Source of the DNA: an uncultured Flavobacteriales bacterium
GTDB lineage: Bacteria; Bacteroidota; Bacteroidia; Flavobacteriales_D; Parvicellaceae
Direction of reading: 5' to 3'
NCBI GenBank assembly: GCA_913030835.1
Contig: CAJWDP010000008.1
Location: 1 to 64,000, forward strand
Length of the DNA stretch: 64,000 nucleotides
A program made the position numbers and the translations under genes. The notes under the pieces are model-generated. The model was not told the DNA's origin and made no database searches. It saw only the letters and a program-made list of their open reading frames with translations. This document shows positions 1 through 64,000 of the stretch, one piece after another. Position 1 is the first letter of the stretch. Every line of letters begins with the position of its first letter.

Positions 1-362
1 TGGGCTTCCTTGTGAATGATTTTACCCGCCGTTGGCTTCAAAATCGGATCCCAGACGCAAACTATTTTTTGCTCCTTTAAACGCTTCAACAATCTGCCCA
101 AAACTACCGCATCTTTGACCAAACCAATCTTCGCATATCGAATCGAATAACGATCGAGTAACAGATTCAATTGACAAAACAACACCTCCTCATCTACCCA
201 ATTCAAAGACTCAAATTTGTCCTCTGTTTGTATGGTATTCGCTGTGATTACCGAAAGTCCCTGAAGCTTGTGCTGTTCAAACGTTTTCACATCAGCTATA
301 GCTCCAGCTCCACCGGATGGATCAAAACCAGCAATACTCAATATGTTTGGCCTATTCGACAT
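1..362 (-). CDS. thiD: Hydroxymethylpyrimidine/phosphomethylpyrimidine kinase ThiD (3' part cut by window edge)
   Basis: The minus strand reads open from an ATG at 362 to the window edge, giving about 120 residues. The N-terminus carries the ThiD signature SIAGFDPSGGAGA (residues 9-21), followed by a conserved ADVKTFE stretch. This family phosphorylates HMP and then HMP-P to HMP-PP, the pyrimidine half of thiamine, in the cytosol. The start lies 6 bases after the thiC stop, so it is the third gene of the thiS-thiC-thiD operon and falls under the same TPP riboswitch. The C-terminal half, including the catalytic CGTGC-like region, is outside the window, so a fusion to ThiE cannot be excluded. 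Confidence 0.9.
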   Translation of the reverse strand, partial: MSNRPNILSIAGFDPSGGAGAIADVKTFEQHKLQGLSVITANTIQTEDKFESLNWVDEEVLFCQLNLLLDRYSIRYAKIGLVKDAVVLGRLLKRLKEQKIVCVWDPILKPTAGKIIHKEA

Positions 363-368
363 ACGTAA

Positions 369-2264
<1,896 letters not shown>

Positions 2265-2276
2265 TTAGGAAGGTGA

Positions 2277-2477
2277 TTAACCTCCCTGAGTTGCAGTAAT
2301 TATCAAAATTTTATCGTTGTTTTCTAACACAACTTTTGTCCAGTTTGCTCGCGGTATTACCTGATTGTTAACAGCTAGGGCTATCCCATTTTTTTTCAGC
2401 AAACCTCTTTCAACAAGCAGTGCCTCTAATGACGAATGATTGATTTGATTTTCTTTGCCGTTTAAATAGATCTTCAT
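2277..2477 (-). CDS. thiS: Thiamine biosynthesis sulfur carrier protein ThiS
   Basis: This 66-residue ubiquitin-like protein ends in the diagnostic Gly-Gly (TATQGG), which is adenylylated and thiocarboxylated to deliver sulfur for the thiazole ring. The N-terminus MKIYLNGKENQI matches the first beta strands of ThiS/MoaD folds. It is the first gene after the TPP riboswitch and leads the operon. The other thiazole genes (thiG, thiH, thiF) are not in the window and presumably lie beyond the left edge or elsewhere. Confidence 0.92.
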   Translation of the reverse strand: MKIYLNGKENQINHSSLEALLVERGLLKKNGIALAVNNQVIPRANWTKVVLENNDKILIITATQGG

Positions 2478-2527
2478 CGTACCGGTTTTGCAGCAAAGAA
2501 ATCTGAATTGTAACCGTTTTCGATCTT

Positions 2528-2604
2528 CCTTTTTCCTTCGCCAGCATTATCTGGATCAAGTAATAAGGGTATTTCTCAGCCTGAATAAACAAGCACCCCT
2601 AAAG
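2528..2604 (-). promoter_or_regulatory. TPP riboswitch (THI element)
   Basis: Read on the minus strand, the leader contains the hallmark blocks of the TPP aptamer in order: CTTTAGGGGTGC, then GCTGAGAAATACCC, then ACTTGATCCAGATAATGCTGG, followed by CGAAGG. These correspond to P1/P2, the pyrimidine-sensor loop and the pyrophosphate-sensor arm. It sits about 50 bases upstream of the thiS ATG. A short pairing between CGGTT near 2516 and AACCG near 2484 could form part of the expression platform. No U-run follows, so control of translation start is more likely than termination; that last point is inference. Confidence 0.95.
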
Positions 2605-2705
2605 TTGATACTAAGGTATGAAATTGATCTGTTTTTGCGCACTCCAACCCAAGGAAAAATAGTATTGAACAGAATAACCATTATCAATTCTGAAGAGGCA
2701 TTGAA

Positions 2706-2726
2706 TATCGCCCGAAAATCGGGCAT
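2706..2726 (-). terminator. Possible weak terminator hairpin after the LRR gene
   Basis: A perfect 6-bp stem GCCCGA/TCGGGC with a 3-base loop lies at 2710-2724, directly after the stop of the minus-strand LRR gene. The following sequence is only mildly T-rich (GATATTCAATG), so termination efficiency is doubtful. Confidence 0.35.
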
Positions 2727-2729
2727 CAT

Positions 2730-3332
2730 TTAGTTCGCACAATCGCAGCTTGGGGAGAAATGAATTTTGGTGTTGGGCAGTAAGCTGCTAATTCTTTGTT
2801 GTTCTTGCTTGTTGAGATTAATTACGCGTAAGTCCAGCTCTTTCAGTTGAACCAGCTTTTTCATTTCATTTGGGTAATATCCCAGATTGTTGCTCCATAA
2901 ATCCAGATATTCCAATTGACTCAAGTTTCCGATCGAAGGCGGCAAAGAATCCAGCTCATTCTGGCTCAGTGTGATTTTCCGGAGAAAGCGACATTGAGTC
3001 AACCCAACAGGAAAAGAAACGATCTTATTCTTCGACAGGTTCACTTCAACCAGGTGGCTCAATTCACCTACCTCTTCCGGGATCTCTGTAAGTTTGTTTT
3101 TACTTAGATCAAGAACAAGCAAATTGGATAAGTGTAAAATTTCCTCAGGAAATTCTTTCAGTTTCATTTTATGCAAGTTCAGTTTATATACAACATCCGG
3201 ATTTATCATTGCAGATTCGATACTCGTAAACGTTCTGCATGTATCCAGATCGATTTTGTGAACATCAGGATGCTGCGCACTGCATACTACAGAGCAAAAC
3301 ACAAAAAATAAACTCAATATTCTAAAATGCAT
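2730..3332 (-). CDS. Secreted leucine-rich-repeat protein
   Basis: The 200-residue protein starts with a Sec signal peptide (MHFRILSLFFVFCSVVCSAQ). About five leucine-rich repeats follow, from roughly residue 50 to 170, with the LxxLxxLxLxxNxLxxLP pattern typical of short bacterial LRR proteins (for example LDLSKNKLTEIPEEVGEL). Such repeats form a solenoid for protein binding; the partner is unknown. Its start overlaps the end of ribF by 11 bases, so it is probably translated from the ribF transcript. No catalytic domain or type IX sorting domain is visible. Confidence 0.85.
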   Translation of the reverse strand: MHFRILSLFFVFCSVVCSAQHPDVHKIDLDTCRTFTSIESAMINPDVVYKLNLHKMKLKEFPEEILHLSNLLVLDLSKNKLTEIPEEVGELSHLVEVNLSKNKIVSFPVGLTQCRFLRKITLSQNELDSLPPSIGNLSQLEYLDLWSNNLGYYPNEMKKLVQLKELDLRVINLNKQEQQRISSLLPNTKIHFSPSCDCAN

Positions 3333-4269
3333 TCAATGCCTGGATTTTATCAAGCTCAAGCTGTCTTTTCAGCTCATCCACGGAATCAAACTTGATTTCG
3401 TCTCGTAATCGTTTAACAAATTCAATACCAATAAAGTTACCATAGATGTCTTCGTTAAAATCAAAAATATTCACCTCCATCGTAGGCTTCAGCAGCCCTC
3501 CGACCGTTGGTCTGAAACCTATATTCAGCATTCCCTGATGCCGCTGTTTGTTCACCTTAACTAGCACCGCATATACTCCATTACCCGGTATCAATTTGTA
3601 CCTGTCCTGAACCGATATATTCGCTGTAGGAAACCCGATCTCCCGGCCAATCTGTCTGCCTTTTACTACAATTCCGGAAACCTTGTACTGATGACCCAGG
3701 TATTTTGAAGCCGTCCTTACATCTCCTTCAAAAAGCGCTTTCCGAATTTTTGTACTGCTAATTTTAACATCATCCAGCTCCTGTGCGGGAATTTCCTCTA
3801 AAGCAAAATCGTACACCTCTGCTAATTCTTCCAATTGTTGAAAGTTTCCCTCTCGGTTTCTTCCGAATTGATGATCGTATCCAATGACCAAAGTTTTCAC
3901 CCCAATCTTGTTGACCAAAAGATCTCTAACATATTCTGTAGCAGATAATCTGGAAAATTTTCTTGAAAATGGATAGATGATCAAATGGTCCAATCCGGCT
4001 TCTTCCAAACGTTTAATTTTCTCCTCTCTGGTTGACAGCAGCTTCAACCCTTCGTCATCGGGAAACAATACCATTCTTGGATGAGGATGAAAGGTAAGCA
4101 ATACGGTTTCACCATGGCTTTTTGACGCAACGGACTGAAGTCTGTCGATGATCTTTTGATGTCCATAGTGCACGCCATCAAAAGTTCCCGTGGTAAGTAC
4201 CGGGTTTTTGACCCCTTGAAATTCGGAAATATCCGTGTAAACTTTCAAACCCAAATTGTCGATTAGCAC
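3322..4269 (-). CDS. ribF: Bifunctional riboflavin kinase / FAD synthetase RibF
   Basis: The 315-residue protein has the two-domain layout of prokaryotic RibF. An N-terminal nucleotidyltransferase domain contains TGTFDGVHYGH (residues 27-37), the HxGH-like nucleotide-binding motif. A C-terminal flavokinase domain contains GREIGFPTANI near residue 210. It converts riboflavin to FMN and then FAD in the cytosol. It is the first gene of a minus-strand pair with the LRR protein and diverges from atpD across a 173-base intergenic region. Confidence 0.95.
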   Translation of the reverse strand: MLIDNLGLKVYTDISEFQGVKNPVLTTGTFDGVHYGHQKIIDRLQSVASKSHGETVLLTFHPHPRMVLFPDDEGLKLLSTREEKIKRLEEAGLDHLIIYPFSRKFSRLSATEYVRDLLVNKIGVKTLVIGYDHQFGRNREGNFQQLEELAEVYDFALEEIPAQELDDVKISSTKIRKALFEGDVRTASKYLGHQYKVSGIVVKGRQIGREIGFPTANISVQDRYKLIPGNGVYAVLVKVNKQRHQGMLNIGFRPTVGGLLKPTMEVNIFDFNEDIYGNFIGIEFVKRLRDEIKFDSVDELKRQLELDKIQALNAF

Positions 4270-4329
4270 CTGAATAACAGGTATTAACGACTACAATTAG
4301 CTTCCAAAATACCCGAATTCGATAGGTCA

Positions 4330-4358
4330 CAAAAATATTAAAATAAATTTACCGAGAA
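4330..4358 (-). promoter_or_regulatory. Candidate promoter for ribF
   Basis: A perfect TAnnTTTG -7 box (TATTTTTG, 4337 to 4330 on the minus strand) is preceded 18 bases upstream by TTC, one mismatch from the usual TTG. It lies about 60 bases before the ribF start. The assignment rests on the known Bacteroidota promoter consensus. Confidence 0.35.
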
Positions 4359-4433
4359 ATTGGGCCTTTAATTCAAAGAATAACACTAATTTCGCATCGT
4401 TTTTGAAAAACGATTAATACACAACTAATATAG

Positions 4434-5945
<1,512 letters not shown>

Positions 5946-5957
5946 TAATGTAAGGCA

Positions 5958-6191
5958 ATGACGATTGAAGTTTTAACACCAGATGATCGACTTTACGTAG
6001 GTGAAGGAACGATGGTAGTGGCTCCAGGAAAAGATGGAAATTTGGGAATTATGGAGAATCACGCACCACTTATTACTACACTGAAAGAGGGAAAGGTAGA
6101 AATTGAGACTCCTGAAGGAAGAAAGTCTTTTGACGTGTCTGGAGGAGTTTTAGAAGTACTCAAGAATAAAGTCATTGTTCTTGCTGAATAA
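5958..6191 (+). CDS. atpC: F0F1 ATP synthase subunit epsilon (short form)
   Basis: The 77-residue protein matches the N-terminal beta-sandwich domain of F1 epsilon (MTIEVLTPDDRLYVGEG, then the ENHAPLIT block). It ends at VIVLAE, so it lacks the C-terminal helical hairpin that inhibits ATP hydrolysis in many bacteria, where epsilon is about 130-140 residues. The stop is clean and is followed by a terminator, so this is a natural short form and not a truncation artefact. Short epsilon subunits are known in Bacteroidota. Confidence 0.95.
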   Translation: MTIEVLTPDDRLYVGEGTMVVAPGKDGNLGIMENHAPLITTLKEGKVEIETPEGRKSFDVSGGVLEVLKNKVIVLAE

Positions 6192-6211
6192 TATTACACT
6201 TTAAAGATGTG

Positions 6212-6246
6212 AAAGGCGATTCGTTGAATCGCCTTTTTTTATTTTT
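6212..6246 (+). terminator. Rho-independent terminator of atpDC
   Basis: An 11-bp perfect stem AAAGGCGATTC/GAATCGCCTTT with a 3-base loop (6212-6236) runs straight into a T-rich tract. It lies 20 bases after the atpC stop. Confidence 0.93.
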
Positions 6247-6308
6247 TGATTTAGCGGTACCCGATATTTGGCAAATCCATATTCCTGAAGAAAATTTAAA
6301 TTAGCAGG

Positions 6309-6914
6309 GTGATTAAATCATTGAGCATAATTGGAATCGTGTTAAGCTTGGCATTGTTTTTTGTAACCGTGTATTTTGCAGAAACGGCACAAAATTCAAG
6401 GCGAAATCACTACAGCTACAACGAGTACATCGGGAGCGATTACGAATACGGTGCCTATGAATTCGGAGATGAGCCCATTTATACCGATCGAGAAAGGATT
6501 ACCGCAGTTGCTGGTTCCGTCACAATGGTTTTCTTTCTTTTTTTCTCCACACTAAGCATTCTTTGGCTCAAGATGGTTAAACGAATGGCAGCCACATTGT
6601 TTGCCATTTTCACCTTATCCTTAAGTGGGATTATGGTACTTTTTGATTTTGTAGTAATCGCGACAGCGGAGCCGGATTTTGACGATATAGCCCCATTTTG
6701 GATCCTGTATACATTGCACATAATTGCGTTCAGTATCGTTGGCTTGGTTCAGGTCGTAAAGTTTGAACGGGAGCATAAGCCATCATTACAACCTATTGCA
6801 TCTGCTATAAATGCAGATGCTCAAGGCACAAACACAGACAGGAATGGATCTATCCCCCACAATACTCAAGTGGATAAATCCGTTGATGACATTGATTCAA
6901 TCGAAGATTTATAA
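6309..6914 (+). CDS. Hypothetical four-helix membrane protein
   Basis: No family is recognised. The 201-residue protein uses a GTG start and has about four hydrophobic segments: residues 4-24, 67-86, 93-113 and 128-148. An acidic, tyrosine-rich loop (NHYSYNEYIGSDYEYGAYEF) lies between the first two. The last 50 residues are polar and probably cytoplasmic. It ends 2 bases before a sulfotransferase gene, so the two are probably co-expressed. Confidence 0.75.
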   Translation: MIKSLSIIGIVLSLALFFVTVYFAETAQNSRRNHYSYNEYIGSDYEYGAYEFGDEPIYTDRERITAVAGSVTMVFFLFFSTLSILWLKMVKRMAATLFAIFTLSLSGIMVLFDFVVIATAEPDFDDIAPFWILYTLHIIAFSIVGLVQVVKFEREHKPSLQPIASAINADAQGTNTDRNGSIPHNTQVDKSVDDIDSIEDL

Positions 6915-6916
6915 CT

Positions 6917-7786
6917 GTGAAACTGGATCATATCATAATAGGCATGGGCAGATGCGGAACAACATCCTTATCTGAATACATCAAACAGCACCCAGATATA
7001 AATTGTAGTTCGGTAAAGGAAGTGCATTACTTTTCAATTGAAGAACTGTTTGAAAGAGGCGATTCCTATCTTGCTGAGCACTTCAATAATAGATCTGGAA
7101 TTACATCCATGGCGGACACCTATTTGCTTTTAAGTAAAGAAGGACCTGCGCGAATTCATGCACATAACCCCAACATCAAGATAACCGTTTTACTGAGGGA
7201 ACCAACCTCTCGTGCGTATTCGAACTACCACTACAGCATAAACAATGGATATGAACGGAAAGATGTAACATTCCTTGAGACGTTCCAAAACGAAAGCGAC
7301 TATTCCGAGGAGGGTATCATCTTGCGAAACAATCTTTGCCACTTTGAGGGAAGTCTGTACTTCAAGCAATTGTCGTTCTGGTTGAATTATTTTAAGCCTG
7401 ATCAACTACTCATTCTGAAAACACAGGACCTAAAAGACGATCCTCAGCTCACGATGAACAAATTCTTTGATTTTCTGGAAGTTGATCGGTTTAAGGTTCG
7501 CATTCTTGAAGCGCAAAACATAGCCAAAAAAGTGCGTTCCAAATCCATTCAGCAGTTCCTATTGAATCGAAACCATTGGCTAAGAAAAACAGTTCGTGCT
7601 CCATTGAAAATAAAATGGATCAAAGGTGCTATCATTAAATCAGGCGTAAACGACAAATTGCACCAATTTAATGCGAAAAAGGGCGAAGGATACCGCCCAA
7701 TTCTTGAAGAAGAAGCTAAATTCTGCGCAGACTATTTTGAAGAGGACCTCCGACTTTTGAAAGAAACCTTCGGCATATCTTTATAG
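6917..7786 (+). CDS. Sulfotransferase family protein
   Basis: This 289-residue protein has the two PAPS-binding elements of the sulfotransferase fold: a 5'-phosphosulfate loop GMGRCGTTSL (residues 9-18) and a 3'-phosphate loop LREPTSRAYSNYHY (residues 93-106). Such enzymes move sulfate from PAPS to a carbohydrate or other hydroxyl or amine acceptor; the overall pattern resembles the heparan-sulfate N/O-sulfotransferase group. It starts with GTG 2 bases after the upstream membrane-protein gene. Its stop interlocks with the stop of the convergent HAD gene. The acceptor cannot be told from sequence. Confidence 0.85.
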   Translation: MKLDHIIIGMGRCGTTSLSEYIKQHPDINCSSVKEVHYFSIEELFERGDSYLAEHFNNRSGITSMADTYLLLSKEGPARIHAHNPNIKITVLLREPTSRAYSNYHYSINNGYERKDVTFLETFQNESDYSEEGIILRNNLCHFEGSLYFKQLSFWLNYFKPDQLLILKTQDLKDDPQLTMNKFFDFLEVDRFKVRILEAQNIAKKVRSKSIQQFLLNRNHWLRKTVRAPLKIKWIKGAIIKSGVNDKLHQFNAKKGEGYRPILEEEAKFCADYFEEDLRLLKETFGISL

Positions 7787-8479
7787 GATACTCATTAAAT
7801 CCAATAAATTTCTGATCTCCTTTACCCGATGACTGCATTTTTCCCCTTCAGGGTTATACCAAATTCCTGTAATTCCAATATTCTGAGCACCTATAGCGTC
7901 AACCTCCAGATTGTCTCCGATCATAACACTTTCTTTCGGTTTTGCACCTGACTTTTCCAAAGCATACTCAAAGACGGAAGGGTGTGGTTTCTTTTTCCCC
8001 ACTTCTTCCGAGCACACCACTACGTTGAAATAGTCGGCCAATCCCGAACACTTTTGTTTTGTCCCTTGAACTTCCTTAAAACCATTGGTGATAATGTGCT
8101 GATGATACTTTTTCTCCAGATAGTTTAGAACCTCTATTGCACCGGGCATAAGTTTCGTTCTCTTCGGGCATTCCTCAATATAGGCCATCCCAAGTTGGTT
8201 CGCCAAAGATTTATCCTCAAAGCCAAGTTCCTGAAAGGTTAAGCTGAAACGAACGGACCTCAATTCCTCCTTCTCCATTTGGCCTGTACGATAGAGCGCC
8301 CAGCACTGTTCATTGATTCTTTTGTAAGCAGCTATGAACACATCTGCATTCGAATTCAATTTATCTTTTAATTCAAATGAAACGAATAAGTCCTTCAATA
8401 CATCTCGCGAATTGGAATCAAAATCCCAAAGTGTGTGATCCAAATCCCAAAATATATGTTTTATGCCGTTCAGTTTCAT
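7781..8479 (-). CDS. HAD-family hydrolase, YjjG-like nucleotidase
   Basis: The ATG at 8479 overlaps the preceding stop as ATGA, giving 232 residues. This start is preferred over an in-frame upstream codon inside the previous gene. All HAD motifs are present: nucleophile DLDHT (Asp12, Asp14), a Thr in IITNG, the Lys of GKKKPHP and the acidic MIGDNLEVD. The HTLWDF stretch and overall pattern resemble YjjG, a house-cleaning pyrimidine nucleotidase. Being third in the upp transcript supports a link to pyrimidine metabolism, though this is inferred. Confidence 0.88.
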   Translation of the reverse strand: MKLNGIKHIFWDLDHTLWDFDSNSRDVLKDLFVSFELKDKLNSNADVFIAAYKRINEQCWALYRTGQMEKEELRSVRFSLTFQELGFEDKSLANQLGMAYIEECPKRTKLMPGAIEVLNYLEKKYHQHIITNGFKEVQGTKQKCSGLADYFNVVVCSEEVGKKKPHPSVFEYALEKSGAKPKESVMIGDNLEVDAIGAQNIGITGIWYNPEGEKCSHRVKEIRNLLDLMSIL

Positions 8480-8919
8480 CCGGCAAACATATAGGCGGCA
8501 GTTAAAATAAACGACCACAGAAAAATGAAAAAAGAAGTGATTAAAAATGTGCCTTTTCTATCACTGTAAAACTTGGCTACAACGAGGGTTCCGCCCGGTA
8601 TGGATAAGAACATTGGACAGAGAAAACAAATCCAATAGTAACCATACTTATGTCTTGTAAGGCGAACGATTATTCTGTTTTTTCTACTGAATACCTTTTT
8701 CTTTTTGTTTGGATTCTCCTGCCGTTTTCTTTCGGCTCTTTTAAAAAAATAACTAGAAGCCCAGTAGAACACGTTGAAACAAACATATGCCCCCGCAAAA
8801 CAAGAAAATGAAATTTCCAAAAAAGTTAAGTCTATGGCCCAACCCACTAATGGCGCACCAAAATACTTAACGGTAGACAACCAAAAAAGCAAATTATACT
8901 TAGCGATATTTTCCCACAT
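8476..8919 (-). CDS. Hypothetical small membrane protein
   Basis: No known family is recognised. The 147-residue protein has about four hydrophobic segments: residues 7-25, 30-55, 95-115 and 122-146. A strongly basic loop (residues 60-86, rich in Lys and Arg) lies between the second and third. It starts 2 bases after the upp stop and ends in an ATGA overlap with the HAD gene, so it is in the middle of a three-gene operon. Confidence 0.75.
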   Translation of the reverse strand: MWENIAKYNLLFWLSTVKYFGAPLVGWAIDLTFLEISFSCFAGAYVCFNVFYWASSYFFKRAERKRQENPNKKKKVFSRKNRIIVRLTRHKYGYYWICFLCPMFLSIPGGTLVVAKFYSDRKGTFLITSFFIFLWSFILTAAYMFAG

Positions 8920-8921
8920 AA

Positions 8922-9572
8922 TTACTCTTTCTTACCAAAAGCAAGATCTCCCGCATCGCCCAAACCAGGTACGATATAGGATTGCGCAGTAAGTTCATCA
9001 TCCACGGCTCCAGCCCACAATGTAGTATTTGGTGGCATATTTCTTTTTGTATATTCAATTCCTTCCCTACTGGCTATTACACATGCAATGTGAATGTGTT
9101 TTGGTGTTCCTTTGCTCAGCATTGCCTTGTAACCAAGGACCATTGAGGAACCGGTAGCCAGCATCGGATCATTCAGAATCAATATTCTGTCGTCAATTTT
9201 AGGACTACTCAAATATTCAATTTCTATTTCGAAATCCTCTTGACTTGTATGTTTACGATATGCGCTGATAAACGCATTATCCGCATGATCAAAGTAGTTC
9301 AAAAAGCCGATATGAAAGGGCAATCCAGCTCGTAAAATAGTCGCTAATACAGGTTGTTCAGAAATGATGTTTTGAGTGGCAATACCCAATGGTGTTTTTA
9401 TATGCTGCTCCTGGTAGGTAAACCGTTTGCTGATCTCATATGAAATCACCTCACCTACCCTTTCTAAGTTTCGACGGAATCGCATCCTGTCTACTTGAAC
9501 ATCCTTACTTCTGATTTCTTGAATAAAGGAATTCAGAATTGTGTTGCTCTCACTAAAATTAATTACTTCCAC
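8922..9572 (-). CDS. upp: Uracil phosphoribosyltransferase
   Basis: The 216-residue protein belongs to the phosphoribosyltransferase fold. It has the PRPP loop LILNDPMLATGSSM (about residues 130-143) and the C-terminal uracil-binding segment YIVPGLGDAGDLAFG. It salvages uracil plus PRPP to UMP in the cytosol. It is first in an operon with a small membrane protein and a HAD nucleotidase, behind a near-consensus Bacteroidota promoter. Confidence 0.96.
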   Translation of the reverse strand: MEVINFSESNTILNSFIQEIRSKDVQVDRMRFRRNLERVGEVISYEISKRFTYQEQHIKTPLGIATQNIISEQPVLATILRAGLPFHIGFLNYFDHADNAFISAYRKHTSQEDFEIEIEYLSSPKIDDRILILNDPMLATGSSMVLGYKAMLSKGTPKHIHIACVIASREGIEYTKRNMPPNTTLWAGAVDDELTAQSYIVPGLGDAGDLAFGKKE

Positions 9573-9591
9573 TCAAAACAGTTTTGTATTC

Positions 9592-9620
9592 CAAATATAG
9601 TGAACTAACGTCACCGACAA
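9592..9620 (-). promoter_or_regulatory. Promoter of the upp operon
   Basis: On the minus strand TTG (9620-9618) is followed by an 18-base spacer and a perfect TAnnTTTG box, TATATTTG (9599-9592). Transcription would start near 9585, giving a leader of about a dozen bases before the upp ATG. Confidence 0.75.
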
Positions 9621-9679
9621 ATCAAACCAAGGGCTTCCAACTTTACTTTGTTCTTTTCCATCAAAAAGTTTCAATTTAA

Positions 9680-10555
9680 CTATTTCTTAATTTGATTCAA
9701 TGGGAACGGCAAGTGATTCCTTTTGACGTGCCAAATTGGCTTATTCTCTGCCCCGAAAGATCGATAAAATTGTGCAACCGTATCCACGTTGGATCCTGAA
9801 AAATCAAGCAATTTGAGTTTGCCTGCAAAACTGTGTATAACCCGATCAAATAAAAAGTGCATTGCCCCTATTTCCCGTCCTAATGCATTACTTGTCCCTT
9901 TCACAAAATTCAGTCGCCCGTTAAACTCCACAAAAAACCCTGCAGCAAGAATTTCATCGTCTTTTTCAACTATGAATCCATGACCAATTTCACAATCGAA
10001 AGCCTCAAGCATTAATTGTTCAAAGTTCTCGTATTCCTTTTCCTTTATTCCTAAAGCGCTGAACGACACGTTTTCTTTAAAAAAGAAGGAGATCAATGCT
10101 GCATTATTCGCAGAGCTAAACACAAGGCTTTCCTTAACTGCCTTCTTCACATTTCGTTTTGAATTTGAGGAATAACCTTGAATAATTTCAAGGTAAGTCT
10201 TGTCCATTGCTAATTCGCAGTTGTTCCAAACAACAGCACCTTCCACTTCGTGAGTAATCCTTACGTCAACATACTTGGCCACCTTCCAAATGGCTTCATC
10301 GACCTCCTCTTCTGACATTTCACCTACTACTGAAACACGATGAAAAAGAAACGGATTATAGGTATACTTTAACCCCGCCTTTGATTTTATAGGAAATGGT
10401 ATTGCAGCCTCGTACTCGTTTTTCATTACGACCACCCAATCTGTACAAAGCGCGTCCAAGCACCACGATAAGTTATAAAACAGGGAATTTTTTGTTTCCC
10501 AGACCATCGTATCCCAACGTTTTATATCAATATGTTTCCGTTCTAGAATTCTCAT
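9680..10555 (-). CDS. FemAB/GNAT-like acyltransferase of a glycan operon
   Basis: The 291-residue protein resembles the acetyltransferase group (BioF2/FemAB-like) found in bacterial polysaccharide loci. It has an N-terminal half of mixed alpha/beta structure, a central SNSKRNVKKA basic segment and a C-terminal GNAT-like core with ILAAGFFVEFNGRLNFVKGTS and LDFSGSNV. It may transfer an acyl or aminoacyl group to a sugar. Its ATG overlaps the stop of the upstream glycosyltransferase as ATGA, indicating translational coupling. It is the last gene of the run. Substrate and donor cannot be deduced. Confidence 0.7.
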   Translation of the reverse strand: MRILERKHIDIKRWDTMVWETKNSLFYNLSWCLDALCTDWVVVMKNEYEAAIPFPIKSKAGLKYTYNPFLFHRVSVVGEMSEEEVDEAIWKVAKYVDVRITHEVEGAVVWNNCELAMDKTYLEIIQGYSSNSKRNVKKAVKESLVFSSANNAALISFFFKENVSFSALGIKEKEYENFEQLMLEAFDCEIGHGFIVEKDDEILAAGFFVEFNGRLNFVKGTSNALGREIGAMHFLFDRVIHSFAGKLKLLDFSGSNVDTVAQFYRSFGAENKPIWHVKRNHLPFPLNQIKK

Positions 10556-11700
10556 TCCATTTCCAACAATACTTCCTGATAGATACGCAGTAGCTGAGAC
10601 GAAACTGCCTCTATCCCATATTTTTCATGGGCTGAACGGGCAATCTCCAAACTTTTAAATTGATCACTATCCAGTACTTCATTTAATTGAACAAGCAATT
10701 CATTCTCGTCTTTTGGCTTAATCAATTTCCCATTTGATTCATTGATCATTTCCGGTATACCTCCAACATCTGTGGAAACCACAGGTAATCCACAGCTCAG
10801 CGCTTCGATTATGACGCAAGGTAAATTTTCAAAATTTGAAAAAAGCACAAACAAATCGGATCCACCCATTTTTTGACCTATTGAATCTATCGGTTGCTCT
10901 CCTTCAAAATGAACAACATCCTCGATACACAATTCTTTTGCCAGATCAATATGTGGCTCAAGAATTCCATCACTTATAATTAACAGCTCAAAATCCGATC
11001 GTTTTTCCTTCAAAAGGGCAATAGTCCTGAGAATTCCCGAAACGTTTTTGTGAAAATCTTTTGCGGTTGAAACATGAATGATCTTTTTCCGAAGATTGTT
11101 CTTTTTTTGAGGCTTGAATAGATTAGTATCCACCACATTAGGCACAACCTCATATGCTTTTCCGATATTTAATTCTTTCATTGCCATCATCAAATCTTCA
11201 GATACGGGCATAATTCTCTGCGTTAAACGAGCGGTTGATTTGATCGATCTCAAATGTTTGTTCTTTAAGTTCTCTCTGTTTTCTGGCAAATAAGCAGTAA
11301 GGTGCTCTGTAAAAACCAGCGGAACACCCAATTTAGCAGCCCATTTTTTCGCAACGATACCAACCGGAAAAAATACATTTCCATGAATAACATCGGGGTT
11401 GAATTTCTCCAAAACCAATTTAATTGCTTTATCGTGTCCATTAAAAAATCGGATCCACTTTGTTGCTCGGCCCATCCCCGGTTTTGTATACACACGAATT
11501 GTATCCACACCTCGTTCCAATGAGCGTTCGATGTTGTACTTTTCACTCTTTATATTCGGATCTTCGATTACCGAAATAGCTATAACATTGCATTTTGTAG
11601 CAACCGCTTCCGCATGTCGTTGAACAAAGTTTCCCTTTGTTGTAGTAACCTTGTTCGGGTACCAACTGGATAAGAACAAAATATTTAGTTTCTGTTTCAA
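10552..11700 (-). CDS. Glycosyltransferase family 4
   Basis: Starting at a TTG at 11700 the protein is 382 residues and begins KQKLNILFLSSWYPN, the usual GT4 N-terminal strand and loop. The TTG overlaps the upstream TGA as TTGA, whereas the longer reading to 11772 would add about 24 residues lying wholly inside the neighbour. The C-terminal GT-B donor site is clear: EGEQPIDSIG, then EALSCGLPVVSTDVGGIPE with the retaining EX7E pattern. It adds a sugar from a nucleotide donor to a growing glycan at the inner face of the membrane. Co-occurrence with a UDP-GlcNAc 2-epimerase suggests a ManNAc-derived or related residue. Confidence 0.9.
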   Translation of the reverse strand: MKQKLNILFLSSWYPNKVTTTKGNFVQRHAEAVATKCNVIAISVIEDPNIKSEKYNIERSLERGVDTIRVYTKPGMGRATKWIRFFNGHDKAIKLVLEKFNPDVIHGNVFFPVGIVAKKWAAKLGVPLVFTEHLTAYLPENRENLKNKHLRSIKSTARLTQRIMPVSEDLMMAMKELNIGKAYEVVPNVVDTNLFKPQKKNNLRKKIIHVSTAKDFHKNVSGILRTIALLKEKRSDFELLIISDGILEPHIDLAKELCIEDVVHFEGEQPIDSIGQKMGGSDLFVLFSNFENLPCVIIEALSCGLPVVSTDVGGIPEMINESNGKLIKPKDENELLVQLNEVLDSDQFKSLEIARSAHEKYGIEAVSSQLLRIYQEVLLEME

Positions 11701-12884
11701 TCCGATGCATTTTTTAGCGACAATTCCATCATAATCGCATCCATAAAGTACTTTGTTGCCCAATTTGGACAAGAAAAGCTCTCGTATCTACCCCAAACAG
11801 GAGAAGACCCTGTAATTGCTCCTCTAGTTCTTTTACTACCTCTATTTGTGCGATACTGACGAGCAAGCAACCAATTATTCATCTTTATTGCCCCCTCAAA
11901 AAATTGTTTCTCTCCTGTTTTCTTGAAGATCTTCATCCAACAAATACTGATCTGAGCGCAACCTGTCAGTATGGTGTCTTCGGAACCATTCCAGTCAGAA
12001 TCATACCGTCCGTATAGTTTTCCCGTAGAAAGAAATTGGTCCAACAATACTTCTGCTGGTTTACGCCCGACCATAAAAAATTGATCTTCACCTGAATATT
12101 CAGCACCATCAAGCAACCCATCAATGGTGTATGCAATCGTATGAAGAATCGGCTTGTGATTTTTATGCAACGTATTATCACAATCTTCAAACCAACCGTT
12201 TTTTTTCTGCTTTGTCGCTATCCAGTTTAAATTTCTTACCGCATGTTCAAAGTAACGCTCGTTATTCAGCTGTTTACTCACCATTAACATAGGAGCAGAA
12301 ACGTAGCTGTCGTAAACCCGTTCGACATTCATAAATGCATGAGTGCGCCACGCACCATTTGATTCCTGAATGTCACATAACCAATCCATTGCGCGGATAA
12401 TGGCCTCCAAGTATTTGCTTTCTTTAGTCACTAAATAAACCGCAAATACTCCTCGAATAACCTGTCCGGTGTTAAACACAACCTCCGGTTTATTGTGGGC
12501 GACAGTCATGCTCTGCCATCCTCCACTTGTCTTTTGAATATTTACAAGCCAATCTGCGCATCTAATACAACGTTCGACTATTTTCTGATCGCTATTTCGA
12601 TTGGCATAGTTCAATAACGTTTCAATAATGTAACCTGATGTTTCAGGATAAGAAGTCGTCCACCCTTTTATCAGATGGTACGAACCGAAACCCTCGTCTT
12701 CCATCGTATCTTGGGAATTCAACAGCCATTCAGCTGCACGATCTAATCCCAACTCCTTATCCGCCTCATGGAAATTTAATTTGTTTGATGACGATATGAG
12801 ATCACCCGCAACGATCTTTCTCGCATCACCTATAAATGGCGAAGCCAAAAAATAAACTGAATATTTTGCGATCGAACTTAACAC
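11697..12884 (-). CDS. Alpha/alpha-toroid protein of a glycan operon
   Basis: A GTG at 12884, 2 bases after the wecB stop, gives 395 residues; a TTG at 12917 inside wecB is a less likely start. The protein is built of repeated helical units carrying QW-like turns: NIQKTSGGWQS, DIQESNGAWRT and TKQKKNGWFED, each about 55-60 residues apart. This predicts an alpha/alpha barrel like those of terpene cyclases, polysaccharide lyases and C5-epimerases. No signal peptide is obvious, so it probably acts in the cytosol. Its neighbours point to glycan modification or synthesis, but the reaction is unknown. Confidence 0.7.
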   Translation of the reverse strand: MLSSIAKYSVYFLASPFIGDARKIVAGDLISSSNKLNFHEADKELGLDRAAEWLLNSQDTMEDEGFGSYHLIKGWTTSYPETSGYIIETLLNYANRNSDQKIVERCIRCADWLVNIQKTSGGWQSMTVAHNKPEVVFNTGQVIRGVFAVYLVTKESKYLEAIIRAMDWLCDIQESNGAWRTHAFMNVERVYDSYVSAPMLMVSKQLNNERYFEHAVRNLNWIATKQKKNGWFEDCDNTLHKNHKPILHTIAYTIDGLLDGAEYSGEDQFFMVGRKPAEVLLDQFLSTGKLYGRYDSDWNGSEDTILTGCAQISICWMKIFKKTGEKQFFEGAIKMNNWLLARQYRTNRGSKRTRGAITGSSPVWGRYESFSCPNWATKYFMDAIMMELSLKNASD

Positions 12885-12886
12885 GA

Positions 12887-14032
12887 TTACCCCAATTGCT
12901 TTATGATCTCGGCACAAATAAATTCTGCTGTCTGACCCGTTCCATAAAAAGGTGGATAATTGAACTCCGTTTTATGGGTGAACTCGTCATAAGCATCTTC
13001 AATTTTTTTACTATCCGGGCCTGCAAGCTTAGAATTTCCATTTTCCACCAGCTCAACCCATTCTGTTTCCTCCCTGAGCACAATACACGGTTTTTGGAAG
13101 AAAAATGCTTCTTTTTGTACACCGCCGGAATCCGTAATGATCATCTTCGCACCTTTTTCAAGTTCCACCATTTCCAGATAAGAAACGGGGGGAATTAAAT
13201 GAATGTTATCCGCAGATGTCAGTTTGTCGTAAAGTTCTTTTGGTAAGTTCTGACGAATGGCCTTTTCCATTCTTGGGTGTAAAGGAGCAACAATCGGATC
13301 TCCATTTCTCGCAATCGACAAAAGGCCCTCGACAATTTCAATTAGATTTGAAGCGATGTCTGTATTCGAAGGGCGATGAACAGTCGACAAGATGTAACCT
13401 CCATCTGACAGACCTATTCTCTTTTTTATTTTCGATCTTTCCGATGCAGACTGCGCGAAATAAAGGCTATTGTCGTACATAATGTCGCCGCAATGGTAAA
13501 TTTTTGGATTGCTTGCAGAATGTGGAGACACAGAATTTCTATTGAACCCTTCTTTCACAAGATTGTCGAAGCCGATTTCGGTGGGGGAAAACAGTAGGGT
13601 TGATACATGATCAGTAACAATTCGATTTACTTCCTCGGGCATCTTCTTGTTAAAGGATCGTAATCCTGCCTCTATATGAACGACGGGGACTTGCAATTTG
13701 GCAGCCGCCAGTGCTCCGGCACAAGTAGAATTGGTATCGCCATATACGAGGACGACATTGGGTTGATAATTGAAAATCGCTTTTTCAATTCCCTCCATCA
13801 TTCTTGCGGTCTGTGTGGCATGGCTAGCCGAACCAACTTCTAAATTAATCGTCGGCTGCGGTAAACCTAGCTCTTCGATGAAAACCGCAGACATATTTAC
13901 ATCATAGTGCTGCCCTGTGTGAAGAAGAATTTCATGAATTGAATCTGAAAATTTCTGGTTTATTGCTCTGCTGATTGCCGAAGCTTTTATCAACTGGGGT
14001 CGTGCTCCTACTATAGTAAGTATCTTGATCAT
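12887..14032 (-). CDS. wecB: UDP-N-acetylglucosamine 2-epimerase (non-hydrolysing)
   Basis: The 381-residue GT-B-fold enzyme begins MIKILTIVGARPQLIKA and has the family blocks HTGQHYDVNMS, VYGDTNST, HIEAGLRSF, STVHRPSNTD and TDSGGVQKEAFF. It interconverts UDP-GlcNAc and UDP-ManNAc in the cytosol. Its ATG overlaps the radC stop as ATGA. The genes that follow (toroid protein, GT4, acyltransferase) form a likely glycan pathway that would use its product. Confidence 0.95.
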   Translation of the reverse strand: MIKILTIVGARPQLIKASAISRAINQKFSDSIHEILLHTGQHYDVNMSAVFIEELGLPQPTINLEVGSASHATQTARMMEGIEKAIFNYQPNVVLVYGDTNSTCAGALAAAKLQVPVVHIEAGLRSFNKKMPEEVNRIVTDHVSTLLFSPTEIGFDNLVKEGFNRNSVSPHSASNPKIYHCGDIMYDNSLYFAQSASERSKIKKRIGLSDGGYILSTVHRPSNTDIASNLIEIVEGLLSIARNGDPIVAPLHPRMEKAIRQNLPKELYDKLTSADNIHLIPPVSYLEMVELEKGAKMIITDSGGVQKEAFFFQKPCIVLREETEWVELVENGNSKLAGPDSKKIEDAYDEFTHKTEFNYPPFYGTGQTAEFICAEIIKQLG

Positions 14033-14736
14033 AGTAAACCGTTGTCTGCAAAACTATAATAATTATTATCCGAAATTATGAGGTGATCGAGTAATCCTAT
14101 ATCCAATATCTTTCCCGCCTCTCGAATCTTCTCTGTTATAGCCATATCATTTTGACTGGCTGACAAATTTCCTGAAGGATGGTTGTGGCATACAATTATT
14201 GATGATGCCGTGTACTCAAGGGCATTTTTAAAAATCAGCTTAATGTCTGCTACTGTTCCGGCAATTCCTCCTTTACTTAACATGAATTTGGATTTGACCA
14301 CATTTGCCCTGTTCAGACACAACACCCAAAATTCTTCATGTTCCAGGTCATAGAAATAAGCACGAATTGCCTCAAAAGCAGATTTACTGTTGGTTATTTT
14401 AATTTTAGTCTGGTCATTGGAACCCATTCTACGTCGACCTAGTTCAAGAGAAGCAATAATGGCAATTGCTTTTGCCTGACCAATTCCACTGTATTTCATT
14501 AACTCCATCTCATTTAACCTTGAAAGTTCATGAAGATGGTTGTTATAATCTGATAATATGCGCTTGGCCAAATCGACTGCTGTCTCGTGTTTGTTTCCCG
14601 AACCCAATATGATCGCTAACAATTCTGCATTGGACAGCGCTCTCCTTCCTTGAGCATGCATTTTTTCTCTTGGCCTGTCTTCTGCAGGCCACTGTTTTAT
14701 CTTTAACGTTTCTGATTGTGATGCGCTTAATTTCAT
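14029..14736 (-). CDS. radC: RadC family protein (JAB/MPN domain)
   Basis: The 235-residue protein has an N-terminal helix-hairpin-helix-like region (GRRALSNAELLAIILGSG, then KYSGIGQAKAIAI). The C-terminal JAMM metalloprotease-like motif is HNHPSGNLSASQND. RadC proteins were once linked to DNA repair, but their role remains unsettled. It starts about 40 bases after the rpsT terminator and its stop overlaps the wecB start, so it is the promoter-proximal gene of the glycan run. Confidence 0.92.
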   Translation of the reverse strand: MKLSASQSETLKIKQWPAEDRPREKMHAQGRRALSNAELLAIILGSGNKHETAVDLAKRILSDYNNHLHELSRLNEMELMKYSGIGQAKAIAIIASLELGRRRMGSNDQTKIKITNSKSAFEAIRAYFYDLEHEEFWVLCLNRANVVKSKFMLSKGGIAGTVADIKLIFKNALEYTASSIIVCHNHPSGNLSASQNDMAITEKIREAGKILDIGLLDHLIISDNNYYSFADNGLL

Positions 14737-14775
14737 TCGTCTTCCCGATAATTTGTAAAACTACTTTGTCTTAAA

Positions 14776-14811
14776 CGCAAAAAGGTCTCCCCGAGTGCTC
14801 GAGGAGACCTT
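14776..14811 (-). terminator. Rho-independent terminator of rpsT
   Basis: On the minus strand AAGGTCTCC pairs with GGAGACCTT around a partly paired CGAG/CTCG upper stem (14782-14811). The stem is followed by TTTTT. It sits about 20 bases after the rpsT stop. Confidence 0.9.
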
Positions 14812-14831
14812 CAAATTGAATTTAAATCTCT

Positions 14832-15083
14832 TTACAGGCTATTCACATGCTTCATAAGACTTGACTTTAGGTTGCCTGCCTTATTCTTGTGAATTATGTT
14901 CGTTTTTGCTAAGCGATCTAACATTTTAATCACTTGCGGTAAAAGCTCCTGAGCAGCCTTTTTATCGGTAGTCGATCTTAGATTTCTGATTGCTGTCCGA
15001 GCCGACTTATGCTGGTAACGATTACGCAGCCTCTTCGTCTCATTCGACCTAATCCTTTTAATTGCACTTTTATGATTCGCCAT
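14832..15083 (-). CDS. rpsT: 30S ribosomal protein S20
   Basis: The 83-residue, Lys/Arg-rich protein begins [21 protein letters not shown], the S20 signature, and has the helical [16 protein letters not shown]-terminus. It binds 16S rRNA early in small-subunit assembly. It lies 15 bases downstream of the tRNA-Glu gene and probably shares its promoter. Confidence 0.97.
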
Positions 15084-15098
15084 AATTTCTAAAACTTG

Positions 15099-15170
15099 TA
15101 GCCCGTAGGGGAATCGAACCCCTGTTTCCAGGATGAAAACCTGGCGTCCTAACCCCTAGACGAACGGGCC
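15099..15170 (-). tRNA. tRNA-Glu (UUC)
   Basis: On the minus strand a full cloverleaf is visible. The acceptor stem is GGCCCGT/ACGGGCT and the anticodon stem is CCAGG/CCTGG around the loop TTTTCAT with anticodon TTC. The T arm is GGGG-TTCGATT-CCCC. The 3' CCA is not encoded. It lies directly upstream of rpsT. Confidence 0.97.
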
Positions 15171-15212
15171 TAAATTTCATCGAAACAGCCTTTACTATTT
15201 CGATTTGGAGTG

Positions 15213-15242
15213 CAAATGTATAATAAATTTCATTTTCAACAA
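15213..15242 (-). promoter_or_regulatory. Promoter of tRNA-Glu/rpsT
   Basis: On the minus strand TTG (15242-15240), a 19-base spacer and a perfect TAnnTTTG box (TACATTTG, 15220-15213) match the Bacteroidota consensus. Transcription would start about 35 bases before the mature tRNA 5' end. Confidence 0.75.
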
Positions 15243-15299
15243 ACGAGAGGCAATTATTTATCCGGTATTTTTTAGCCCAATTCCCATTGATTTCAAGAT

Positions 15300-15983
15300 T
15301 TAGACCTCATCTGAATCCGCTTTAAAAGTAAAGCCCAATCTTTTACCGGTTCTCGTGGTAAGCGCTGTTGAATTAATTTCTGCAATAGAAATTTCCTGTA
15401 CCCTTTCGTAGGGAGGAGTAAACAGATCAAAATCGATCGCGTAGAGTACAGCCGATTCTATGACTTTTTCCATATTCTCTTTGGACATCGTCATATTTAT
15501 AAAATCATTGTAAATAAATCCCAATTGGCGTTTCCCCTGCACCATAAAATGATTTTCAGCATTTATAAACATTCTACCGATCATGTAACCTGAATCATTG
15601 ACACGGTTGTACTTGAAGGAGTCTGCCAAAAAATTGTAAATATTGATGATTCCACAAAACCCTCGATTTGCGTTATCGGACAAGTAAGAGGTTTTCCACA
15701 GAGAATTACCTGGATCAAACTGAAAAACATTAGAATGCATTTGAAAAATTAAAATGTCTCCTGCAAACTGGAGGTGTGCTTCATACTCTCCTCTTTCCCG
15801 ATATTCAATTTTTACACGTTCATCCTGACTTTTCATTCGATCCTGAAGGTTGTCGGCCATCTCCTTCAAAACGGTCTTCATCACCTTAAAATTCAATTTC
15901 AGGTTATTGTAAACGTCCTGCTTTAAAATTGCTTTTTCTTTTAGCTCATTAAAAATGAGCTCTCTCGCTGTCGGGTTTTCCAT
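15300..15983 (-). CDS. Conserved hypothetical protein downstream of proS
   Basis: No named domain is recognised in this 227-residue soluble protein. It has a helical N-terminus (residues 1-60, charged and probably coiled) followed by a mixed alpha/beta region with GIINIYNFLADSFKYNR and GRMFINAENHFMVQGKRQLGF. There is no signal peptide or membrane segment. Its ATG directly abuts the proS stop, so the two are co-translated from one mRNA. Confidence 0.8.
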   Translation of the reverse strand: MENPTARELIFNELKEKAILKQDVYNNLKLNFKVMKTVLKEMADNLQDRMKSQDERVKIEYRERGEYEAHLQFAGDILIFQMHSNVFQFDPGNSLWKTSYLSDNANRGFCGIINIYNFLADSFKYNRVNDSGYMIGRMFINAENHFMVQGKRQLGFIYNDFINMTMSKENMEKVIESAVLYAIDFDLFTPPYERVQEISIAEINSTALTTRTGKRLGFTFKADSDEV

Positions 15984-17474
15984 TTAATATGCTATTGCAA
16001 AGACAACTCTTCGAGCTGAAGGATTTCCGGAATATATGCAGACTCCTGCCTCGTCCTCAGTATCCATTAGTTCGCATCTGATCGTTGCTTTTGTTTCTTC
16101 TTTTATTTTATTTTCCGTTTCTGGAGTTCCATCCCAGTGAGCTAGAATAAACCCTCCTTTTTCTTTGAGCACCTGTTTAAACTCCTCATACGTATCAACG
16201 GATGTGGTATTCGCTGCCCTAAACTCTTTTGCACGACTGTAAAGACCTACTTGAATTTCATCAAGCGTTCGACACAGAACATCCGCTAATCCGTTTTGCG
16301 AAACCTGCTGTTTTCCTTCTTTACCTGGTGTATCTCTTCGTGAAAGTTCAACTGTACCTTGATCAATATCTTTTGGACCTATAGCTAGTCGTATTGGTAC
16401 CCCTTTCATTTCATATTCTGCAAATTTCCAGCCCGCCCGTTTGTTATCGTCATCATCAAACTTAACGGAAACTCCTTTTTCTTTTAACTCGTTCACCAAT
16501 ACAATCGCATAATTGGATATGGACTCAAATTCTTCGGGTGTTTTATAAATTGGGACAATTACAACTTGTATCGGTGCAAGTTTTGGTGGTAAAACCAACC
16601 CATAATCATCTGAATGGGTCATGATTAGAGCTCCCATCAACCTAGTAGAAACTCCCCACGAAGTGGCCCAAACGTATTCCTGAGCCCCCTCCTTAGTAGC
16701 AAATTTAACATCAAATGCTTTTGCAAAATTCTGTCCTAAAAAATGGGATGTGCCAGCCTGTAACGCCTTTCCATCCTGCATCAATGCTTCTATGCAAAAG
16801 GTTTCCAATGCACCTGCAAACCGCTCACTTTCTGTTTTAGTTCCTTTAAGAACAGGAACTGCCATAAAGTTTTCTACAAACTTGGCATACACATGAAGCA
16901 TTTGTTCTGCTTCAGCCATGGCTTCATCTTTCGTTTCATGAGCAGTATGGCCCTCTTGCCACAAAAACTCGGCTGTCCTTAGAAACAACCTTGTGCGCAT
17001 TTCCCAACGAACCACATTTGCCCATTGATTGACCAGAATTGGCAAATCTCTGTACGATTGAATCCATTTTCTATAAGTATCCCAAATAATTGTTTCAGAC
17101 GTTGGACGCACAATCAGTTCTTCCTCCAGTTTAGCATCCGGATCAACTACTACACCCTCTCCGTCCTCCGAATTTTTCAACCTGTAATGTGTTACAATAG
17201 CGCACTCTTTAGCAAAACCATCTACATGGCTTGCCTCTTTACTGAAATACGACTTCGGAATAAATATTGGGAAATATGCATTTTGGTGGCCCGTTTCTTT
17301 AAACATTCGATCCAATTCAGCCTGCATTTTCTCCCAAATAGCAAACCCATAAGGCTTAATCACCATACATCCCCTAACGCCTGAACTCTCCGCCAAATCG
17401 GCCTTTGAGACAATCTGATTGTACCATTCAGAGTAATTTTCACTTCTTTTTGTTAATCCTTTTCCCATTTTCAA
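15984..17474 (-). CDS. proS: Prolyl-tRNA synthetase (archaeal/eukaryotic type)
   Basis: The 496-residue class II synthetase charges tRNA-Pro. It shows motif 2 ([18 protein letters not shown]), the [15 protein letters not shown] block and the C-terminal anticodon-binding domain ([10 protein letters not shown] onward). It lacks the roughly 180-residue editing insertion of the common bacterial ProRS, placing it in the shorter archaeal/eukaryote-like class that is usual in Bacteroidota. The start could be Met1 or Met3. It is the first gene of a two-gene unit. Confidence 0.96.
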
Positions 17475-17536
17475 TTTTTGGTACGGTAATTGTTAATTTT
17501 ATGTTAATTCGTCGTAGAATGATATGTGCTCTAGTA

Positions 17537-17566
17537 TTGCACACAAGATAAATCGACGTAAATTTA
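17537..17566 (+). promoter_or_regulatory. Promoter of the lipoprotein/FadL operon
   Basis: TTG (17537-17539), a 19-base spacer and TAAATTTA (17559-17566) match the Bacteroidota consensus with one mismatch in the last base of the -7 box. The leader to the ATG at 17597 would be about 25 bases. Confidence 0.65.
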
Positions 17567-17596
17567 TAAAGACTATTAACGTAATATAGTAGGATC

Positions 17597-19045
17597 ATGA
17601 AAAAGTTCACAATTCTTGCAATAATTAGCGGTTTTCTCCTTGCATCATGCTCAACTCAAAAAAGCATGGTTCAGGACGATGTATATGATAACTCTGTAAA
17701 GGATGCTCCTGTTGCAGAAGCACCAAAAAATTATGAGGAGGATCTGTACACTGAAGACTATTTTGATCCTGAATACAATAACCTAGCAGCTGAACAAGGA
17801 AACACTTACATAAACAACTATTATGCAAATGCACCCGTTGGTTACTATGGAAATTCATGGAACCAGAACTGTTGGTCATGTTCTCCAACTTTTTACGGAA
17901 ACAATTGGGGAGGCTGGTGCGGAGGCACTTACAGAAATTGCAGACGTTATCCACTAGGCTGGGGTTATAATCCTAGATATTATCACTCATACGGCTTTAA
18001 CAACTGTTGTGGTGCATCTGCTTGGAATAACGGCTACCCCTATTATGGAGGTTATGGATATCCAAACCCATACTATGCTGGCTATAACCAGTGGCAATGG
18101 GGTTGGGGATATGGGTCTCCCTACTACGCTAATTATGGAAATCAGTTCAACTGGGGCTGGGGCTGGAACCAAGGGAATTTTGGCAACGGCAGTGGATGGG
18201 ATAACGGATCCGGAAGCAACTTTGGTCATCGACCGGGAGGAGGCTCAACTAATTCTGAAAATGGCTCATCCTATCCAGGTAATGGTTCTGGACAATACGA
18301 CGACAATTCCTTATCTGCTGTTTCACCAAGATTGTCTGAGAGCGGAAAAGGCACAAGTGGAACAAGCGTTGACCGAACAAATATTCAACATTATTCTGGT
18401 AAAGAGGACGGTTTATTAATCAAAGACTCCAAAGTTTCAAGACCCAATCGAGCTTCTGCGATCAATTACACGGATGTTAGACAGGACAATATAAGTGTAA
18501 GAGAGTCTGTGCCTAGCAGAACTGCAGTGAGCAACAAGCCAGCTAGAGAAACCGAATCTCCTTGGTCAAGCAACTCCAGGATTGCCAGCACTGCAAGACC
18601 ATTGGATAATGCTAATAAGGGATCAAGAACAAGCGCTTCAACCCGTTACAGCAATCGAAATACGGCTAGTCGTTCAAGTGGATACCGTCCGGCTAACTCC
18701 AGAAATACAAGTTCTGTTACAAATGGTTCGATCACGAATAGATCAAATGAAAATTACAATTCACGAAATTCATCCAACGGCTACAAACCCAGCAACTACA
18801 ACAACGGTAGCTCACGTGTGAATGGATCTTCTTCAGGAACTTCAGGATACAACAGAGGCTCATCTTCAAGAAATTCCGGATTCAATTCCGGAGGTTCTTC
18901 AAGAGGTTCAAGTTACGGAAGTGGGTCCAGCAACCGATCTTCTGGAGCATCAAGATCAAGTGGTGCATCGAGATCGAGTGGTTCATCAAGGTCAGGAGGC
19001 TCTTCAAGATCATCCAGCTCTTCAAGATCAGGTGGTAAAAGATAA
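17597..19045 (+). CDS. Low-complexity lipoprotein, aromatic/Gly-rich then Ser/Arg/Asn-rich
   Basis: The 482-residue protein begins with a lipoprotein signal peptide ending in the lipobox LLASC (Cys18). Residues 35-70 are acidic. Residues 70-205 are dominated by Tyr, Trp, Gly and Asn, with clustered cysteines (NCWSC, WCGG, NCC). From residue 280 to the end the chain is Ser, Arg, Asn and Gly-rich and intrinsically disordered, closing with five 18-bp repeats encoding G-(A/S)-S-R-S-(S/G). It should be anchored in the outer membrane. The following FadL-type porin starts 19 bases later, so the two are probably co-expressed. No function is assigned. Confidence 0.85.
   Translation: MKKFTILAIISGFLLASCSTQKSMVQDDVYDNSVKDAPVAEAPKNYEEDLYTEDYFDPEYNNLAAEQGNTYINNYYANAPVGYYGNSWNQNCWSCSPTFYGNNWGGWCGGTYRNCRRYPLGWGYNPRYYHSYGFNNCCGASAWNNGYPYYGGYGYPNPYYAGYNQWQWGWGYGSPYYANYGNQFNWGWGWNQGNFGNGSGWDNGSGSNFGHRPGGGSTNSENGSSYPGNGSGQYDDNSLSAVSPRLSESGKGTSGTSVDRTNIQHYSGKEDGLLIKDSKVSRPNRASAINYTDVRQDNISVRESVPSRTAVSNKPARETESPWSSNSRIASTARPLDNANKGSRTSASTRYSNRNTASRSSGYRPANSRNTSSVTNGSITNRSNENYNSRNSSNGYKPSNYNNGSSRVNGSSSGTSGYNRGSSSRNSGFNSGGSSRGSSYGSGSSNRSSGASRSSGASRSSGSSRSGGSSRSSSSSRSGGKR
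18944..19033 (+). repeat. Five 18-bp tandem repeats in the lipoprotein gene
   Basis: Five imperfect 18-base units (18944, 18962, 18980, 18998 and 19016) follow the pattern GGnnCATCAAGATCAnGT. Each encodes G-(A/S)-S-R-S-(S/G), except the last, which opens with Ser. The unit length is a multiple of three, so copy-number change would keep the frame. Confidence 0.85.
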
Positions 19046-19064
19046 AATTTAACAAGTTCAACAA

Positions 19065-20522
19065 ATGAAAAAGTATCTGATTATACTACCATTTATTGTG
19101 GGCAATTTTCTTACCGGAATTGCTCAAAATGAAATAGATGCTTTGCGTTATTCGTTAACCAACTACGAAGGAACCGCAAGATTCATGGCCATGGGCGGAG
19201 CTTTCGGAGCAATAGGCGGCGATTTATCTGCCATAGGTGTAAACCCAGCCTCAATGGGTAGGTTTAGTAAAAATGAATTCTCTTTTTCTCTAGGAGGATC
19301 TTTTTCAGACACTAGAACAATGTTATATAACAATAGTTCAACCGCATCAAGAAGCAACATCAATATTCCAAACGTCGGTTTCGTTGGCACACATAACTTC
19401 AAACATCGGGATAAAATTGGATGGCAAAGCGTTCAATTTGGAATATCCTATAATCGCCTGAATAACTTCAATGAAAACATTACGATCCAAGGAAATACAC
19501 CGAATTCTTATTCGCTTGTATTTGCAGATTGGGCACAAGGAACAATAGCAGACAACTTAATTAGCACAAATAACTATGACAGCTACCTTGCATATGAAAC
19601 TTGGCTAATTGACCCAAATCCATCTGGAAGCACTGATTATGTTTCAACAATTCGAGGAGGCACAAACGCATTGAAAACCATTTCAAGGAAAGGCAATATG
19701 TCTTCTACAGAACTAGCATTGAGCGGAAATTATATGAACAAACTGTACATTGGAGGCAGTTTGGGCATACCAACTCTAAGGTTCGACGAAACAGCTAGTC
19801 ATTTCGAAAGCGTCACGAACGATACGGTAAATCAACTGGATAATTTTACCTATACACAGACATTGAAAACGACTGGAACCGGATTCAATCTAAAGCTAGG
19901 GTTTGTTGCCCTTCCTATGGACTGGTTTCGATTTGGAGCTTCAATTCAAACCCCTACCGCATTCAGAATGTCGGACAGATGGCAAAACGCTATGGTGACT
20001 AATTTTGACGACGGAGCCAGATACGAAGCAACCAGTGATCCGGGGTCGTATGTTTACAAATTAAGAACGCCGTTGAAAGTAACGGGAAGCGCTGCATTTG
20101 TGCTATTCAAAAAAGCTGTTTTCTCTATCGACTACGAGCTACTTGACTATTCTAAATCAAGACTAGGTTCCACATCGTTTTCTACTTCCCCCTATAATTT
20201 CAATACGGAGAATGAAACGATTGGGTCGATTTACAACAGGTCTTCATCTATTCGAATAGGAGCAGAATTAAAAGTGGCCAAGCCACTATTGATCCGAGGC
20301 GGAGCTCAGTATCGTCAAAATCCATTAATCGAAGCTGAGTCTGATCAACTTTCTTATTCGCTTGGTTTTGGTTACAGAGTAAATAAATTCTACTTAGATC
20401 TAGCCTACGTGCTTACCACCACTACAGAAAAGTACTTCCTTTACGATCCTGTGCTTATCGAGGGCTCAGATATCAACAAAAGTCTGAGCAGAGCAGTCGT
20501 TACATTAGGTTTTAGATACTAG
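19065..20522 (+). CDS. OmpP1/FadL-family outer-membrane transporter
   Basis: The 485-residue protein has a signal peptide (cleavage near GIAQ, residue 21) and the FadL/TodX N-terminal pattern ARFMAMGGAFGAIGGDLSAIGVNP. A beta-barrel with many aromatic-ended strands follows, ending in VVTLGFRY with a terminal aromatic residue. Family members import long-chain fatty acids or other hydrophobic compounds across the outer membrane. It lies behind the low-complexity lipoprotein in one transcript and is closed by a terminator. Confidence 0.9.
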   Translation: MKKYLIILPFIVGNFLTGIAQNEIDALRYSLTNYEGTARFMAMGGAFGAIGGDLSAIGVNPASMGRFSKNEFSFSLGGSFSDTRTMLYNNSSTASRSNINIPNVGFVGTHNFKHRDKIGWQSVQFGISYNRLNNFNENITIQGNTPNSYSLVFADWAQGTIADNLISTNNYDSYLAYETWLIDPNPSGSTDYVSTIRGGTNALKTISRKGNMSSTELALSGNYMNKLYIGGSLGIPTLRFDETASHFESVTNDTVNQLDNFTYTQTLKTTGTGFNLKLGFVALPMDWFRFGASIQTPTAFRMSDRWQNAMVTNFDDGARYEATSDPGSYVYKLRTPLKVTGSAAFVLFKKAVFSIDYELLDYSKSRLGSTSFSTSPYNFNTENETIGSIYNRSSSIRIGAELKVAKPLLIRGGAQYRQNPLIEAESDQLSYSLGFGYRVNKFYLDLAYVLTTTTEKYFLYDPVLIEGSDINKSLSRAVVTLGFRY

Positions 20523-20544
20523 TGCAACACAAAATATGTGATAA

Positions 20545-20575
20545 CAAAAAAGGGAAGCCTCAGCTTCCCTTTTTC
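20545..20575. terminator. Bidirectional terminator between convergent genes
   Basis: A stem AAAAAGGGAAGC/GCTTCCCTTTTT with a 4-base loop (about 20546-20574) carries A-runs on one side and T-runs on the other. It can therefore stop both the FadL gene (+) and the coiled-coil gene (-). Confidence 0.92.
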
Positions 20576-20594
20576 CAATTCTATTGGTTAACGT

Positions 20595-21389
20595 TTATTT
20601 CTTTGCCATTAGTTTTTCGATCGCGTCATCCATCTTTTGGCGCTGCTCCTCCGCTAATTCAGCATCTACTAGAATTCTTCCAGAATGCTCATCAACGATT
20701 ATTTTCTTTCGCGCAACAATATCCAATTGTCGTTGAGGAGGTATTTGAATGAAAGAACCACCTGAAGCACCTCGTTCAACAGGAACCACGGCTAGACCAT
20801 TTTTTGAACCTCCTCGGATTCTAGTATAAGCCGTTAGTAATCGTTCATCTACTAATTTTGCTGTTTCCTTTGACTTCTTTAAAAGTATTTCCTCTTCTCG
20901 TTGTGTTTCCGCAACGATTTCTTCCAGCTCTTTTTTCTTCAGATCAAGATCAGCATTTCTTTCTTCAACAATTGCATTGTTTTCATCAAGTGCTTCTGTC
21001 TTATCTGCAATTTTAGCCTCGTACTCTTTGATTCGCTTTTCTGCCAGCTGGATTTCCAAATTCTGAAACTCAACTTCTTTAGTCAATGAATCGAATTCTC
21101 TGTTATTCCTTACGTTCTTTTGCTGACCTTCGTATTTCTTGATTGCCGCTTTTGACTCAACAATCACATTCTTCTTCGCAGCTACGTCCTTTTTACATGC
21201 TTCAATCTCCTCTTTCAACTTTTCCACTCGAGTTAGCAAACCTGCAATTTCATCTTCAAGATCTTCCACTTCAAGAGGAAGCTCTCCCCTCACCGTTCTA
21301 ATTCCGTCTATCTTTGAATCAATAATCTGAAGATCGTATAATGCTCTCAGCTTTTGTTCTGGACTACCTTCTTTCGCTTTTTTAGCCAT
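20595..21389 (-). CDS. COG1579-type coiled-coil protein with a cysteine-free zinc-ribbon remnant
   Basis: The 264-residue protein has a long charged coiled coil (about residues 30-180) and a short C-terminal domain. Its PPQRQLDI and GRILVDAELA segments match the C4 zinc ribbon of COG1579 proteins. In that family the ribbon has two CxxC pairs; here the four positions are Ser209, Ser212, Asp233 and Ser236, so metal binding should be lost. It lies 8 bases after a Nif3-like gene, a pairing often seen in Bacteroidota. The role of the family is unclear. Confidence 0.88.
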   Translation of the reverse strand: MAKKAKEGSPEQKLRALYDLQIIDSKIDGIRTVRGELPLEVEDLEDEIAGLLTRVEKLKEEIEACKKDVAAKKNVIVESKAAIKKYEGQQKNVRNNREFDSLTKEVEFQNLEIQLAEKRIKEYEAKIADKTEALDENNAIVEERNADLDLKKKELEEIVAETQREEEILLKKSKETAKLVDERLLTAYTRIRGGSKNGLAVVPVERGASGGSFIQIPPQRQLDIVARKKIIVDEHSGRILVDAELAEEQRQKMDDAIEKLMAKK

Positions 21390-21397
21390 CTCTTTCG

Positions 21398-22495
21398 TTA
21401 CAAATAATTAATTGGATTGGTATTTACCTCCGTAAAATGAACCGCAAATGTAGTAAATTTTTCCGTTAACCTGCGCCCAATGAGGCCAATCGTAAATTGC
21501 TCGGATTCATAGTGGCCTATATCCGCAATTACAATTCTACCATCTGCATCAAAAAACTGATGGTATTTGAAATCCGAAGAAATGAAAACGTCTGCATTCC
21601 TTGCAATCGCTTCATTCAATAAAAATGAACCCGATCCTCCACAAACAGCTATTCTTCTTATTCTACTATGGTTTTCCAAAGAAGTGTGCTTTAAAGCGCC
21701 CACATTGAAAATGTCTTTTAATCTACTTAGAAAATCACCAACCGGCATTTCTTTATCCAAATCACCGACCATTCCAGATCCAATCGTTGCATCTGAGTTC
21801 AACAAAGGAATCAGGTCATAAGCCACCTCCTCATAAGGATGAGCGTTAAAAAGAGCACTCAAAACATCCTTCAGCGCCAAATTCCGAACAAGCACTTCAA
21901 CTTTAGTTTCCAGCTCTTGATTCAACTTACCAACCTCACCAATTGCTGGATTCGTTTTGTCGTTTGGCTGAAATGTTCCGTATCCTTCTGTATTATAACT
22001 GCAGTTACTATACTCTCCAATTTCACCTCCTCCCGCTTTAAAAAGTGCGGTTCTAAGGTTTTCTGCATGCTGCGATGGAACGAAGGTAATCAGCTTGGTA
22101 AAACAATTTTTTTTCGGTGACAGAATTGATCGATTTACTAGTCCAAGCCGATTGGATATCTCATTGTTGACACCTGAAAATACATTGTCTAGATTCGTAT
22201 GAATTGCATAGATGGCAATGTCATTTTTAATTGCTTTCAATAAAACACGCTCAACGTAGGTACTTCCCGTAAGTGACGTAATTCCTCCAAAAAGTATAGG
22301 ATGGTGAGCAACGATTAAATTGCATCCTTTAGCAATTGCCTCGCCAACCACCGGCTCAATACTGTCCAAACAAACTAATACGCCCTTGACTTCCGCATTT
22401 CTATCGCCCACGATTAGTCCTGAATTGTCATAATCCTCTTGGTAAACCGGCGGCGCCCACTCTTCCAGACATGTTATTACATCCTGTATTTTCAT
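21398..22495 (-). CDS. Nif3-like dinuclear metal centre protein (DUF34)
   Basis: The 365-residue protein has the two conserved Nif3 lobes with metal-binding motifs: NSGLIVGD, VAHHPILFGG, HTNLDNV and, near the C-terminus, ADIGHYESEQ. A central insert (about residues 130-230) resembles the CutA/PII-like insertion of longer bacterial Nif3 proteins. These proteins form hexamers with two metal ions and have been connected to GTP cyclohydrolase-like or repair chemistry, but the activity is unsettled. It diverges from lpxK with a 59-base gap. Confidence 0.92.
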   Translation of the reverse strand: MKIQDVITCLEEWAPPVYQEDYDNSGLIVGDRNAEVKGVLVCLDSIEPVVGEAIAKGCNLIVAHHPILFGGITSLTGSTYVERVLLKAIKNDIAIYAIHTNLDNVFSGVNNEISNRLGLVNRSILSPKKNCFTKLITFVPSQHAENLRTALFKAGGGEIGEYSNCSYNTEGYGTFQPNDKTNPAIGEVGKLNQELETKVEVLVRNLALKDVLSALFNAHPYEEVAYDLIPLLNSDATIGSGMVGDLDKEMPVGDFLSRLKDIFNVGALKHTSLENHSRIRRIAVCGGSGSFLLNEAIARNADVFISSDFKYHQFFDADGRIVIADIGHYESEQFTIGLIGRRLTEKFTTFAVHFTEVNTNPINYL

Positions 22496-22554
22496 TACTC
22501 TTGGTTATACTGCAATAAAAGTGCAGATTTGTATGTAAGTAGTAAAGGTAAACA

Positions 22555-23643
22555 TTGAAGTTAATTCGATACATATTATTTCCACTCTCCATTCTTTATG
22601 GCCTCATTACTGGCCTGCGCAATCTGCTGTACAATTGCAAGATCATGAAGGGAGCAAAATTTGATATTCCTATCATTTCCGTTGGAAATCTTTCAACGGG
22701 AGGAACCGGAAAATCTCCACATGTTGAATACCTAGTTAAATTACTTTCAAAAGAATACAACATGGCCACTTTAAGCCGAGGATATGGACGATCCAAAAGC
22801 GGCTTTCATTTAGTCCAGGCTAACTCAACGGTCAAGGATTGTGGCGATGAACCTCTGCAATTCAAACACAAATTTCCAAATGCGACAATAGCCGTTCATA
22901 AAGACAGAGTAAACGGCATAATCGAATTGTTGCGATACAAACCACAGATTGACTGTGTTATTCTAGATGATGCCTTCCAGCACCGAAGTATTGTTCCAGG
23001 GTTCAGCATTTTACTAACAGAATACAGCCGTCCGTATTACAAAGACTGGATGTTGCCCACCGGGAATTTACGAGAGTGGGCTATTGGAAGGTCAAGAGCA
23101 ACTACAATACTGGTTACTAAATGTCCTGAAAACCTATCGAAAGCTGATCGAGCCTTAGTCCTGAAGAAGATCAATCCAGCTATTGAGCAAACGGTTTATT
23201 TCAGTTCGTTTCGATACGGCAGAGTAATCCCTCTTAACAAAGGGAATTTATACGATTCAATTGCTCAATTGCGAGATTTTGAAATTCTGTTAATCACGGG
23301 AATTGCTAATCCTCAGCCCATAATTGACAAGCTCAATTCAGAAGAACTTAATTTTAAGCACATTCGCTTTCCTGACCACCACAGATTCAGCAGCAAGGAC
23401 ATCAAAAAAATTCGAAAATTATTTGATACTTTTGACGATAAGAAGCTCATATTATCAACAGAGAAAGATGCGCAGCGTTTAAAGGCGTTAAAAGAGACCA
23501 CAGACCTACCCATCAATTACGTGGAAATTGAAGTGTTTTTATTGGATGATGGTGTGAAATTCAACAACGAAATAGAAGACTATGTTAGACAACATAAAAC
23601 TGACAGCACGATACCTGAAGAGTCAGATCAGTTCAGAACCTAG
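22555..23643 (+). CDS. lpxK: Tetraacyldisaccharide 4'-kinase LpxK
   Basis: The 362-residue protein phosphorylates the 4' position of the lipid A disaccharide at the inner membrane. It has an N-terminal membrane-associated helix, the P-loop VGNLSTGGTGKSPH (about residues 42-55) and LDDAFQHRSI, a conserved LpxK block. The start is TTG. The reading frame opens about 90 bases before the P-loop, as expected for the family, and no better ATG is available. It leads a long plus-strand run and overlaps the next gene by 62 bases. Confidence 0.94.
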   Translation: MKLIRYILFPLSILYGLITGLRNLLYNCKIMKGAKFDIPIISVGNLSTGGTGKSPHVEYLVKLLSKEYNMATLSRGYGRSKSGFHLVQANSTVKDCGDEPLQFKHKFPNATIAVHKDRVNGIIELLRYKPQIDCVILDDAFQHRSIVPGFSILLTEYSRPYYKDWMLPTGNLREWAIGRSRATTILVTKCPENLSKADRALVLKKINPAIEQTVYFSSFRYGRVIPLNKGNLYDSIAQLRDFEILLITGIANPQPIIDKLNSEELNFKHIRFPDHHRFSSKDIKKIRKLFDTFDDKKLILSTEKDAQRLKALKETTDLPINYVEIEVFLLDDGVKFNNEIEDYVRQHKTDSTIPEESDQFRT

Positions 23644-24394
23644 AATCGGTATAATCCTCGGAACCGGTTTGGGTGGTTTGGTCAACGAAATAAATATTGA
23701 ATTGGCCATTCCATATAAGGAGATACCGAACTTTCCTGTTTCTACTGTAGAAGGGCATTCGGGACAGTTAATTTTCGGAACACTTGGAGGAAAAGAAATC
23801 GTTGCCATGCAAGGCAGATTTCATTACTATGAAGGATATGATATGGGCGAAGTTGTATTTCCCGTTAGAGTAATGAAATTCCTCGGGGTCAATACGCTTT
23901 TTGTTTCGAATGCTTCAGGTGGAGTAAATCCAAATTTTGAAATTGGAGAAATCATGATCATCAATGATCATATCAACCTTTTCCCGACCAATCCGTTGAT
24001 TGGCCCCAACATGGATGAACTTGGACCTCGATTTCCTGATATGAGCGAACCCTATTCCAAGCGCATGATTGCTAAAGCAAAAGAGATTGCTGAAAACCAC
24101 AACATCAGAATTTCTGAAGGGATTTATGCAGGACTAACTGGGCCCACACTCGAAACCCCCGCAGAATACGTTTACATCAGAAACATTGGATCCGATGCAG
24201 TTGGGATGAGCACTGTTCCTGAAGTTATTGCGGCAAAGCACATGGGCATGGAATGTTTTGGAGTTTCCATCATTTCAGATCTTGGTGTGCCAGGGAAAAT
24301 CGTAGAAGTTACACACGAAATGGTACAGGATGTAGCAACCAAAGCAGAGCCAAAAATGACAATTATTATTTCTGAACTTATTCAATCACTCTAG
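23582..24394 (+). CDS. Purine nucleoside phosphorylase I
   Basis: The 270-residue protein matches the trimeric PNP family. It has IGIILGTGLGGL (residues 22-33), the phosphate-binding GHSGQL and GRFHYYEGY blocks, VSNASGGVNP and AVGMSTVPEV. It cleaves purine nucleosides to base and ribose-1-phosphate for salvage. The start at 23582 overlaps lpxK by 62 bases in another frame, yet the N-terminus aligns with the family from residue 1, so the overlap looks genuine. Confidence 0.95.
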   Translation: MLDNIKLTARYLKSQISSEPRIGIILGTGLGGLVNEINIELAIPYKEIPNFPVSTVEGHSGQLIFGTLGGKEIVAMQGRFHYYEGYDMGEVVFPVRVMKFLGVNTLFVSNASGGVNPNFEIGEIMIINDHINLFPTNPLIGPNMDELGPRFPDMSEPYSKRMIAKAKEIAENHNIRISEGIYAGLTGPTLETPAEYVYIRNIGSDAVGMSTVPEVIAAKHMGMECFGVSIISDLGVPGKIVEVTHEMVQDVATKAEPKMTIIISELIQSL

Positions 24395-24396
24395 CA

Positions 24397-25851
24397 ATGG
24401 AGTCCGTATACGATAAATATGAAGCAGTAATAGGATTAGAGGTTCATACGCAGCTTGTTACCAAAAGCAAAGCGTATTGTTCCGACATTAACGAATTTGG
24501 ATCAAGACCAAATACCAATATTGGTCCTGTTTCTCTTGGTTTACCTGGAACGTTACCCAAAGCCAATACCAACACCATAAATTTTGCCATACGATTAGGA
24601 CTAGCAATTGGGGCTCGGATAACAACCAAGATGCATTATGATCGGAAGAATTATTTTTATCCTGACCTTCCTAAGGGATACCAAATTACACAGGACCGCA
24701 CACCAATTTGCACCGGTGGTTATGTATCAATTAAAACTGACGATGGTTCACCGAAGGATGTTGCCATAACCAGAATTCATATGGAGGAGGATGCCGGCAA
24801 GAGCATACACGACCAAGACATTTACGATACGTTGGTTGATCTGAATAGAGCTGGCGTGCCTTTGCTGGAAATCGTTTCTGAACCCGAAATCAAGTCATCC
24901 AAAGAAGCTTACAACTATTTGCAGGAGGTGAGAAAGTTGGTCAGGTACTTGGATATTTGTGATGGCAACCTGGAGGAAGGAAGCATGCGATGCGACGCCA
25001 ATATTTCGGTTATGTTAAAGGGGTCAACTGAATTTGGTGAAAGGTGTGAAGTAAAAAACATGAACTCTATGCGGAATGTTCAAAGGGCCATTGATCACGA
25101 AATCAAAAGACAGATAGACATCATTGAAAGTGGTGGAAGCATTTCAATGCAAACACGCAGTTTTGATGCAGTGTCCGGAACAACTTCATTGATGCGGAGC
25201 AAGGAAGAGGCGCATGACTATCGCTATTTTCCTGAGCCTGACTTGCAACCGTTGGAAATTTCTCAGGAGTATATTTCTTCGATTGAAAAAAAGATGCCTC
25301 CTTTACCCAAGTCATTATTTGAAAAATACACGACACAATTCGGATTGTCTGAATACGATGCGTTGAACTTAACAGAATCGAAAGACATTGCGTTGTTCTT
25401 TGAGGGGATTTCCGAGCTCACAAAGAATTACAAGGCAGCGGCAAATTGGGTAATGGGTTCTATTAAATCGTATTTGAATCAAAAGGCTATTGATATTACA
25501 GAATTTCCAATTGCACCGAAAAAAATCGTTGAAATCATAGAATTGGTTGATAACGGTAAGATTGTCAACTCTACTGCAGAGCAACGCCTATTTCCAGAAA
25601 TGATCCGAAATCCTGAAAAATCTGCTGAGGAACTTTCGGAAGCCAATGGATGGCTGATACAAACGGATTCAAGTGAATTGACAGAATTAATTAACTCCAT
25701 TCTCAACGAAAACCCAAATGAGTTGGAACGTCTAAAAAGTGGAGAAAAAAAACTCATTGGCTTTTTTATGGGGCAAATCATGAAAGCATCAAGGGGATCA
25801 GCCAATCCTAAAGAAGTAACAAAAATTATAAGCGAATTAATAGAACAATGA
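24397..25851 (+). CDS. gatB: Asp/Glu-tRNA(Asn/Gln) amidotransferase subunit B
   Basis: The 484-residue protein has the GatB cradle domain beginning YEAVIGLEVHTQL and the CDANISV block. It also has the helical C-terminal YqeY-like tail domain (KIVEIIELVDNGKI through GFFMGQIMKASRG). With GatA and GatC it converts Glu-tRNA-Gln and Asp-tRNA-Asn into the amide forms. Those partner genes are not in the window. It begins 2 bases after the PNP stop, and its own stop overlaps the next start as ATGA. Confidence 0.97.
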   Translation: MESVYDKYEAVIGLEVHTQLVTKSKAYCSDINEFGSRPNTNIGPVSLGLPGTLPKANTNTINFAIRLGLAIGARITTKMHYDRKNYFYPDLPKGYQITQDRTPICTGGYVSIKTDDGSPKDVAITRIHMEEDAGKSIHDQDIYDTLVDLNRAGVPLLEIVSEPEIKSSKEAYNYLQEVRKLVRYLDICDGNLEEGSMRCDANISVMLKGSTEFGERCEVKNMNSMRNVQRAIDHEIKRQIDIIESGGSISMQTRSFDAVSGTTSLMRSKEEAHDYRYFPEPDLQPLEISQEYISSIEKKMPPLPKSLFEKYTTQFGLSEYDALNLTESKDIALFFEGISELTKNYKAAANWVMGSIKSYLNQKAIDITEFPIAPKKIVEIIELVDNGKIVNSTAEQRLFPEMIRNPEKSAEELSEANGWLIQTDSSELTELINSILNENPNELERLKSGEKKLIGFFMGQIMKASRGSANPKEVTKIISELIEQ

Positions 25852-27062
25852 AGTATTTGACCAGCATATTTATTCTCCTATTGTTTTTTGGCTGCAGTCA
25901 AGAACAAGAATCGATTGAAAGTCAGAATGAAGCAAATGAAGGGCTCACATCAGCAATTGAGAAACCGGATACTGAAATTCGAAATGAAGGATCGACGATT
26001 ATTTCTGGAAAAATCAGCAACCCGAAAAACATCCCCCTTAGTATTAATTTTATTGGTCCTGCAGGAATGCAAAACATGGGTGCGATTGATGTTGATTCAA
26101 GCGGCAATTTTAATCATGAACTTACTATCGATGATATCGGCTTTTACAGTCTTGCCTACAATGCTGAAAATTCAATTTTACTCTTTATTGAACCCGGTTC
26201 CTCGACAGTAATAACTGCCGATGGGAATCAATTATTTGATAGCTATAGTCTGACGGAATCAACAAAGGATTCTAAACTGATCAAAGAATATTTCGAGGAA
26301 TACAATCGTTTTGCAAAAGAGCAACAAGATTTAAATCTCCAAATGAGCGCATTGGACTATTCTGCAGATGACGCAAGAACAGAACTGATAGCAAAAAGTG
26401 AAGCGATTCGAGCTGAATTTAATCAGTATAAACGGTCGTTCATTGATGCCAATGAAGAAATGCCTATGCTTGCTTTTTTACTCGATCACTTGAATCCAAA
26501 AACAGAGCTTGACTACATAAAAAAGATTGGTGAATCCGCCAAGAAATCACTTTTTGGAACCCATTACAATGATATGGTTCAGCGCGTAGTGCAGGCCAGA
26601 ATACAAAGCCAAAATCCACCTCCTACCCCCAGCGGACAAATAGCAGTAGGACAAATGGCACCTGAAATTGCATTTCCCAACCCGAATGGCGAGATCATTA
26701 AATTGTCTTCATTACGCGGCAAATTAGTTCTTCTTGATTTTTGGGCTTCTTGGTGCAGACCCTGCAGAATGGAAAACCCAAACGTGGTAAGAATGTATAA
26801 TAAATACAAAGACAAGGGGTTTGACATCTATAGCTTTTCATTGGACCAAGATCCTGCCCGCTGGAAAAATGCAATTCAACAAGACGGGCTAGTTTGGCCT
26901 AACCATGCGAGCGACCTTAAAGGATGGAACACAGCAACAATTCCGTTATATGGATTCAAAGGGATTCCATTTACTGTTCTAATTGACAAAGACGGCAAGA
27001 TTCTTGAGACCAATTTGCGCGGGCCCGCACTTGAAAATAAACTTAAATCTTTATTAGGATGA
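25848..27062 (+). CDS. TlpA-like thioredoxin-fold lipoprotein with WCRPC active site
   Basis: The 404-residue protein has a lipobox at LLLFFGC (Cys16). A DUF4369-like beta domain follows (about residues 45-130), then a helical linker (about 135-260) and a C-terminal AhpC/TSA-type thioredoxin domain. The active site is WCRPC (Cys303, Cys306). Such proteins reduce disulfides in the periplasm while anchored to a membrane. It overlaps gatB by 4 bases and the next gene, a close paralogue, by 4 bases. Confidence 0.9.
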   Translation: MKYLTSIFILLLFFGCSQEQESIESQNEANEGLTSAIEKPDTEIRNEGSTIISGKISNPKNIPLSINFIGPAGMQNMGAIDVDSSGNFNHELTIDDIGFYSLAYNAENSILLFIEPGSSTVITADGNQLFDSYSLTESTKDSKLIKEYFEEYNRFAKEQQDLNLQMSALDYSADDARTELIAKSEAIRAEFNQYKRSFIDANEEMPMLAFLLDHLNPKTELDYIKKIGESAKKSLFGTHYNDMVQRVVQARIQSQNPPPTPSGQIAVGQMAPEIAFPNPNGEIIKLSSLRGKLVLLDFWASWCRPCRMENPNVVRMYNKYKDKGFDIYSFSLDQDPARWKNAIQQDGLVWPNHASDLKGWNTATIPLYGFKGIPFTVLIDKDGKILETNLRGPALENKLKSLLG

Positions 27063-28207
27063 TGAAATTAAGCCACATAGCAGCTACTTTAATGATGATC
27101 TTTTGTATCGGATTTTCTTATGCTGAGGACAATGTATTTATTAAAGGTCAAATTCAGAATGCTGAAGGCAAGACGATTTATATTGACTATTTCGAGAACG
27201 GTGCTCTAGTGACCATCGACTCGTGTAACATCAACAAGAAAGGAAAATTTGAAATCTCAATCGAATTAAAGGAGCCAGATTTCTATCGACTGCGTTTTGT
27301 GAAAAATGATTTCATTCTACTTGTTTTAGCCAAAAATGAAAAGATCGAAATCACTGCAGATGCCAATGAATTGAATCAATCGTATTCAATTACTGGAAGT
27401 CCGGCATCAAGTGAGATCCAAGAGTTCCTTGGGATTTTCAACCAATACAATAATGAAGTGCTCGCAATTAGGGAAAAACAAAATGACCCAAAAGTTCCTA
27501 TGGAAGAAAAGAAAGAACTTTTTAAACAGGAACAAATTGCAAACAATGAATACATTTCATCAAGAAATAAGTTTATACAAGAAAACTGCACAAGCTTATC
27601 CGTTCTTGCCACATTGTCGCAATTGGATGATAATAAAGATCTTGCATTGATCAAACAAATAACTGAAGGCATAGGTAAAACACATCCTACCTCTAAATAC
27701 TACACCGAGCTGGTCAAAAAGGTAAAACAGATTGAATTGCAACAAAAGGCAACAGCGGAACGTGCTGAGCAAGTAGAACCGGTTCCTATCGGATCAGTAG
27801 CTCCAGAATTGAACTTCCCAGACCCATTGGGTAGAGTAATTACATTAGAATCGTTAAGAGGCAAATATGTTTTACTGGACTTCTGGGCATCTTGGTGTGG
27901 ACCATGTCGTAGAGAAAATCCTAATGTAGTACGAGCCTACAATAAATATAAAGATGCAGGATTTACTGTATACAGCGTTTCATTGGATAAAGACAAGAAC
28001 AGATGGTTACAGGCAATCAAAGGAGATGGATTGGTGTGGCCCAATCATGTTTCAGACTTGAAACAATGGCGTTCGGAAGCAGTTCGCTTGTATGGATTTA
28101 GAGGAATACCTCACACCATTCTTCTGGATAAGGAAGGGAAAGTAATTCAAAAAAATCTGCGTGGGGCTGCTCTTGAGGTCAAATTGGAAGAGCTCCTGGG
28201 ATTCTAA
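27059..28207 (+). CDS. Periplasmic TlpA-like thioredoxin-fold protein with WCGPC active site
   Basis: The 382-residue paralogue of the preceding gene has a Sec signal peptide ending near SYAED without a lipobox, so it should be soluble in the periplasm. Domain order is the same: DUF4369-like region, helical linker, then a thioredoxin domain with the canonical WCGPC motif (Cys280, Cys283). The two genes overlap by 4 bases and share long stretches such as NPNVVRxYNKYKD and DGLVWPNH. This indicates a tandem duplication followed by divergence in anchoring and active site. Confidence 0.9.
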   Translation: MMKLSHIAATLMMIFCIGFSYAEDNVFIKGQIQNAEGKTIYIDYFENGALVTIDSCNINKKGKFEISIELKEPDFYRLRFVKNDFILLVLAKNEKIEITADANELNQSYSITGSPASSEIQEFLGIFNQYNNEVLAIREKQNDPKVPMEEKKELFKQEQIANNEYISSRNKFIQENCTSLSVLATLSQLDDNKDLALIKQITEGIGKTHPTSKYYTELVKKVKQIELQQKATAERAEQVEPVPIGSVAPELNFPDPLGRVITLESLRGKYVLLDFWASWCGPCRRENPNVVRAYNKYKDAGFTVYSVSLDKDKNRWLQAIKGDGLVWPNHVSDLKQWRSEAVRLYGFRGIPHTILLDKEGKVIQKNLRGAALEVKLEELLGF

Positions 28208-28231
28208 AGTAGAAGTTACCTCGCTCCCTAA

Positions 28232-31200
28232 ATGCATCTAGTCTCAAACATAATGGCTCATAGTTTTGCCTGGACTCTTTTAACTTTCTTCACTGTTACT
28301 CTCCATGGTCAGAGTTATTTTCAGCAACGTGTCAATCACAAAATACAAGTAAGACTAGACGACAAAAGACACGTACTTTCAGGGTATGAAGAAATTGAAT
28401 ACCACAATAATTCTCCAATTGCACTGGATACGATCTACTTTCATTTGTGGCCCAATGCATACAACTCAACATTTAGCGCATTAGGGAGACAAAATGTGGA
28501 GAACAATGATCTTAGCTTGCATTTTTCAGATTCATTGGACAAGGGTTTCATTGACTCACTTCAATTCTCCGTTAACGGTACTACAATCCAACTGGACTAC
28601 ATGAACAACCATCAGGACATTGGGTATATTGTATTAAAGAAGCCCGTACAACCTGGAAATAGCATCACAATTTCTACTCCATTTCGGGTTAAAATCCCCG
28701 ATGCAGAATTCTCTCGACTTGGTCATGTTGGTGAATCCTATATGATTACTCAATGGTTTCCCAAACCTGCGGTATTCGATCGAGATGGATGGCATCCCAT
28801 GCCCTATCTCAATCAAGGTGAATTTTATTCTGAATTTGGATCCTATGAAGTGAGTATTCAAGTGCCTAAAAATTATGTTGTAGGAGCTACAGGTGATCTG
28901 CAAAACGACGAGGAGATCGTATTTCTCAATCAGCTGGACAAATCCACCAGAAAAAAAATAGAAATGAACCACACTACTGATGTGGATTATGAGTCAGACG
29001 ATTACACGTTTCCTGTATCAGACAATGAATACAAAACACTGAGGTACAAACAAGACAATATTCACGATTTTGCCTGGTTCGCAGACAAAAGATTCAATGT
29101 ATTAAAAAGCAAAGTAGAATTGCCGAATACAAGCGACTCCGTTACTACTTGGGCAATGTTTACCGATAAAAATTTTGATCTATGGACAGAGGCTCCCGTC
29201 TATTTAGATAGCGCGATCTATTACTACTCATTGTGGAATGGAAACTACCCATACCAGCAAGTTACCGCAGTGGATGGAACCATTGCCGCCGGAGGAGGAA
29301 TGGAATATCCCAATGTAACCGTCATTGGGTCTTCGAGCACAGCATTCGAGCTTGAGCAAGTAATTGTTCATGAGGTAGGGCATAATTGGTTTTATGGCAT
29401 CTTAGGATCCAATGAAAGGGATCATCCCTGGATGGATGAAGGGTTAAATTCATTTAATGATAACCGATACATCGAAACGAAATATCGTTCCGCAGATTTA
29501 AATTTATTCATAGGAGGTGTGAATGAAAAAATTCTCAATCAATTTGGATTGAACGATCTACGGTATAGGTCAATAAACGAGCTGGGCTATTTGTTGAATG
29601 CCAGAAGAAATCTAGATCAGCCGATTGAGCAAAAATCTCAGGATTATACATCAACAAATTATGGGGCTATCGTTTATGGAAAAACAGCGCTTGTATTTAA
29701 TTACCTCAAGTCCTACTTAGGAGATTCCCTGTTTGACCAATGCATGCAGCAATATTTCGAAGATTGGAAGTTTAAGCACCCTGGACCTTCCGATATAAGA
29801 AATGTGTTTGAAAAAACATCCGGTAAGGATCTAACTTGGTTCTTTGAAGAAATAATTGGCACTACCAAAAAGATCGATTATGCGTTTTCAGGCATCAAAA
29901 AAGAAAACGGTAAAACCTATTTAAAAGTTAAGAATAAAGGCGGAATTGCTTCTCCATACAGCCTTACCTTACTCAAAGATTCAACTACAATCAAAACCAC
30001 ATGGATCGATGAAGAATCTGCACCTTTTGGATTGTCACAACACCGTCAGCTCATCGAAATGGATTTAACCGAAGCAGACCGGGTCAGAATTGATTATGCC
30101 ATGGCTATTCCTGAAATTGACCGCACCAATAATACTATTCGAACCAAGGGTCTTTTCAAAACGTCCAGGAAAATAAAGCTGCAGTGGTTGATGGGATTAG
30201 AATCACCTCAGCGAAACACACTTTATTACACGCCCATTATGGGTTGGAACAAGTATGACGGATTTATGGCGGGTCTTTCACTATACAATCACACGTTCCC
30301 GGAAAAAAGATTTGAATATACTTTAAATCCAATGTTTGGTTTCCGTTCATTGCAACCTGTAGGAATTGCTGATGCCCATTACCACATTTATCCTCATGAA
30401 AAAAGTTTTATTCAGAGAATATCAATTGGTTCAGAATTCTCCTCTTTTCATCTGGCAAATGAAGACGCTGACCAAGGCGTTTTTCAAAAACTAAACCCAT
30501 ACATAGAATTTGATTTTCAAAAAGCAAAAAGAAGATCAAAATGGAAACATCGGCTTAAGGTGGATTACAATTTTGTGAAGGAAATCATTCCCGAAATCGA
30601 CGAGGTACCCGATTGGACCAATATACAAGCGTTAAGGGCCCAATATAGACTAACCAACTCACAGGTTCTAAAGCCGTTTTCAATTCAGTTGAGCTATGAA
30701 CAAGGAAGCGTAAGCAATGTAGTTCAACCATTCGGAAGCCTTCAAAACTATTTGAAAGCAAGCTTGGAGGCAAATTGGAGAATCAATTACAATTATCAAC
30801 TCGATGGAATTGATCTTAGAATTTTTGCGGGAAATTTCTTTAAGAACAATACAACTTCATCCGACTTCAATTGGCAGATTGACGGTCAAAATGGTACTCA
30901 GGATTATTTGTACGATCAAATTTTCCTTGGCAGATTACAAACACATCCGGATTTGTTAGCTCAGCAATTAATTGAAAATCACGGAAACTTTAAAATACCC
31001 AGCAGGCGTGCGTCAAGTACCTGGTTGGCTTCGGGTAATGTAAAGATCGAATTACCATTGCCTATTCTAGGTATTTACGGCGATGGTGCAATTCTGCCCG
31101 TTTATATTGTAAATAAAGGTGAGTTTGAAAACCAATATTTATTTGATGCGGGGCTACAGCTATCCATCAAAAAAGATTTGTTCGACATCTATATCCCTAT

Positions 31201-31327
31201 CTTTATGCATAGCGATTTAAAAAGTGAAATGGAATTTCAAGATATATCCGTTTTACAGCGAATTAGATTCACACTCAACTTAAAAGTGTTGAATCCGTTT
31301 AAGATGATTAAACAAATAGAACCTTAA
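28232..31327 (+). CDS. M1-family metallopeptidase fused to a predicted C-terminal beta-barrel
   Basis: The 1031-residue protein has a signal peptide (cleavage near LHGQ), an M1-like N-terminal beta domain and a gluzincin catalytic domain. The substrate motif is GGMEYP and the zinc site is HEVGH (380-384) with Glu403 in WMDEG. From about residue 640 to the end the sequence changes to alternating hydrophobic/polar strands with aromatic ends and no visible enzyme motif. It looks like an outer-membrane barrel of about 12-16 strands. This would place the peptidase at the cell surface or periplasmic face. Met8 at 28253 is an alternative start. Confidence 0.85.
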   Translation: MHLVSNIMAHSFAWTLLTFFTVTLHGQSYFQQRVNHKIQVRLDDKRHVLSGYEEIEYHNNSPIALDTIYFHLWPNAYNSTFSALGRQNVENNDLSLHFSDSLDKGFIDSLQFSVNGTTIQLDYMNNHQDIGYIVLKKPVQPGNSITISTPFRVKIPDAEFSRLGHVGESYMITQWFPKPAVFDRDGWHPMPYLNQGEFYSEFGSYEVSIQVPKNYVVGATGDLQNDEEIVFLNQLDKSTRKKIEMNHTTDVDYESDDYTFPVSDNEYKTLRYKQDNIHDFAWFADKRFNVLKSKVELPNTSDSVTTWAMFTDKNFDLWTEAPVYLDSAIYYYSLWNGNYPYQQVTAVDGTIAAGGGMEYPNVTVIGSSSTAFELEQVIVHEVGHNWFYGILGSNERDHPWMDEGLNSFNDNRYIETKYRSADLNLFIGGVNEKILNQFGLNDLRYRSINELGYLLNARRNLDQPIEQKSQDYTSTNYGAIVYGKTALVFNYLKSYLGDSLFDQCMQQYFEDWKFKHPGPSDIRNVFEKTSGKDLTWFFEEIIGTTKKIDYAFSGIKKENGKTYLKVKNKGGIASPYSLTLLKDSTTIKTTWIDEESAPFGLSQHRQLIEMDLTEADRVRIDYAMAIPEIDRTNNTIRTKGLFKTSRKIKLQWLMGLESPQRNTLYYTPIMGWNKYDGFMAGLSLYNHTFPEKRFEYTLNPMFGFRSLQPVGIADAHYHIYPHEKSFIQRISIGSEFSSFHLANEDADQGVFQKLNPYIEFDFQKAKRRSKWKHRLKVDYNFVKEIIPEIDEVPDWTNIQALRAQYRLTNSQVLKPFSIQLSYEQGSVSNVVQPFGSLQNYLKASLEANWRINYNYQLDGIDLRIFAGNFFKNNTTSSDFNWQIDGQNGTQDYLYDQIFLGRLQTHPDLLAQQLIENHGNFKIPSRRASSTWLASGNVKIELPLPILGIYGDGAILPVYIVNKGEFENQYLFDAGLQLSIKKDLFDIYIPIFMHSDLKSEMEFQDISVLQRIRFTLNLKVLNPFKMIKQIEP

Positions 31328-31336
31328 ATTTGATCC

Positions 31337-32101
31337 GTGTCCGCTGAGCGAAAAAACATATATTTTGCCTCCGACTTCCATTTGGGTGTTCCAAATGCTG
31401 AATCAAGTTTAGAACGAGAAAAAAAGCTGGTCAAATGGCTCGAATCCGTTTCTGAAGATGCCCTGGAAATCCATCTGATGGGAGACCTTTTTGATTTTTG
31501 GTTTGAATACAAACGTGTTGTTCCGCGTGGATTTGTGCGAGTATTGGGTAAAATTGCCGAACTGAGTGATCGAGGTATCTCGATTAAATTGTATACCGGG
31601 AATCATGACATGTGGATTTTTGATTATTTACCAAACGAACTAGGAGTAGAAGTGATTCGGGGACCTATTATCAGAACATTCCACGGCAAGAAATTCTTTC
31701 TAGGTCATGGAGACGGATTGGGCCCCGGTGATCATGGTTATAAATTCATAAAACGCATTTTTTCCTTTTCATTTTTTCAGTGGGTTTTTGCACGGTTTCA
31801 TCCAAACTTCAGTATTGGTGTTGCCAATTACTTTAGTAAAAAGAGTAGAAAAAGCAACAGGAACAGCAAGAAGGAACCGGATCATTTCCTGGGCGAGGAA
31901 AGAGAATTTCTAGTACAATTTTGTAAGGAAAAATTAAAGGATGAGCATTTTGACTACTTTGTCTTTGGTCATCGTCATCTGCTCATCGACCACACCCTAG
32001 GTGAAAATTCAAGGTATATCAATTTAGGGGATTGGTATTCTCAATGCAACTATGCTCTTTTTGACGGGTCTTCACTCAGCGTTAAAGTTTTCGAAATTTG
32101 A
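31337..32101 (+). CDS. lpxH: UDP-2,3-diacylglucosamine diphosphatase (LpxH-like)
   Basis: The 254-residue calcineurin-like phosphoesterase has the full metal-site set: DFHLG (residues 13-17), GDLFDFWFEY, GNHDMW, GHGDGLGPGD and GHRH. It would hydrolyse UDP-diacylglucosamine to lipid X on the inner membrane, step 4 of lipid A synthesis. The start is GTG, 10 bases after the M1 gene stop. It is last in the run led by lpxK, another lipid A gene. LpxH and LpxH2 variants are hard to separate by eye. Confidence 0.87.
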   Translation: MSAERKNIYFASDFHLGVPNAESSLEREKKLVKWLESVSEDALEIHLMGDLFDFWFEYKRVVPRGFVRVLGKIAELSDRGISIKLYTGNHDMWIFDYLPNELGVEVIRGPIIRTFHGKKFFLGHGDGLGPGDHGYKFIKRIFSFSFFQWVFARFHPNFSIGVANYFSKKSRKSNRNSKKEPDHFLGEEREFLVQFCKEKLKDEHFDYFVFGHRHLLIDHTLGENSRYINLGDWYSQCNYALFDGSSLSVKVFEI

Positions 32102-32118
32102 TTTTCCTTCAGAAAGGA

Positions 32119-33117
32119 TCAACGCCCAATTTCACCGATCATATCCACCAATCGATTCGAATATCCCGATTCATTATCATACCAACCCGAAATCTTTACC
32201 ATATTACCATTCACACTTGTCAATTCCGAATCGAAAATGCACGAATAAGGATTCCCTATAATGTCAGAAGAAACAATGGGGTCAGCTGTGTATGCTAGAA
32301 TCGAACCATAATTTTCTTCTGCTTGACTTTTGAATAGTTTATTGACCTCATTAACAGTAACAGATGTTTCTAATTCCAGCGTCATTTCGGTTAAGCTACC
32401 TACCGGTATCGGAACCCGGATCGCACTACCAATCAATCTACCGTGTAGATCAGGAAACAATTTGACCAAAGCATCCGTGGCGCCAGTTGTGGTAGGAACT
32501 ATATTTTCAGAAGCACACCGTGCCCTTCTCATATCTTTATGCGGACCATCATGTAATCTCTGATCCCCAGTATACGCATGAATAGTAGATAAAAACCCTC
32601 TTTTAATCGAATAAGCATCATGGATTATTTTAACCATAGGAGCGGCGCAATTTGTGGTGCAAGAGGCATTTGAAACTACCAGCTCATTACCGCTCATTTC
32701 ATGATGATTGATGCCATAAACAAATGTCGGGGTACTATCATCAGTCGCAGGAGCAGAAATCAATACTTTTTTTGCTCCGGCTGCAATATGCCTTGATGCT
32801 TTCTCCGTTGTACGGAATACGCCCGTACAATCAACTACAACATCGATATCCAATTCACCCCAGGGAAGGTCTTCTGGATCTTTACTGCCATACACATAAA
32901 CAATTTGATCATCAATTTCAATGCAGTTTTCTTTGGCCTGTACCGAACCGTCAAACTCTCTGTAAATCGAATCGTACCTAAGCAAGAGGCCTATTTGGTT
33001 GACACTCATCAAATCATTGATTGCAATTAGCTCTATATCATCTCTAACCTGCAGCGCTCTCGTAAGTACTCTACCGATTCGACCAAAACCATTTATTGCT
33101 ACTCTAATTTTTTTCAT
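32119..33117 (-). CDS. gap: Glyceraldehyde-3-phosphate dehydrogenase, type I
   Basis: From the ATG at 33117 the protein is 332 residues. It has the NAD-binding NGFGRIGR (residues 9-16), the catalytic SCTTNC block with nucleophile Cys153, and the C-terminal WYDNESGYSNR. A TTG three codons upstream is in frame but adds nothing conserved. It oxidises glyceraldehyde-3-phosphate in glycolysis. The start codon lies only 7 bases after the T-run of the previous gene's terminator, which leaves little room for a separate promoter. Confidence 0.96.
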   Translation of the reverse strand: MKKIRVAINGFGRIGRVLTRALQVRDDIELIAINDLMSVNQIGLLLRYDSIYREFDGSVQAKENCIEIDDQIVYVYGSKDPEDLPWGELDIDVVVDCTGVFRTTEKASRHIAAGAKKVLISAPATDDSTPTFVYGINHHEMSGNELVVSNASCTTNCAAPMVKIIHDAYSIKRGFLSTIHAYTGDQRLHDGPHKDMRRARCASENIVPTTTGATDALVKLFPDLHGRLIGSAIRVPIPVGSLTEMTLELETSVTVNEVNKLFKSQAEENYGSILAYTADPIVSSDIIGNPYSCIFDSELTSVNGNMVKISGWYDNESGYSNRLVDMIGEIGR

Positions 33118-33123
33118 AATTAT

Positions 33124-33160
33124 CAAAAAAAAGCCCCAACTAAATTAGTTGAGGCTTTCA
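33124..33160 (-). terminator. Terminator of the BNR-repeat gene, directly before gap
   Basis: On the minus strand AAAGCCTCAACTAA pairs with TTAGTTGGGGCTTT (about 33130-33159), with one G-T pair, followed by eight T residues. It lies 24 bases after the stop of the large secreted protein gene and 7 bases before the gap start codon. Confidence 0.9.
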
Positions 33161-33168
33161 TAAATGTC
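33138..33168 (-). promoter_or_regulatory. Candidate gap promoter embedded in the terminator hairpin
   Basis: On the minus strand TTG near 33168 is followed by a 20-base spacer and TAATTTAG, one mismatch from TAnnTTTG, which forms part of the terminator loop and stem. Transcription would start within or just after the hairpin. This is a consensus match only. Confidence 0.4.
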
Positions 33169-33182
33169 AATTATTTTAAAGC

Positions 33183-36131
33183 TTATTTCAACTTAATGAA
33201 TCTAGTTACGTCGTTCCGTGAACCAGCCGTTAGTTTGACAACGTACGTCCCTTTTCCGGACCCACTCATATCTAGGTCCATTCTATGTTTGCCCATTGGC
33301 ATATCAGACCTGTTGATCGTTTTGATCAACTTTCCGTTTATAGAATAAACGCTTAGCGCAATGTCCGATCTGTAATCCAACTCAAAAGTTACACTACCCA
33401 CTTCATCCATAGGATTCGGGTATACGCTTAAATTCGTATTTGACTCCGCATCCGCAAAATCCAAATGATCTACATCACCATCACTAAGTACAGTTCCTGA
33501 TGTCCAAACCCCTCTACCGTGCGTTCCAAGATAAATTTCTCCTGCTTTTGGAGACTCTTGCCACCCTCGCTGTTGCTGTCGGATTGCGAATACCGGTATC
33601 GGACCTGTTTCATTAATACATTGCGTCCAATTCGCTCCCCCATCACTTGATGCCCACGGACCAAAATCAGAGGCGCATACCAATTTTTGAGGATCTCTGT
33701 AATCAATGATCACATCGAGAATTGCCATACTGGAAGGAATATTTCCTTGAATCAACGTGGAAACAAGTGTAGCTGAAGCTCCGGATGCACAATCATCTAA
33801 CTCCACCAAACTGCCCCCACCGGTTTGTGATCGAGCTATAATTAAGCGCTCCGGATCATTTTTATCAATCGCAATTCCGTTAACCGGGCGTGATGAGTTG
33901 TAAATTCTATCCACCTCCAATTTTGGAACATCAGAAGCATGGTACACGCTGTCAAGACCCCTCACTCTCCACAATCCATCGTATGTTCCTACATACATAA
34001 TGTTTCCATCCCATGAGAATTCAAAACACAATGCTGGACTATTGAACGAAGAGCTATCCGTAACCGACCACCATTCCGGTGTTTTCCCGAATCTTAGGGC
34101 GTCCCTAGTTACCATGACCTGATAATTCGTTGCGCTATTAGCTAAGGTCGCCATCAACGATTGTACAGGATCTTGCAATTGAATCGTGTCATAAGGATAA
34201 TCCAATTTGATCGAATCTGTTCCCATCCAAACCGTATCACTGGTACCTGGGTGAAGCGCATAAAAGTTACCACCTACTGACCCTTGAGACAAGAGGGTAT
34301 CTGTATGATACAACGTCGAAGTTGTGGTGTAAGTCAACACATTTTCCGGTACGCTAGAATTATAGGAAGAGCTATAATACGTAATGGTTGTTCCCGAAGG
34401 TATCGTAGAGTCCGAAGGAAAATATTCAATAAACTCCTGACTATCCATATCATTCGGATCCTCAAACAAACGAAGTGGTGTGTGAAAAACCCCACAAGAT
34501 TGACCGATCTGGCCAGCGCAAGGCACTTCAACAGATTGCCAGTTGTTACCTCTGTCCTCAGACCTGGATATCGAGCTATTGTAGACCGTGGAGAACATTA
34601 CATCTGGATCGTAGTGTGAAATATCACAGTCAAAACCGTCTCCACCGGTTACTTCTCTAAACTGCAGGGCAGAACTTAATGAATAGTCATTGTAAAGGGT
34701 ACCATTGTCTTGCGCTCCAGCCATTACAGCCCCAAACTTATCGTGAGCGACACTGTAAAATTGCGTGACATTGTATCCGTTGTTCAAAGGACTATTAAAT
34801 GTTCCTATTCTTGTACCTACACCACCGTCATTTCCATAAAAATACATTCCTTGGCTGTTCCACTTCATCTCATGATTATCAGCATGAATATAAACTGGTG
34901 AGAATGGGCTAGCAGACCACAACGATATTTGCTCCCAACCACCCCAGGCAGGAGAAACCGTTGTATCTTGTGTCCATAGGTATTGATCTATACCTCCTAA
35001 GAAGCATTGATGAGGTTGTCCCGCAACATACGATATGATCTGGTCATAATTTCCTTGAGTACTTAACGTTGTGGAAAAAGGCGTGAACGTAGATGAACCA
35101 CCTGGTCCAATATTTGTCCACGATGCCCCGTGATCTTCAGAAATACTTACACTATGAAGCGCTCCTCCACCAGTTGATGCAGAGACGTAAATGTTGTACT
35201 TACCATTACTGTTCGGAACATCAGTTACACTGCTTTCTGCTCTACCCACTGCTGTTGGTAATCCAAGGGTAATTTGTGTGAACGTCGCACCAAAGTCTTC
35301 AGAGACATAGTATCGGAAAGATCCACCTACTCTCGAACAAATAAACACGACAGAACCGTCACCGGAAGCTTTAATGTCGTAACCATTACCTATGACCACT
35401 CCTCCTATTGTAGAAGCTCCGGTCGACTTGTCCGGTGATACCATACATGTTGTACCACCAATGTAAATTTTATCATTCTGCGAAGGGTCTCTCCACAATT
35501 GCATCACCGATCCTGATGTTCCTGGCAAATGGCTCCAATTAGCACCACCGTCTTCCGAATAGTAAACCCCATTCGCTCCTGATTGTGTTCCACTTCCTCC
35601 AGAGGTAACTCCTCCTTCGAATTGATCTCCTCCTGTCGCTACATAAACAATTCCTGCATCAGTTGTCTCAATAGACGAGATGCACATAATTCCCACCTGA
35701 GCGTCCCATTCATCTACTCTATTCCAGGATTGAGCCATGTCTGTTGATTTGAATAACCCACCTGAAACAGAACCAGCATACATGATGCTGTCATTTGATC
35801 TATCAATGCCAATACCTCGAGTTCTTCCTCCGATATTATCCGGACCTCTTTCAACAAACTCTAGCGCAAGAGACTTGTTTAAATTGAATTGATTTCTTTT
35901 CATCGCCTCCCAGGAGTTCTTCCTATCCTGAGGCTCAATCTTTCCGGTTTTGGAATTTGCAAGCAACAACTCGTAATGCTTATATCTTTCCTGATGATTT
36001 GAGTATGCTTGTTTTTCAGGCGCTAATCTAGGTTGGTAATCCTTGACCTTAGTTCCTTCTTCATTCTTCAATAAAAGACCCCCTGAAACGGCAATCAATG
36101 CCAACGTTCCAAAAAATAATATCTTCTTCAT
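33183..36131 (-). CDS. Secreted BNR/VPS10-like repeat protein with type IX sorting domain
   Basis: The 982-residue protein starts with a signal peptide (MKKILFFGTLALIAVSGG). It contains many Asp-box (BNR) turns of the SxDxGxxW type, for example SEDGGANWSH, SEDHGASWTN, SEDRGNNWQS and SSDGGANWTQ. This predicts stacked beta-propellers as in sortilin/VPS10-like glycan-binding or hydrolase proteins. The last 80 residues form a type IX secretion sorting domain beginning at YPNPMDE and ending in TRFIKLK. It should be exported to the cell surface or medium. It stands alone between a clear promoter and a strong terminator. Confidence 0.9.
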   Translation of the reverse strand: MKKILFFGTLALIAVSGGLLLKNEEGTKVKDYQPRLAPEKQAYSNHQERYKHYELLLANSKTGKIEPQDRKNSWEAMKRNQFNLNKSLALEFVERGPDNIGGRTRGIGIDRSNDSIMYAGSVSGGLFKSTDMAQSWNRVDEWDAQVGIMCISSIETTDAGIVYVATGGDQFEGGVTSGGSGTQSGANGVYYSEDGGANWSHLPGTSGSVMQLWRDPSQNDKIYIGGTTCMVSPDKSTGASTIGGVVIGNGYDIKASGDGSVVFICSRVGGSFRYYVSEDFGATFTQITLGLPTAVGRAESSVTDVPNSNGKYNIYVSASTGGGALHSVSISEDHGASWTNIGPGGSSTFTPFSTTLSTQGNYDQIISYVAGQPHQCFLGGIDQYLWTQDTTVSPAWGGWEQISLWSASPFSPVYIHADNHEMKWNSQGMYFYGNDGGVGTRIGTFNSPLNNGYNVTQFYSVAHDKFGAVMAGAQDNGTLYNDYSLSSALQFREVTGGDGFDCDISHYDPDVMFSTVYNSSISRSEDRGNNWQSVEVPCAGQIGQSCGVFHTPLRLFEDPNDMDSQEFIEYFPSDSTIPSGTTITYYSSSYNSSVPENVLTYTTTSTLYHTDTLLSQGSVGGNFYALHPGTSDTVWMGTDSIKLDYPYDTIQLQDPVQSLMATLANSATNYQVMVTRDALRFGKTPEWWSVTDSSSFNSPALCFEFSWDGNIMYVGTYDGLWRVRGLDSVYHASDVPKLEVDRIYNSSRPVNGIAIDKNDPERLIIARSQTGGGSLVELDDCASGASATLVSTLIQGNIPSSMAILDVIIDYRDPQKLVCASDFGPWASSDGGANWTQCINETGPIPVFAIRQQQRGWQESPKAGEIYLGTHGRGVWTSGTVLSDGDVDHLDFADAESNTNLSVYPNPMDEVGSVTFELDYRSDIALSVYSINGKLIKTINRSDMPMGKHRMDLDMSGSGKGTYVVKLTAGSRNDVTRFIKLK

Positions 36132-36168
36132 AATTTAAACTCTTGTATCGTTCTTGTTATAAGTGTGC

Positions 36169-36197
36169 CGAATTTACAAAATAGATTATTACCACAA
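36169..36197 (-). promoter_or_regulatory. Promoter of the BNR-repeat gene
   Basis: On the minus strand TTG (36197-36195), an 18-base spacer and TAAATTCG (36176-36169) match the consensus with one mismatch. The leader to the ATG at 36131 would be about 30 bases. Confidence 0.6.
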
Positions 36198-36334
36198 TCA
36201 ATGAAATAGCAAATAGTTCTAAATTGACTTATCTAACGGCCGATTTTTACAAGATTAGGGCATAAGATTATCGAAATCAAACCAGGTCAATTAAAAATTG
36301 GATGGTTTTATACAAGTCTACCGACAGCTAATGA

Positions 36335-37243
36335 TTAAAATAAATGTTTTTCAGCGTGATAAGAGGATCTGACCAATGGCCCACTTTCTACGTATTTGAA
36401 CCCCATTTCCATTCCAATTTCTTTGTATTCGTTGAATTTATCGGGCGTAATGAACTCCGCAACGGGTAAATGCTTTTCGGTTGGCTGCAGATATTGCCCA
36501 AGTGTTAGAATGTCGACATTGACTGCTCGCAGGTCTTCCATCGTTTCGATCACCTCCTGATCGTACTCTCCAAGTCCAAGCATAACCCCTGATTTTGTTC
36601 TCATACCTCCCTTTTTCAACCTTCTCAGCGCCTCCAAACTTCGGTCGTATTTCGCTTGTATTCGAACCTGCTTAGTCAATCGTCTAACCGTTTCCAGATT
36701 ATGAGAAACTATTTCCGGAGCAACATCAATTATTTTCTGCATGTTATCCCATTTACCCATAAAATCGGGAATCAGAGTTTCAAGCGTAGTTTCCGGTGAT
36801 TGTCTTCTTATTGCTCTCACGGTCATAGCCCATATTTCTGCTCCTCCATCAGACAGATCATCCCGATCGACTGAAGTAATAACAGCATGTTTAACTCCCA
36901 TCAACTTAACACTCTGAGCAACTCGTGCAGGTTCAAAAACATCCACCTCCTCCGGCCTTCCCGTAGATACGGCACAAAAACCACATGATCTGGTACAAAT
37001 GTTTCCCAAGATCATAAATGTCGCTGTACCGGCACCCCAACACTCACCCATATTGGGGCAATTTCCAGATTCACATATGGTGTGTAATTTGTGCTCGGAA
37101 ACAATATTCCTAACTTCCTTATAGGTTTCCCCCGTAGGTAGTTTAACCCTAAGCCACTTCGGTTTTTTCGGTTTCTGTAAGGGATTCACTTGATTATTTT
37201 TTTCGACTGATTTTTCCGTAGAAGGATTTGATGAAGCTCCCAT
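36335..37243 (-). CDS. lipA: Lipoyl synthase
   Basis: The ATG at 37243 lies 2 bases after the upstream stop and gives 302 residues; an earlier in-frame start lies inside the neighbour. The protein carries the auxiliary cluster motif [12 protein letters not shown] (Cys57, Cys62, Cys68) and the radical SAM motif CTRSCGFC (Cys83, Cys87, Cys90). It inserts two sulfur atoms into octanoyl groups on lipoyl domains in the cytosol. lipB is not present in the window. Confidence 0.97.
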
Positions 37244-37245
37244 AC

Positions 37246-37998
37246 TTAGATATACTTTTTGCCAAATTGAAGACAAATGTACAACTCAGTAAATATAAAC
37301 TTGTTATCTATAGCTGTCATAATTGGAATTTCCCAGGGATAGACATTCACCTTGGCGCCCAATTCCAGCGCTTTTAACCCCTCTCGTTCTGAACTGAATT
37401 CGAAATTCAATCCGAATTTAGCAAATCCACCAGGAGCAAATCTCATCTCTCCAAGACCTCTCAGGTTAGGTGCTCTACCGTAAATGTTGGTTAAGTTATG
37501 CGACTCCGGATCGTATTTTTCCTCTGCAATGCCAACTACCTCTATTCCATTAAATTTTAATATTTCCAGGTAAACAGGCTTTACAAGACCCAAAGATGGA
37601 CCAACAGACCAATTTGCACTCAGCTGCAATCCTTTTGATCTGAGTTTCTCAAAAAATATTTTCTTTTTTCCAAGTCCAACATCAAGTGTAGCAAATCCAT
37701 TGAGCTTACCAAAAACATAGCTCTTACTGTTATCATCAAGCGGATTGTAAATTTTGTATTCTTTTGGGTGCTTGACGACATTAAAATCTACAGTAATCAG
37801 TCGCTTTACCACTGCGGTCTTGTGACGAGTCGAATAAAATGACAACCCCCAACCATTCGTGTTGAAACTAATACCACCGTAATACTCTTTTTTGAACATC
37901 GCATAACTCTTTTCTACAGCCGGCTTTTGGCCGTATACTATTGTACTGAAACACAGAAGCAACAGAGGAAAATGCGTTATGACACGAGTTCTTTTCAT
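37246..37998 (-). CDS. Predicted outer-membrane protein upstream of lipA
   Basis: The 250-residue protein has a signal peptide (cleavage near VYGQ, residue 24). The rest alternates short hydrophobic/polar strands with turn-rich loops ([18 protein letters not shown], then [17 protein letters not shown]) and ends near [13 protein letters not shown]. The pattern suggests a small beta-barrel. No specific family was recognised. Its stop is 2 bases before the lipA start, so the pair is probably co-transcribed, with no obvious functional link. Confidence 0.75.
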
Positions 37999-38310
37999 CT
38001 CTTTTGGAACACAAACAAATTTACATATTTATAACGTAAAAAATAATCAAAAAGTTTTTTAAGATCGAAGCAAAAATCAAATTTAAAATTGAAGAGTAGT
38101 CATACTGCAAGAGCAACACAACAAAAAATGTGATTCGTTGCTATTAGAATATATAAATCTGCGTGTTAATCACGAAAAACAATGTAGGTGGAGTCACCGC
38201 GCGTAAAACACCGATGATTCAAATCAGGACAATCCTCATGAAATTTAGATCAAAACTTGTTGAGAGGAATATTCCTCAAGGTAAAGTGTAACGAAATCCG
38301 AATTGTAATT
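37999..38310 (-). other. 312-base intergenic stretch
   Basis: No credible gene is seen on either strand. The right-hand end of the next operon's control region lies at 38016-38023, where a perfect TAnnTTTG box (TAAATTTG on the minus strand) precedes the start at 37998 by about 18 bases. A poorly placed TTG lies 24 bases further upstream. A perfect 14-base palindrome GAGGAATATTCCTC lies at 38264-38277, about 35 bases after the first small lipoprotein gene. It could be an operator or a weak terminator. Confidence 0.5.
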
Positions 38311-38481
38311 TTAGTTCAAATCTTTTGTTTCAGGGGAAACCGTAATTGCAACTTCTTCGCTAGCAGCTGGCGAACCACTATTGTCCCCGTAAGCCGGACA
38401 CATAGTTCCCTTGTGAGATCCACAAGAAGCAAATAATACACCTAATCCCCCAATAAGAAACAACACCTTTAAAATCTTCAT
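38311..38481 (-). CDS. Tiny lipoprotein with CPAYG motif (copy 1)
   Basis: A 56-residue reading frame starts at an ATG at 38481. It has a lipoprotein signal peptide (MKILKVLFLIGGLGVLFASC, lipobox Cys20), then GSHKGTM and the motif CPAYG (residues 28-32), and a short acidic tail. The layout matches the next gene upstream on the same strand, including an identical lipobox position. After processing the mature chain is only about 37 residues. The function is unknown. Small Bacteroidota lipoproteins with a Cys-x-Ala-Tyr core are, from memory, common. Confidence 0.75.
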   Translation of the reverse strand: MKILKVLFLIGGLGVLFASCGSHKGTMCPAYGDNSGSPAASEEVAITVSPETKDLN

Positions 38482-38619
38482 TTTCTTAAAATTAATTCTT
38501 ATTTCGATGCGAAATTAAACCAAACCGTTCGTGAAATTTACTTCACAGCCAATAAAGTTATTAACATTCAATTCAGCCTAAAATTACTAACGTAAAACCA
38601 AGCAATTTATTTTTCTTGT

Positions 38620-38799
38620 TTACGATGACAATCTAATTGTCTTATCTTCATCCGCCTTGATCGGCGCATCTAGCTGCTCTTGAGCGTTATCAATGCTACC
38701 ATAAGCGGGGCACCTTTCATGCTTTTTTCTGAACAGAAAACAGGACGAGAATAAAACCGTAAGTACAATGAGCAGAGAAAATAACCTTAAAATTCTCAT
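38620..38799 (-). CDS. Tiny lipoprotein with CPAYG motif (copy 2)
   Basis: From the ATG at 38799 the protein is 59 residues with a lipoprotein signal (MRILRLFSLLIVLTVLFSSC, Cys20), a basic FRKKHER stretch, then CPAYG (residues 30-34) and a polar tail. A longer reading to 38844 would run through the promoter and is rejected. A consensus promoter lies just upstream. It is followed by copy 1 after 138 bases on the same strand. The role is unknown. Confidence 0.75.
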   Translation of the reverse strand: MRILRLFSLLIVLTVLFSSCFLFRKKHERCPAYGSIDNAQEQLDAPIKADEDKTIRLSS

Positions 38800-38820
38800 T
38801 TCTGAATAGTTTTGGTCGGG

Positions 38821-38851
38821 CAAATTTATAACTTCTTGACGCATAATACAA
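38821..38851 (-). promoter_or_regulatory. Promoter of the CPAYG lipoprotein genes
   Basis: On the minus strand TTG (38851-38849), a 20-base spacer and a perfect TAnnTTTG box (TAAATTTG, 38828-38821) precede copy 2 by about 20 bases. Confidence 0.75.
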
Positions 38852-38899
38852 AAAAGATGCCTAAATGGAAGCCGTTTTAATGTTTAATTTAGATTTGAC

Positions 38900-39604
38900 A
38901 TGACGCTTGAGCAATCAGGAAAAATCACAATTCAACCGAAAATTGAGTCGACTTGGTTAAAAGCACTTGCTGACGAATTTCATCAACCGTATTTCTTGAA
39001 ATTGAAAGAACAGTTGATTGAAGAGAAACAAAAGTACGTCGTCTTCCCGCCTGGAATCAAAATTTTTTCCGCATTCAACACAACTCCACTGGATAAAGTT
39101 AAGGTAGTAATCATAGGCCAGGATCCCTATCACGGGATTGGACAGGCGAACGGCTTGTGTTTTTCTGTTTCTGAAGGCATTGCGCACCCTCCTAGCTTGT
39201 CTAACATCTTTAAGGAACTGGAATCGGATCTTAATTTACCCTATCCGGAATCCGGAAATCTGGAGCATTGGGCGAACCAGGGAGTACTTCTGCTAAATTC
39301 TGCACTCACAGTGCGAAAGGGTGAGGCAAACTCTCATGCGGATATCGGATGGAACCTATTCACAGATGCCGTGATTCGTATTTTGTCTGAAAAAAAAGAA
39401 AACCTGATTTTTCTTCTTTGGGGCGGATTTGCTAAGCGAAAAGGAAAAATTATTGATCGGTCCAGGCACATCGTTCTCGAAAGTGGACATCCTTCACCCC
39501 TAAGTGCCAATAAAGGCCACTGGTTTGGAAACAAGCACTTTTCAAAGACCAACTTTCACCTTGTTAAGGCAGGAAAAGAACCCATTAACTGGCAGTTGCC
39601 ATAA
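38900..39604 (+). CDS. ung: Uracil-DNA glycosylase
   Basis: The 234-residue protein is a family 1 UDG. It has the catalytic GQDPYHG (residues 73-79, Asp75 activating water), the uracil-pocket GLCFSV and LLLNSALTVRKGEANSH blocks, and the DNA-intercalating GHPSPLSANKG loop near residue 196. It excises uracil from DNA. A perfect TAnnTTTG box (TAGATTTG) ends only 2 bases before the ATG, implying little or no leader. It diverges from the CPAYG lipoproteins. Confidence 0.97.
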   Translation: MTLEQSGKITIQPKIESTWLKALADEFHQPYFLKLKEQLIEEKQKYVVFPPGIKIFSAFNTTPLDKVKVVIIGQDPYHGIGQANGLCFSVSEGIAHPPSLSNIFKELESDLNLPYPESGNLEHWANQGVLLLNSALTVRKGEANSHADIGWNLFTDAVIRILSEKKENLIFLLWGGFAKRKGKIIDRSRHIVLESGHPSPLSANKGHWFGNKHFSKTNFHLVKAGKEPINWQLP

Positions 39605-39634
39605 CAGAAACTGAATAAATACGTTAAAAACAAG

Positions 39635-41359
39635 TTGAAATATCTGGTGGTCATATCACTCGTAATCCTACATGTGCATTCTGGGCTCGCGCAAATAAAG
39701 GTGACCTACCGGGGCATTGACCACTCCTTATTAAGGTCCCTGAGCGCTCCTGCGATCGTAACTGATTCTGCATCTGCAATAAGGGAAATTAGAAAAATTG
39801 AATCTCAATTGATTCAGCGAGGATATTTAACTGCTAATATCGATGAGTTTAAATTCGACAAGCAATCCCTTGATGTTTTCATTAGTCTGGGGCAACAATA
39901 CCGTTGGGCACAAATATTACCGGGCAATACTGATGATGAAGCCCTTATTAAATCAGGGTATCGGTCGAAAATACTGGAAAAAAAAACCATCACACCCAAA
40001 GGTCTGGCTATGCTGCACAGCGCATTAGTAACACACTACGAAAACAATGGATATCCATTCGCTTCCAGCTCACTTCGAAAAATTGATTTTACCGATTCAA
40101 GCACCATTTCAGCTGAATTGCATATTGAAAAAGGACCTTTAATTACAATTGACTCTATAACTATTGTAGGTGACGCCAAGATTTCCGAACTATATATTTC
40201 GAACTATATCGATATAAAAGAGGGGGACATCTATGACCAATCTAAACTTACAATGATGGAAAACAGATTGAAGGAACTGCCATTTGTAAAAATAAAAAAG
40301 CCCTCTATCGTCGGATTTACCAACAATTACACCAAGCTGTATCTTTTTTTGGATCATGTAAATTCCAGTCAGTTCAATGGATTGCTTGGTATTCTTCCTG
40401 ACAAAGCAACCGGAAAAGTTACTGTGACTGGTGATGTGAAAGTTGCGCTAAAAAACGCTTTCAGAAAGGGCGAATTGATTTCATTGAACTGGAGAAAACT
40501 GCAATCTCTAACCCAAGATCTAGATGTAAACGTAAATTACCCCTATCTATTCCAGAGTCAGTTCGGTGTAAGTGGGCAATTAAAAGTGTTCAAAAAAGAC
40601 ACCTCCTATCTCGAATTGCATCAAAGAATTGGCATACAATACCTGTTAAGCGGAGGCAATTTTCTAATGGTCTATTTCAATAATTACAGCAGCAGCCTGA
40701 TCAACGCATCGAAATACGCTTCAGCCACAGTTCTTCCAGAGTTTGCCGACGTAAAATTTAAACAGTACGGGATTTCTTTTTTAAAGTCAAAGCTAGACTA
40801 CCGGTTAAATCCTCGCAAAGGCTTCAAAGCAAGCGGTTCGGCTGCTGCGGGGAAAAAGGACATCACAAAAAACCCTGAGCTAGATGAGGCGCTTTATGAA
40901 AGTATAAACCTGACGTCCTTGCAATTTAAACTCCAGGCCGACCTCTCACTTTTCCTTCCAATAGCGAAAAGAAGTATCATAGCATTAAAAGCAAAATCTG
41001 GCTATATCATCAACGAGAATATGTTTATGAATGAATTGTTTCGTTTGGGCGGGCTTCGAACCCTCCGTGGGTTTGACGAAGAGAGCATTAATGCATCCAT
41101 GTATGCAATAGGATCCATCGAGTACCGATTTCTTTTGGAAAGAAATTCAAACATCTACTTGTTTGGCGATTATGCTTACTACGAACGCACCATACCCAAC
41201 GAGCATCTGAGCGACAGACCTTTCTCCTTTGGGGCCGGAATTTCTTTCCAAACCAAACCTGGTATTTTTAGCATCAACTATGCATTAGGTAGCCAAAAAG
41301 ACAACCCTATTTTGATCCGAGCTGCCAAAATTCATTTCGGGTTTGTGAATTACTTTTAA
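39635..41359 (+). CDS. Omp85-superfamily (BamA/TamA-like) outer-membrane protein
   Basis: The 574-residue protein uses a TTG start and has a signal peptide (cleavage near GLAQ). It has two to three POTRA-like domains (about residues 25-225; GPLITIDSITIVGDAKISE is typical) and a 16-strand-like barrel. The conserved LRGFDEESI loop near residue 480 corresponds to the VRGF/Y motif of Omp85 proteins. Such proteins insert or export polypeptides across the outer membrane. It is shorter than true BamA and more like a TamA-type or patatin-less accessory. It is followed by an L,D-transpeptidase gene. Confidence 0.88.
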   Translation: MKYLVVISLVILHVHSGLAQIKVTYRGIDHSLLRSLSAPAIVTDSASAIREIRKIESQLIQRGYLTANIDEFKFDKQSLDVFISLGQQYRWAQILPGNTDDEALIKSGYRSKILEKKTITPKGLAMLHSALVTHYENNGYPFASSSLRKIDFTDSSTISAELHIEKGPLITIDSITIVGDAKISELYISNYIDIKEGDIYDQSKLTMMENRLKELPFVKIKKPSIVGFTNNYTKLYLFLDHVNSSQFNGLLGILPDKATGKVTVTGDVKVALKNAFRKGELISLNWRKLQSLTQDLDVNVNYPYLFQSQFGVSGQLKVFKKDTSYLELHQRIGIQYLLSGGNFLMVYFNNYSSSLINASKYASATVLPEFADVKFKQYGISFLKSKLDYRLNPRKGFKASGSAAAGKKDITKNPELDEALYESINLTSLQFKLQADLSLFLPIAKRSIIALKAKSGYIINENMFMNELFRLGGLRTLRGFDEESINASMYAIGSIEYRFLLERNSNIYLFGDYAYYERTIPNEHLSDRPFSFGAGISFQTKPGIFSINYALGSQKDNPILIRAAKIHFGFVNYF

Positions 41360-41378
41360 TGCAATTATATTGTGGTAT

Positions 41379-42023
41379 ATGTATGCTACTATTCTATTGT
41401 TTTGCACAACTTTTCAATTCTGTTTTTTCATTGGGCTGACTGCCAGTCCAGTGACTAACATCAAAGAAAATAATCCGGAGATTGTCGTTGACCTTTTGAT
41501 CGACTATCTGCAAGTTAAATACCCAAAAGTTAACTTTAACGAATTGATATATGTTGGAGCAAAGCGGCAGAAATTATACTACATTAATCAAGGCAAGCTG
41601 GTCTCCGTGCACGATGTATCAACTGCGATCAATGGCGTTGGAAATCAGGATGGAAGCGAAAAAACTCCTCTGGGTCTGCATAAAATTCAATCGAAAATTG
41701 GCCAAAATGTTCCATTAGGAGGTGTTTTTGTTGGGAAACGTTTTACCGGGAAAACAGCTGAGATCGTAACCGAGACAAAAAGGACAAAAAGCGATGACAT
41801 TACATCCAGAATTCTGACTTTAAAAGGTCTTGAATCCGGTATCAATTGCGGGGAAGATAACATCGACACCTACCACCGAAAAATATATATTCACGGAACT
41901 CCCGAAGAGGGATTGATCGGTCAACCCGCTTCACACGGATGCATTCGAATGAAAAATAAAGAGATCATGGATTTGTTCGATACTGTTTCTGTAGGTGTAA
42001 CCGTAGTAATTCTGAATAATTAA
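41379..42023 (+). CDS. L,D-transpeptidase (YkuD family)
   Basis: From the ATG at 41379 the protein is 214 residues with an N-terminal hydrophobic segment acting as signal or anchor. The YkuD catalytic motif is complete: HGTPEE, then SHGCIRM with nucleophile Cys188. Such enzymes form 3-3 crosslinks in peptidoglycan or attach proteins to it, in the periplasm. An upstream in-frame TTG at 41370 is an alternative start. It sits between two envelope genes. Confidence 0.9.
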   Translation: MYATILLFCTTFQFCFFIGLTASPVTNIKENNPEIVVDLLIDYLQVKYPKVNFNELIYVGAKRQKLYYINQGKLVSVHDVSTAINGVGNQDGSEKTPLGLHKIQSKIGQNVPLGGVFVGKRFTGKTAEIVTETKRTKSDDITSRILTLKGLESGINCGEDNIDTYHRKIYIHGTPEEGLIGQPASHGCIRMKNKEIMDLFDTVSVGVTVVILNN

Positions 42024-42081
42024 TGGAAAACTATTGGGCTATTGCCTTAACTTTGGTCTGAGTAATCGATTGTCAAATATC

Positions 42082-43359
42082 GTGCTTAGTTATAACGCAT
42101 TGAGATACATTATCTGTATAGCATCCATTCTATTCGTCTCGTGTTCGGTTTCATACAATGCCGAAGGCGATTACTCTTATTTATACAATCGCCAATCCAT
42201 TATTTCCCCTGAATTTAAAATCTATCACTCCAATCAGGACACAACTGAAATTATTTTCAAAATCAATAGCGCAGATCTAATTTATAGCCGGCCCTCACCC
42301 GATGCTTCGTACCAATCCAAGTTTACAATTCATTACGCCCTTTACGAATCTCTAGATTCCAAATTTGTAGTTGATAGTATTACCAAACAAATTATCGACA
42401 TTAACCCTACAAAAAAAGACAAATTGATCTATGGATCGATAAAATTTCCTTTTGAGGGAGAGAAATCTGCCGCAATTAAGATTACAACAGTGGATCAGCA
42501 TCGGAATCAGGAACACAAGACACTTATGATCGTAGATAAAACTTCCTATACGGGTGCCCAAAACTTCCTGACCATAGAAAAAGGAAGAAGCATGACCCGC
42601 CCCTATGTTACCAGCAACGAAATGATTGAAGTGCGATCGGAAAGAAACAAAGGACAGAGATTTATGATCAACTGGTTCGAGAATGGTTTTGGAATATCAA
42701 GACCACCCTTCGCAATTAATTTGTCTTCAACGTATGAAATTGAACCAAACGAACAACACGAATTCGCGTTTGATTCGGACGGAAAAGCTCTGATCAGCTT
42801 GCCAGCAAAAGGGTTCGCGTTGATACAAAAAGACACCACCGACAAAGATGGTTTATCTCTTTTTCGATTTGATGTAAATTACCCCAAGGTATCAAACGCT
42901 ACGGGCTTAGCTGAGCCGTTACGATACATTTGCAGCAATAGTGAATACAATGGTTTGATGGAAAGTGAAAATCAAAAACTCGCTGTTGAACAATTTTGGT
43001 TGGAAAAGTGCAAAAGCAAAGAACGGGCAAGAGAGATCATAAGAGAATACTATACTCGTGTGAATGATGCCAACAACTATTTTACGTCGCATGTTGAAGG
43101 GTGGAAAACAGACAGAGGAATGATCTCGATTATTTATGGCAAACCTGTTAGTATTGAAAAAAGAAGCAATTATGAAATCTGGAAATATGGTCAAGGAGGA
43201 AGTTACCAGTCCCCCTCCTTGTCATTTACATTTTACAAACAGGAAAACCCGTTCACTGAAAATGATTTTCAATTAAAAAGGGATTACCTGTATAAACCCG
43301 GTTGGTATAGGGCTTTAGATATTTGGAGGGCAGGTAGAATTTACAAAGCAGGAGCATGA
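42082..43359 (+). CDS. GWxTD-domain lipoprotein
   Basis: With the GTG at 42082 the protein is 425 residues and has a lipoprotein signal ending in ILFVSC. An alternative TTG lies at 42100. The C-terminal domain contains GWKTDRGMISIIYGKP, the defining GWxTD motif, followed by EIWKYGQGG and a conserved WYRALDIWRAGRIY-like end. GWxTD proteins are common in Bacteroidota but have no established role. Its stop overlaps the next start as ATGA, coupling an envelope lipoprotein to an RNA methyltransferase. Confidence 0.88.
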   Translation: MLSYNALRYIICIASILFVSCSVSYNAEGDYSYLYNRQSIISPEFKIYHSNQDTTEIIFKINSADLIYSRPSPDASYQSKFTIHYALYESLDSKFVVDSITKQIIDINPTKKDKLIYGSIKFPFEGEKSAAIKITTVDQHRNQEHKTLMIVDKTSYTGAQNFLTIEKGRSMTRPYVTSNEMIEVRSERNKGQRFMINWFENGFGISRPPFAINLSSTYEIEPNEQHEFAFDSDGKALISLPAKGFALIQKDTTDKDGLSLFRFDVNYPKVSNATGLAEPLRYICSNSEYNGLMESENQKLAVEQFWLEKCKSKERAREIIREYYTRVNDANNYFTSHVEGWKTDRGMISIIYGKPVSIEKRSNYEIWKYGQGGSYQSPSLSFTFYKQENPFTENDFQLKRDYLYKPGWYRALDIWRAGRIYKAGA

Positions 43360-44090
43360 ATCAGGACATTATATATGGTATTCGAGCAACGAATGAGGCC
43401 ATTGATGCAGGTAAAGAAATCAATAAAGTACTTATCCAAAGAGGTATACAGGGAGATCTTTTCAACCAACTGAAAACCCAACTGGAATTGAAACAGATTC
43501 CGTTTCAGCTGGTACCTTACCAAAAGTTAAATAAGCTTACGGACAAAAACCATCAAGGCGTTATCGCTTTTGTGGCGCCCATAGAATATTTCAATCTTGA
43601 ACAAATCGTTGAAGAGCTGATGGCTGAGGAAAAAGCACCTTTACTATTAATTTTGGACCGCATAACTGATGTAAGAAATTTCGGTTCAATTGCGAGAAGT
43701 GCAGAATGCATGGGGGTTGATGCAATCATTATACCGAAACGCGGGGCAGCTCAGGTAACTCCAGACGCAATCAAAACATCTGCGGGATCCTTAACAAAAA
43801 TAAAAGTCTGTCGAGAGGAAAATCTGCGCGACACGCTTTTGTTGCTGCAACAGTACAAAATTACAATTGCCGGTTGCTCTGAGAAGGCAAAATCATCCGT
43901 TTACGACCAAGACCTAACTTCCCCAATAGCAATTGTTTTTGGTTCGGAAGAAGATGGCATATCCAAAGAGATTTACAAACGTTGCGACATTGACTTTACA
44001 ATTCCCATGCTTGGAGAAATCGCTTCGTTAAACGTGGCGGTTTCCTGCGGAATAGCGTTGTATGAAGTAAATCGACAAAGAAATGGTTAA
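43356..44090 (+). CDS. rlmB: TrmH/RlmB-family 23S rRNA 2'-O-methyltransferase
   Basis: The 244-residue SPOUT-class protein has an N-terminal L30e-like substrate-binding domain. The knotted catalytic domain contains NFGSIARSAECMG, VFGSEEDGIS and IPMLGEIASLNVAVS. By similarity it methylates G2251 of 23S rRNA using SAM. Close relatives modify other sites, so the target is a family inference. It overlaps the next gene by 8 bases. Confidence 0.9.
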   Translation: MNQDIIYGIRATNEAIDAGKEINKVLIQRGIQGDLFNQLKTQLELKQIPFQLVPYQKLNKLTDKNHQGVIAFVAPIEYFNLEQIVEELMAEEKAPLLLILDRITDVRNFGSIARSAECMGVDAIIIPKRGAAQVTPDAIKTSAGSLTKIKVCREENLRDTLLLLQQYKITIAGCSEKAKSSVYDQDLTSPIAIVFGSEEDGISKEIYKRCDIDFTIPMLGEIASLNVAVSCGIALYEVNRQRNG

Positions 44091-45933
44091 ACCCATCAGG
44101 CTTTCTACCGAGAATTTCCTGTTGTTTTCTGTAATGATTTTCGCTGCAGGCATGCGACTTTGGAATGTTGATTCCTGGACATTCACCAACGACGAATTGA
44201 GCGCATTGAACCGTCTTAACTTCGATTCGATCAATAATCTGTTGAGAGATGGTGTTTCAATTGATGCACATCCACTTGGAACTCAACTGTTCCTGTATCT
44301 ATGGACCAAGCTGTTCGGAATTTCTGAAGCAGCAATTCGAATTCCTTTTGTTGCGCTCAGCTTAATATCAACCTACGGAATCTACAAAATAGGGAAAACG
44401 TGGGTTCACGAACATCTTGGAATCATTGCAGCTACAATTTTTGCTGGATTGGGCTATACAATTACCTATTCTATTTTGGCGAGACCATATGCAATGGGAA
44501 CTTTTGCTTTTGTCCTTGTGCTATGGACCTGGACCAATCTGATAAAAAAACAATTGAACATCCCTTTTCTAGGCTATTTTGGCTTTTCTATTTCTCTAGC
44601 ACTTTGCGCTTACACGCATTATTTTGCCGGACTAACCGCCGGATTTGTATTTCTTATAGGATTTTTGTTCTTGAGAAAGAATCAGCGAAAACCATACATT
44701 TTTTCAGGTTTGGGAGCTTGTTTTCTTTTCCTTCCTCATGTAAGCATCTTCATAAAACAATACCAACAAAGTAATGGAGGCACTGCCTGGCTCGGCATTC
44801 CTGAAAACACTGCAATCCTGGATTTTTTGTTCTATGGATTGAATGAGTCCTGGCTCTTGATTTCTAGTTTAATTGTCATGCTATTGATCAGGACATTTGT
44901 ATTCAAAAAACAAAAGGCATCGAAGCTTTCACTTTTTGGTGTAACTATTTTTGCATTGGCATCGTGCTTTTCTCTTGCATATTCAAATTATGTTGCACCA
45001 ATATTTCAATATTCCATTCTATCATTTGCATTTATTGGATTAATCCTTTCAATAGCTGATCTGATTTATTTCCCGGGAATTAAGATTCACACAATTCAAA
45101 CCGGGTTTCTAATTTTAATACTGATCATTTCTACGTTCATAACGAATGATTTTCGCATTGAATCAAGATTCGGAACATTTGAAAAAATCGCTCTTTGCAT
45201 CAAATCTTGGGAGAAAAATAGTGACGACATCATACATGTATCGTCAATCAACCATCGAAACTATTTGAACTATTATTTCAACAAGCATGGCATTACCCCA
45301 GAAGTGATCAATCTAAAACTAAAATTCGACGATTCGGGAAAGCGTGACATGCAAGAATTGGCACAATTGATAGACAAACATCAAGGAGCATATTTTTCAT
45401 ACTCGAAATCAACTCTTCCCTGTCGAAATGAAGTAAATCAACTCATTAAAACAAAATTTCCACATGAGTACGGTGGCTTTGCCGGGGAGAATTGCGAATC
45501 AACCCTTTTCGGAAGAGGCACAGACAACAAAAACTATCTGTATCGCTCACAACTAAAAACAACCAAAGGAGGAGATTCCACCTACATGTATCACCACACA
45601 TTTCCCTGGAAAGCACTTAATATCAAAGAAAAGCCTGAAAATTGCCAATTGGCAATAGTCGGAGAATCCAATCTTGACAAGCTAAATGAGGTAGTCATTG
45701 TCGTGGAAGTCAGAAGAGACGGAACACCAATAACTGTAAATGGTGAAACATTCTGGACCGGAAGTGACATGTCCTATTTCGTTTCGACTCCTAAATCCTG
45801 GAATTCCTGTGTGTCCGTTATTGATCTCCCAAAGGAGCTCAATGCAGATGACGAAATTCACCTATACATTTACAATCCGAAAAACACGCTGATACAACTA
45901 AGAAATTATGAAATTAAACTGTTTAAGAAATAA
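44083..45933 (+). CDS. GT-C fold membrane glycosyltransferase (family 39-like)
   Basis: The 616-residue protein has about 10-11 transmembrane segments in the first 360 residues. The first periplasmic loop carries an acidic TNDELSALN motif (Asp/Glu pair), the usual metal or catalytic site of polyprenol-phosphate-sugar-dependent transferases. The last 250 residues are soluble. It probably transfers a sugar from a lipid donor to a glycan or protein outside the cytosol. It overlaps rlmB by 8 bases and the following lipoprotein by 26 bases. Confidence 0.82.
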   Translation: MVKPIRLSTENFLLFSVMIFAAGMRLWNVDSWTFTNDELSALNRLNFDSINNLLRDGVSIDAHPLGTQLFLYLWTKLFGISEAAIRIPFVALSLISTYGIYKIGKTWVHEHLGIIAATIFAGLGYTITYSILARPYAMGTFAFVLVLWTWTNLIKKQLNIPFLGYFGFSISLALCAYTHYFAGLTAGFVFLIGFLFLRKNQRKPYIFSGLGACFLFLPHVSIFIKQYQQSNGGTAWLGIPENTAILDFLFYGLNESWLLISSLIVMLLIRTFVFKKQKASKLSLFGVTIFALASCFSLAYSNYVAPIFQYSILSFAFIGLILSIADLIYFPGIKIHTIQTGFLILILIISTFITNDFRIESRFGTFEKIALCIKSWEKNSDDIIHVSSINHRNYLNYYFNKHGITPEVINLKLKFDDSGKRDMQELAQLIDKHQGAYFSYSKSTLPCRNEVNQLIKTKFPHEYGGFAGENCESTLFGRGTDNKNYLYRSQLKTTKGGDSTYMYHHTFPWKALNIKEKPENCQLAIVGESNLDKLNEVVIVVEVRRDGTPITVNGETFWTGSDMSYFVSTPKSWNSCVSVIDLPKELNADDEIHLYIYNPKNTLIQLRNYEIKLFKK

Positions 45934-46453
45934 CCTCTACTCGATCGTTGTACTTGCGGCGTTGTTTAGTTGTGATGGTAAAGTAACAGATGTCAGTAAC
46001 GAATCGGAGCTCAATACTATACCGGAATCCATTGATGTTACCGATCTGGACCTAAGCTGGATGACCGGCAAATGGAGAGATTCAACAACATGGGCGCACA
46101 CCCGTGCACAAATTTTGGAACATTGGAAAATGGACGGCAATATTCTTAGCGGTGAAGGTTGGCAGTTAAAGAATGGCTTAGACACTAGCTTGGTTGAAGA
46201 AATTGAAATTGACTTAAATCAACGCCCAATTGTTTTCAAAGCAATGGTGGACAATCAAAACCAAAATGAGCCTATAATTTTCGAGTTAAAATCATACGGC
46301 ATCGATTCAGTTTATTTCGAAAATTTAGCACATACATTTCCACAAATGATCATCTATCGGATGATCAATGAAGACACAATCCACGCCACGGTTGCCGGTT
46401 CTGTCTCTGGCAGCGGAATGCGAAGACAGACCTCAGTGCTTTGCCGATACTAG
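45908..46453 (+). CDS. DUF6265-like lipoprotein
   Basis: The 181-residue protein has a lipobox ALFSC (Cys22). Its DUF6265-type beta-barrel domain begins at LSWMTGKWRDST and contains FENLAHTFPQMIIYRM and DTIHATVAG. The fold resembles small calycin-like barrels that bind hydrophobic ligands; no ligand is known. It overlaps the GT-C gene by 26 bases. Its TAG stop interlocks with the stop of the opposite-strand gene through a shared CTAG. Confidence 0.83.
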   Translation: MKLNCLRNNLYSIVVLAALFSCDGKVTDVSNESELNTIPESIDVTDLDLSWMTGKWRDSTTWAHTRAQILEHWKMDGNILSGEGWQLKNGLDTSLVEEIEIDLNQRPIVFKAMVDNQNQNEPIIFELKSYGIDSVYFENLAHTFPQMIIYRMINEDTIHATVAGSVSGSGMRRQTSVLCRY

Positions 46454-47988
46454 CCTAGTTCTGCCTGCCGCGCCTGAACAGCAGATGCAAATGGAATTTG
46501 TTGGGCCTTACTCTTCGTCCAGGATAAATAGTCAAAGTACTGAAGAACAACACGCTCGCTTGGATTCTTGAATGTCTCTTCCAGTTCCAAAGTCATTTTT
46601 TCAAAAATCGGAATACGTGTACTTTCGTCATCGATCTTAATGAGCTTCTTTAAGTATTTAATGATTAGGAACTCCACCTGATAATCCTTCTTTTGCTTCT
46701 TCAGGTAACGAGAGGTGGATTTTATCACATACTCAAGTAAATCGAAGTTGTTCAGCTCGAAGTGAATTATTAAATTAAAGAGTCGAGCGAAATTGTAAAT
46801 GTCCTGTCGTAAAGTTTGCTCATTGTCGTTCAGCAATTTGTTCACCCATTTCAATGCATCATTGTATCTGCCCGCTCCAAAGTACACGTAAGTAAGGTTA
46901 TAGAAAAAGACGATCTGTTGTTCTTTATTTATCTTTTGACCATACGATTCAATTCCTTCAATAATCTCTTCCGCAATTTCAAGTGATTTATCATACGTTC
47001 CTTTTCGGTCGCAGATCATGAGCTCAGCAATATAGCTGCTGGTGAATATTTTAACCTTTACGTCGATACTACCGAAACCCTTTTCATTCGGCAGTAATCG
47101 CATCATCTGAATCGTTTCTGTGGCTTTATCCAGTTCATTATTGTCAATGTAGCAGTACAGTAAATTTTTTAACGTCCTTACATACCGTTTTGCGAGATCT
47201 CTTTTCAAGAGGGGGTTATTGTCCAAAATGGTCTTTACCCTCAGAAACTTAAAAAAACTGGTTTGATAATCCCGGTTCGTCGCTGCACACAACCCTTGAA
47301 TGTAATAACAAATGGTTGCTGCCCTAGAAGATAAAGCTGTATTCTTCCCTTTTATTAATGGATGATTGGCTATCTCATCGACCATGGCACGTTCCTTTTC
47401 ATTCTTTGAAAATCCACCCGACCTATACAAATAGTTGATTCTGGAGTAGAGCATCTGATATTCAGCAAGGTTTCGGAGCTTGTTAATTACTTCCTGCTCT
47501 TCAATGATCAATTCATCTAGATTTCGATCAAATTTTCCTGCTTCATAGGCTTCTTCCAACAATAATTTCTCCCAGCCCAAAAGTTCAAACCAGTAGTAAA
47601 ACTTTTCGTGCAGTATTGCTTGCTTCTTGGCTCGGGTTACGAATTTATTGCACTCCGCAAACAAAGCTTTCCTATATAGAATTTCAATATTCTTTACTTC
47701 CTGCTTCAAAATTGAGCTGATGGTTTTGTCGGAATGGAAGGACCTTAGACTTTTAAGAATAAGTTTATACAGATGGTTTTTTTCAGAAGGAAAATGTTTG
47801 ACAAATGTTTCGTTTCGAAATTCGTGTTTGAGCAGATCCTCATCGTATACTTTTTGCTTTTCAATGTGGTCAAATATCTTCAGATAGTTCTTTTCTCCAC
47901 TTTGCAAAGACGAGGTCAGCTTGAAAAACCTCTTCTCGCTTTTCGTTAGGGATTGAACCAGGTCAAACAGTTCGGTTGATGCTTTCAT
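46450..47988 (-). CDS. Large all-helical TPR-like cytosolic protein
   Basis: The 512-residue protein has no signal peptide or membrane segment and is rich in amphipathic helices. TPR-like pairs occur between residues 200 and 400, for example QQIVFFYNLTYVYFGAGRYNDALKW. The N-terminus LFDLVQSLTKSEKRFFKL is distinctive and recurs, from memory, in uncharacterised Bacteroidota proteins. It is probably a scaffold or regulator. It is transcribed alone from a recognisable promoter and converges on the DUF6265 gene. Confidence 0.78.
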   Translation of the reverse strand: MKASTELFDLVQSLTKSEKRFFKLTSSLQSGEKNYLKIFDHIEKQKVYDEDLLKHEFRNETFVKHFPSEKNHLYKLILKSLRSFHSDKTISSILKQEVKNIEILYRKALFAECNKFVTRAKKQAILHEKFYYWFELLGWEKLLLEEAYEAGKFDRNLDELIIEEQEVINKLRNLAEYQMLYSRINYLYRSGGFSKNEKERAMVDEIANHPLIKGKNTALSSRAATICYYIQGLCAATNRDYQTSFFKFLRVKTILDNNPLLKRDLAKRYVRTLKNLLYCYIDNNELDKATETIQMMRLLPNEKGFGSIDVKVKIFTSSYIAELMICDRKGTYDKSLEIAEEIIEGIESYGQKINKEQQIVFFYNLTYVYFGAGRYNDALKWVNKLLNDNEQTLRQDIYNFARLFNLIIHFELNNFDLLEYVIKSTSRYLKKQKKDYQVEFLIIKYLKKLIKIDDESTRIPIFEKMTLELEETFKNPSERVVLQYFDYLSWTKSKAQQIPFASAVQARQAELG

Positions 47989-48021
47989 GGGATTACAAGA
48001 TTTACTTGGATGCGTGCTACG

Positions 48022-48052
48022 CTAAATTAGCAAATTAATCTCTTTTTAGCAA
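48022..48052 (-). promoter_or_regulatory. Promoter of the TPR-like gene
   Basis: On the minus strand TTG (48052-48050), a 20-base spacer and TAATTTAG (48029-48022) match the consensus with one mismatch. The leader would be about 28 bases. Confidence 0.55.
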
Positions 48053-48070
48053 TCCAATAGTTACGACCTC

Positions 48071-48102
48071 TTGAATATGCGGCGATTAATTCAGTACTTT
48101 GG
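48071..48102 (+). promoter_or_regulatory. Candidate promoter of the secreted M1 peptidase
   Basis: TTG (48071-48073) is followed 21 bases later by TACTTTGG (48095-48102), which resembles the TAnnTTTG box with one base fewer between the halves. It lies about 18 bases before the ATG at 48120. Confidence 0.35.
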
Positions 48103-48119
48103 AAATCAAATCCGTGGTA

Positions 48120-50552
48120 ATGAAAAAATTCTTTTTGTTGTTATTCGTCGCATTTGCATCTGTAGCAAATTGCCAACATTCTCACCTTTGCAAACATGGA
48201 CAGCTTCAAAATAATTTAGTTTGGTCTCCAAAAAGCAGCGAAAACGACAATAAACGGAGTGATACAATTAACATAATAAACTACTCCGTTTACCTCGATT
48301 TTTCTAACGCCAGTGCACAAGAGATTCAAGGAAATTGTGCTATCACTTTTCACCCAAAACAAAACAACATCTCTCATATTAATCTGGATCTTTTGGAGTT
48401 GAGCATAGACTCAATTACACAGAATGACACGTTAATAACATACTCTTACAACGATACACTTATTCAAGCAAGCTTGCTGTCAGTCCTAAATACTATCGAT
48501 ACAGCAACGGTGGTAGTGCACTACCATGGGTCGCCTCAACAAGATGCATCCGGTTGGGGTGGGTTTTATTTTCAGGGAAGTTATGCATACAATCTCGGTG
48601 TTGGCTTCTCTGCTGACCCGCACAATTATGGCAGAGTTTGGCACCCTTGCTTCGACAATTTCAAAGAACGAGCCACTTACAATTTTGAGATATTGACTAC
48701 CAATGGAAACACATCGTACTGTAACGGCCAGCTAATCAGCGACCTAGTTTCAGGAGATACTTTGATCCGCTCGTGGGAAATTACCTCGCCTATTCCCTCC
48801 TACTTAGCAAATGTCGCTGTAGGACCGTATACACATGCCCGGATGGATCACATCAGCGCTCTTTCAGGTTTAACCATTCCTGTTTGGTTGATCTCTTCTC
48901 CGTCAGACACCTCATCATTTACCAATGCTTTTCAAAACCTCGACGACGCGATAGACATTTATGAGTCTGAATTTGGCCTCTACAAATGGAGCAAAGTGGG
49001 TTTTGTGGCCGTCCCTTTCAGCTCCGGGGCAATGGAACACTCTACGAACATCTGTTACCCAAAGGCAGTATTGGGTTCAGGTATTGCTTACGAAACACTC
49101 ATGGCTCATGAATTGTCTCATCAGTGGTGGGGAAACTACGTCACCACCGAATCTGAAAATGAAATGTGGATCAACGAGGGGATGGCAGTGTACTGCGAAC
49201 ACCTTTTTCTAGAAGGGAAATATGGTTATACCACCTACATAAACAATGTGAAAAGCAATCACAAAAACGTGTTACTGAATGCCCATATAAACGATGATGG
49301 CCATTACGCACTGGCGAATGTGCCGCATTTGCATACATACGGAGATCATTCCTATAAAAAGGGCGCAGATGTGATGCACACATTACGGTCAGTCATGGGA
49401 GATTCCAACTTTTTTGCTGGATTGAAATCGATCCAGCTCAATCGAGCCCATAGAACAATTAATTCATTAGAATTCAGAGATGAACTGAATGCTTCTTCAA
49501 CGGTCGATGTCACAGATTTTTTTAATGATTGGATCATGAATCCCGGCTTTCCACAATTCTCAATAGACTCATTTTCCGTTAGTCCAAATGGGTCCGACTT
49601 CGATGTTACCGTATATACGAAACAACGGTTACGCGCTGCTCCAAGCTATTATAACAGTGTTCCTTTTCAAATTACATTGCTGGACGACAACTGGGCCAAA
49701 GCATCGAAGTCCATCCTGCTCAGTGGTATAGTGGATACCGTCACGATCACAATACCATTTCATCCTACCGTTGCCTTTCTAAACGAAAACGATAAAATCA
49801 ACCAGGCCACAACCGGAGAAAACAGTGTTTTTTATTCTGTTTCCAATTTGGACCTGAATTACTCTGAAATACGATTATTTGTTGATCAACTGGATGATTC
49901 TGTATTTCTGCGGTCGGAGCACAACTATGTTGCTCCGGACGGATTCATCGATCCAAGTGGTTGGAATGCTCAATACAAGCTGAGCGAAGAGCGGTATTGG
50001 ACCATTCATGGAATTTTCGGCAACAACTTTCGAGGTAAAATGCGGGTATTCTACAAAGGGCAATCACCCGGAGCATTGGATTACGAACTGTTCAATGATG
50101 GAGGGACAGGAATTTTTCATGAGGACAGTATTCGTCTATTCTATAGAAGTGGAGCTGGAGAGGAATGGACTGTTTTACCCAACTGCACGGTTCAACCGGC
50201 GGGAAATCCTCTCGATGGATATGGGTACATAAATACAGATACGCTTTTGCCCGGTGACTACACATTCGGGTGGATATCTGGTCCTGTTGGCCTAAACGAT
50301 CAGATTGATAAGAAAGAATACCGTATATATCCAAATCCTACCAAAAACGTCTTATGGATTGACCTTAGAGATTTCGAAAGCTCTAATTACACACTCACAA
50401 TCAACGACTTGAACGGAAAAATGGTACAATCGGAGTCCAGCTGTTCATCCATTTCATTACTCGATTTGAGCCGTATCAAACCCGGAGTATACATTCTGTC
50501 TGTAATGGATCAAAGCAAATTTATTCTGTCTGAAAAGATAATTGTTCATTGA
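48120..50552 (+). CDS. Secreted M1 aminopeptidase with type IX sorting domain
   Basis: From the ATG at 48120 the protein is 810 residues. An earlier in-frame codon at 48099 would put 7 odd residues before a clean signal peptide (MKKFFLLLFVAFASVANC). The M1 catalytic domain shows SSGAMEHS and the zinc site HELSH (330-334) with Glu353 in WINEG. The last 75 residues are a type A type IX sorting domain, starting YRIYPNPTKN and ending SEKIIVH. It should digest peptides outside the cell. Confidence 0.93.
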   Translation: MKKFFLLLFVAFASVANCQHSHLCKHGQLQNNLVWSPKSSENDNKRSDTINIINYSVYLDFSNASAQEIQGNCAITFHPKQNNISHINLDLLELSIDSITQNDTLITYSYNDTLIQASLLSVLNTIDTATVVVHYHGSPQQDASGWGGFYFQGSYAYNLGVGFSADPHNYGRVWHPCFDNFKERATYNFEILTTNGNTSYCNGQLISDLVSGDTLIRSWEITSPIPSYLANVAVGPYTHARMDHISALSGLTIPVWLISSPSDTSSFTNAFQNLDDAIDIYESEFGLYKWSKVGFVAVPFSSGAMEHSTNICYPKAVLGSGIAYETLMAHELSHQWWGNYVTTESENEMWINEGMAVYCEHLFLEGKYGYTTYINNVKSNHKNVLLNAHINDDGHYALANVPHLHTYGDHSYKKGADVMHTLRSVMGDSNFFAGLKSIQLNRAHRTINSLEFRDELNASSTVDVTDFFNDWIMNPGFPQFSIDSFSVSPNGSDFDVTVYTKQRLRAAPSYYNSVPFQITLLDDNWAKASKSILLSGIVDTVTITIPFHPTVAFLNENDKINQATTGENSVFYSVSNLDLNYSEIRLFVDQLDDSVFLRSEHNYVAPDGFIDPSGWNAQYKLSEERYWTIHGIFGNNFRGKMRVFYKGQSPGALDYELFNDGGTGIFHEDSIRLFYRSGAGEEWTVLPNCTVQPAGNPLDGYGYINTDTLLPGDYTFGWISGPVGLNDQIDKKEYRIYPNPTKNVLWIDLRDFESSNYTLTINDLNGKMVQSESSCSSISLLDLSRIKPGVYILSVMDQSKFILSEKIIVH

Positions 50553-50588
50553 ATCGTCTATATTTATACAACTGTAAAAACAAAAAAC

Positions 50589-50930
50589 ATGGAAAATAAC
50601 GAAAACCAACCTGCTGCTGCAGAACCTACTCAAGCAGCTGCTTCTGCACCTGCTGCAACTGTTAAAGAAAAGCCGCCCAAGGCTGTAATCGGAATGATTT
50701 TTGGGATTGCTTCAATCGTTTTCTGCTATTTGGGGGCTCTTAGCTTAGTCCTTGGTCTATTAGCTGTGATCTGGCATGGGAAAGCGAAGAAAGTCTACTT
50801 GACAGATGAGGCAAAATACAAATCAGGATATACGCTTGCAAAAGTGGGCAACATAACGGGCTGGATAGGAATGCCGTTAAGCTTTATCTACTTCATATTT
50901 TGGGTTATGTGGGTTATTGCCATCTCATAA
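50589..50930 (+). CDS. Small two-to-three-helix membrane protein (tandem paralogue 1)
   Basis: The 113-residue protein has an Ala/Pro/Thr/Glu-rich N-terminus of about 32 residues. A hydrophobic hairpin follows (AVIGMIFGIASIVFCYLGALSLVLGLLAV), then a basic/polar stretch (KKVYLTDEAKYKSG) and a second hydrophobic segment. The layout resembles DUF4190-type membrane proteins. The next two genes have the same architecture. A hairpin terminator follows, so it may be transcribed separately. Confidence 0.75.
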   Translation: MENNENQPAAAEPTQAAASAPAATVKEKPPKAVIGMIFGIASIVFCYLGALSLVLGLLAVIWHGKAKKVYLTDEAKYKSGYTLAKVGNITGWIGMPLSFIYFIFWVMWVIAIS

Positions 50931-50956
50931 CAAACAATTGCAATCGAATATTTTAG

Positions 50957-50995
50957 TTTAGGTGATTCTTACGAGTAGGAATCACCTATTTATTT
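50957..50995 (+). terminator. Hairpin terminator after tandem paralogue 1
   Basis: A 10-bp stem TAGGTGATTC/GAATCACCTA (50959-50988) with a 10-base loop is followed by TTTATTT. Confidence 0.65.
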
Positions 50996-51026
50996 CCAAC
51001 CCTTAACAACAAAAAAAGACACTAGC

Positions 51027-51413
51027 ATGGAATCAACAAACGAATTAGGAGCTAACCAGGGAGCCCCCGTAAGACCTGGAAAAACTCCAAACGCTTTAAA
51101 TTGTATGATCTATGGCATTGTTTCGGCTTCAACAGCGTTCTTTGTCATCCCGGGAATAATATTTGCCATATTGGCATTTGCCAAAAGAAAGAAGGACCAT
51201 CCTACCGTATTGGCAAATCCCGGAATGTACAAAGCTTCGGAGATTCATATGAAAGTGGGCTTTGGCCTAGCTTGGTTGGGAATCGGACTAAGTGGATTTT
51301 TCATAACCTATTTTGCATTGATCATCTCCCTGCTCTCATATGGAGCTAATTCATATGAGTACTACGATTATGACTATGACTCATATGACTACTATGACGA
51401 TTACGACTACTAA
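51027..51413 (+). CDS. Small membrane protein with Tyr/Asp-rich tail (tandem paralogue 2)
   Basis: The 128-residue protein shares the layout of its neighbours: a polar N-terminus, a hydrophobic hairpin beginning ALNCMIYGIVSAS, a basic loop (KRKKDHP) and a second hydrophobic pair. It differs in ending with about 20 residues composed only of Tyr, Asp, Ser and Glu (from SYEYYDYDYD onward). This tail would be exposed to solvent and strongly acidic. It lies 20 bases before paralogue 3. The function is unknown. Confidence 0.75.
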   Translation: MESTNELGANQGAPVRPGKTPNALNCMIYGIVSASTAFFVIPGIIFAILAFAKRKKDHPTVLANPGMYKASEIHMKVGFGLAWLGIGLSGFFITYFALIISLLSYGANSYEYYDYDYDSYDYYDDYDY

Positions 51414-51433
51414 TAAATAGTAGCTACTTTGAT

Positions 51434-51775
51434 ATGGAAGATTCTTTTGAAACACTCGATCGGCACATTAAACAAGAACATACGCCGCAGCCAAAAAAAC
51501 CTTTAACACCGAACGCGATCAAAGGAATGGTATTTGGTATAGTTTCCATTGTTAGCTCAGGATTTATCGTAACGGGAATTGTCTTTTCCATTATGTCTTT
51601 TAGCTACAGCGCCAGGGATATGCCTTTGGTAAAATCTGATCCTGTTACCTACCGTTCCTCAGGATCAATGCTCAAAGCAGGACGTATTTGTGCAGCAATA
51701 GGCTTACCTCTCTCCTTACTGTATATACTCTATTATGTGTGGGTCTTCTCGTCGGGGTTTTACAGCACGTACTAA
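51434..51775 (+). CDS. Small membrane protein (tandem paralogue 3)
   Basis: The 113-residue protein repeats the architecture: a charged N-terminus of about 28 residues, AIKGMVFGIVSIVSSGFIV as first hydrophobic segment, a polar loop with DPVTYRSSGSMLKAG, and a second hydrophobic pair. It is clearly related to the two preceding genes and completes a tandem triplet. It ends 4 bases before the convergent aroB stop. Confidence 0.75.
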   Translation: MEDSFETLDRHIKQEHTPQPKKPLTPNAIKGMVFGIVSIVSSGFIVTGIVFSIMSFSYSARDMPLVKSDPVTYRSSGSMLKAGRICAAIGLPLSLLYILYYVWVFSSGFYSTY

Positions 51776-51779
51776 AAGT

Positions 51780-52862
51780 CTATGACTTCCTATCCATGCT
51801 AAGGCATTTTTTTAACGAATCCAGAATTTGTTCCTCTGAAGCTGTTTGATCGATCAGACAAGATCCAATTTCTTGAAGAAACGTAAAATTAATTTGGCCG
51901 TTTCTATTCTTCTTATCGTTCTTCATATTCTTCACAATTGCCTGTAACTCCATGGGCTCAATATCAGGTATTGTATACGAACCCAACACCATGTTTTCAA
52001 CATGGTTGTAACAATTTTCAGAAGTGACCCCCAGACAGTATCCTAAATCCGCTTCCACCACCATGCCTAACGCCACGGCCTCGCCATGTAATAATGGAAC
52101 TTTTGAGCTAATGAAATGCGTCTCTAATGCATGACCCACTGTATGGCCAAAATTGAGCTTTTTTCTATCGTTCCTATCCTCAAAATCTGCCAGAACCAAT
52201 TGATTTTTGAGTTCGACAGATCTTTGCACCAATGATTTTACATGCGGCAAGTCGCCAAAAGTACTTTTTATCGTTTGATTCCAATAGTCTCGATCCAACG
52301 CAGCGCCATGCTTTAATACTTCTGCAAAACCACATTTCAGTTGAATATCCGGCAGGCTGTCTAAAAAATCCACATCCACGACTACGAGATCCGGAGTTGC
52401 AAAATTTCCAATTAAGTTCTTTAATCCTGCAAGATCCACTCCCACTTTTCCCCCAATTGATGCGTCAACCATCGCCAGCAGCGAGGTCGGAACCTGGATA
52501 AATGAAACTCCACGCTTGAAAGTACTGGCAATAAAACCACCCAAATCCGTTATTACTCCACCACCCAGATTAATTATAACATCATTTCTGGATACACGAA
52601 GTTCCTTCAATCGATTCCAAACCTGAATACAAACCTCAATGTTTTTGTTTTCTTCTCCACTGTCGAGCTGAATGATGTCTGCCGAATTCAACTTTGAATC
52701 TGCTCTGATGATTTTTGGCCAACAGTATTTGAAGGTATTCTCATCCGCTATCACAATGGGCCTTTTGTCCGGATGCCTTTGAAAATATTCGGCTAATATT
52801 AATTGAGCATTACCAAAAACAACATCGTGACCTACCGAGGTTAAAACCAAGCGTTCTTCCAT
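51780..52862 (-). CDS. aroB: 3-dehydroquinate synthase
   Basis: The 360-residue protein has the family's NAD-binding and metal-site blocks: NLGGGVITDLGGFIASTFKRG, PTSLLAMVDASIGGKVGVD, KCGFAEVLKHG and the metal-binding FGHTVGHALE and HGEAVALGM histidines. It converts DAHP to 3-dehydroquinate in the shikimate pathway. It diverges from proline dehydrogenase across 75 bases. Confidence 0.96.
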   Translation of the reverse strand: MEERLVLTSVGHDVVFGNAQLILAEYFQRHPDKRPIVIADENTFKYCWPKIIRADSKLNSADIIQLDSGEENKNIEVCIQVWNRLKELRVSRNDVIINLGGGVITDLGGFIASTFKRGVSFIQVPTSLLAMVDASIGGKVGVDLAGLKNLIGNFATPDLVVVDVDFLDSLPDIQLKCGFAEVLKHGAALDRDYWNQTIKSTFGDLPHVKSLVQRSVELKNQLVLADFEDRNDRKKLNFGHTVGHALETHFISSKVPLLHGEAVALGMVVEADLGYCLGVTSENCYNHVENMVLGSYTIPDIEPMELQAIVKNMKNDKKNRNGQINFTFLQEIGSCLIDQTASEEQILDSLKKCLSMDRKS

Positions 52863-52937
52863 ATGGCAAAGTAAGTAAGAAAGGAAGAAATAGAGAAGAA
52901 TATTTACAATTGACTGAATAATTATATTTGTTCCCTC

Positions 52938-54104
52938 ATGGTGTCATTTGACAATACAGAAATAGCATTCAGAAGCAAGACAAATGCAGAGCTGAACAGA
53001 GCTTATAAGCTGTACAAAATTGTAAGCAACCGAACAATTGTCTCTTTTGGGAAATGGGCGACTAACGTTGCACTCACCGTTAAATTCCCGATCAGACGCG
53101 CTGTAAAAGCTACCATTTTCAAACAATTTTGCGGAGGCGAAACCATTGCCGAGTGCAACCAAACTATTCAACAGCTTTGGGAGTATGGAATTGGAACCAT
53201 TTTGGACTACTCGGTTGAGGGTAAAATTGGCGAATCCAATTTTGAAGCGACATGCAAAGAGATTTTGAAAACCATCGAACGGTCAAATCAAGAAAAAGCC
53301 ATCCCATTCAGTGTATTTAAAGTTACAGGGCTTGCACCTTTCTCACTTCTGGAGAAAATAAGCAAAGGTGACAAATTATCAGACGAGGAAGAAGTAAGTC
53401 GATTAGCACTCTACGACCGTGTGGATCGAATTTGTCATGCCGCATCTGAAGCAAAGACACCGGTGTTCATTGACGCGGAAGAATCCTGGATTCAACAAAG
53501 TATTGATGACCTCAGCCTTGAAATGATGGTGAAATACAACAAAGATTTTGCTGTAGTATACAACACTATTCAGCTCTATCGGTGGGATCGTTTGGAATAC
53601 ATTAAGCTGCTAAATGAACGTGCAGAGAAAGACTCTTTCGTCCTTGGACTAAAGCTGGTTCGAGGAGCCTATATGGAGAAAGAAAGAGACAGGGCAACAC
53701 TCAACAACTATCGCTCTCCCATACAGGAAAGCAAAGAGCAAACCGATAAGGATTACGACCTTGCTCTGGAATACTGCGTACTCAATATTGAACGAATTTC
53801 CATCTGTGCCGGCACACACAACGAAAAAAGCTCCTTGTTGCTGACCGAGCTGATGAGTAAACACCGAATTGAAAAAAATGATCCAAGGATTTGTTTTGCT
53901 CAACTTCTTGGCATGAGCGACCACATCAGCTACAACTTGTCAAACGTAGGATATAATGTGGCAAAATACGTTCCTTACGGACCGGTAGATGAGGTCTTAC
54001 CTTACCTCTTGCGCAGGGCAGATGAAAACACTTCGGTAGCAGGACAAACAACGAGAGAGCTCTCTTTGATAATCAAAGAACGAAAAAGAAGGAAATCGAT
54101 TTAG
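52938..54104 (+). CDS. Proline dehydrogenase
   Basis: The 388-residue flavoprotein has the PRODH barrel blocks: KLVRGAYMEKERDRA, AGTHNEKSS and the C-terminal substrate site YVPYGPVDEVLPYLLRRADEN. It oxidises proline to pyrroline-5-carboxylate, passing electrons to quinones. It is a stand-alone PRODH and not the PutA fusion. A perfect -7 box (TATATTTG, 52923-52930) ends 7 bases before the ATG, so the mRNA leader must be very short. Confidence 0.93.
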   Translation: MVSFDNTEIAFRSKTNAELNRAYKLYKIVSNRTIVSFGKWATNVALTVKFPIRRAVKATIFKQFCGGETIAECNQTIQQLWEYGIGTILDYSVEGKIGESNFEATCKEILKTIERSNQEKAIPFSVFKVTGLAPFSLLEKISKGDKLSDEEEVSRLALYDRVDRICHAASEAKTPVFIDAEESWIQQSIDDLSLEMMVKYNKDFAVVYNTIQLYRWDRLEYIKLLNERAEKDSFVLGLKLVRGAYMEKERDRATLNNYRSPIQESKEQTDKDYDLALEYCVLNIERISICAGTHNEKSSLLLTELMSKHRIEKNDPRICFAQLLGMSDHISYNLSNVGYNVAKYVPYGPVDEVLPYLLRRADENTSVAGQTTRELSLIIKERKRRKSI

Positions 54105-54805
54105 TTACAATCACATGAGGATGTGCCGTCCTTTTCCGTGATTTCAAGAATTCTTGTCTTAAACCCTTCCTCAACCAGAAAATACAGCGTATCAGTAAGA
54201 TTCAGATTGAATTTTATTGTATACACTGGATTAGGATCCCTTCGGGGGAAGCTGCGTTCATGAACTACGGTTCCATTTTGCAACACATTGCTTGCAAACA
54301 AACTATCTATTCCTACACAATTGAATTGACATTCATTACTGGATGTCAGAGAGAATCCATTCTTCCTCAACCGTTCAAGAATCATATCATTCGGTTCGTA
54401 CAACACTTGCTTGGATTCGTTGGAGAAATCACTACAAGCACAACGGGTATCGTAACCATGAAATTGAATCACTTCAGATAGTGAATCGGTCATATCTACT
54501 AAAAATGAAACCTTGAGCTCATCGTATTGAACCACATACTCTTTTCGCAAACCTGAAGTTTGACTTTCCGAAAATGACACCTCCCCATAGTTGAGCAAAT
54601 TGTATACATCTTCTTTTCCAAGTCCATAACATTCCATTCGGCAAAGGGTGCTATCAGAAATTCTGATTTGATTTTCCGCAATAAAACTCTTTACACGGTT
54701 TCCGGGAAGCCATTCGCATGATCTTGGACCAAGCATGAAATAGGATGCGATCAATCCCATCAAAACACCAACAAGATAAACCCTTAGCCTTCTTCCGATC
54801 TTCAT
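54101..54805 (-). CDS. Membrane-anchored protein with two DUF4258-like repeats
   Basis: The 234-residue protein has an N-terminal signal anchor (residues 8-26). Two copies of a domain with the same cysteine layout follow: CRMEC (Cys55, Cys59) then CAC (Cys122, Cys124), and CQFNC (Cys159, Cys163) then CDC (Cys231, Cys233). The CRMEC start and C-x-C end recall DUF4258 domains of Bacteroidota, which are usually single. The cysteines could bind metal or form disulfides. Its TAA stop interlocks with the proline dehydrogenase TAG. Confidence 0.75.
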   Translation of the reverse strand: MKIGRRLRVYLVGVLMGLIASYFMLGPRSCEWLPGNRVKSFIAENQIRISDSTLCRMECYGLGKEDVYNLLNYGEVSFSESQTSGLRKEYVVQYDELKVSFLVDMTDSLSEVIQFHGYDTRCACSDFSNESKQVLYEPNDMILERLRKNGFSLTSSNECQFNCVGIDSLFASNVLQNGTVVHERSFPRRDPNPVYTIKFNLNLTDTLYFLVEEGFKTRILEITEKDGTSSCDCN

Positions 54806-54882
54806 GCGACGAAATTAGTCAATATAGCGGCAACACTAAAGGGGTTCAATAAAATAATTGCTATTGGAAAGTACTCAACGGT

Positions 54883-56100
54883 CTAAATGGCAGCCATGAG
54901 TAGATTTAGGTCTTTATAGGACAATCCGAACGTCTCACCCAAATAAGACGAAGTTAATGTTCCTTTGTACATGTAAACTCCATGTCTGAACCCGGCATTG
55001 TCATGTATGATTTTGTCCATTCCTCCACCTTCTCCTATATCTATGATCAAAGGTGCAAAAATGTTACTCAACGCAAAAGAAGCTGTTCTAGGAACACTGG
55101 ATGCGATATTGGGAACACAGTAATGAATTATTCCATATTCCTTATACGTGGGAGCTTCATGCGAAGTAACCCTAGAAGTTTCAAAGCAACCACCCTGGTC
55201 AATACTAATGTCGACAATTACGGACCCTTCTTTCATGTCCTTTACCATTTCTTCACTGACCACCAGTGGAGTTCTTCCGGCTTGTGCTCGTAATGCGCCT
55301 ATTGCGACATCAGCTCTTCTCAAGGCTTTCGCCAGAACTTTCGGAGTGATCACAGAGGTATAAATTCTCTGGCCCAATGAATTTTGAAGTCTCCTTATCT
55401 TGTAGGTAGAATTATCAAAAACCTTGACTACTGCTCCTAAACCAAGTGCTGCTCTAGCCGCAGACTCCGCAACCGTTCCTGCTCCTACGATGACCACCTC
55501 AGCCGGCGCAATACCCGCAACCCCACCAAGCATCATACCCCGTCCCATTTCCTCACTCAGGTATCTTCCCGCAGTTAAAATAGCCGTATTTCCTGCAATC
55601 TCACCCATAGATCGAATCACCGGAAAAATGCCGGAATTGTCTTTCACATAATCCCATGCAATAGCGGTAACTTTTTTCTCCATTAACTTTTTTAGTGTGT
55701 TCTTCGGCTGAACAGTCAATTGTAATGCAGAGAAAAGCGTTTGCTTCATTTGCATCATTGCTATTTCATCATTGGTGGGTGGAGCAACTTTAAAAATAAG
55801 GTCTGCCTTGAATACCTCTGCCCGGTCGTGAACAATTCTCGCCCCGGCCTCACTGTAGTCCGTATCGTTAAAATTTGCTCGAAGGCCGGCTTTTGATTCA
55901 ATTACCACTGTATGTCCATTGGCGGCCAATAAACCAACCGCTTCAGGAGCCAGTGCAACTCTGTTTTCATTAAAGGCCGTTTCTTTTGGAATACCGATAA
56001 AGAGCTTCTTCGATTTCTTACCCACCTCTAGCATTTCTTCCTGGGGCATCAATGCTGCTTCTTGAGCAAGAGATTTCAGGGTATCGCCGGATACATTCAT
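54883..56100 (-). CDS. ald: Alanine dehydrogenase
   Basis: The 405-residue protein belongs to the alanine dehydrogenase/transhydrogenase family. It has the IGIPKETAFNENRVALAPEAV block (from about residue 34), the NAD-binding VVIVGAGTVAESAARAALGLGA, and SVIVDISIDQGGCFETS. It interconverts alanine and pyruvate. An N-terminal extension of about 30 residues precedes the usual family start. Its ATG overlaps the tsaE stop as ATGA. Confidence 0.93.
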   Translation of the reverse strand: MNVSGDTLKSLAQEAALMPQEEMLEVGKKSKKLFIGIPKETAFNENRVALAPEAVGLLAANGHTVVIESKAGLRANFNDTDYSEAGARIVHDRAEVFKADLIFKVAPPTNDEIAMMQMKQTLFSALQLTVQPKNTLKKLMEKKVTAIAWDYVKDNSGIFPVIRSMGEIAGNTAILTAGRYLSEEMGRGMMLGGVAGIAPAEVVIVGAGTVAESAARAALGLGAVVKVFDNSTYKIRRLQNSLGQRIYTSVITPKVLAKALRRADVAIGALRAQAGRTPLVVSEEMVKDMKEGSVIVDISIDQGGCFETSRVTSHEAPTYKEYGIIHYCVPNIASSVPRTASFALSNIFAPLIIDIGEGGGMDKIIHDNAGFRHGVYMYKGTLTSSYLGETFGLSYKDLNLLMAAI

Positions 56101-56507
56101 TTATCTATCGTTATTATGCGGATATTTTCCCGTGCTTGAACGATAACCCTTACGTAATTATCCGGCAAAAGTTTCTTGATGTTGTCTGCCCATTCCACAA
56201 AGCAGTAGCTCCCACTATACAAATAATCCTCCATTCCGATATTTTGTGCCTCAGCTTCAGATTCCAAGCGGTAACAATCGATGTGATAGATCGACCCATA
56301 AGACGAAGAATAATATTCATTTATAATTGGATAAGTCGGGCTCATCGGCTCATCTGTGACATCAAGCTGGCGACATATTTCTGCAATCAATGTTGTTTTG
56401 CCCGCACCCATTGCGCCATCCACAACTATCAAGCCTTGAGGCAATTCCTTTATAATTTGAGTGACCTTGGCCTTCAACTCAGACAATTCACCTATTACTA
56501 TTTCCAT
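56097..56507 (-). CDS. tsaE: tRNA threonylcarbamoyladenosine biosynthesis ATPase TsaE
   Basis: The 136-residue P-loop protein has Walker A GAMGAGKTT (residues 31-39), SPTYPIINEY and HIDCYRLESEAEA, all characteristic of TsaE. It works with TsaB and TsaD to make t6A37 on tRNAs decoding ANN codons. It is sandwiched between porX (overlap of 1 base, TAATG) and ald (overlap of 4 bases). Confidence 0.95.
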   Translation of the reverse strand: MEIVIGELSELKAKVTQIIKELPQGLIVVDGAMGAGKTTLIAEICRQLDVTDEPMSPTYPIINEYYSSSYGSIYHIDCYRLESEAEAQNIGMEDYLYSGSYCFVEWADNIKKLLPDNYVRVIVQARENIRIITIDK

Positions 56508-58051
56508 TACTTGGGCTTAAGCTCAACAAATGGTATAAGCACTTCCTCCAATGAAATGCCCCCATGCTGAAACGTATTGTTATAAAACTTAACGTAGTGA
56601 TTGTAATTGTTTGGGTAAACAAAAAAGCTATCTTCTTTTGCAAAGATATACGAGCTACTCATATTTTGTTGAGGCAAAAAACAATCTCTCGGGTTTTTCA
56701 CTTCAAATACTTCTTTTGCATTGTAATTCAAATTCTTACCTTGTTTGTATCTCAAATTTGTATTTGTATTGCGATCTCCTACTACCTTTATCGGGTCATC
56801 CACTCGAATTGTACCATGATCCGTAGTGAGTAAAACTTTCATTTTATTTTCAGCAGCAAGTTTAAACAATTCAAATAACGGCGAGTGTTCAAACCAGCTT
56901 AGTGTAATCGACCGATACGCCGCCTCGTCATCCGCAAGTTCACGTATCACCTCCATATCCGTTCGCGCATGCGAGAGCATATCAACAAAATTGTAAACGA
57001 CAACATTCAGATCATTTTGTGTCAAATTTTGAAAGTTCTCCACTAATTTTTTTCCTTTACCCAGATTTGTAATCTTGTTATAAGAATGTTTTATCGGATG
57101 GCCCAATCGATTTAAATTCTCGGTTAACAATTCCATTTCAAAGAGATTCTTGCCTCCCTCATCCTGATCATTTTTCCACCATTTTGGATAAGATGATTGA
57201 ATTTGTGATGGCATCATTCCTGCAAATAATGCATTTCGAGCATATTGCGTTGCCGTGGGTAAAATGCTATAATAAATTTCTTCTTTTTCTACAGTGAATA
57301 GATCCCTTAATACAGTTCTTAGAATTCTCCATTGATCGTACCTAAGGTTATCAATCACAAATAACATCACCGGGTGCCCACCCAAATGAGGAGCGACTTT
57401 ATCTTTGATCACTGTATGCGACATGGTTGGAGGCTCTTCCACACCGTTTAGCCAAAATGAATAGTTATCGCAGATGAAACGACAAAACAGCTGATTCGCC
57501 TCCTTTTTTTGCATCGCGAACACCTCCGCCATACTTTCCTCATTGGAATTTTCCAATTCAAGTTCCCAATGAACTAATTTTTGGTAGAATTCAACCCACT
57601 GCTGATGGTCCATTCGATCTTGCAATTCCATGGCAATTTGCCGGAATTCTCTTTGGTAATCCGTAGTTGTTTTTTCACTAACCAACCGTTTTGATTCCAG
57701 GTTTTTTTTGAGGGACAAAAGGATCTGGTTTGGGTTAACCGGTTTTATCAGGTAATCGGCAATTTTTCCTCCTATAGCTCCTTCCATTATGGACTCTTCT
57801 TCACTTTTAGTGATCATAACTATGGGAATAGAAGGGTGTTTCCCCTTTATTCTATCCAGCGTTTCAAGACCTGACAAACCAGGCATGTTCTCATCCAACA
57901 ACACCAAGTCAAAATCCTGTTCACCAATTTTATCAATAGCGTCATCTCCACTATTAACAGTTTCTATTTTATATCCTTTATTTTCTAAGAAAATAACATG
58001 TGGTTTCAAAAGTTCGATTTCATCATCGGCCCATAGAATCTTATTACCCAT
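56507..58051 (-). CDS. porX: Type IX secretion response regulator PorX
   Basis: From the ATG at 58051 the protein is 514 residues; the longer frame to 58117 adds 22 non-conserved residues. An N-terminal receiver domain has the acidic pair Asp9/Asp10, phospho-acceptor Asp53 in LLDENMPG and Lys in LIKPVNP. The C-terminal PglZ domain has the alkaline-phosphatase-like metal motifs DNLRYDQW and LTTDHGT. PorX works with the kinase PorY in type IX secretion gene control and hydrolyses nucleotides in some species. The window also contains two type IX cargo proteins. porY itself is not here. Confidence 0.95.
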   Translation of the reverse strand: MGNKILWADDEIELLKPHVIFLENKGYKIETVNSGDDAIDKIGEQDFDLVLLDENMPGLSGLETLDRIKGKHPSIPIVMITKSEEESIMEGAIGGKIADYLIKPVNPNQILLSLKKNLESKRLVSEKTTTDYQREFRQIAMELQDRMDHQQWVEFYQKLVHWELELENSNEESMAEVFAMQKKEANQLFCRFICDNYSFWLNGVEEPPTMSHTVIKDKVAPHLGGHPVMLFVIDNLRYDQWRILRTVLRDLFTVEKEEIYYSILPTATQYARNALFAGMMPSQIQSSYPKWWKNDQDEGGKNLFEMELLTENLNRLGHPIKHSYNKITNLGKGKKLVENFQNLTQNDLNVVVYNFVDMLSHARTDMEVIRELADDEAAYRSITLSWFEHSPLFELFKLAAENKMKVLLTTDHGTIRVDDPIKVVGDRNTNTNLRYKQGKNLNYNAKEVFEVKNPRDCFLPQQNMSSSYIFAKEDSFFVYPNNYNHYVKFYNNTFQHGGISLEEVLIPFVELKPK

Positions 58052-58067
58052 ATTGTTCTGTATAAAA

Positions 58068-58095
58068 TTGATAGATTTACGTTGCACTAATTTAC
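58068..58095 (+). promoter_or_regulatory. Promoter of the HD hydrolase gene
   Basis: TTG (58068-58070), a 17-base spacer and TAATTTAC (58088-58095) match the consensus with one mismatch. Only 11 bases separate it from the GTG start. Confidence 0.55.
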
Positions 58096-58106
58096 GATTC
58101 GAATAA

Positions 58107-59333
58107 GTGGTTAACAAAAAGAAAATATTTAACGATCCGATCTATGGTTTTATTTCAATTCCAGACCAACTTATTCTGGAAATAATAGACCACCCTTATT
58201 TTCAACGACTTAGACGAATAAAACAACTTGGACTAACTGACTTTGTATACCCCGGTGCTCTTCACACAAGATTTCACCATGCCCTTGGTTGTGCATTTCT
58301 GATGCAAAAAGCTATTGCTTCACTTAGACAAAAGGGTCATCAAATTTCTCCAGACGAGGCAAACGGTGCGATTTTGGCAATTTTATTACACGATATAGGA
58401 CACGGGCCATTTTCTCATGCATTAGAACATTCCTTGGTGCAGGGTATTACGCATGAAGAGATTTCTCTGCATTTCATGAATTCGCTCAATGTCATTTTTG
58501 GCGGTCGGCTCGATACCGCAATCAAAATATTTACCAACGAACATCCTAAAAAGTTTCTTCATCAACTGGTTTCAAGTCAGCTGGACATGGATCGATTGGA
58601 TTATTTGGCGCGGGACAGTTTCTACTCCGGAGTTTCCGAAGGAGTCGTGAGTAGTGAACGGATTATTGATATGCTCGACGTTGTTGATGACCATCTTGTG
58701 GTGCAGCAAAAAGGGATCTATTCGGTGGAAAAATTTATTGTAGCTAGAAGGCTCATGTATTGGCAAGTGTATCTGCACAAAACTGTAATTTCGGCCGAAT
58801 TCATGTTGGTGAAAATTTTGGAAAGGGCGGTATCTTTAGCTGCTGACAAACATGAGCTTTTTGGATCTCCTGCCCTTAATTTCTTCTTATACAATCAATT
58901 GGACAAGGAAGACTTCATTTCCGGACGTGCAATTCAGGAATTTGCCAAGTTGGACGACTATGATATCATGGGTGCAATAAAAGTCTGGAGAAACTCACCC
59001 GACCGCATATTATCTTTTCTTTGCGAGGCAATGGTGGATCGAAACTTGTTTAAAGTGAAAATCAGCAAAGAGCCATTCAGCACTGACCAAATAAATGAAG
59101 TAAGTGAAAAGATCAGTTCTCAATTCTCGATCGACCAATCATTAGTCCACTATTTCATCATACATGAAGAAGTCGCGAACAATGCCTACAATTTAGACAG
59201 TGCGTCCATCAATTTGTTGTATAAGGATGGTCGGACACGCGACATTACAGAAGCTTCCGACAACCTGAACGTTCACACTCTTGCGTCTCCCGTTACGAAA
59301 TATTTTCTTTGTCATCCAGAGCTTCAAACATGA
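58107..59333 (+). CDS. HD-superfamily phosphohydrolase (COG1078-like)
   Basis: The 408-residue protein has FQRLRRIKQLGLTDFVYPGA and HTRFHHALG, then LLHDIGHGPFSHALEH, the HD metal site, and DMDRLDYLARD. This is the dGTPase-like HD group. Members hydrolyse (deoxy)nucleoside triphosphates; the exact substrate is unknown. The start is GTG. It diverges from porX across 55 bases and precedes the lpxD region, an order that from memory recurs in Bacteroidota. Confidence 0.9.
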   Translation: MVNKKKIFNDPIYGFISIPDQLILEIIDHPYFQRLRRIKQLGLTDFVYPGALHTRFHHALGCAFLMQKAIASLRQKGHQISPDEANGAILAILLHDIGHGPFSHALEHSLVQGITHEEISLHFMNSLNVIFGGRLDTAIKIFTNEHPKKFLHQLVSSQLDMDRLDYLARDSFYSGVSEGVVSSERIIDMLDVVDDHLVVQQKGIYSVEKFIVARRLMYWQVYLHKTVISAEFMLVKILERAVSLAADKHELFGSPALNFFLYNQLDKEDFISGRAIQEFAKLDDYDIMGAIKVWRNSPDRILSFLCEAMVDRNLFKVKISKEPFSTDQINEVSEKISSQFSIDQSLVHYFIIHEEVANNAYNLDSASINLLYKDGRTRDITEASDNLNVHTLASPVTKYFLCHPELQT

Positions 59334-59380
59334 CCAACTAGATCAATCGTTTATTGCCGTTTACCAAAGAAATAGCTTTT

Positions 59381-61804
59381 GTGAGATACCTCCTTCTTTT
59401 CCCAGTACTGGCGATTATGCTTGTACAGTCTAGTTCCGCTTTTTGTCAATCAAAGCGCCCCTCAGATAATAGGACTGAAAATCCTGCGGGTGAAATCTAT
59501 GGAAATGTGATAGACTCACTGGAAAACATTCCTCTTGGATACATTACTATTCGAGTATTTTCCTCGAAATCAAATGAGCTGATTGGAGGTGCCATTTCCG
59601 AGGAAAATGGTCACTTTTCCATTACTAATATTCCTTTGGGATCCTATAATCTTGACCTAAGTTTTACAGGTTATAAAACTCGAGTAATTAAAAATGTCGT
59701 TTTAAGTGACATGTACTCCACGCTTCATCTGAAAAACGTATTACTTGAACCTCTATTTCTGGAAGAAGTTGAAGTTACCGGAAGTGGGCCCATGATTAGC
59801 TACGAAATTGACAAAAAAGTACTTCATGTTGAGGATCAAATCAATACGGATGGCCAAACGGCTATTGAGATATTGGAAAATCTCCCGTCCATTTCGATCA
59901 GTTCGGATGGAACGGTGAGTCTGAGAGGAAGTTCCAGTTTCACTTTACTCATTGACGGAGTTCCAACAGTGCTCGATGCAGGTGATTACCTGGCATCTCT
60001 ACCCGCTAGTGCGGTAAAAGAAATAGAAGTAATTACAAATCCGTCTGCAAAATACGACGCCGAAGGTATGAGTGGAGTGATGAACATCATAACTAAGAAG
60101 AGCAATTTAGAAGGTGTAAGTCTATTGCTCAGCGGGCAAACAGGAACATTTAACAACCATAGCTCAGATCTCGCCTTGAGCCTCAAACGAAAAAAGTTTT
60201 CATTTGACCTCGGAGGAGGTTGGAGAATCAGAAATCGACCCAACAACCAAATCGAAGATCGTATCACGAACTACGATAGCACTGAAAACCAGCTTTACAG
60301 CGAAGGGATCAGCAATTGGTCAAGGTCAAATTGGACGGTAAACGGAAGTTGTAGCTGGACACCGAACAATGCACACTTACTTGTGCTTTCAGCCAGAATA
60401 AAATCGAATTTGATGCGAGGCGACAATAGTCTTGAATACCTGAATTACGACAATGGTCTTCTTATCGAACAGTTTACTGCTGAGCCAAACAAGTATATTC
60501 AGTTTATGAATAATTCGTTCAGTATGAGTTACCAATATAACTTTAAACGAAACAAAGACCACAATATCAGCTTCAAAGCCATTGCCAACTTTTCAGGTGC
60601 TAATCAGCAGGACACCACCTTCAACTATAATATAGACGGCAGCATTGCTTCCGGAAATTTGTACACGGAAACGGGACCATCTAATGCCAACCGATTTAAA
60701 ATTGATTATCAACTGCCAATCAATGGCAATACGTTTGAAGCCGGAATCCAATCTCAGTTCGGCTTAAGTGGAGACATCGGGAAAAATTATGTTTACAATA
60801 CCGCTAATCATACGTTTGAATTCGATTCACTATTCAGCTCTGATGTCGATTACGTTCGAGACATTCATGCAGCCTATACCATGTTTGGTGGGAAACGTGA
60901 GAATTTAGGCTATCAGATAGGACTCCGGGCCGAATACACCTACCGAACCATATCCTCTACACAAGCTATCGAATTCACGCAAATCAATCGCTTGGATTGG
61001 TTCCCTTCAGCTCATTTTTCATACAACCTAAAAAGAAAAGGACAGATCATTGTCAGCTATTCAAGAAGGATTGAACGGCCACGAAGCTATTATTTTGAGC
61101 CCTTTGTTACTTGGTCCAGCCCCTATCTCGTTCGGAGCGGGAATCCAAATTTACAACCCACGTACATTAATGCTTTTGAGATCAATTACATGAAACCACT
61201 AAAGCGTAAGAGCTTTTATAGCTTGGAATTATATGCGAGACAAAACAATGGAGTAATTCAGCGACTGTCCTCTGTTTATGATGAGGGGATTTTAATTACC
61301 CGACCTGAAAATATTGGAGCATCTTCCTCCTTCGGTCTTGAAGGCATGATCGATCACAAATTGACGGACTGGTGGCAAATAAACGCTGGAATAAATACCT
61401 ATTATTTTTCCATAACCGGAACGCTTTCCAATCGGGATTACGACACTGAATCGTTCAATTATAGTGGACGGTTGACAAACACCTTTAACGTAAAAAAAGA
61501 ATGGATCATACAACTCATTTCAAGATATACGAGCGCATCTGTTACTGCTCAAGGCGAAAGCTATGATAATTTCGTTCAAGACATTTCAATAAAAAGAAGC
61601 ATTTTGAAAAAGAGAGTATCAATTACTTTTCAAGGAAGAAATGTATTGAATACATCCCGCAGAAAGAGCAATTCACAGATTGAGAATGTATCGGTTTCCA
61701 GCCTGTCAACACCACTGTATCCACAGTTGTCTCTTGCACTGACTGTGAAACTGAATAATTACCAAAAGGTTTTCGACCGACAAGAAGAAATGGATGATTT
61801 TTGA
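59381..61804 (+). CDS. TonB-dependent-receptor-like outer-membrane protein
   Basis: A GTG at 59381 gives 807 residues with a clean signal peptide (MRYLLLFPVLAIMLVQSSSAFCQ). The TTG at 59354 would add nine residues before it. A carboxypeptidase-regulatory-like domain follows (about residues 35-125), then a plug domain with LRGSSSFTLLIDGVPTVL and EVITNPSAKYDAEGMSGVMNIIT, and a large barrel ending VKLNNYQKVFDRQEEMDDF. It lacks a clear N-terminal TonB box. This is the outer-membrane beta-barrel family receptor type of Bacteroidota. It sits between the HD gene and lpxD. Confidence 0.88.
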   Translation: MRYLLLFPVLAIMLVQSSSAFCQSKRPSDNRTENPAGEIYGNVIDSLENIPLGYITIRVFSSKSNELIGGAISEENGHFSITNIPLGSYNLDLSFTGYKTRVIKNVVLSDMYSTLHLKNVLLEPLFLEEVEVTGSGPMISYEIDKKVLHVEDQINTDGQTAIEILENLPSISISSDGTVSLRGSSSFTLLIDGVPTVLDAGDYLASLPASAVKEIEVITNPSAKYDAEGMSGVMNIITKKSNLEGVSLLLSGQTGTFNNHSSDLALSLKRKKFSFDLGGGWRIRNRPNNQIEDRITNYDSTENQLYSEGISNWSRSNWTVNGSCSWTPNNAHLLVLSARIKSNLMRGDNSLEYLNYDNGLLIEQFTAEPNKYIQFMNNSFSMSYQYNFKRNKDHNISFKAIANFSGANQQDTTFNYNIDGSIASGNLYTETGPSNANRFKIDYQLPINGNTFEAGIQSQFGLSGDIGKNYVYNTANHTFEFDSLFSSDVDYVRDIHAAYTMFGGKRENLGYQIGLRAEYTYRTISSTQAIEFTQINRLDWFPSAHFSYNLKRKGQIIVSYSRRIERPRSYYFEPFVTWSSPYLVRSGNPNLQPTYINAFEINYMKPLKRKSFYSLELYARQNNGVIQRLSSVYDEGILITRPENIGASSSFGLEGMIDHKLTDWWQINAGINTYYFSITGTLSNRDYDTESFNYSGRLTNTFNVKKEWIIQLISRYTSASVTAQGESYDNFVQDISIKRSILKKRVSITFQGRNVLNTSRRKSNSQIENVSVSSLSTPLYPQLSLALTVKLNNYQKVFDRQEEMDDF

Positions 61805-61919
61805 TGCCAGGAATGAAAATTCTGTCTTAACATTCCAACAGCAAAGACAGAACAAAAGCTATTTTGAGGGCTTAGTGATAAATCTCATTTGATGTACTAA
61901 TTTTCCTATTTTTGAGGCG

Positions 61920-62966
61920 ATGGAATTTTCAGCAGAACAAATTGCCCAATTGCTTGGAGGTACAGTTGAGGGATCGGGTGATGTAAAAGTCAACAATCTG
62001 TCAAAAATTGAGGAAGGAAAACCCAACACTTTATCTTTCCTTGCCAATCCGAAATACACAGAATTTATTTACACTACGAATGCGTCCATTGTAATCGTAT
62101 CAAATTCTTTTAAGGCAGAACATGAATTACCAGCTACATGCACGCTGATTCGGGTTGAAGATCCCTATCAGAGCTTTGCTATTTTGCTGGAACAATACAA
62201 TCAGATTACAAACAACAAAACCGGCATTTCCAAAACAGCATCGATTCCTGATTCTGCGTCAATCGGTTCAGATTGCTACATTGGAGACTATGTTTCTATT
62301 GGTGAAAATGTAACGATTGGGAATAACGTAAAAATACATGCGGGTTGCTGCATCGCAGATTCTTCTCAAATTGGAGACGATTCCATCTTATTTTCAAATG
62401 CAAGTATTTATTCCAATTGCGTGATTGGTAAATCGTGTACCATTCATTCCGGTGTGGTCATAGGTTCAGATGGCTTTGGATTCGCTCCGAACTCAGAAAA
62501 TAATTATAAAAAAGTACCGCAAATCGGAAATGTCATTGTAGAGGACCATGTAGAAATTGGCTCCAACACTTGTATCGACAGAGCCACGCTCGGATCAACG
62601 ATAATCCGGAAAGGAGTCAAACTAGATAATCTTATTCAAATTGCGCACAATGTCGAAATCGGCGAGAACACAGTGATTGCCGGTCAGACTGGGATAGCAG
62701 GTTCCACAAAAATTGGAGCAAATTGCATGATTGGAGGTCAGGTTGGAATAGTCGGACATTTGAAAATTGCCAACGGAGTTAAAATTGCAGCCCAGTCAGG
62801 AATTGAATCAAGTATTGAACAAGAAGGAGAAATCGTTCAGGGATCACCGGCCTTTTCTATTGGGAAGTACAAAAGATCCTATGTTTTGTTTCGATCAATG
62901 CCAAAAGTCAAAGCAAAAATCGATGAGCTGGAAAAAGAACTAAAAGAACTGAAAAAACGAATGTAA
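61920..62966 (+). CDS. lpxD: UDP-3-O-acylglucosamine N-acyltransferase LpxD
   Basis: The 348-residue protein has the LpxD N-terminal uridine-binding domain (residues 1-100; LSFLANPKY). A left-handed beta-helix of hexapeptide repeats follows (about 110-310) with GSDGFGFAP and the catalytic-His stretch QIAHNVEIG. The last 25 residues form a charged helix. It adds the second acyl chain of lipid A precursors. Its TAA overlaps the lpxC start as TAATG. A perfect -7 box (TATTTTTG, 61907-61914) lies 5 bases before the ATG. Confidence 0.96.
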
Positions 62967-64000
62967 TGAGCGAAAATCAAACAACGCTTGAGAATGAGAT
63001 TAAAATGAGCGGCGTAGGCCTCCACACGGGAGAAAAAGTAAATATCAATATACTTCCTGCTCCGGCAAATCACGGTTACAAATTCCAAAGAATGGATTTG
63101 GACAAACAACCGATTATCAAGGCGGATGCTGATCTTGTTGTGAACACGGAGCGCGGAACAACACTAGAAAAAAATGGAGTTCGAGTGTATACCACCGAGC
63201 ATCTATTAGCAGCCTTGTATGGCATGCAAATAGACAATGCACTTATTCAGATCGATGGACCTGAAATACCCATTATGGATGGAAGTGCCATCTTATTTGT
63301 TAATGCAATTGAAAAGGCAGGCACAAAATCTCTAGACGCAAAGCGCGATTATTTCGAATTTCAAATGAATCAACCCTACGAGGATCTTGAAAAAGGAATT
63401 GAAATGCTAGCGGTGCCTTATTCGGAATTTCGATTGACTGTAATGGTGGACTATGATTCTCCTGTACTCGGAACCCAACATGCTAACATTTACTCTATCG
63501 ATGATTTCAAAAAAGAAATTGCTCCTTGCAGGACATTTGTATTTCTCAGAGAGCTTGAGGCACTGGCAAGATCGGGTTTGATTAAAGGTGGTGACATCGA
63601 CAATGCAATTGTTCTTGTAGAAAGAGAGAATATTCCAAAAGAAGAGCTGGACGAGCTGGCAGCTTTATTAGGAAAGGAGCATCTCGAAATAAATATGAAG
63701 GGAATTGGCACTTTGAACAATGCCGAACTAAAATTTATCAACGAACCTGCTCGACACAAATTACTGGATATCATTGGGGACTTGGCTCTTGTTGGCAAAC
63801 CCATTAAAGGACATATCCTCGCTGCCCGACCCGGGCACTCCGGAAATGTTTCATTTGCCAAGATCATAAAACAGATCATGACCAACCAAAAAGGAAAAAA
63901 ACTTTTTGATCTGAACAAAGATCCGTTATACGATATCAACGACATCGAAAGAATGTTGCCACACAGATATCCTTTTTTGATGGTAGATAAAATCATGGAA
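62966..64000 (+). CDS. lpxC-fabZ: Bifunctional LpxC-FabZ (cut by window edge)
   Basis: The frame opens at 62966 and runs off the window after 345 residues. The LpxC part shows MSGVGLHTGEKV, EHLLAALYG and the zinc/catalytic HILAARPGHSGN region. After a short linker (FDLNKDPLYD) the FabZ dehydratase begins at DIERMLPHRYPFLMVDK with its active-site His. LpxC deacetylates UDP-3-O-acyl-GlcNAc and FabZ dehydrates 3-hydroxyacyl-ACP, so the fusion joins enzymes competing for the same acyl pool. Such fusions are typical of Bacteroidota. The FabZ C-terminus is outside the window. Confidence 0.95.
   Translation, partial: MSENQTTLENEIKMSGVGLHTGEKVNINILPAPANHGYKFQRMDLDKQPIIKADADLVVNTERGTTLEKNGVRVYTTEHLLAALYGMQIDNALIQIDGPEIPIMDGSAILFVNAIEKAGTKSLDAKRDYFEFQMNQPYEDLEKGIEMLAVPYSEFRLTVMVDYDSPVLGTQHANIYSIDDFKKEIAPCRTFVFLRELEALARSGLIKGGDIDNAIVLVERENIPKEELDELAALLGKEHLEINMKGIGTLNNAELKFINEPARHKLLDIIGDLALVGKPIKGHILAARPGHSGNVSFAKIIKQIMTNQKGKKLFDLNKDPLYDINDIERMLPHRYPFLMVDKIME

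Follow-up and report, generated by a model that had tools for sequence, protein, structure and literature searches.

An M1 metallopeptidase fused to a predicted outer-membrane barrel with proposed affinity to Omp85 in Bacteroidota

The gene at 28232..31327 (+ strand) of the window, the 64,000-nucleotide stretch of DNA from an uncultured Flavobacteriales bacterium analysed here, encodes a protein of 1031 aa in which an M1 metallopeptidase with an intact zinc site is followed by an array of about 16 strands predicted to form an outer-membrane barrel. The same architecture recurs across the Bacteroidota, and one clade has lost the zinc site while keeping the barrel. The explanation that we consider most likely, to which we give about an even chance, is that the protein is an outer-membrane M1 aminopeptidase fused to an Omp85-related barrel of about 16 strands, facing the periplasm and anchored by a barrel that would have its own role in the cell envelope.

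A peptidase and a barrel in one protein

The open reading frame (all coordinates of the gene and its neighbours are on the + strand) begins with a putative Sec-type signal sequence that has no lipoprotein cysteine (aa 1-27, 28232..28312), as judged from reading the sequence. Pfam places the Peptidase_M1 catalytic module (PF01433) at aa 333-539 (29228..29848), with an E-value of 1.9e-18 and 67.3 bits against a cut-off of 27.7. The M1 signature is complete: the zinc motif HEVGH (H380-E381-x-x-H384, aa 380-384, 29369..29383), the third zinc ligand E403 (29438..29440), the sequence GGMEY (aa 355-359, 29294..29308), which we take to be the GxMEN-like motif of the family, and Y482 (29675..29677), presumably the catalytic tyrosine. 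Among 73 aligned members H380, E381 and H384 are each conserved in 71, E403 in 72, E358 in 71, Y359 in all and Y482 in 71, and the HExxH-E combination is present in 58 of 60 family ORFs and in all 107 family ORFs longer than 800 aa. A preliminary description had proposed a complete M1 peptidase with no type IX sorting domain, in contrast to a second M1 gene that uses type IX secretion, and these points held: neither Pfam nor NCBIfam, searched to E 1, matches Por_Secre_tail, the C-terminal sorting domain expected of a type IX substrate, to the fusion, whereas the second M1 gene at 48099-50552 carries it. The boundary it had drawn at residue 640 can be refined, with the catalytic module reaching about residue 540, a beta-rich domain at about 548-636 (29873..30136; its strand content comes from a poor model only) and predicted strands spanning 648-1018 (30173..31285).

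Short Bacteroidota M1 aminopeptidases of about 630 aa, one of them encoded in this genome (L004, 631 aa, 34% identical to the fusion over aa 26-587), share the GGMEY-type and HExxH signatures and the beta-rich domain, but they end soon past a last conserved NN motif near residue 635 and have no barrel. In the fusion the M1 domains run to about residue 636 and the barrel starts directly after. Since paralogues free of a barrel exist, the barrel is an addition.

Residue alternation, loop lengths and residue coupling among 159 homologues together indicate that the C-terminal domain is a meander of about 16 antiparallel strands running up and down. The coupling analysis covered 388 of 796 alignment columns and used strand limits that we drew by eye from this very alignment. 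On those limits antiparallel ladders average 13.9 in the 16 adjacent strand pairs and 6.1 in non-adjacent pairs (rank test, p 1.4e-9), and the coupling between s12 and s13 spans a 60-residue loop (20.8 antiparallel, 7.5 parallel). Parallel ladders of adjacent pairs are also elevated (9.8 versus 5.8), and the antiparallel ladders of s10-s11 (7.2), s1-s2 (8.4) and s7-s8 (8.9) are weak. There are 17 candidate strands, of which s2-s17 alone would make 16. Counting s2 as strand 1, the loops of the window protein after odd strands are 5, 5, 11, 16, 14, 60, 13 and 14 residues long, and those after even strands 5, 7, 7, 7, 6, 3 and 3. With strand limits drawn by eye, this predicted arrangement, with the short turns facing one side and the long loops the opposite one, is that of outer-membrane barrels with both ends in the periplasm.

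These data favour an outer-membrane barrel over a beta-sandwich, and the preliminary description, which had named a soluble beta-sandwich as the outcome that would overturn its barrel, is borne out in this respect by the coupling. A soluble beta-rich domain with no membrane barrel would agree with the absence of confident structure models, with the failure to detect closure between the first and last strands in the coupling (s1-s17 5.6, s2-s17 5.0) and with the lack of matches to known outer-membrane protein families, since none in Pfam matched 19 barrel members and a search of the PDB with the barrel profile gave no outer-membrane protein, only two matches (E 0.094 and 0.56) that we dismissed as chance. 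We nevertheless consider a soluble domain highly improbable, given some 16 consecutive antiparallel hairpins with short and long loops alternating and the profile match to Omp85 described below. The structure prediction that had been proposed for this region was run and gave low confidence: AlphaFold reached pLDDT 28 from the single sequence and pLDDT 40 with pTM 0.42 from the barrel plus four relatives (five sequences), and both models were discarded as structures because this is too low to decide the fold. Foldseek with the five-sequence model gave 325 matches within an E-value limit of 10, of which none attained E 0.001; the best 50 of these are nearly all outer-membrane barrels (the others stand at ranks 15 and 40), which speaks against a soluble domain, and because they come from many families the model can be called barrel-like while the type of barrel goes unnamed.

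Proposed affinity of the barrel to Omp85 proteins

We infer a distant relationship between this barrel and that of Omp85 proteins. A profile of 179 fusion barrels matched 28 pooled Omp85 barrels with 91% probability and an E-value of 9.9e-7, while four other Bacteroidota barrel families gave E-values of 0.017 or more and the reversed profile 0.07 or more. Against single Omp85 subsets the E-values were 0.11 for BamA, 0.0079 for short Omp85 proteins and 6.6e-4 for the TamL-like subset, which was assigned by length. The similarity is thus greater to Omp85 than to the other barrels, though PF01103 hit none of 19 members at E 1. The controls were drawn up with the Omp85 loci L044, L045, L046, L087 and L091, the TonB-type L143, the OMP_b-brl_2 locus L181 and 10 of 18 weak FadL-type loci left aside. 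Differently named barrel families reach similar E-values with one another (PorP-FadL 1.2e-6, PorP-OMP_b-brl_2 3.6e-6), so a value of 9.9e-7 does not prove membership of Omp85.

In Omp85 barrels five strands follow loop L6, and the long conserved loop of the fusion (aa 871-930, 30842..31021) occupies the same place, with five strands (s13-s17) after it. In place of the VRGF/Y motif this loop carries DYxYDxxFxGR, seen in the window protein as DYLYDQIFLGR (aa 891-901, 30902..30934); of the 179 aligned barrels, 174 conserve D891 and 175 conserve R901. A further sequence, YGD (aa 949-951, 31076..31084; [FY]-x-D in the family, D951 in 140 of 179), falls in the stretch aligned to F-x-D-x-G of the Omp85 profile. 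VRGF/Y itself is not conserved, as [VIL]RG[FYW] occurs at any position in just 8 of 179 fusion barrels, but it is also scarce in the Omp85 comparison set (10 of 28) and is therefore a weak test of membership. No POTRA family in Pfam matched the fusion up to E 1; some Omp85 subfamilies are without POTRA domains.

Occurrence, neighbours and loss of the zinc site

Of 295 Bacteroidia-class genomes, 207 match the barrel profile, and in 197 the match is a single copy, an occurrence that exceeds chance. The M1-barrel architecture of the preliminary description is accordingly real but not peculiar to this genome: it is a widespread and usually single-copy architecture of Bacteroidota. In the window the gene is preceded by GatB (24397..25851) and a tandem pair of TlpA/ResA-like thioredoxins, the first with a sub-threshold DUF4369 (25848..27062) and the second with DUF4369 and ending 24 bases before the fusion gene (27059..28207); an LpxH-like UDP-2,3-diacylglucosamine diphosphatase starts 9 bases past it (31337..32101). 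Gene order was compared in 60 of the 207 matching genomes, chosen among the better-scoring matches listed and spread over families. An LpxH-like relative directly follows the fusion gene in 31 of these 60 loci (20 of 37 families), a TlpA-like relative directly precedes it in 24 (17 families), and a GatB relative lies near it in 19. Another 13 loci (L326-L338), as well as L007-L010 and L012, did not show this neighbourhood; some of these loci stop close to the gene.

In families f6 and f7 HExxH, E358 and E403 are lost in all 20 genomes searched, and the barrel is retained. These 20 come from a search of 28 genomes, from which seven without a match and one with no more than a fragment (G049, family f9) drop out. 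In family f7 the homologue lies between a LOG-like gene and an NrdA-like gene. The N-terminal part of this clade matches the active M1 part in a profile comparison (E 5.2e-58). Four zinc-site-dead homologues scanned had no match over cut-off in Pfam or NCBIfam. Members from f7 have a tyrosine one column from Y482 (18 of 20), so that loss of Y482 is not shown. One further, independent loss of the zinc site was found. A quick tree, built without L241 because L241 and L339 are one gene, leaves 29 of its 86 inner branches open and the place of the window protein unsure.

The order of conservation is reversed between the two groups. Mean pairwise identity among active members (59 rows) is 0.478 in the peptidase part and 0.295 in the barrel, whereas among dead members (20 rows) it is 0.387 and 0.470, the barrel being the better conserved part. 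Retention of the barrel in lineages that have no zinc site is a hint that it serves the cell envelope in a way not yet recognised.

Proposed orientation and function of the fusion

We envision a scenario in which the protein is exported by Sec and its C-terminal part is then inserted in the outer membrane, presumably by BAM. The M1 aminopeptidase part, made up of an N-terminal, a catalytic and a third beta-rich domain and ending near residue 636, would remain periplasmic beside the barrel mouth, where it could shorten peptides or envelope proteins from their N-termini. A separate job, most likely in assembly or homeostasis of the outer membrane, would fall to the barrel with its long conserved loop, since in members lacking the zinc site the barrel persists and is the better conserved half.

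The preliminary description had offered the barrel as an anchor. A barrel of any family whose sole task is to hold a digestive aminopeptidase at the outer membrane, in place of type IX secretion or a lipid anchor, is consistent with the short paralogues that have no barrel and with the lower conservation of the barrel in active members, and we regard this as unlikely, though worth weighing. Anchoring alone does not account for the conservation of both barrel and long loop in the zinc-dead lineages; the near-invariance of R901 and a profile that resembles Omp85 but none of four other barrel families likewise argue against a plain tether. Display at the cell surface in the manner of type Vd secretion, with an Omp85-like barrel bringing the N-terminal M1 domain outside to digest peptides, would fit the order of enzyme then barrel seen in the patatin-like PlpD, first described as delivering its enzyme to the surface (in the text available of PMC4104836). 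However, the domain of PlpD was itself later found to remain periplasmic (available text of PMC11116518), and the loop lengths predict a periplasmic N-terminus for the fusion barrel, which makes an enzyme on the cell surface less likely; we hold this explanation to be improbable. The preliminary description had also raised the idea that the barrel passes the products of the enzyme, on which the results weigh neither way. We think still less of an uptake pore, in which the barrel imports peptides that the enzyme trims at its periplasmic mouth: an aminopeptidase at a barrel mouth has suitable geometry, but the long conserved loop lies where L6 plugs Omp85 barrels (for BamA, in the text available of PMC12611786), the LpxH-like, TlpA-like and GatB neighbours are not nutrient uptake genes, and the barrel is retained without the zinc site.

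Beyond the periplasm-facing aminopeptidase with an Omp85-like barrel, we speculate, as a joint reading that is possible but more doubtful than not, that M1-Omp85 proteins form an Omp85 subfamily so far unrecognised and belong to the near-core envelope proteins of Bacteroidia, with gene order linking them through LpxH to lipid A synthesis. The M1 module would replace POTRA as a periplasmic substrate-binding platform, for which catalysis is dispensable, and would have become a pseudopeptidase at least twice, once in a common f6/f7 line, while barrel and loop keep essential work in outer-membrane assembly or in LPS and protein homeostasis.

Known systems offer partial parallels. The closest are Omp85 proteins fused to an enzyme, above all PlpD of Pseudomonas aeruginosa (PMC11116518); as predicted for the fusion, they have an N-terminal enzyme and a C-terminal barrel of about 16 strands in which five strands follow a long conserved loop. 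The fusion differs in that its enzyme is an M1 metallopeptidase, no POTRA was detected and VRGF/Y is not conserved. The 'Metallo' Omp85 subfamily also places a non-POTRA metallo-domain ahead of an Omp85-type barrel, but that domain is a calcineurin-like phosphoesterase (PF00149), and the part of Heinz and Lithgow 2014 that was available describes ten Omp85 subfamilies with no M1 type among them (PMC4104836). TamL, described in the available text as a TamA-like Omp85 lipoprotein of Bacteroidota (PMC12045153), gives its name to the best single Omp85 match; the fusion, by contrast, has no lipoprotein cysteine and has an M1 domain instead. The BAM complex of Flavobacterium johnsoniae resembles it in having phylum-specific parts for outer-membrane biogenesis, but the subunits named in the available part of PMC12611786 (BamA, D, G of the FadL family, H, M and P) include no M1-barrel fusion, and the idea that the fusion is a subunit of this complex, such as BamP, was rejected on that basis. 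Among the titles and abstract openings listed in searches of open-licence literature there was no M1-Omp85 or M1-barrel fusion, a scope that leaves novelty unproven.

If our explanation is correct, Bacteroidota have a widespread outer-membrane protein that joins an M1 peptidase to an Omp85-like barrel, one that Pfam's models of barrels missed in all 19 members scanned. The zinc-site-dead homologues of f6 and f7 would then be natural tests of barrel function without proteolysis, and the LpxH neighbourhood provides a direct hypothesis, a role in outer-membrane or LPS homeostasis.

A single-copy fusion of peptidase and predicted barrel

The ORF at 28232-31327 (+) encodes a protein of 1031 residues in which Pfam places Peptidase_M1 at residues 333-539 (E 1.9e-18), with no over-cut-off domain downstream. 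Among 73 full-length relatives, H380, E381, H384, E358 and Y482 are each aligned in 71 and E403 in 72, the exceptions being two degenerate members, L231, which retains E403, and L241. These data bear out the intact zinc site proposed in the preliminary description. Its claim that the fusion lacks a type IX sorting domain also holds: Pfam and NCBIfam searches found no Por_Secre_tail in this protein, and the second M1 gene in the window (48099-50552) does carry the domain. Six M1 matches occur in this genome, and a profile search with the barrel matched the fusion gene only. Short M1 paralogues of ~630 residues, including L004 from this genome, stop shortly past the equivalent of an NN motif (residues 633-634), and the extra C-terminal domain starts directly at this motif. 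The beta-rich domain (residues ~548-635) ahead of the barrel is missing from three long relatives (L019-L021), and the barrel can therefore adjoin the catalytic module directly.

The C-terminal domain had been predicted to be a transmembrane barrel, with a soluble beta-sandwich as the alternative. An alignment of 159 barrels (~130-138 effective sequences) shows, as read by eye, 17 stretches of alternating column hydrophobicity within residues 648-1018, and loop lengths alternate between long and short along the chain. Pairing was scored by mean-field coupling analysis of antiparallel and parallel ladders. The mean antiparallel ladder was 13.9 for the 16 adjacent pairs versus 6.1 for non-adjacent pairs (p 1.4e-9), and reached 20.8 for the twelfth and thirteenth strands across a 60-residue loop. 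Parallel ladders were likewise higher in adjacent pairs (9.8 versus 5.8), and three adjacent pairs had weak antiparallel ladders (7.2, 8.4 and 8.9). The antiparallel neighbour ladders favor the barrel and leave the beta-sandwich unsupported. No ladder joined the first and last strands in this analysis, so barrel closure is not demonstrated. Two AlphaFold predictions gave no usable model and a fold search with the second was only suggestive.

Resemblance of the barrel to Omp85 proteins

We compared a profile of 179 barrels (104 after hhalign's own filter) with 28 Omp85 barrels from Bacteroidia-class genomes, sorted by length into BamA-like, TamL-like and shorter proteins. The pooled set matched at 91% probability (E 9.9e-7), versus E 0.017 or worse for PorP/SprF, TonB-receptor-type, FadL-type and OMP_b-brl_2 barrels and 0.07 or worse for the reversed profile. 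Alternative profile versions gave 6e-5 and 1.8e-5 with this pooled set, with FadL the nearest control (E 0.014) in the former, and the subsets alone gave 6.6e-4 (TamL-like), 0.0079 (short) and 0.11 (BamA). The match lies in the C-terminal half, where a [FY]-x-D stretch aligns with the Omp85 F-x-D-x-G, and the long loop (residues 871-930) followed by five strands occupies the position of L6 in Omp85 proteins. This loop carries a DYxYDxxFxGR motif (D891 in 174/179, R901 in 175/179). Against an Omp85 assignment stand these values for the subsets alone, and unlike control families can score similarly with one another (PorP-FadL 1.2e-6, PorP-OMP_b-brl_2 3.6e-6). The VRGF/Y motif is not conserved, with [VIL]RG[FYW] in 8 of 179 barrels, yet it occurs in just 10 of the 28 Omp85 barrels too. 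We therefore call the barrel Omp85-like and do not claim membership as proven.

The window also encodes a 574-aa Omp85 protein (39635-41359; PF01103, 49.9 bits at 40454-41302) and a FadL/Toluene_X-type barrel protein (19065-20522; PF03349, 30.5 bits at 19713-20429).

Relatives without the zinc site

Two families, f6 and f7, which we guess to be Flavobacteriaceae- and Weeksellaceae-like, have one homologue in each of the 20 genomes searched (ORFs of 937-975 residues), and HExxH is absent from all 20. At the aligned positions H380, E381, E358 and E403 are kept in none and H384 in one, with D replacing E403 in 18. A Tyr stands one column from Y482 in 18 of 20, so we claim no loss of this residue. 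Pfam gave at most a sub-threshold M1 match for the four homologues searched. Profiles of dead and active proteins nevertheless align over both the N-terminal part (E 5.2e-58) and the barrel (E 8.1e-74). Mean pairwise identity is 0.387 in the peptidase part versus 0.470 in the barrel among the 20 dead rows, and 0.478 versus 0.295 among 59 active rows; it is the contrast of ratios that counts, not absolute values, because the dead rows come from two families only. On a tree of barrel columns (89 rows, 21 dead), the dead state needs two changes versus 19.0 expected from shuffling: the f6/f7 set and, separately, L231, which has lost HExxH, E358 and Y482 and still has GatB and a TlpA-like gene nearby.

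Because the barrel persists where the zinc site is gone, we consider it more than an anchor. The earlier suggestion that it could anchor the enzyme is supported as to an outer-membrane-type barrel, and anchoring alone does not account for its retention in the 20 dead homologues. We infer side, substrate and function, and regard the chances as evenly balanced that the M1 aminopeptidase faces the periplasm, adjoining an Omp85-like barrel that would serve an envelope function of its own. The nearest parallel is PlpD, whose enzyme domain is described as remaining periplasmic (PMC11116518). Section 10 of Heinz and Lithgow names no M1 type among Omp85 proteins (PMC4104836).

Distribution and gene neighbourhood

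The fusion protein matches 152 of 198 Bacteroidota genomes at E 0.001, mainly via its M1 part. At E 1e-5 the barrel profile matches 207 of 295 Bacteroidia-class genomes, or 177 of 253 when only those of good quality are counted. There is one match in 197 of these genomes and two in 10, and in at least part of these 10 a single gene was matched in two pieces. Barrel and M1-type N-terminal part lie within one ORF (927-1108 residues) at all 60 flanked loci, which were chosen from better-scoring listed matches to spread over 37 families. Among 110 additional or overlapping loci, 107 have ORFs >800 residues within the stretch, all with HExxH-E. Thirty loci of weaker-matching genomes comprise 26 with HExxH, the L231 gene again, and three fragments ending short of the M1 part. 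L326 (G080, 533 residues) and L327 (G138, 539) are M1 catalytic modules alone, without beta domain or barrel, and L328 (G037) is a broken copy in several reading frames.

In the window, GatB, two tandem TlpA/ResA-like thioredoxins (25848-28207), the fusion gene and, 9 bases downstream, an LpxH-like gene follow in order. The last, at 31337, is the genome's best LpxH match at 71 bits, under the curated cut-off of 190. Of the 60 loci, 34 have an LpxH-like gene downstream, which is directly adjacent in 31 (20 families), and 27 have a TlpA-like gene upstream, counted as one ORF per locus and directly adjacent in 24 (17 families). GatB lies nearby in 19; among the 14 largest neighbour clusters, no other same-strand neighbour occurs in more than five. 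None of the three was found at the 13 loci L326-L338 or at L007-L010 and L012, where several stretches end near the gene. Neighbours of the dead f7 homologues are what we take, from sequence appearance, to be LOG-like upstream (10/10) and NrdA-like downstream (9/10) genes, two query loci included. Two f6 loci (L360, L361) have different neighbours, with an orotate phosphoribosyltransferase-like ORF upstream, as judged by eye.

The window further encodes, at 33183-36131 (-), a protein of 982 residues that bears a type IX sorting domain and weakly resembles F510_1955 glycosylhydrolase models. A viral-contig record (L242) contains, close to where the retrieved segment begins, a short piece 71% identical to residues 139-203 of the fusion protein, which is possibly host DNA.
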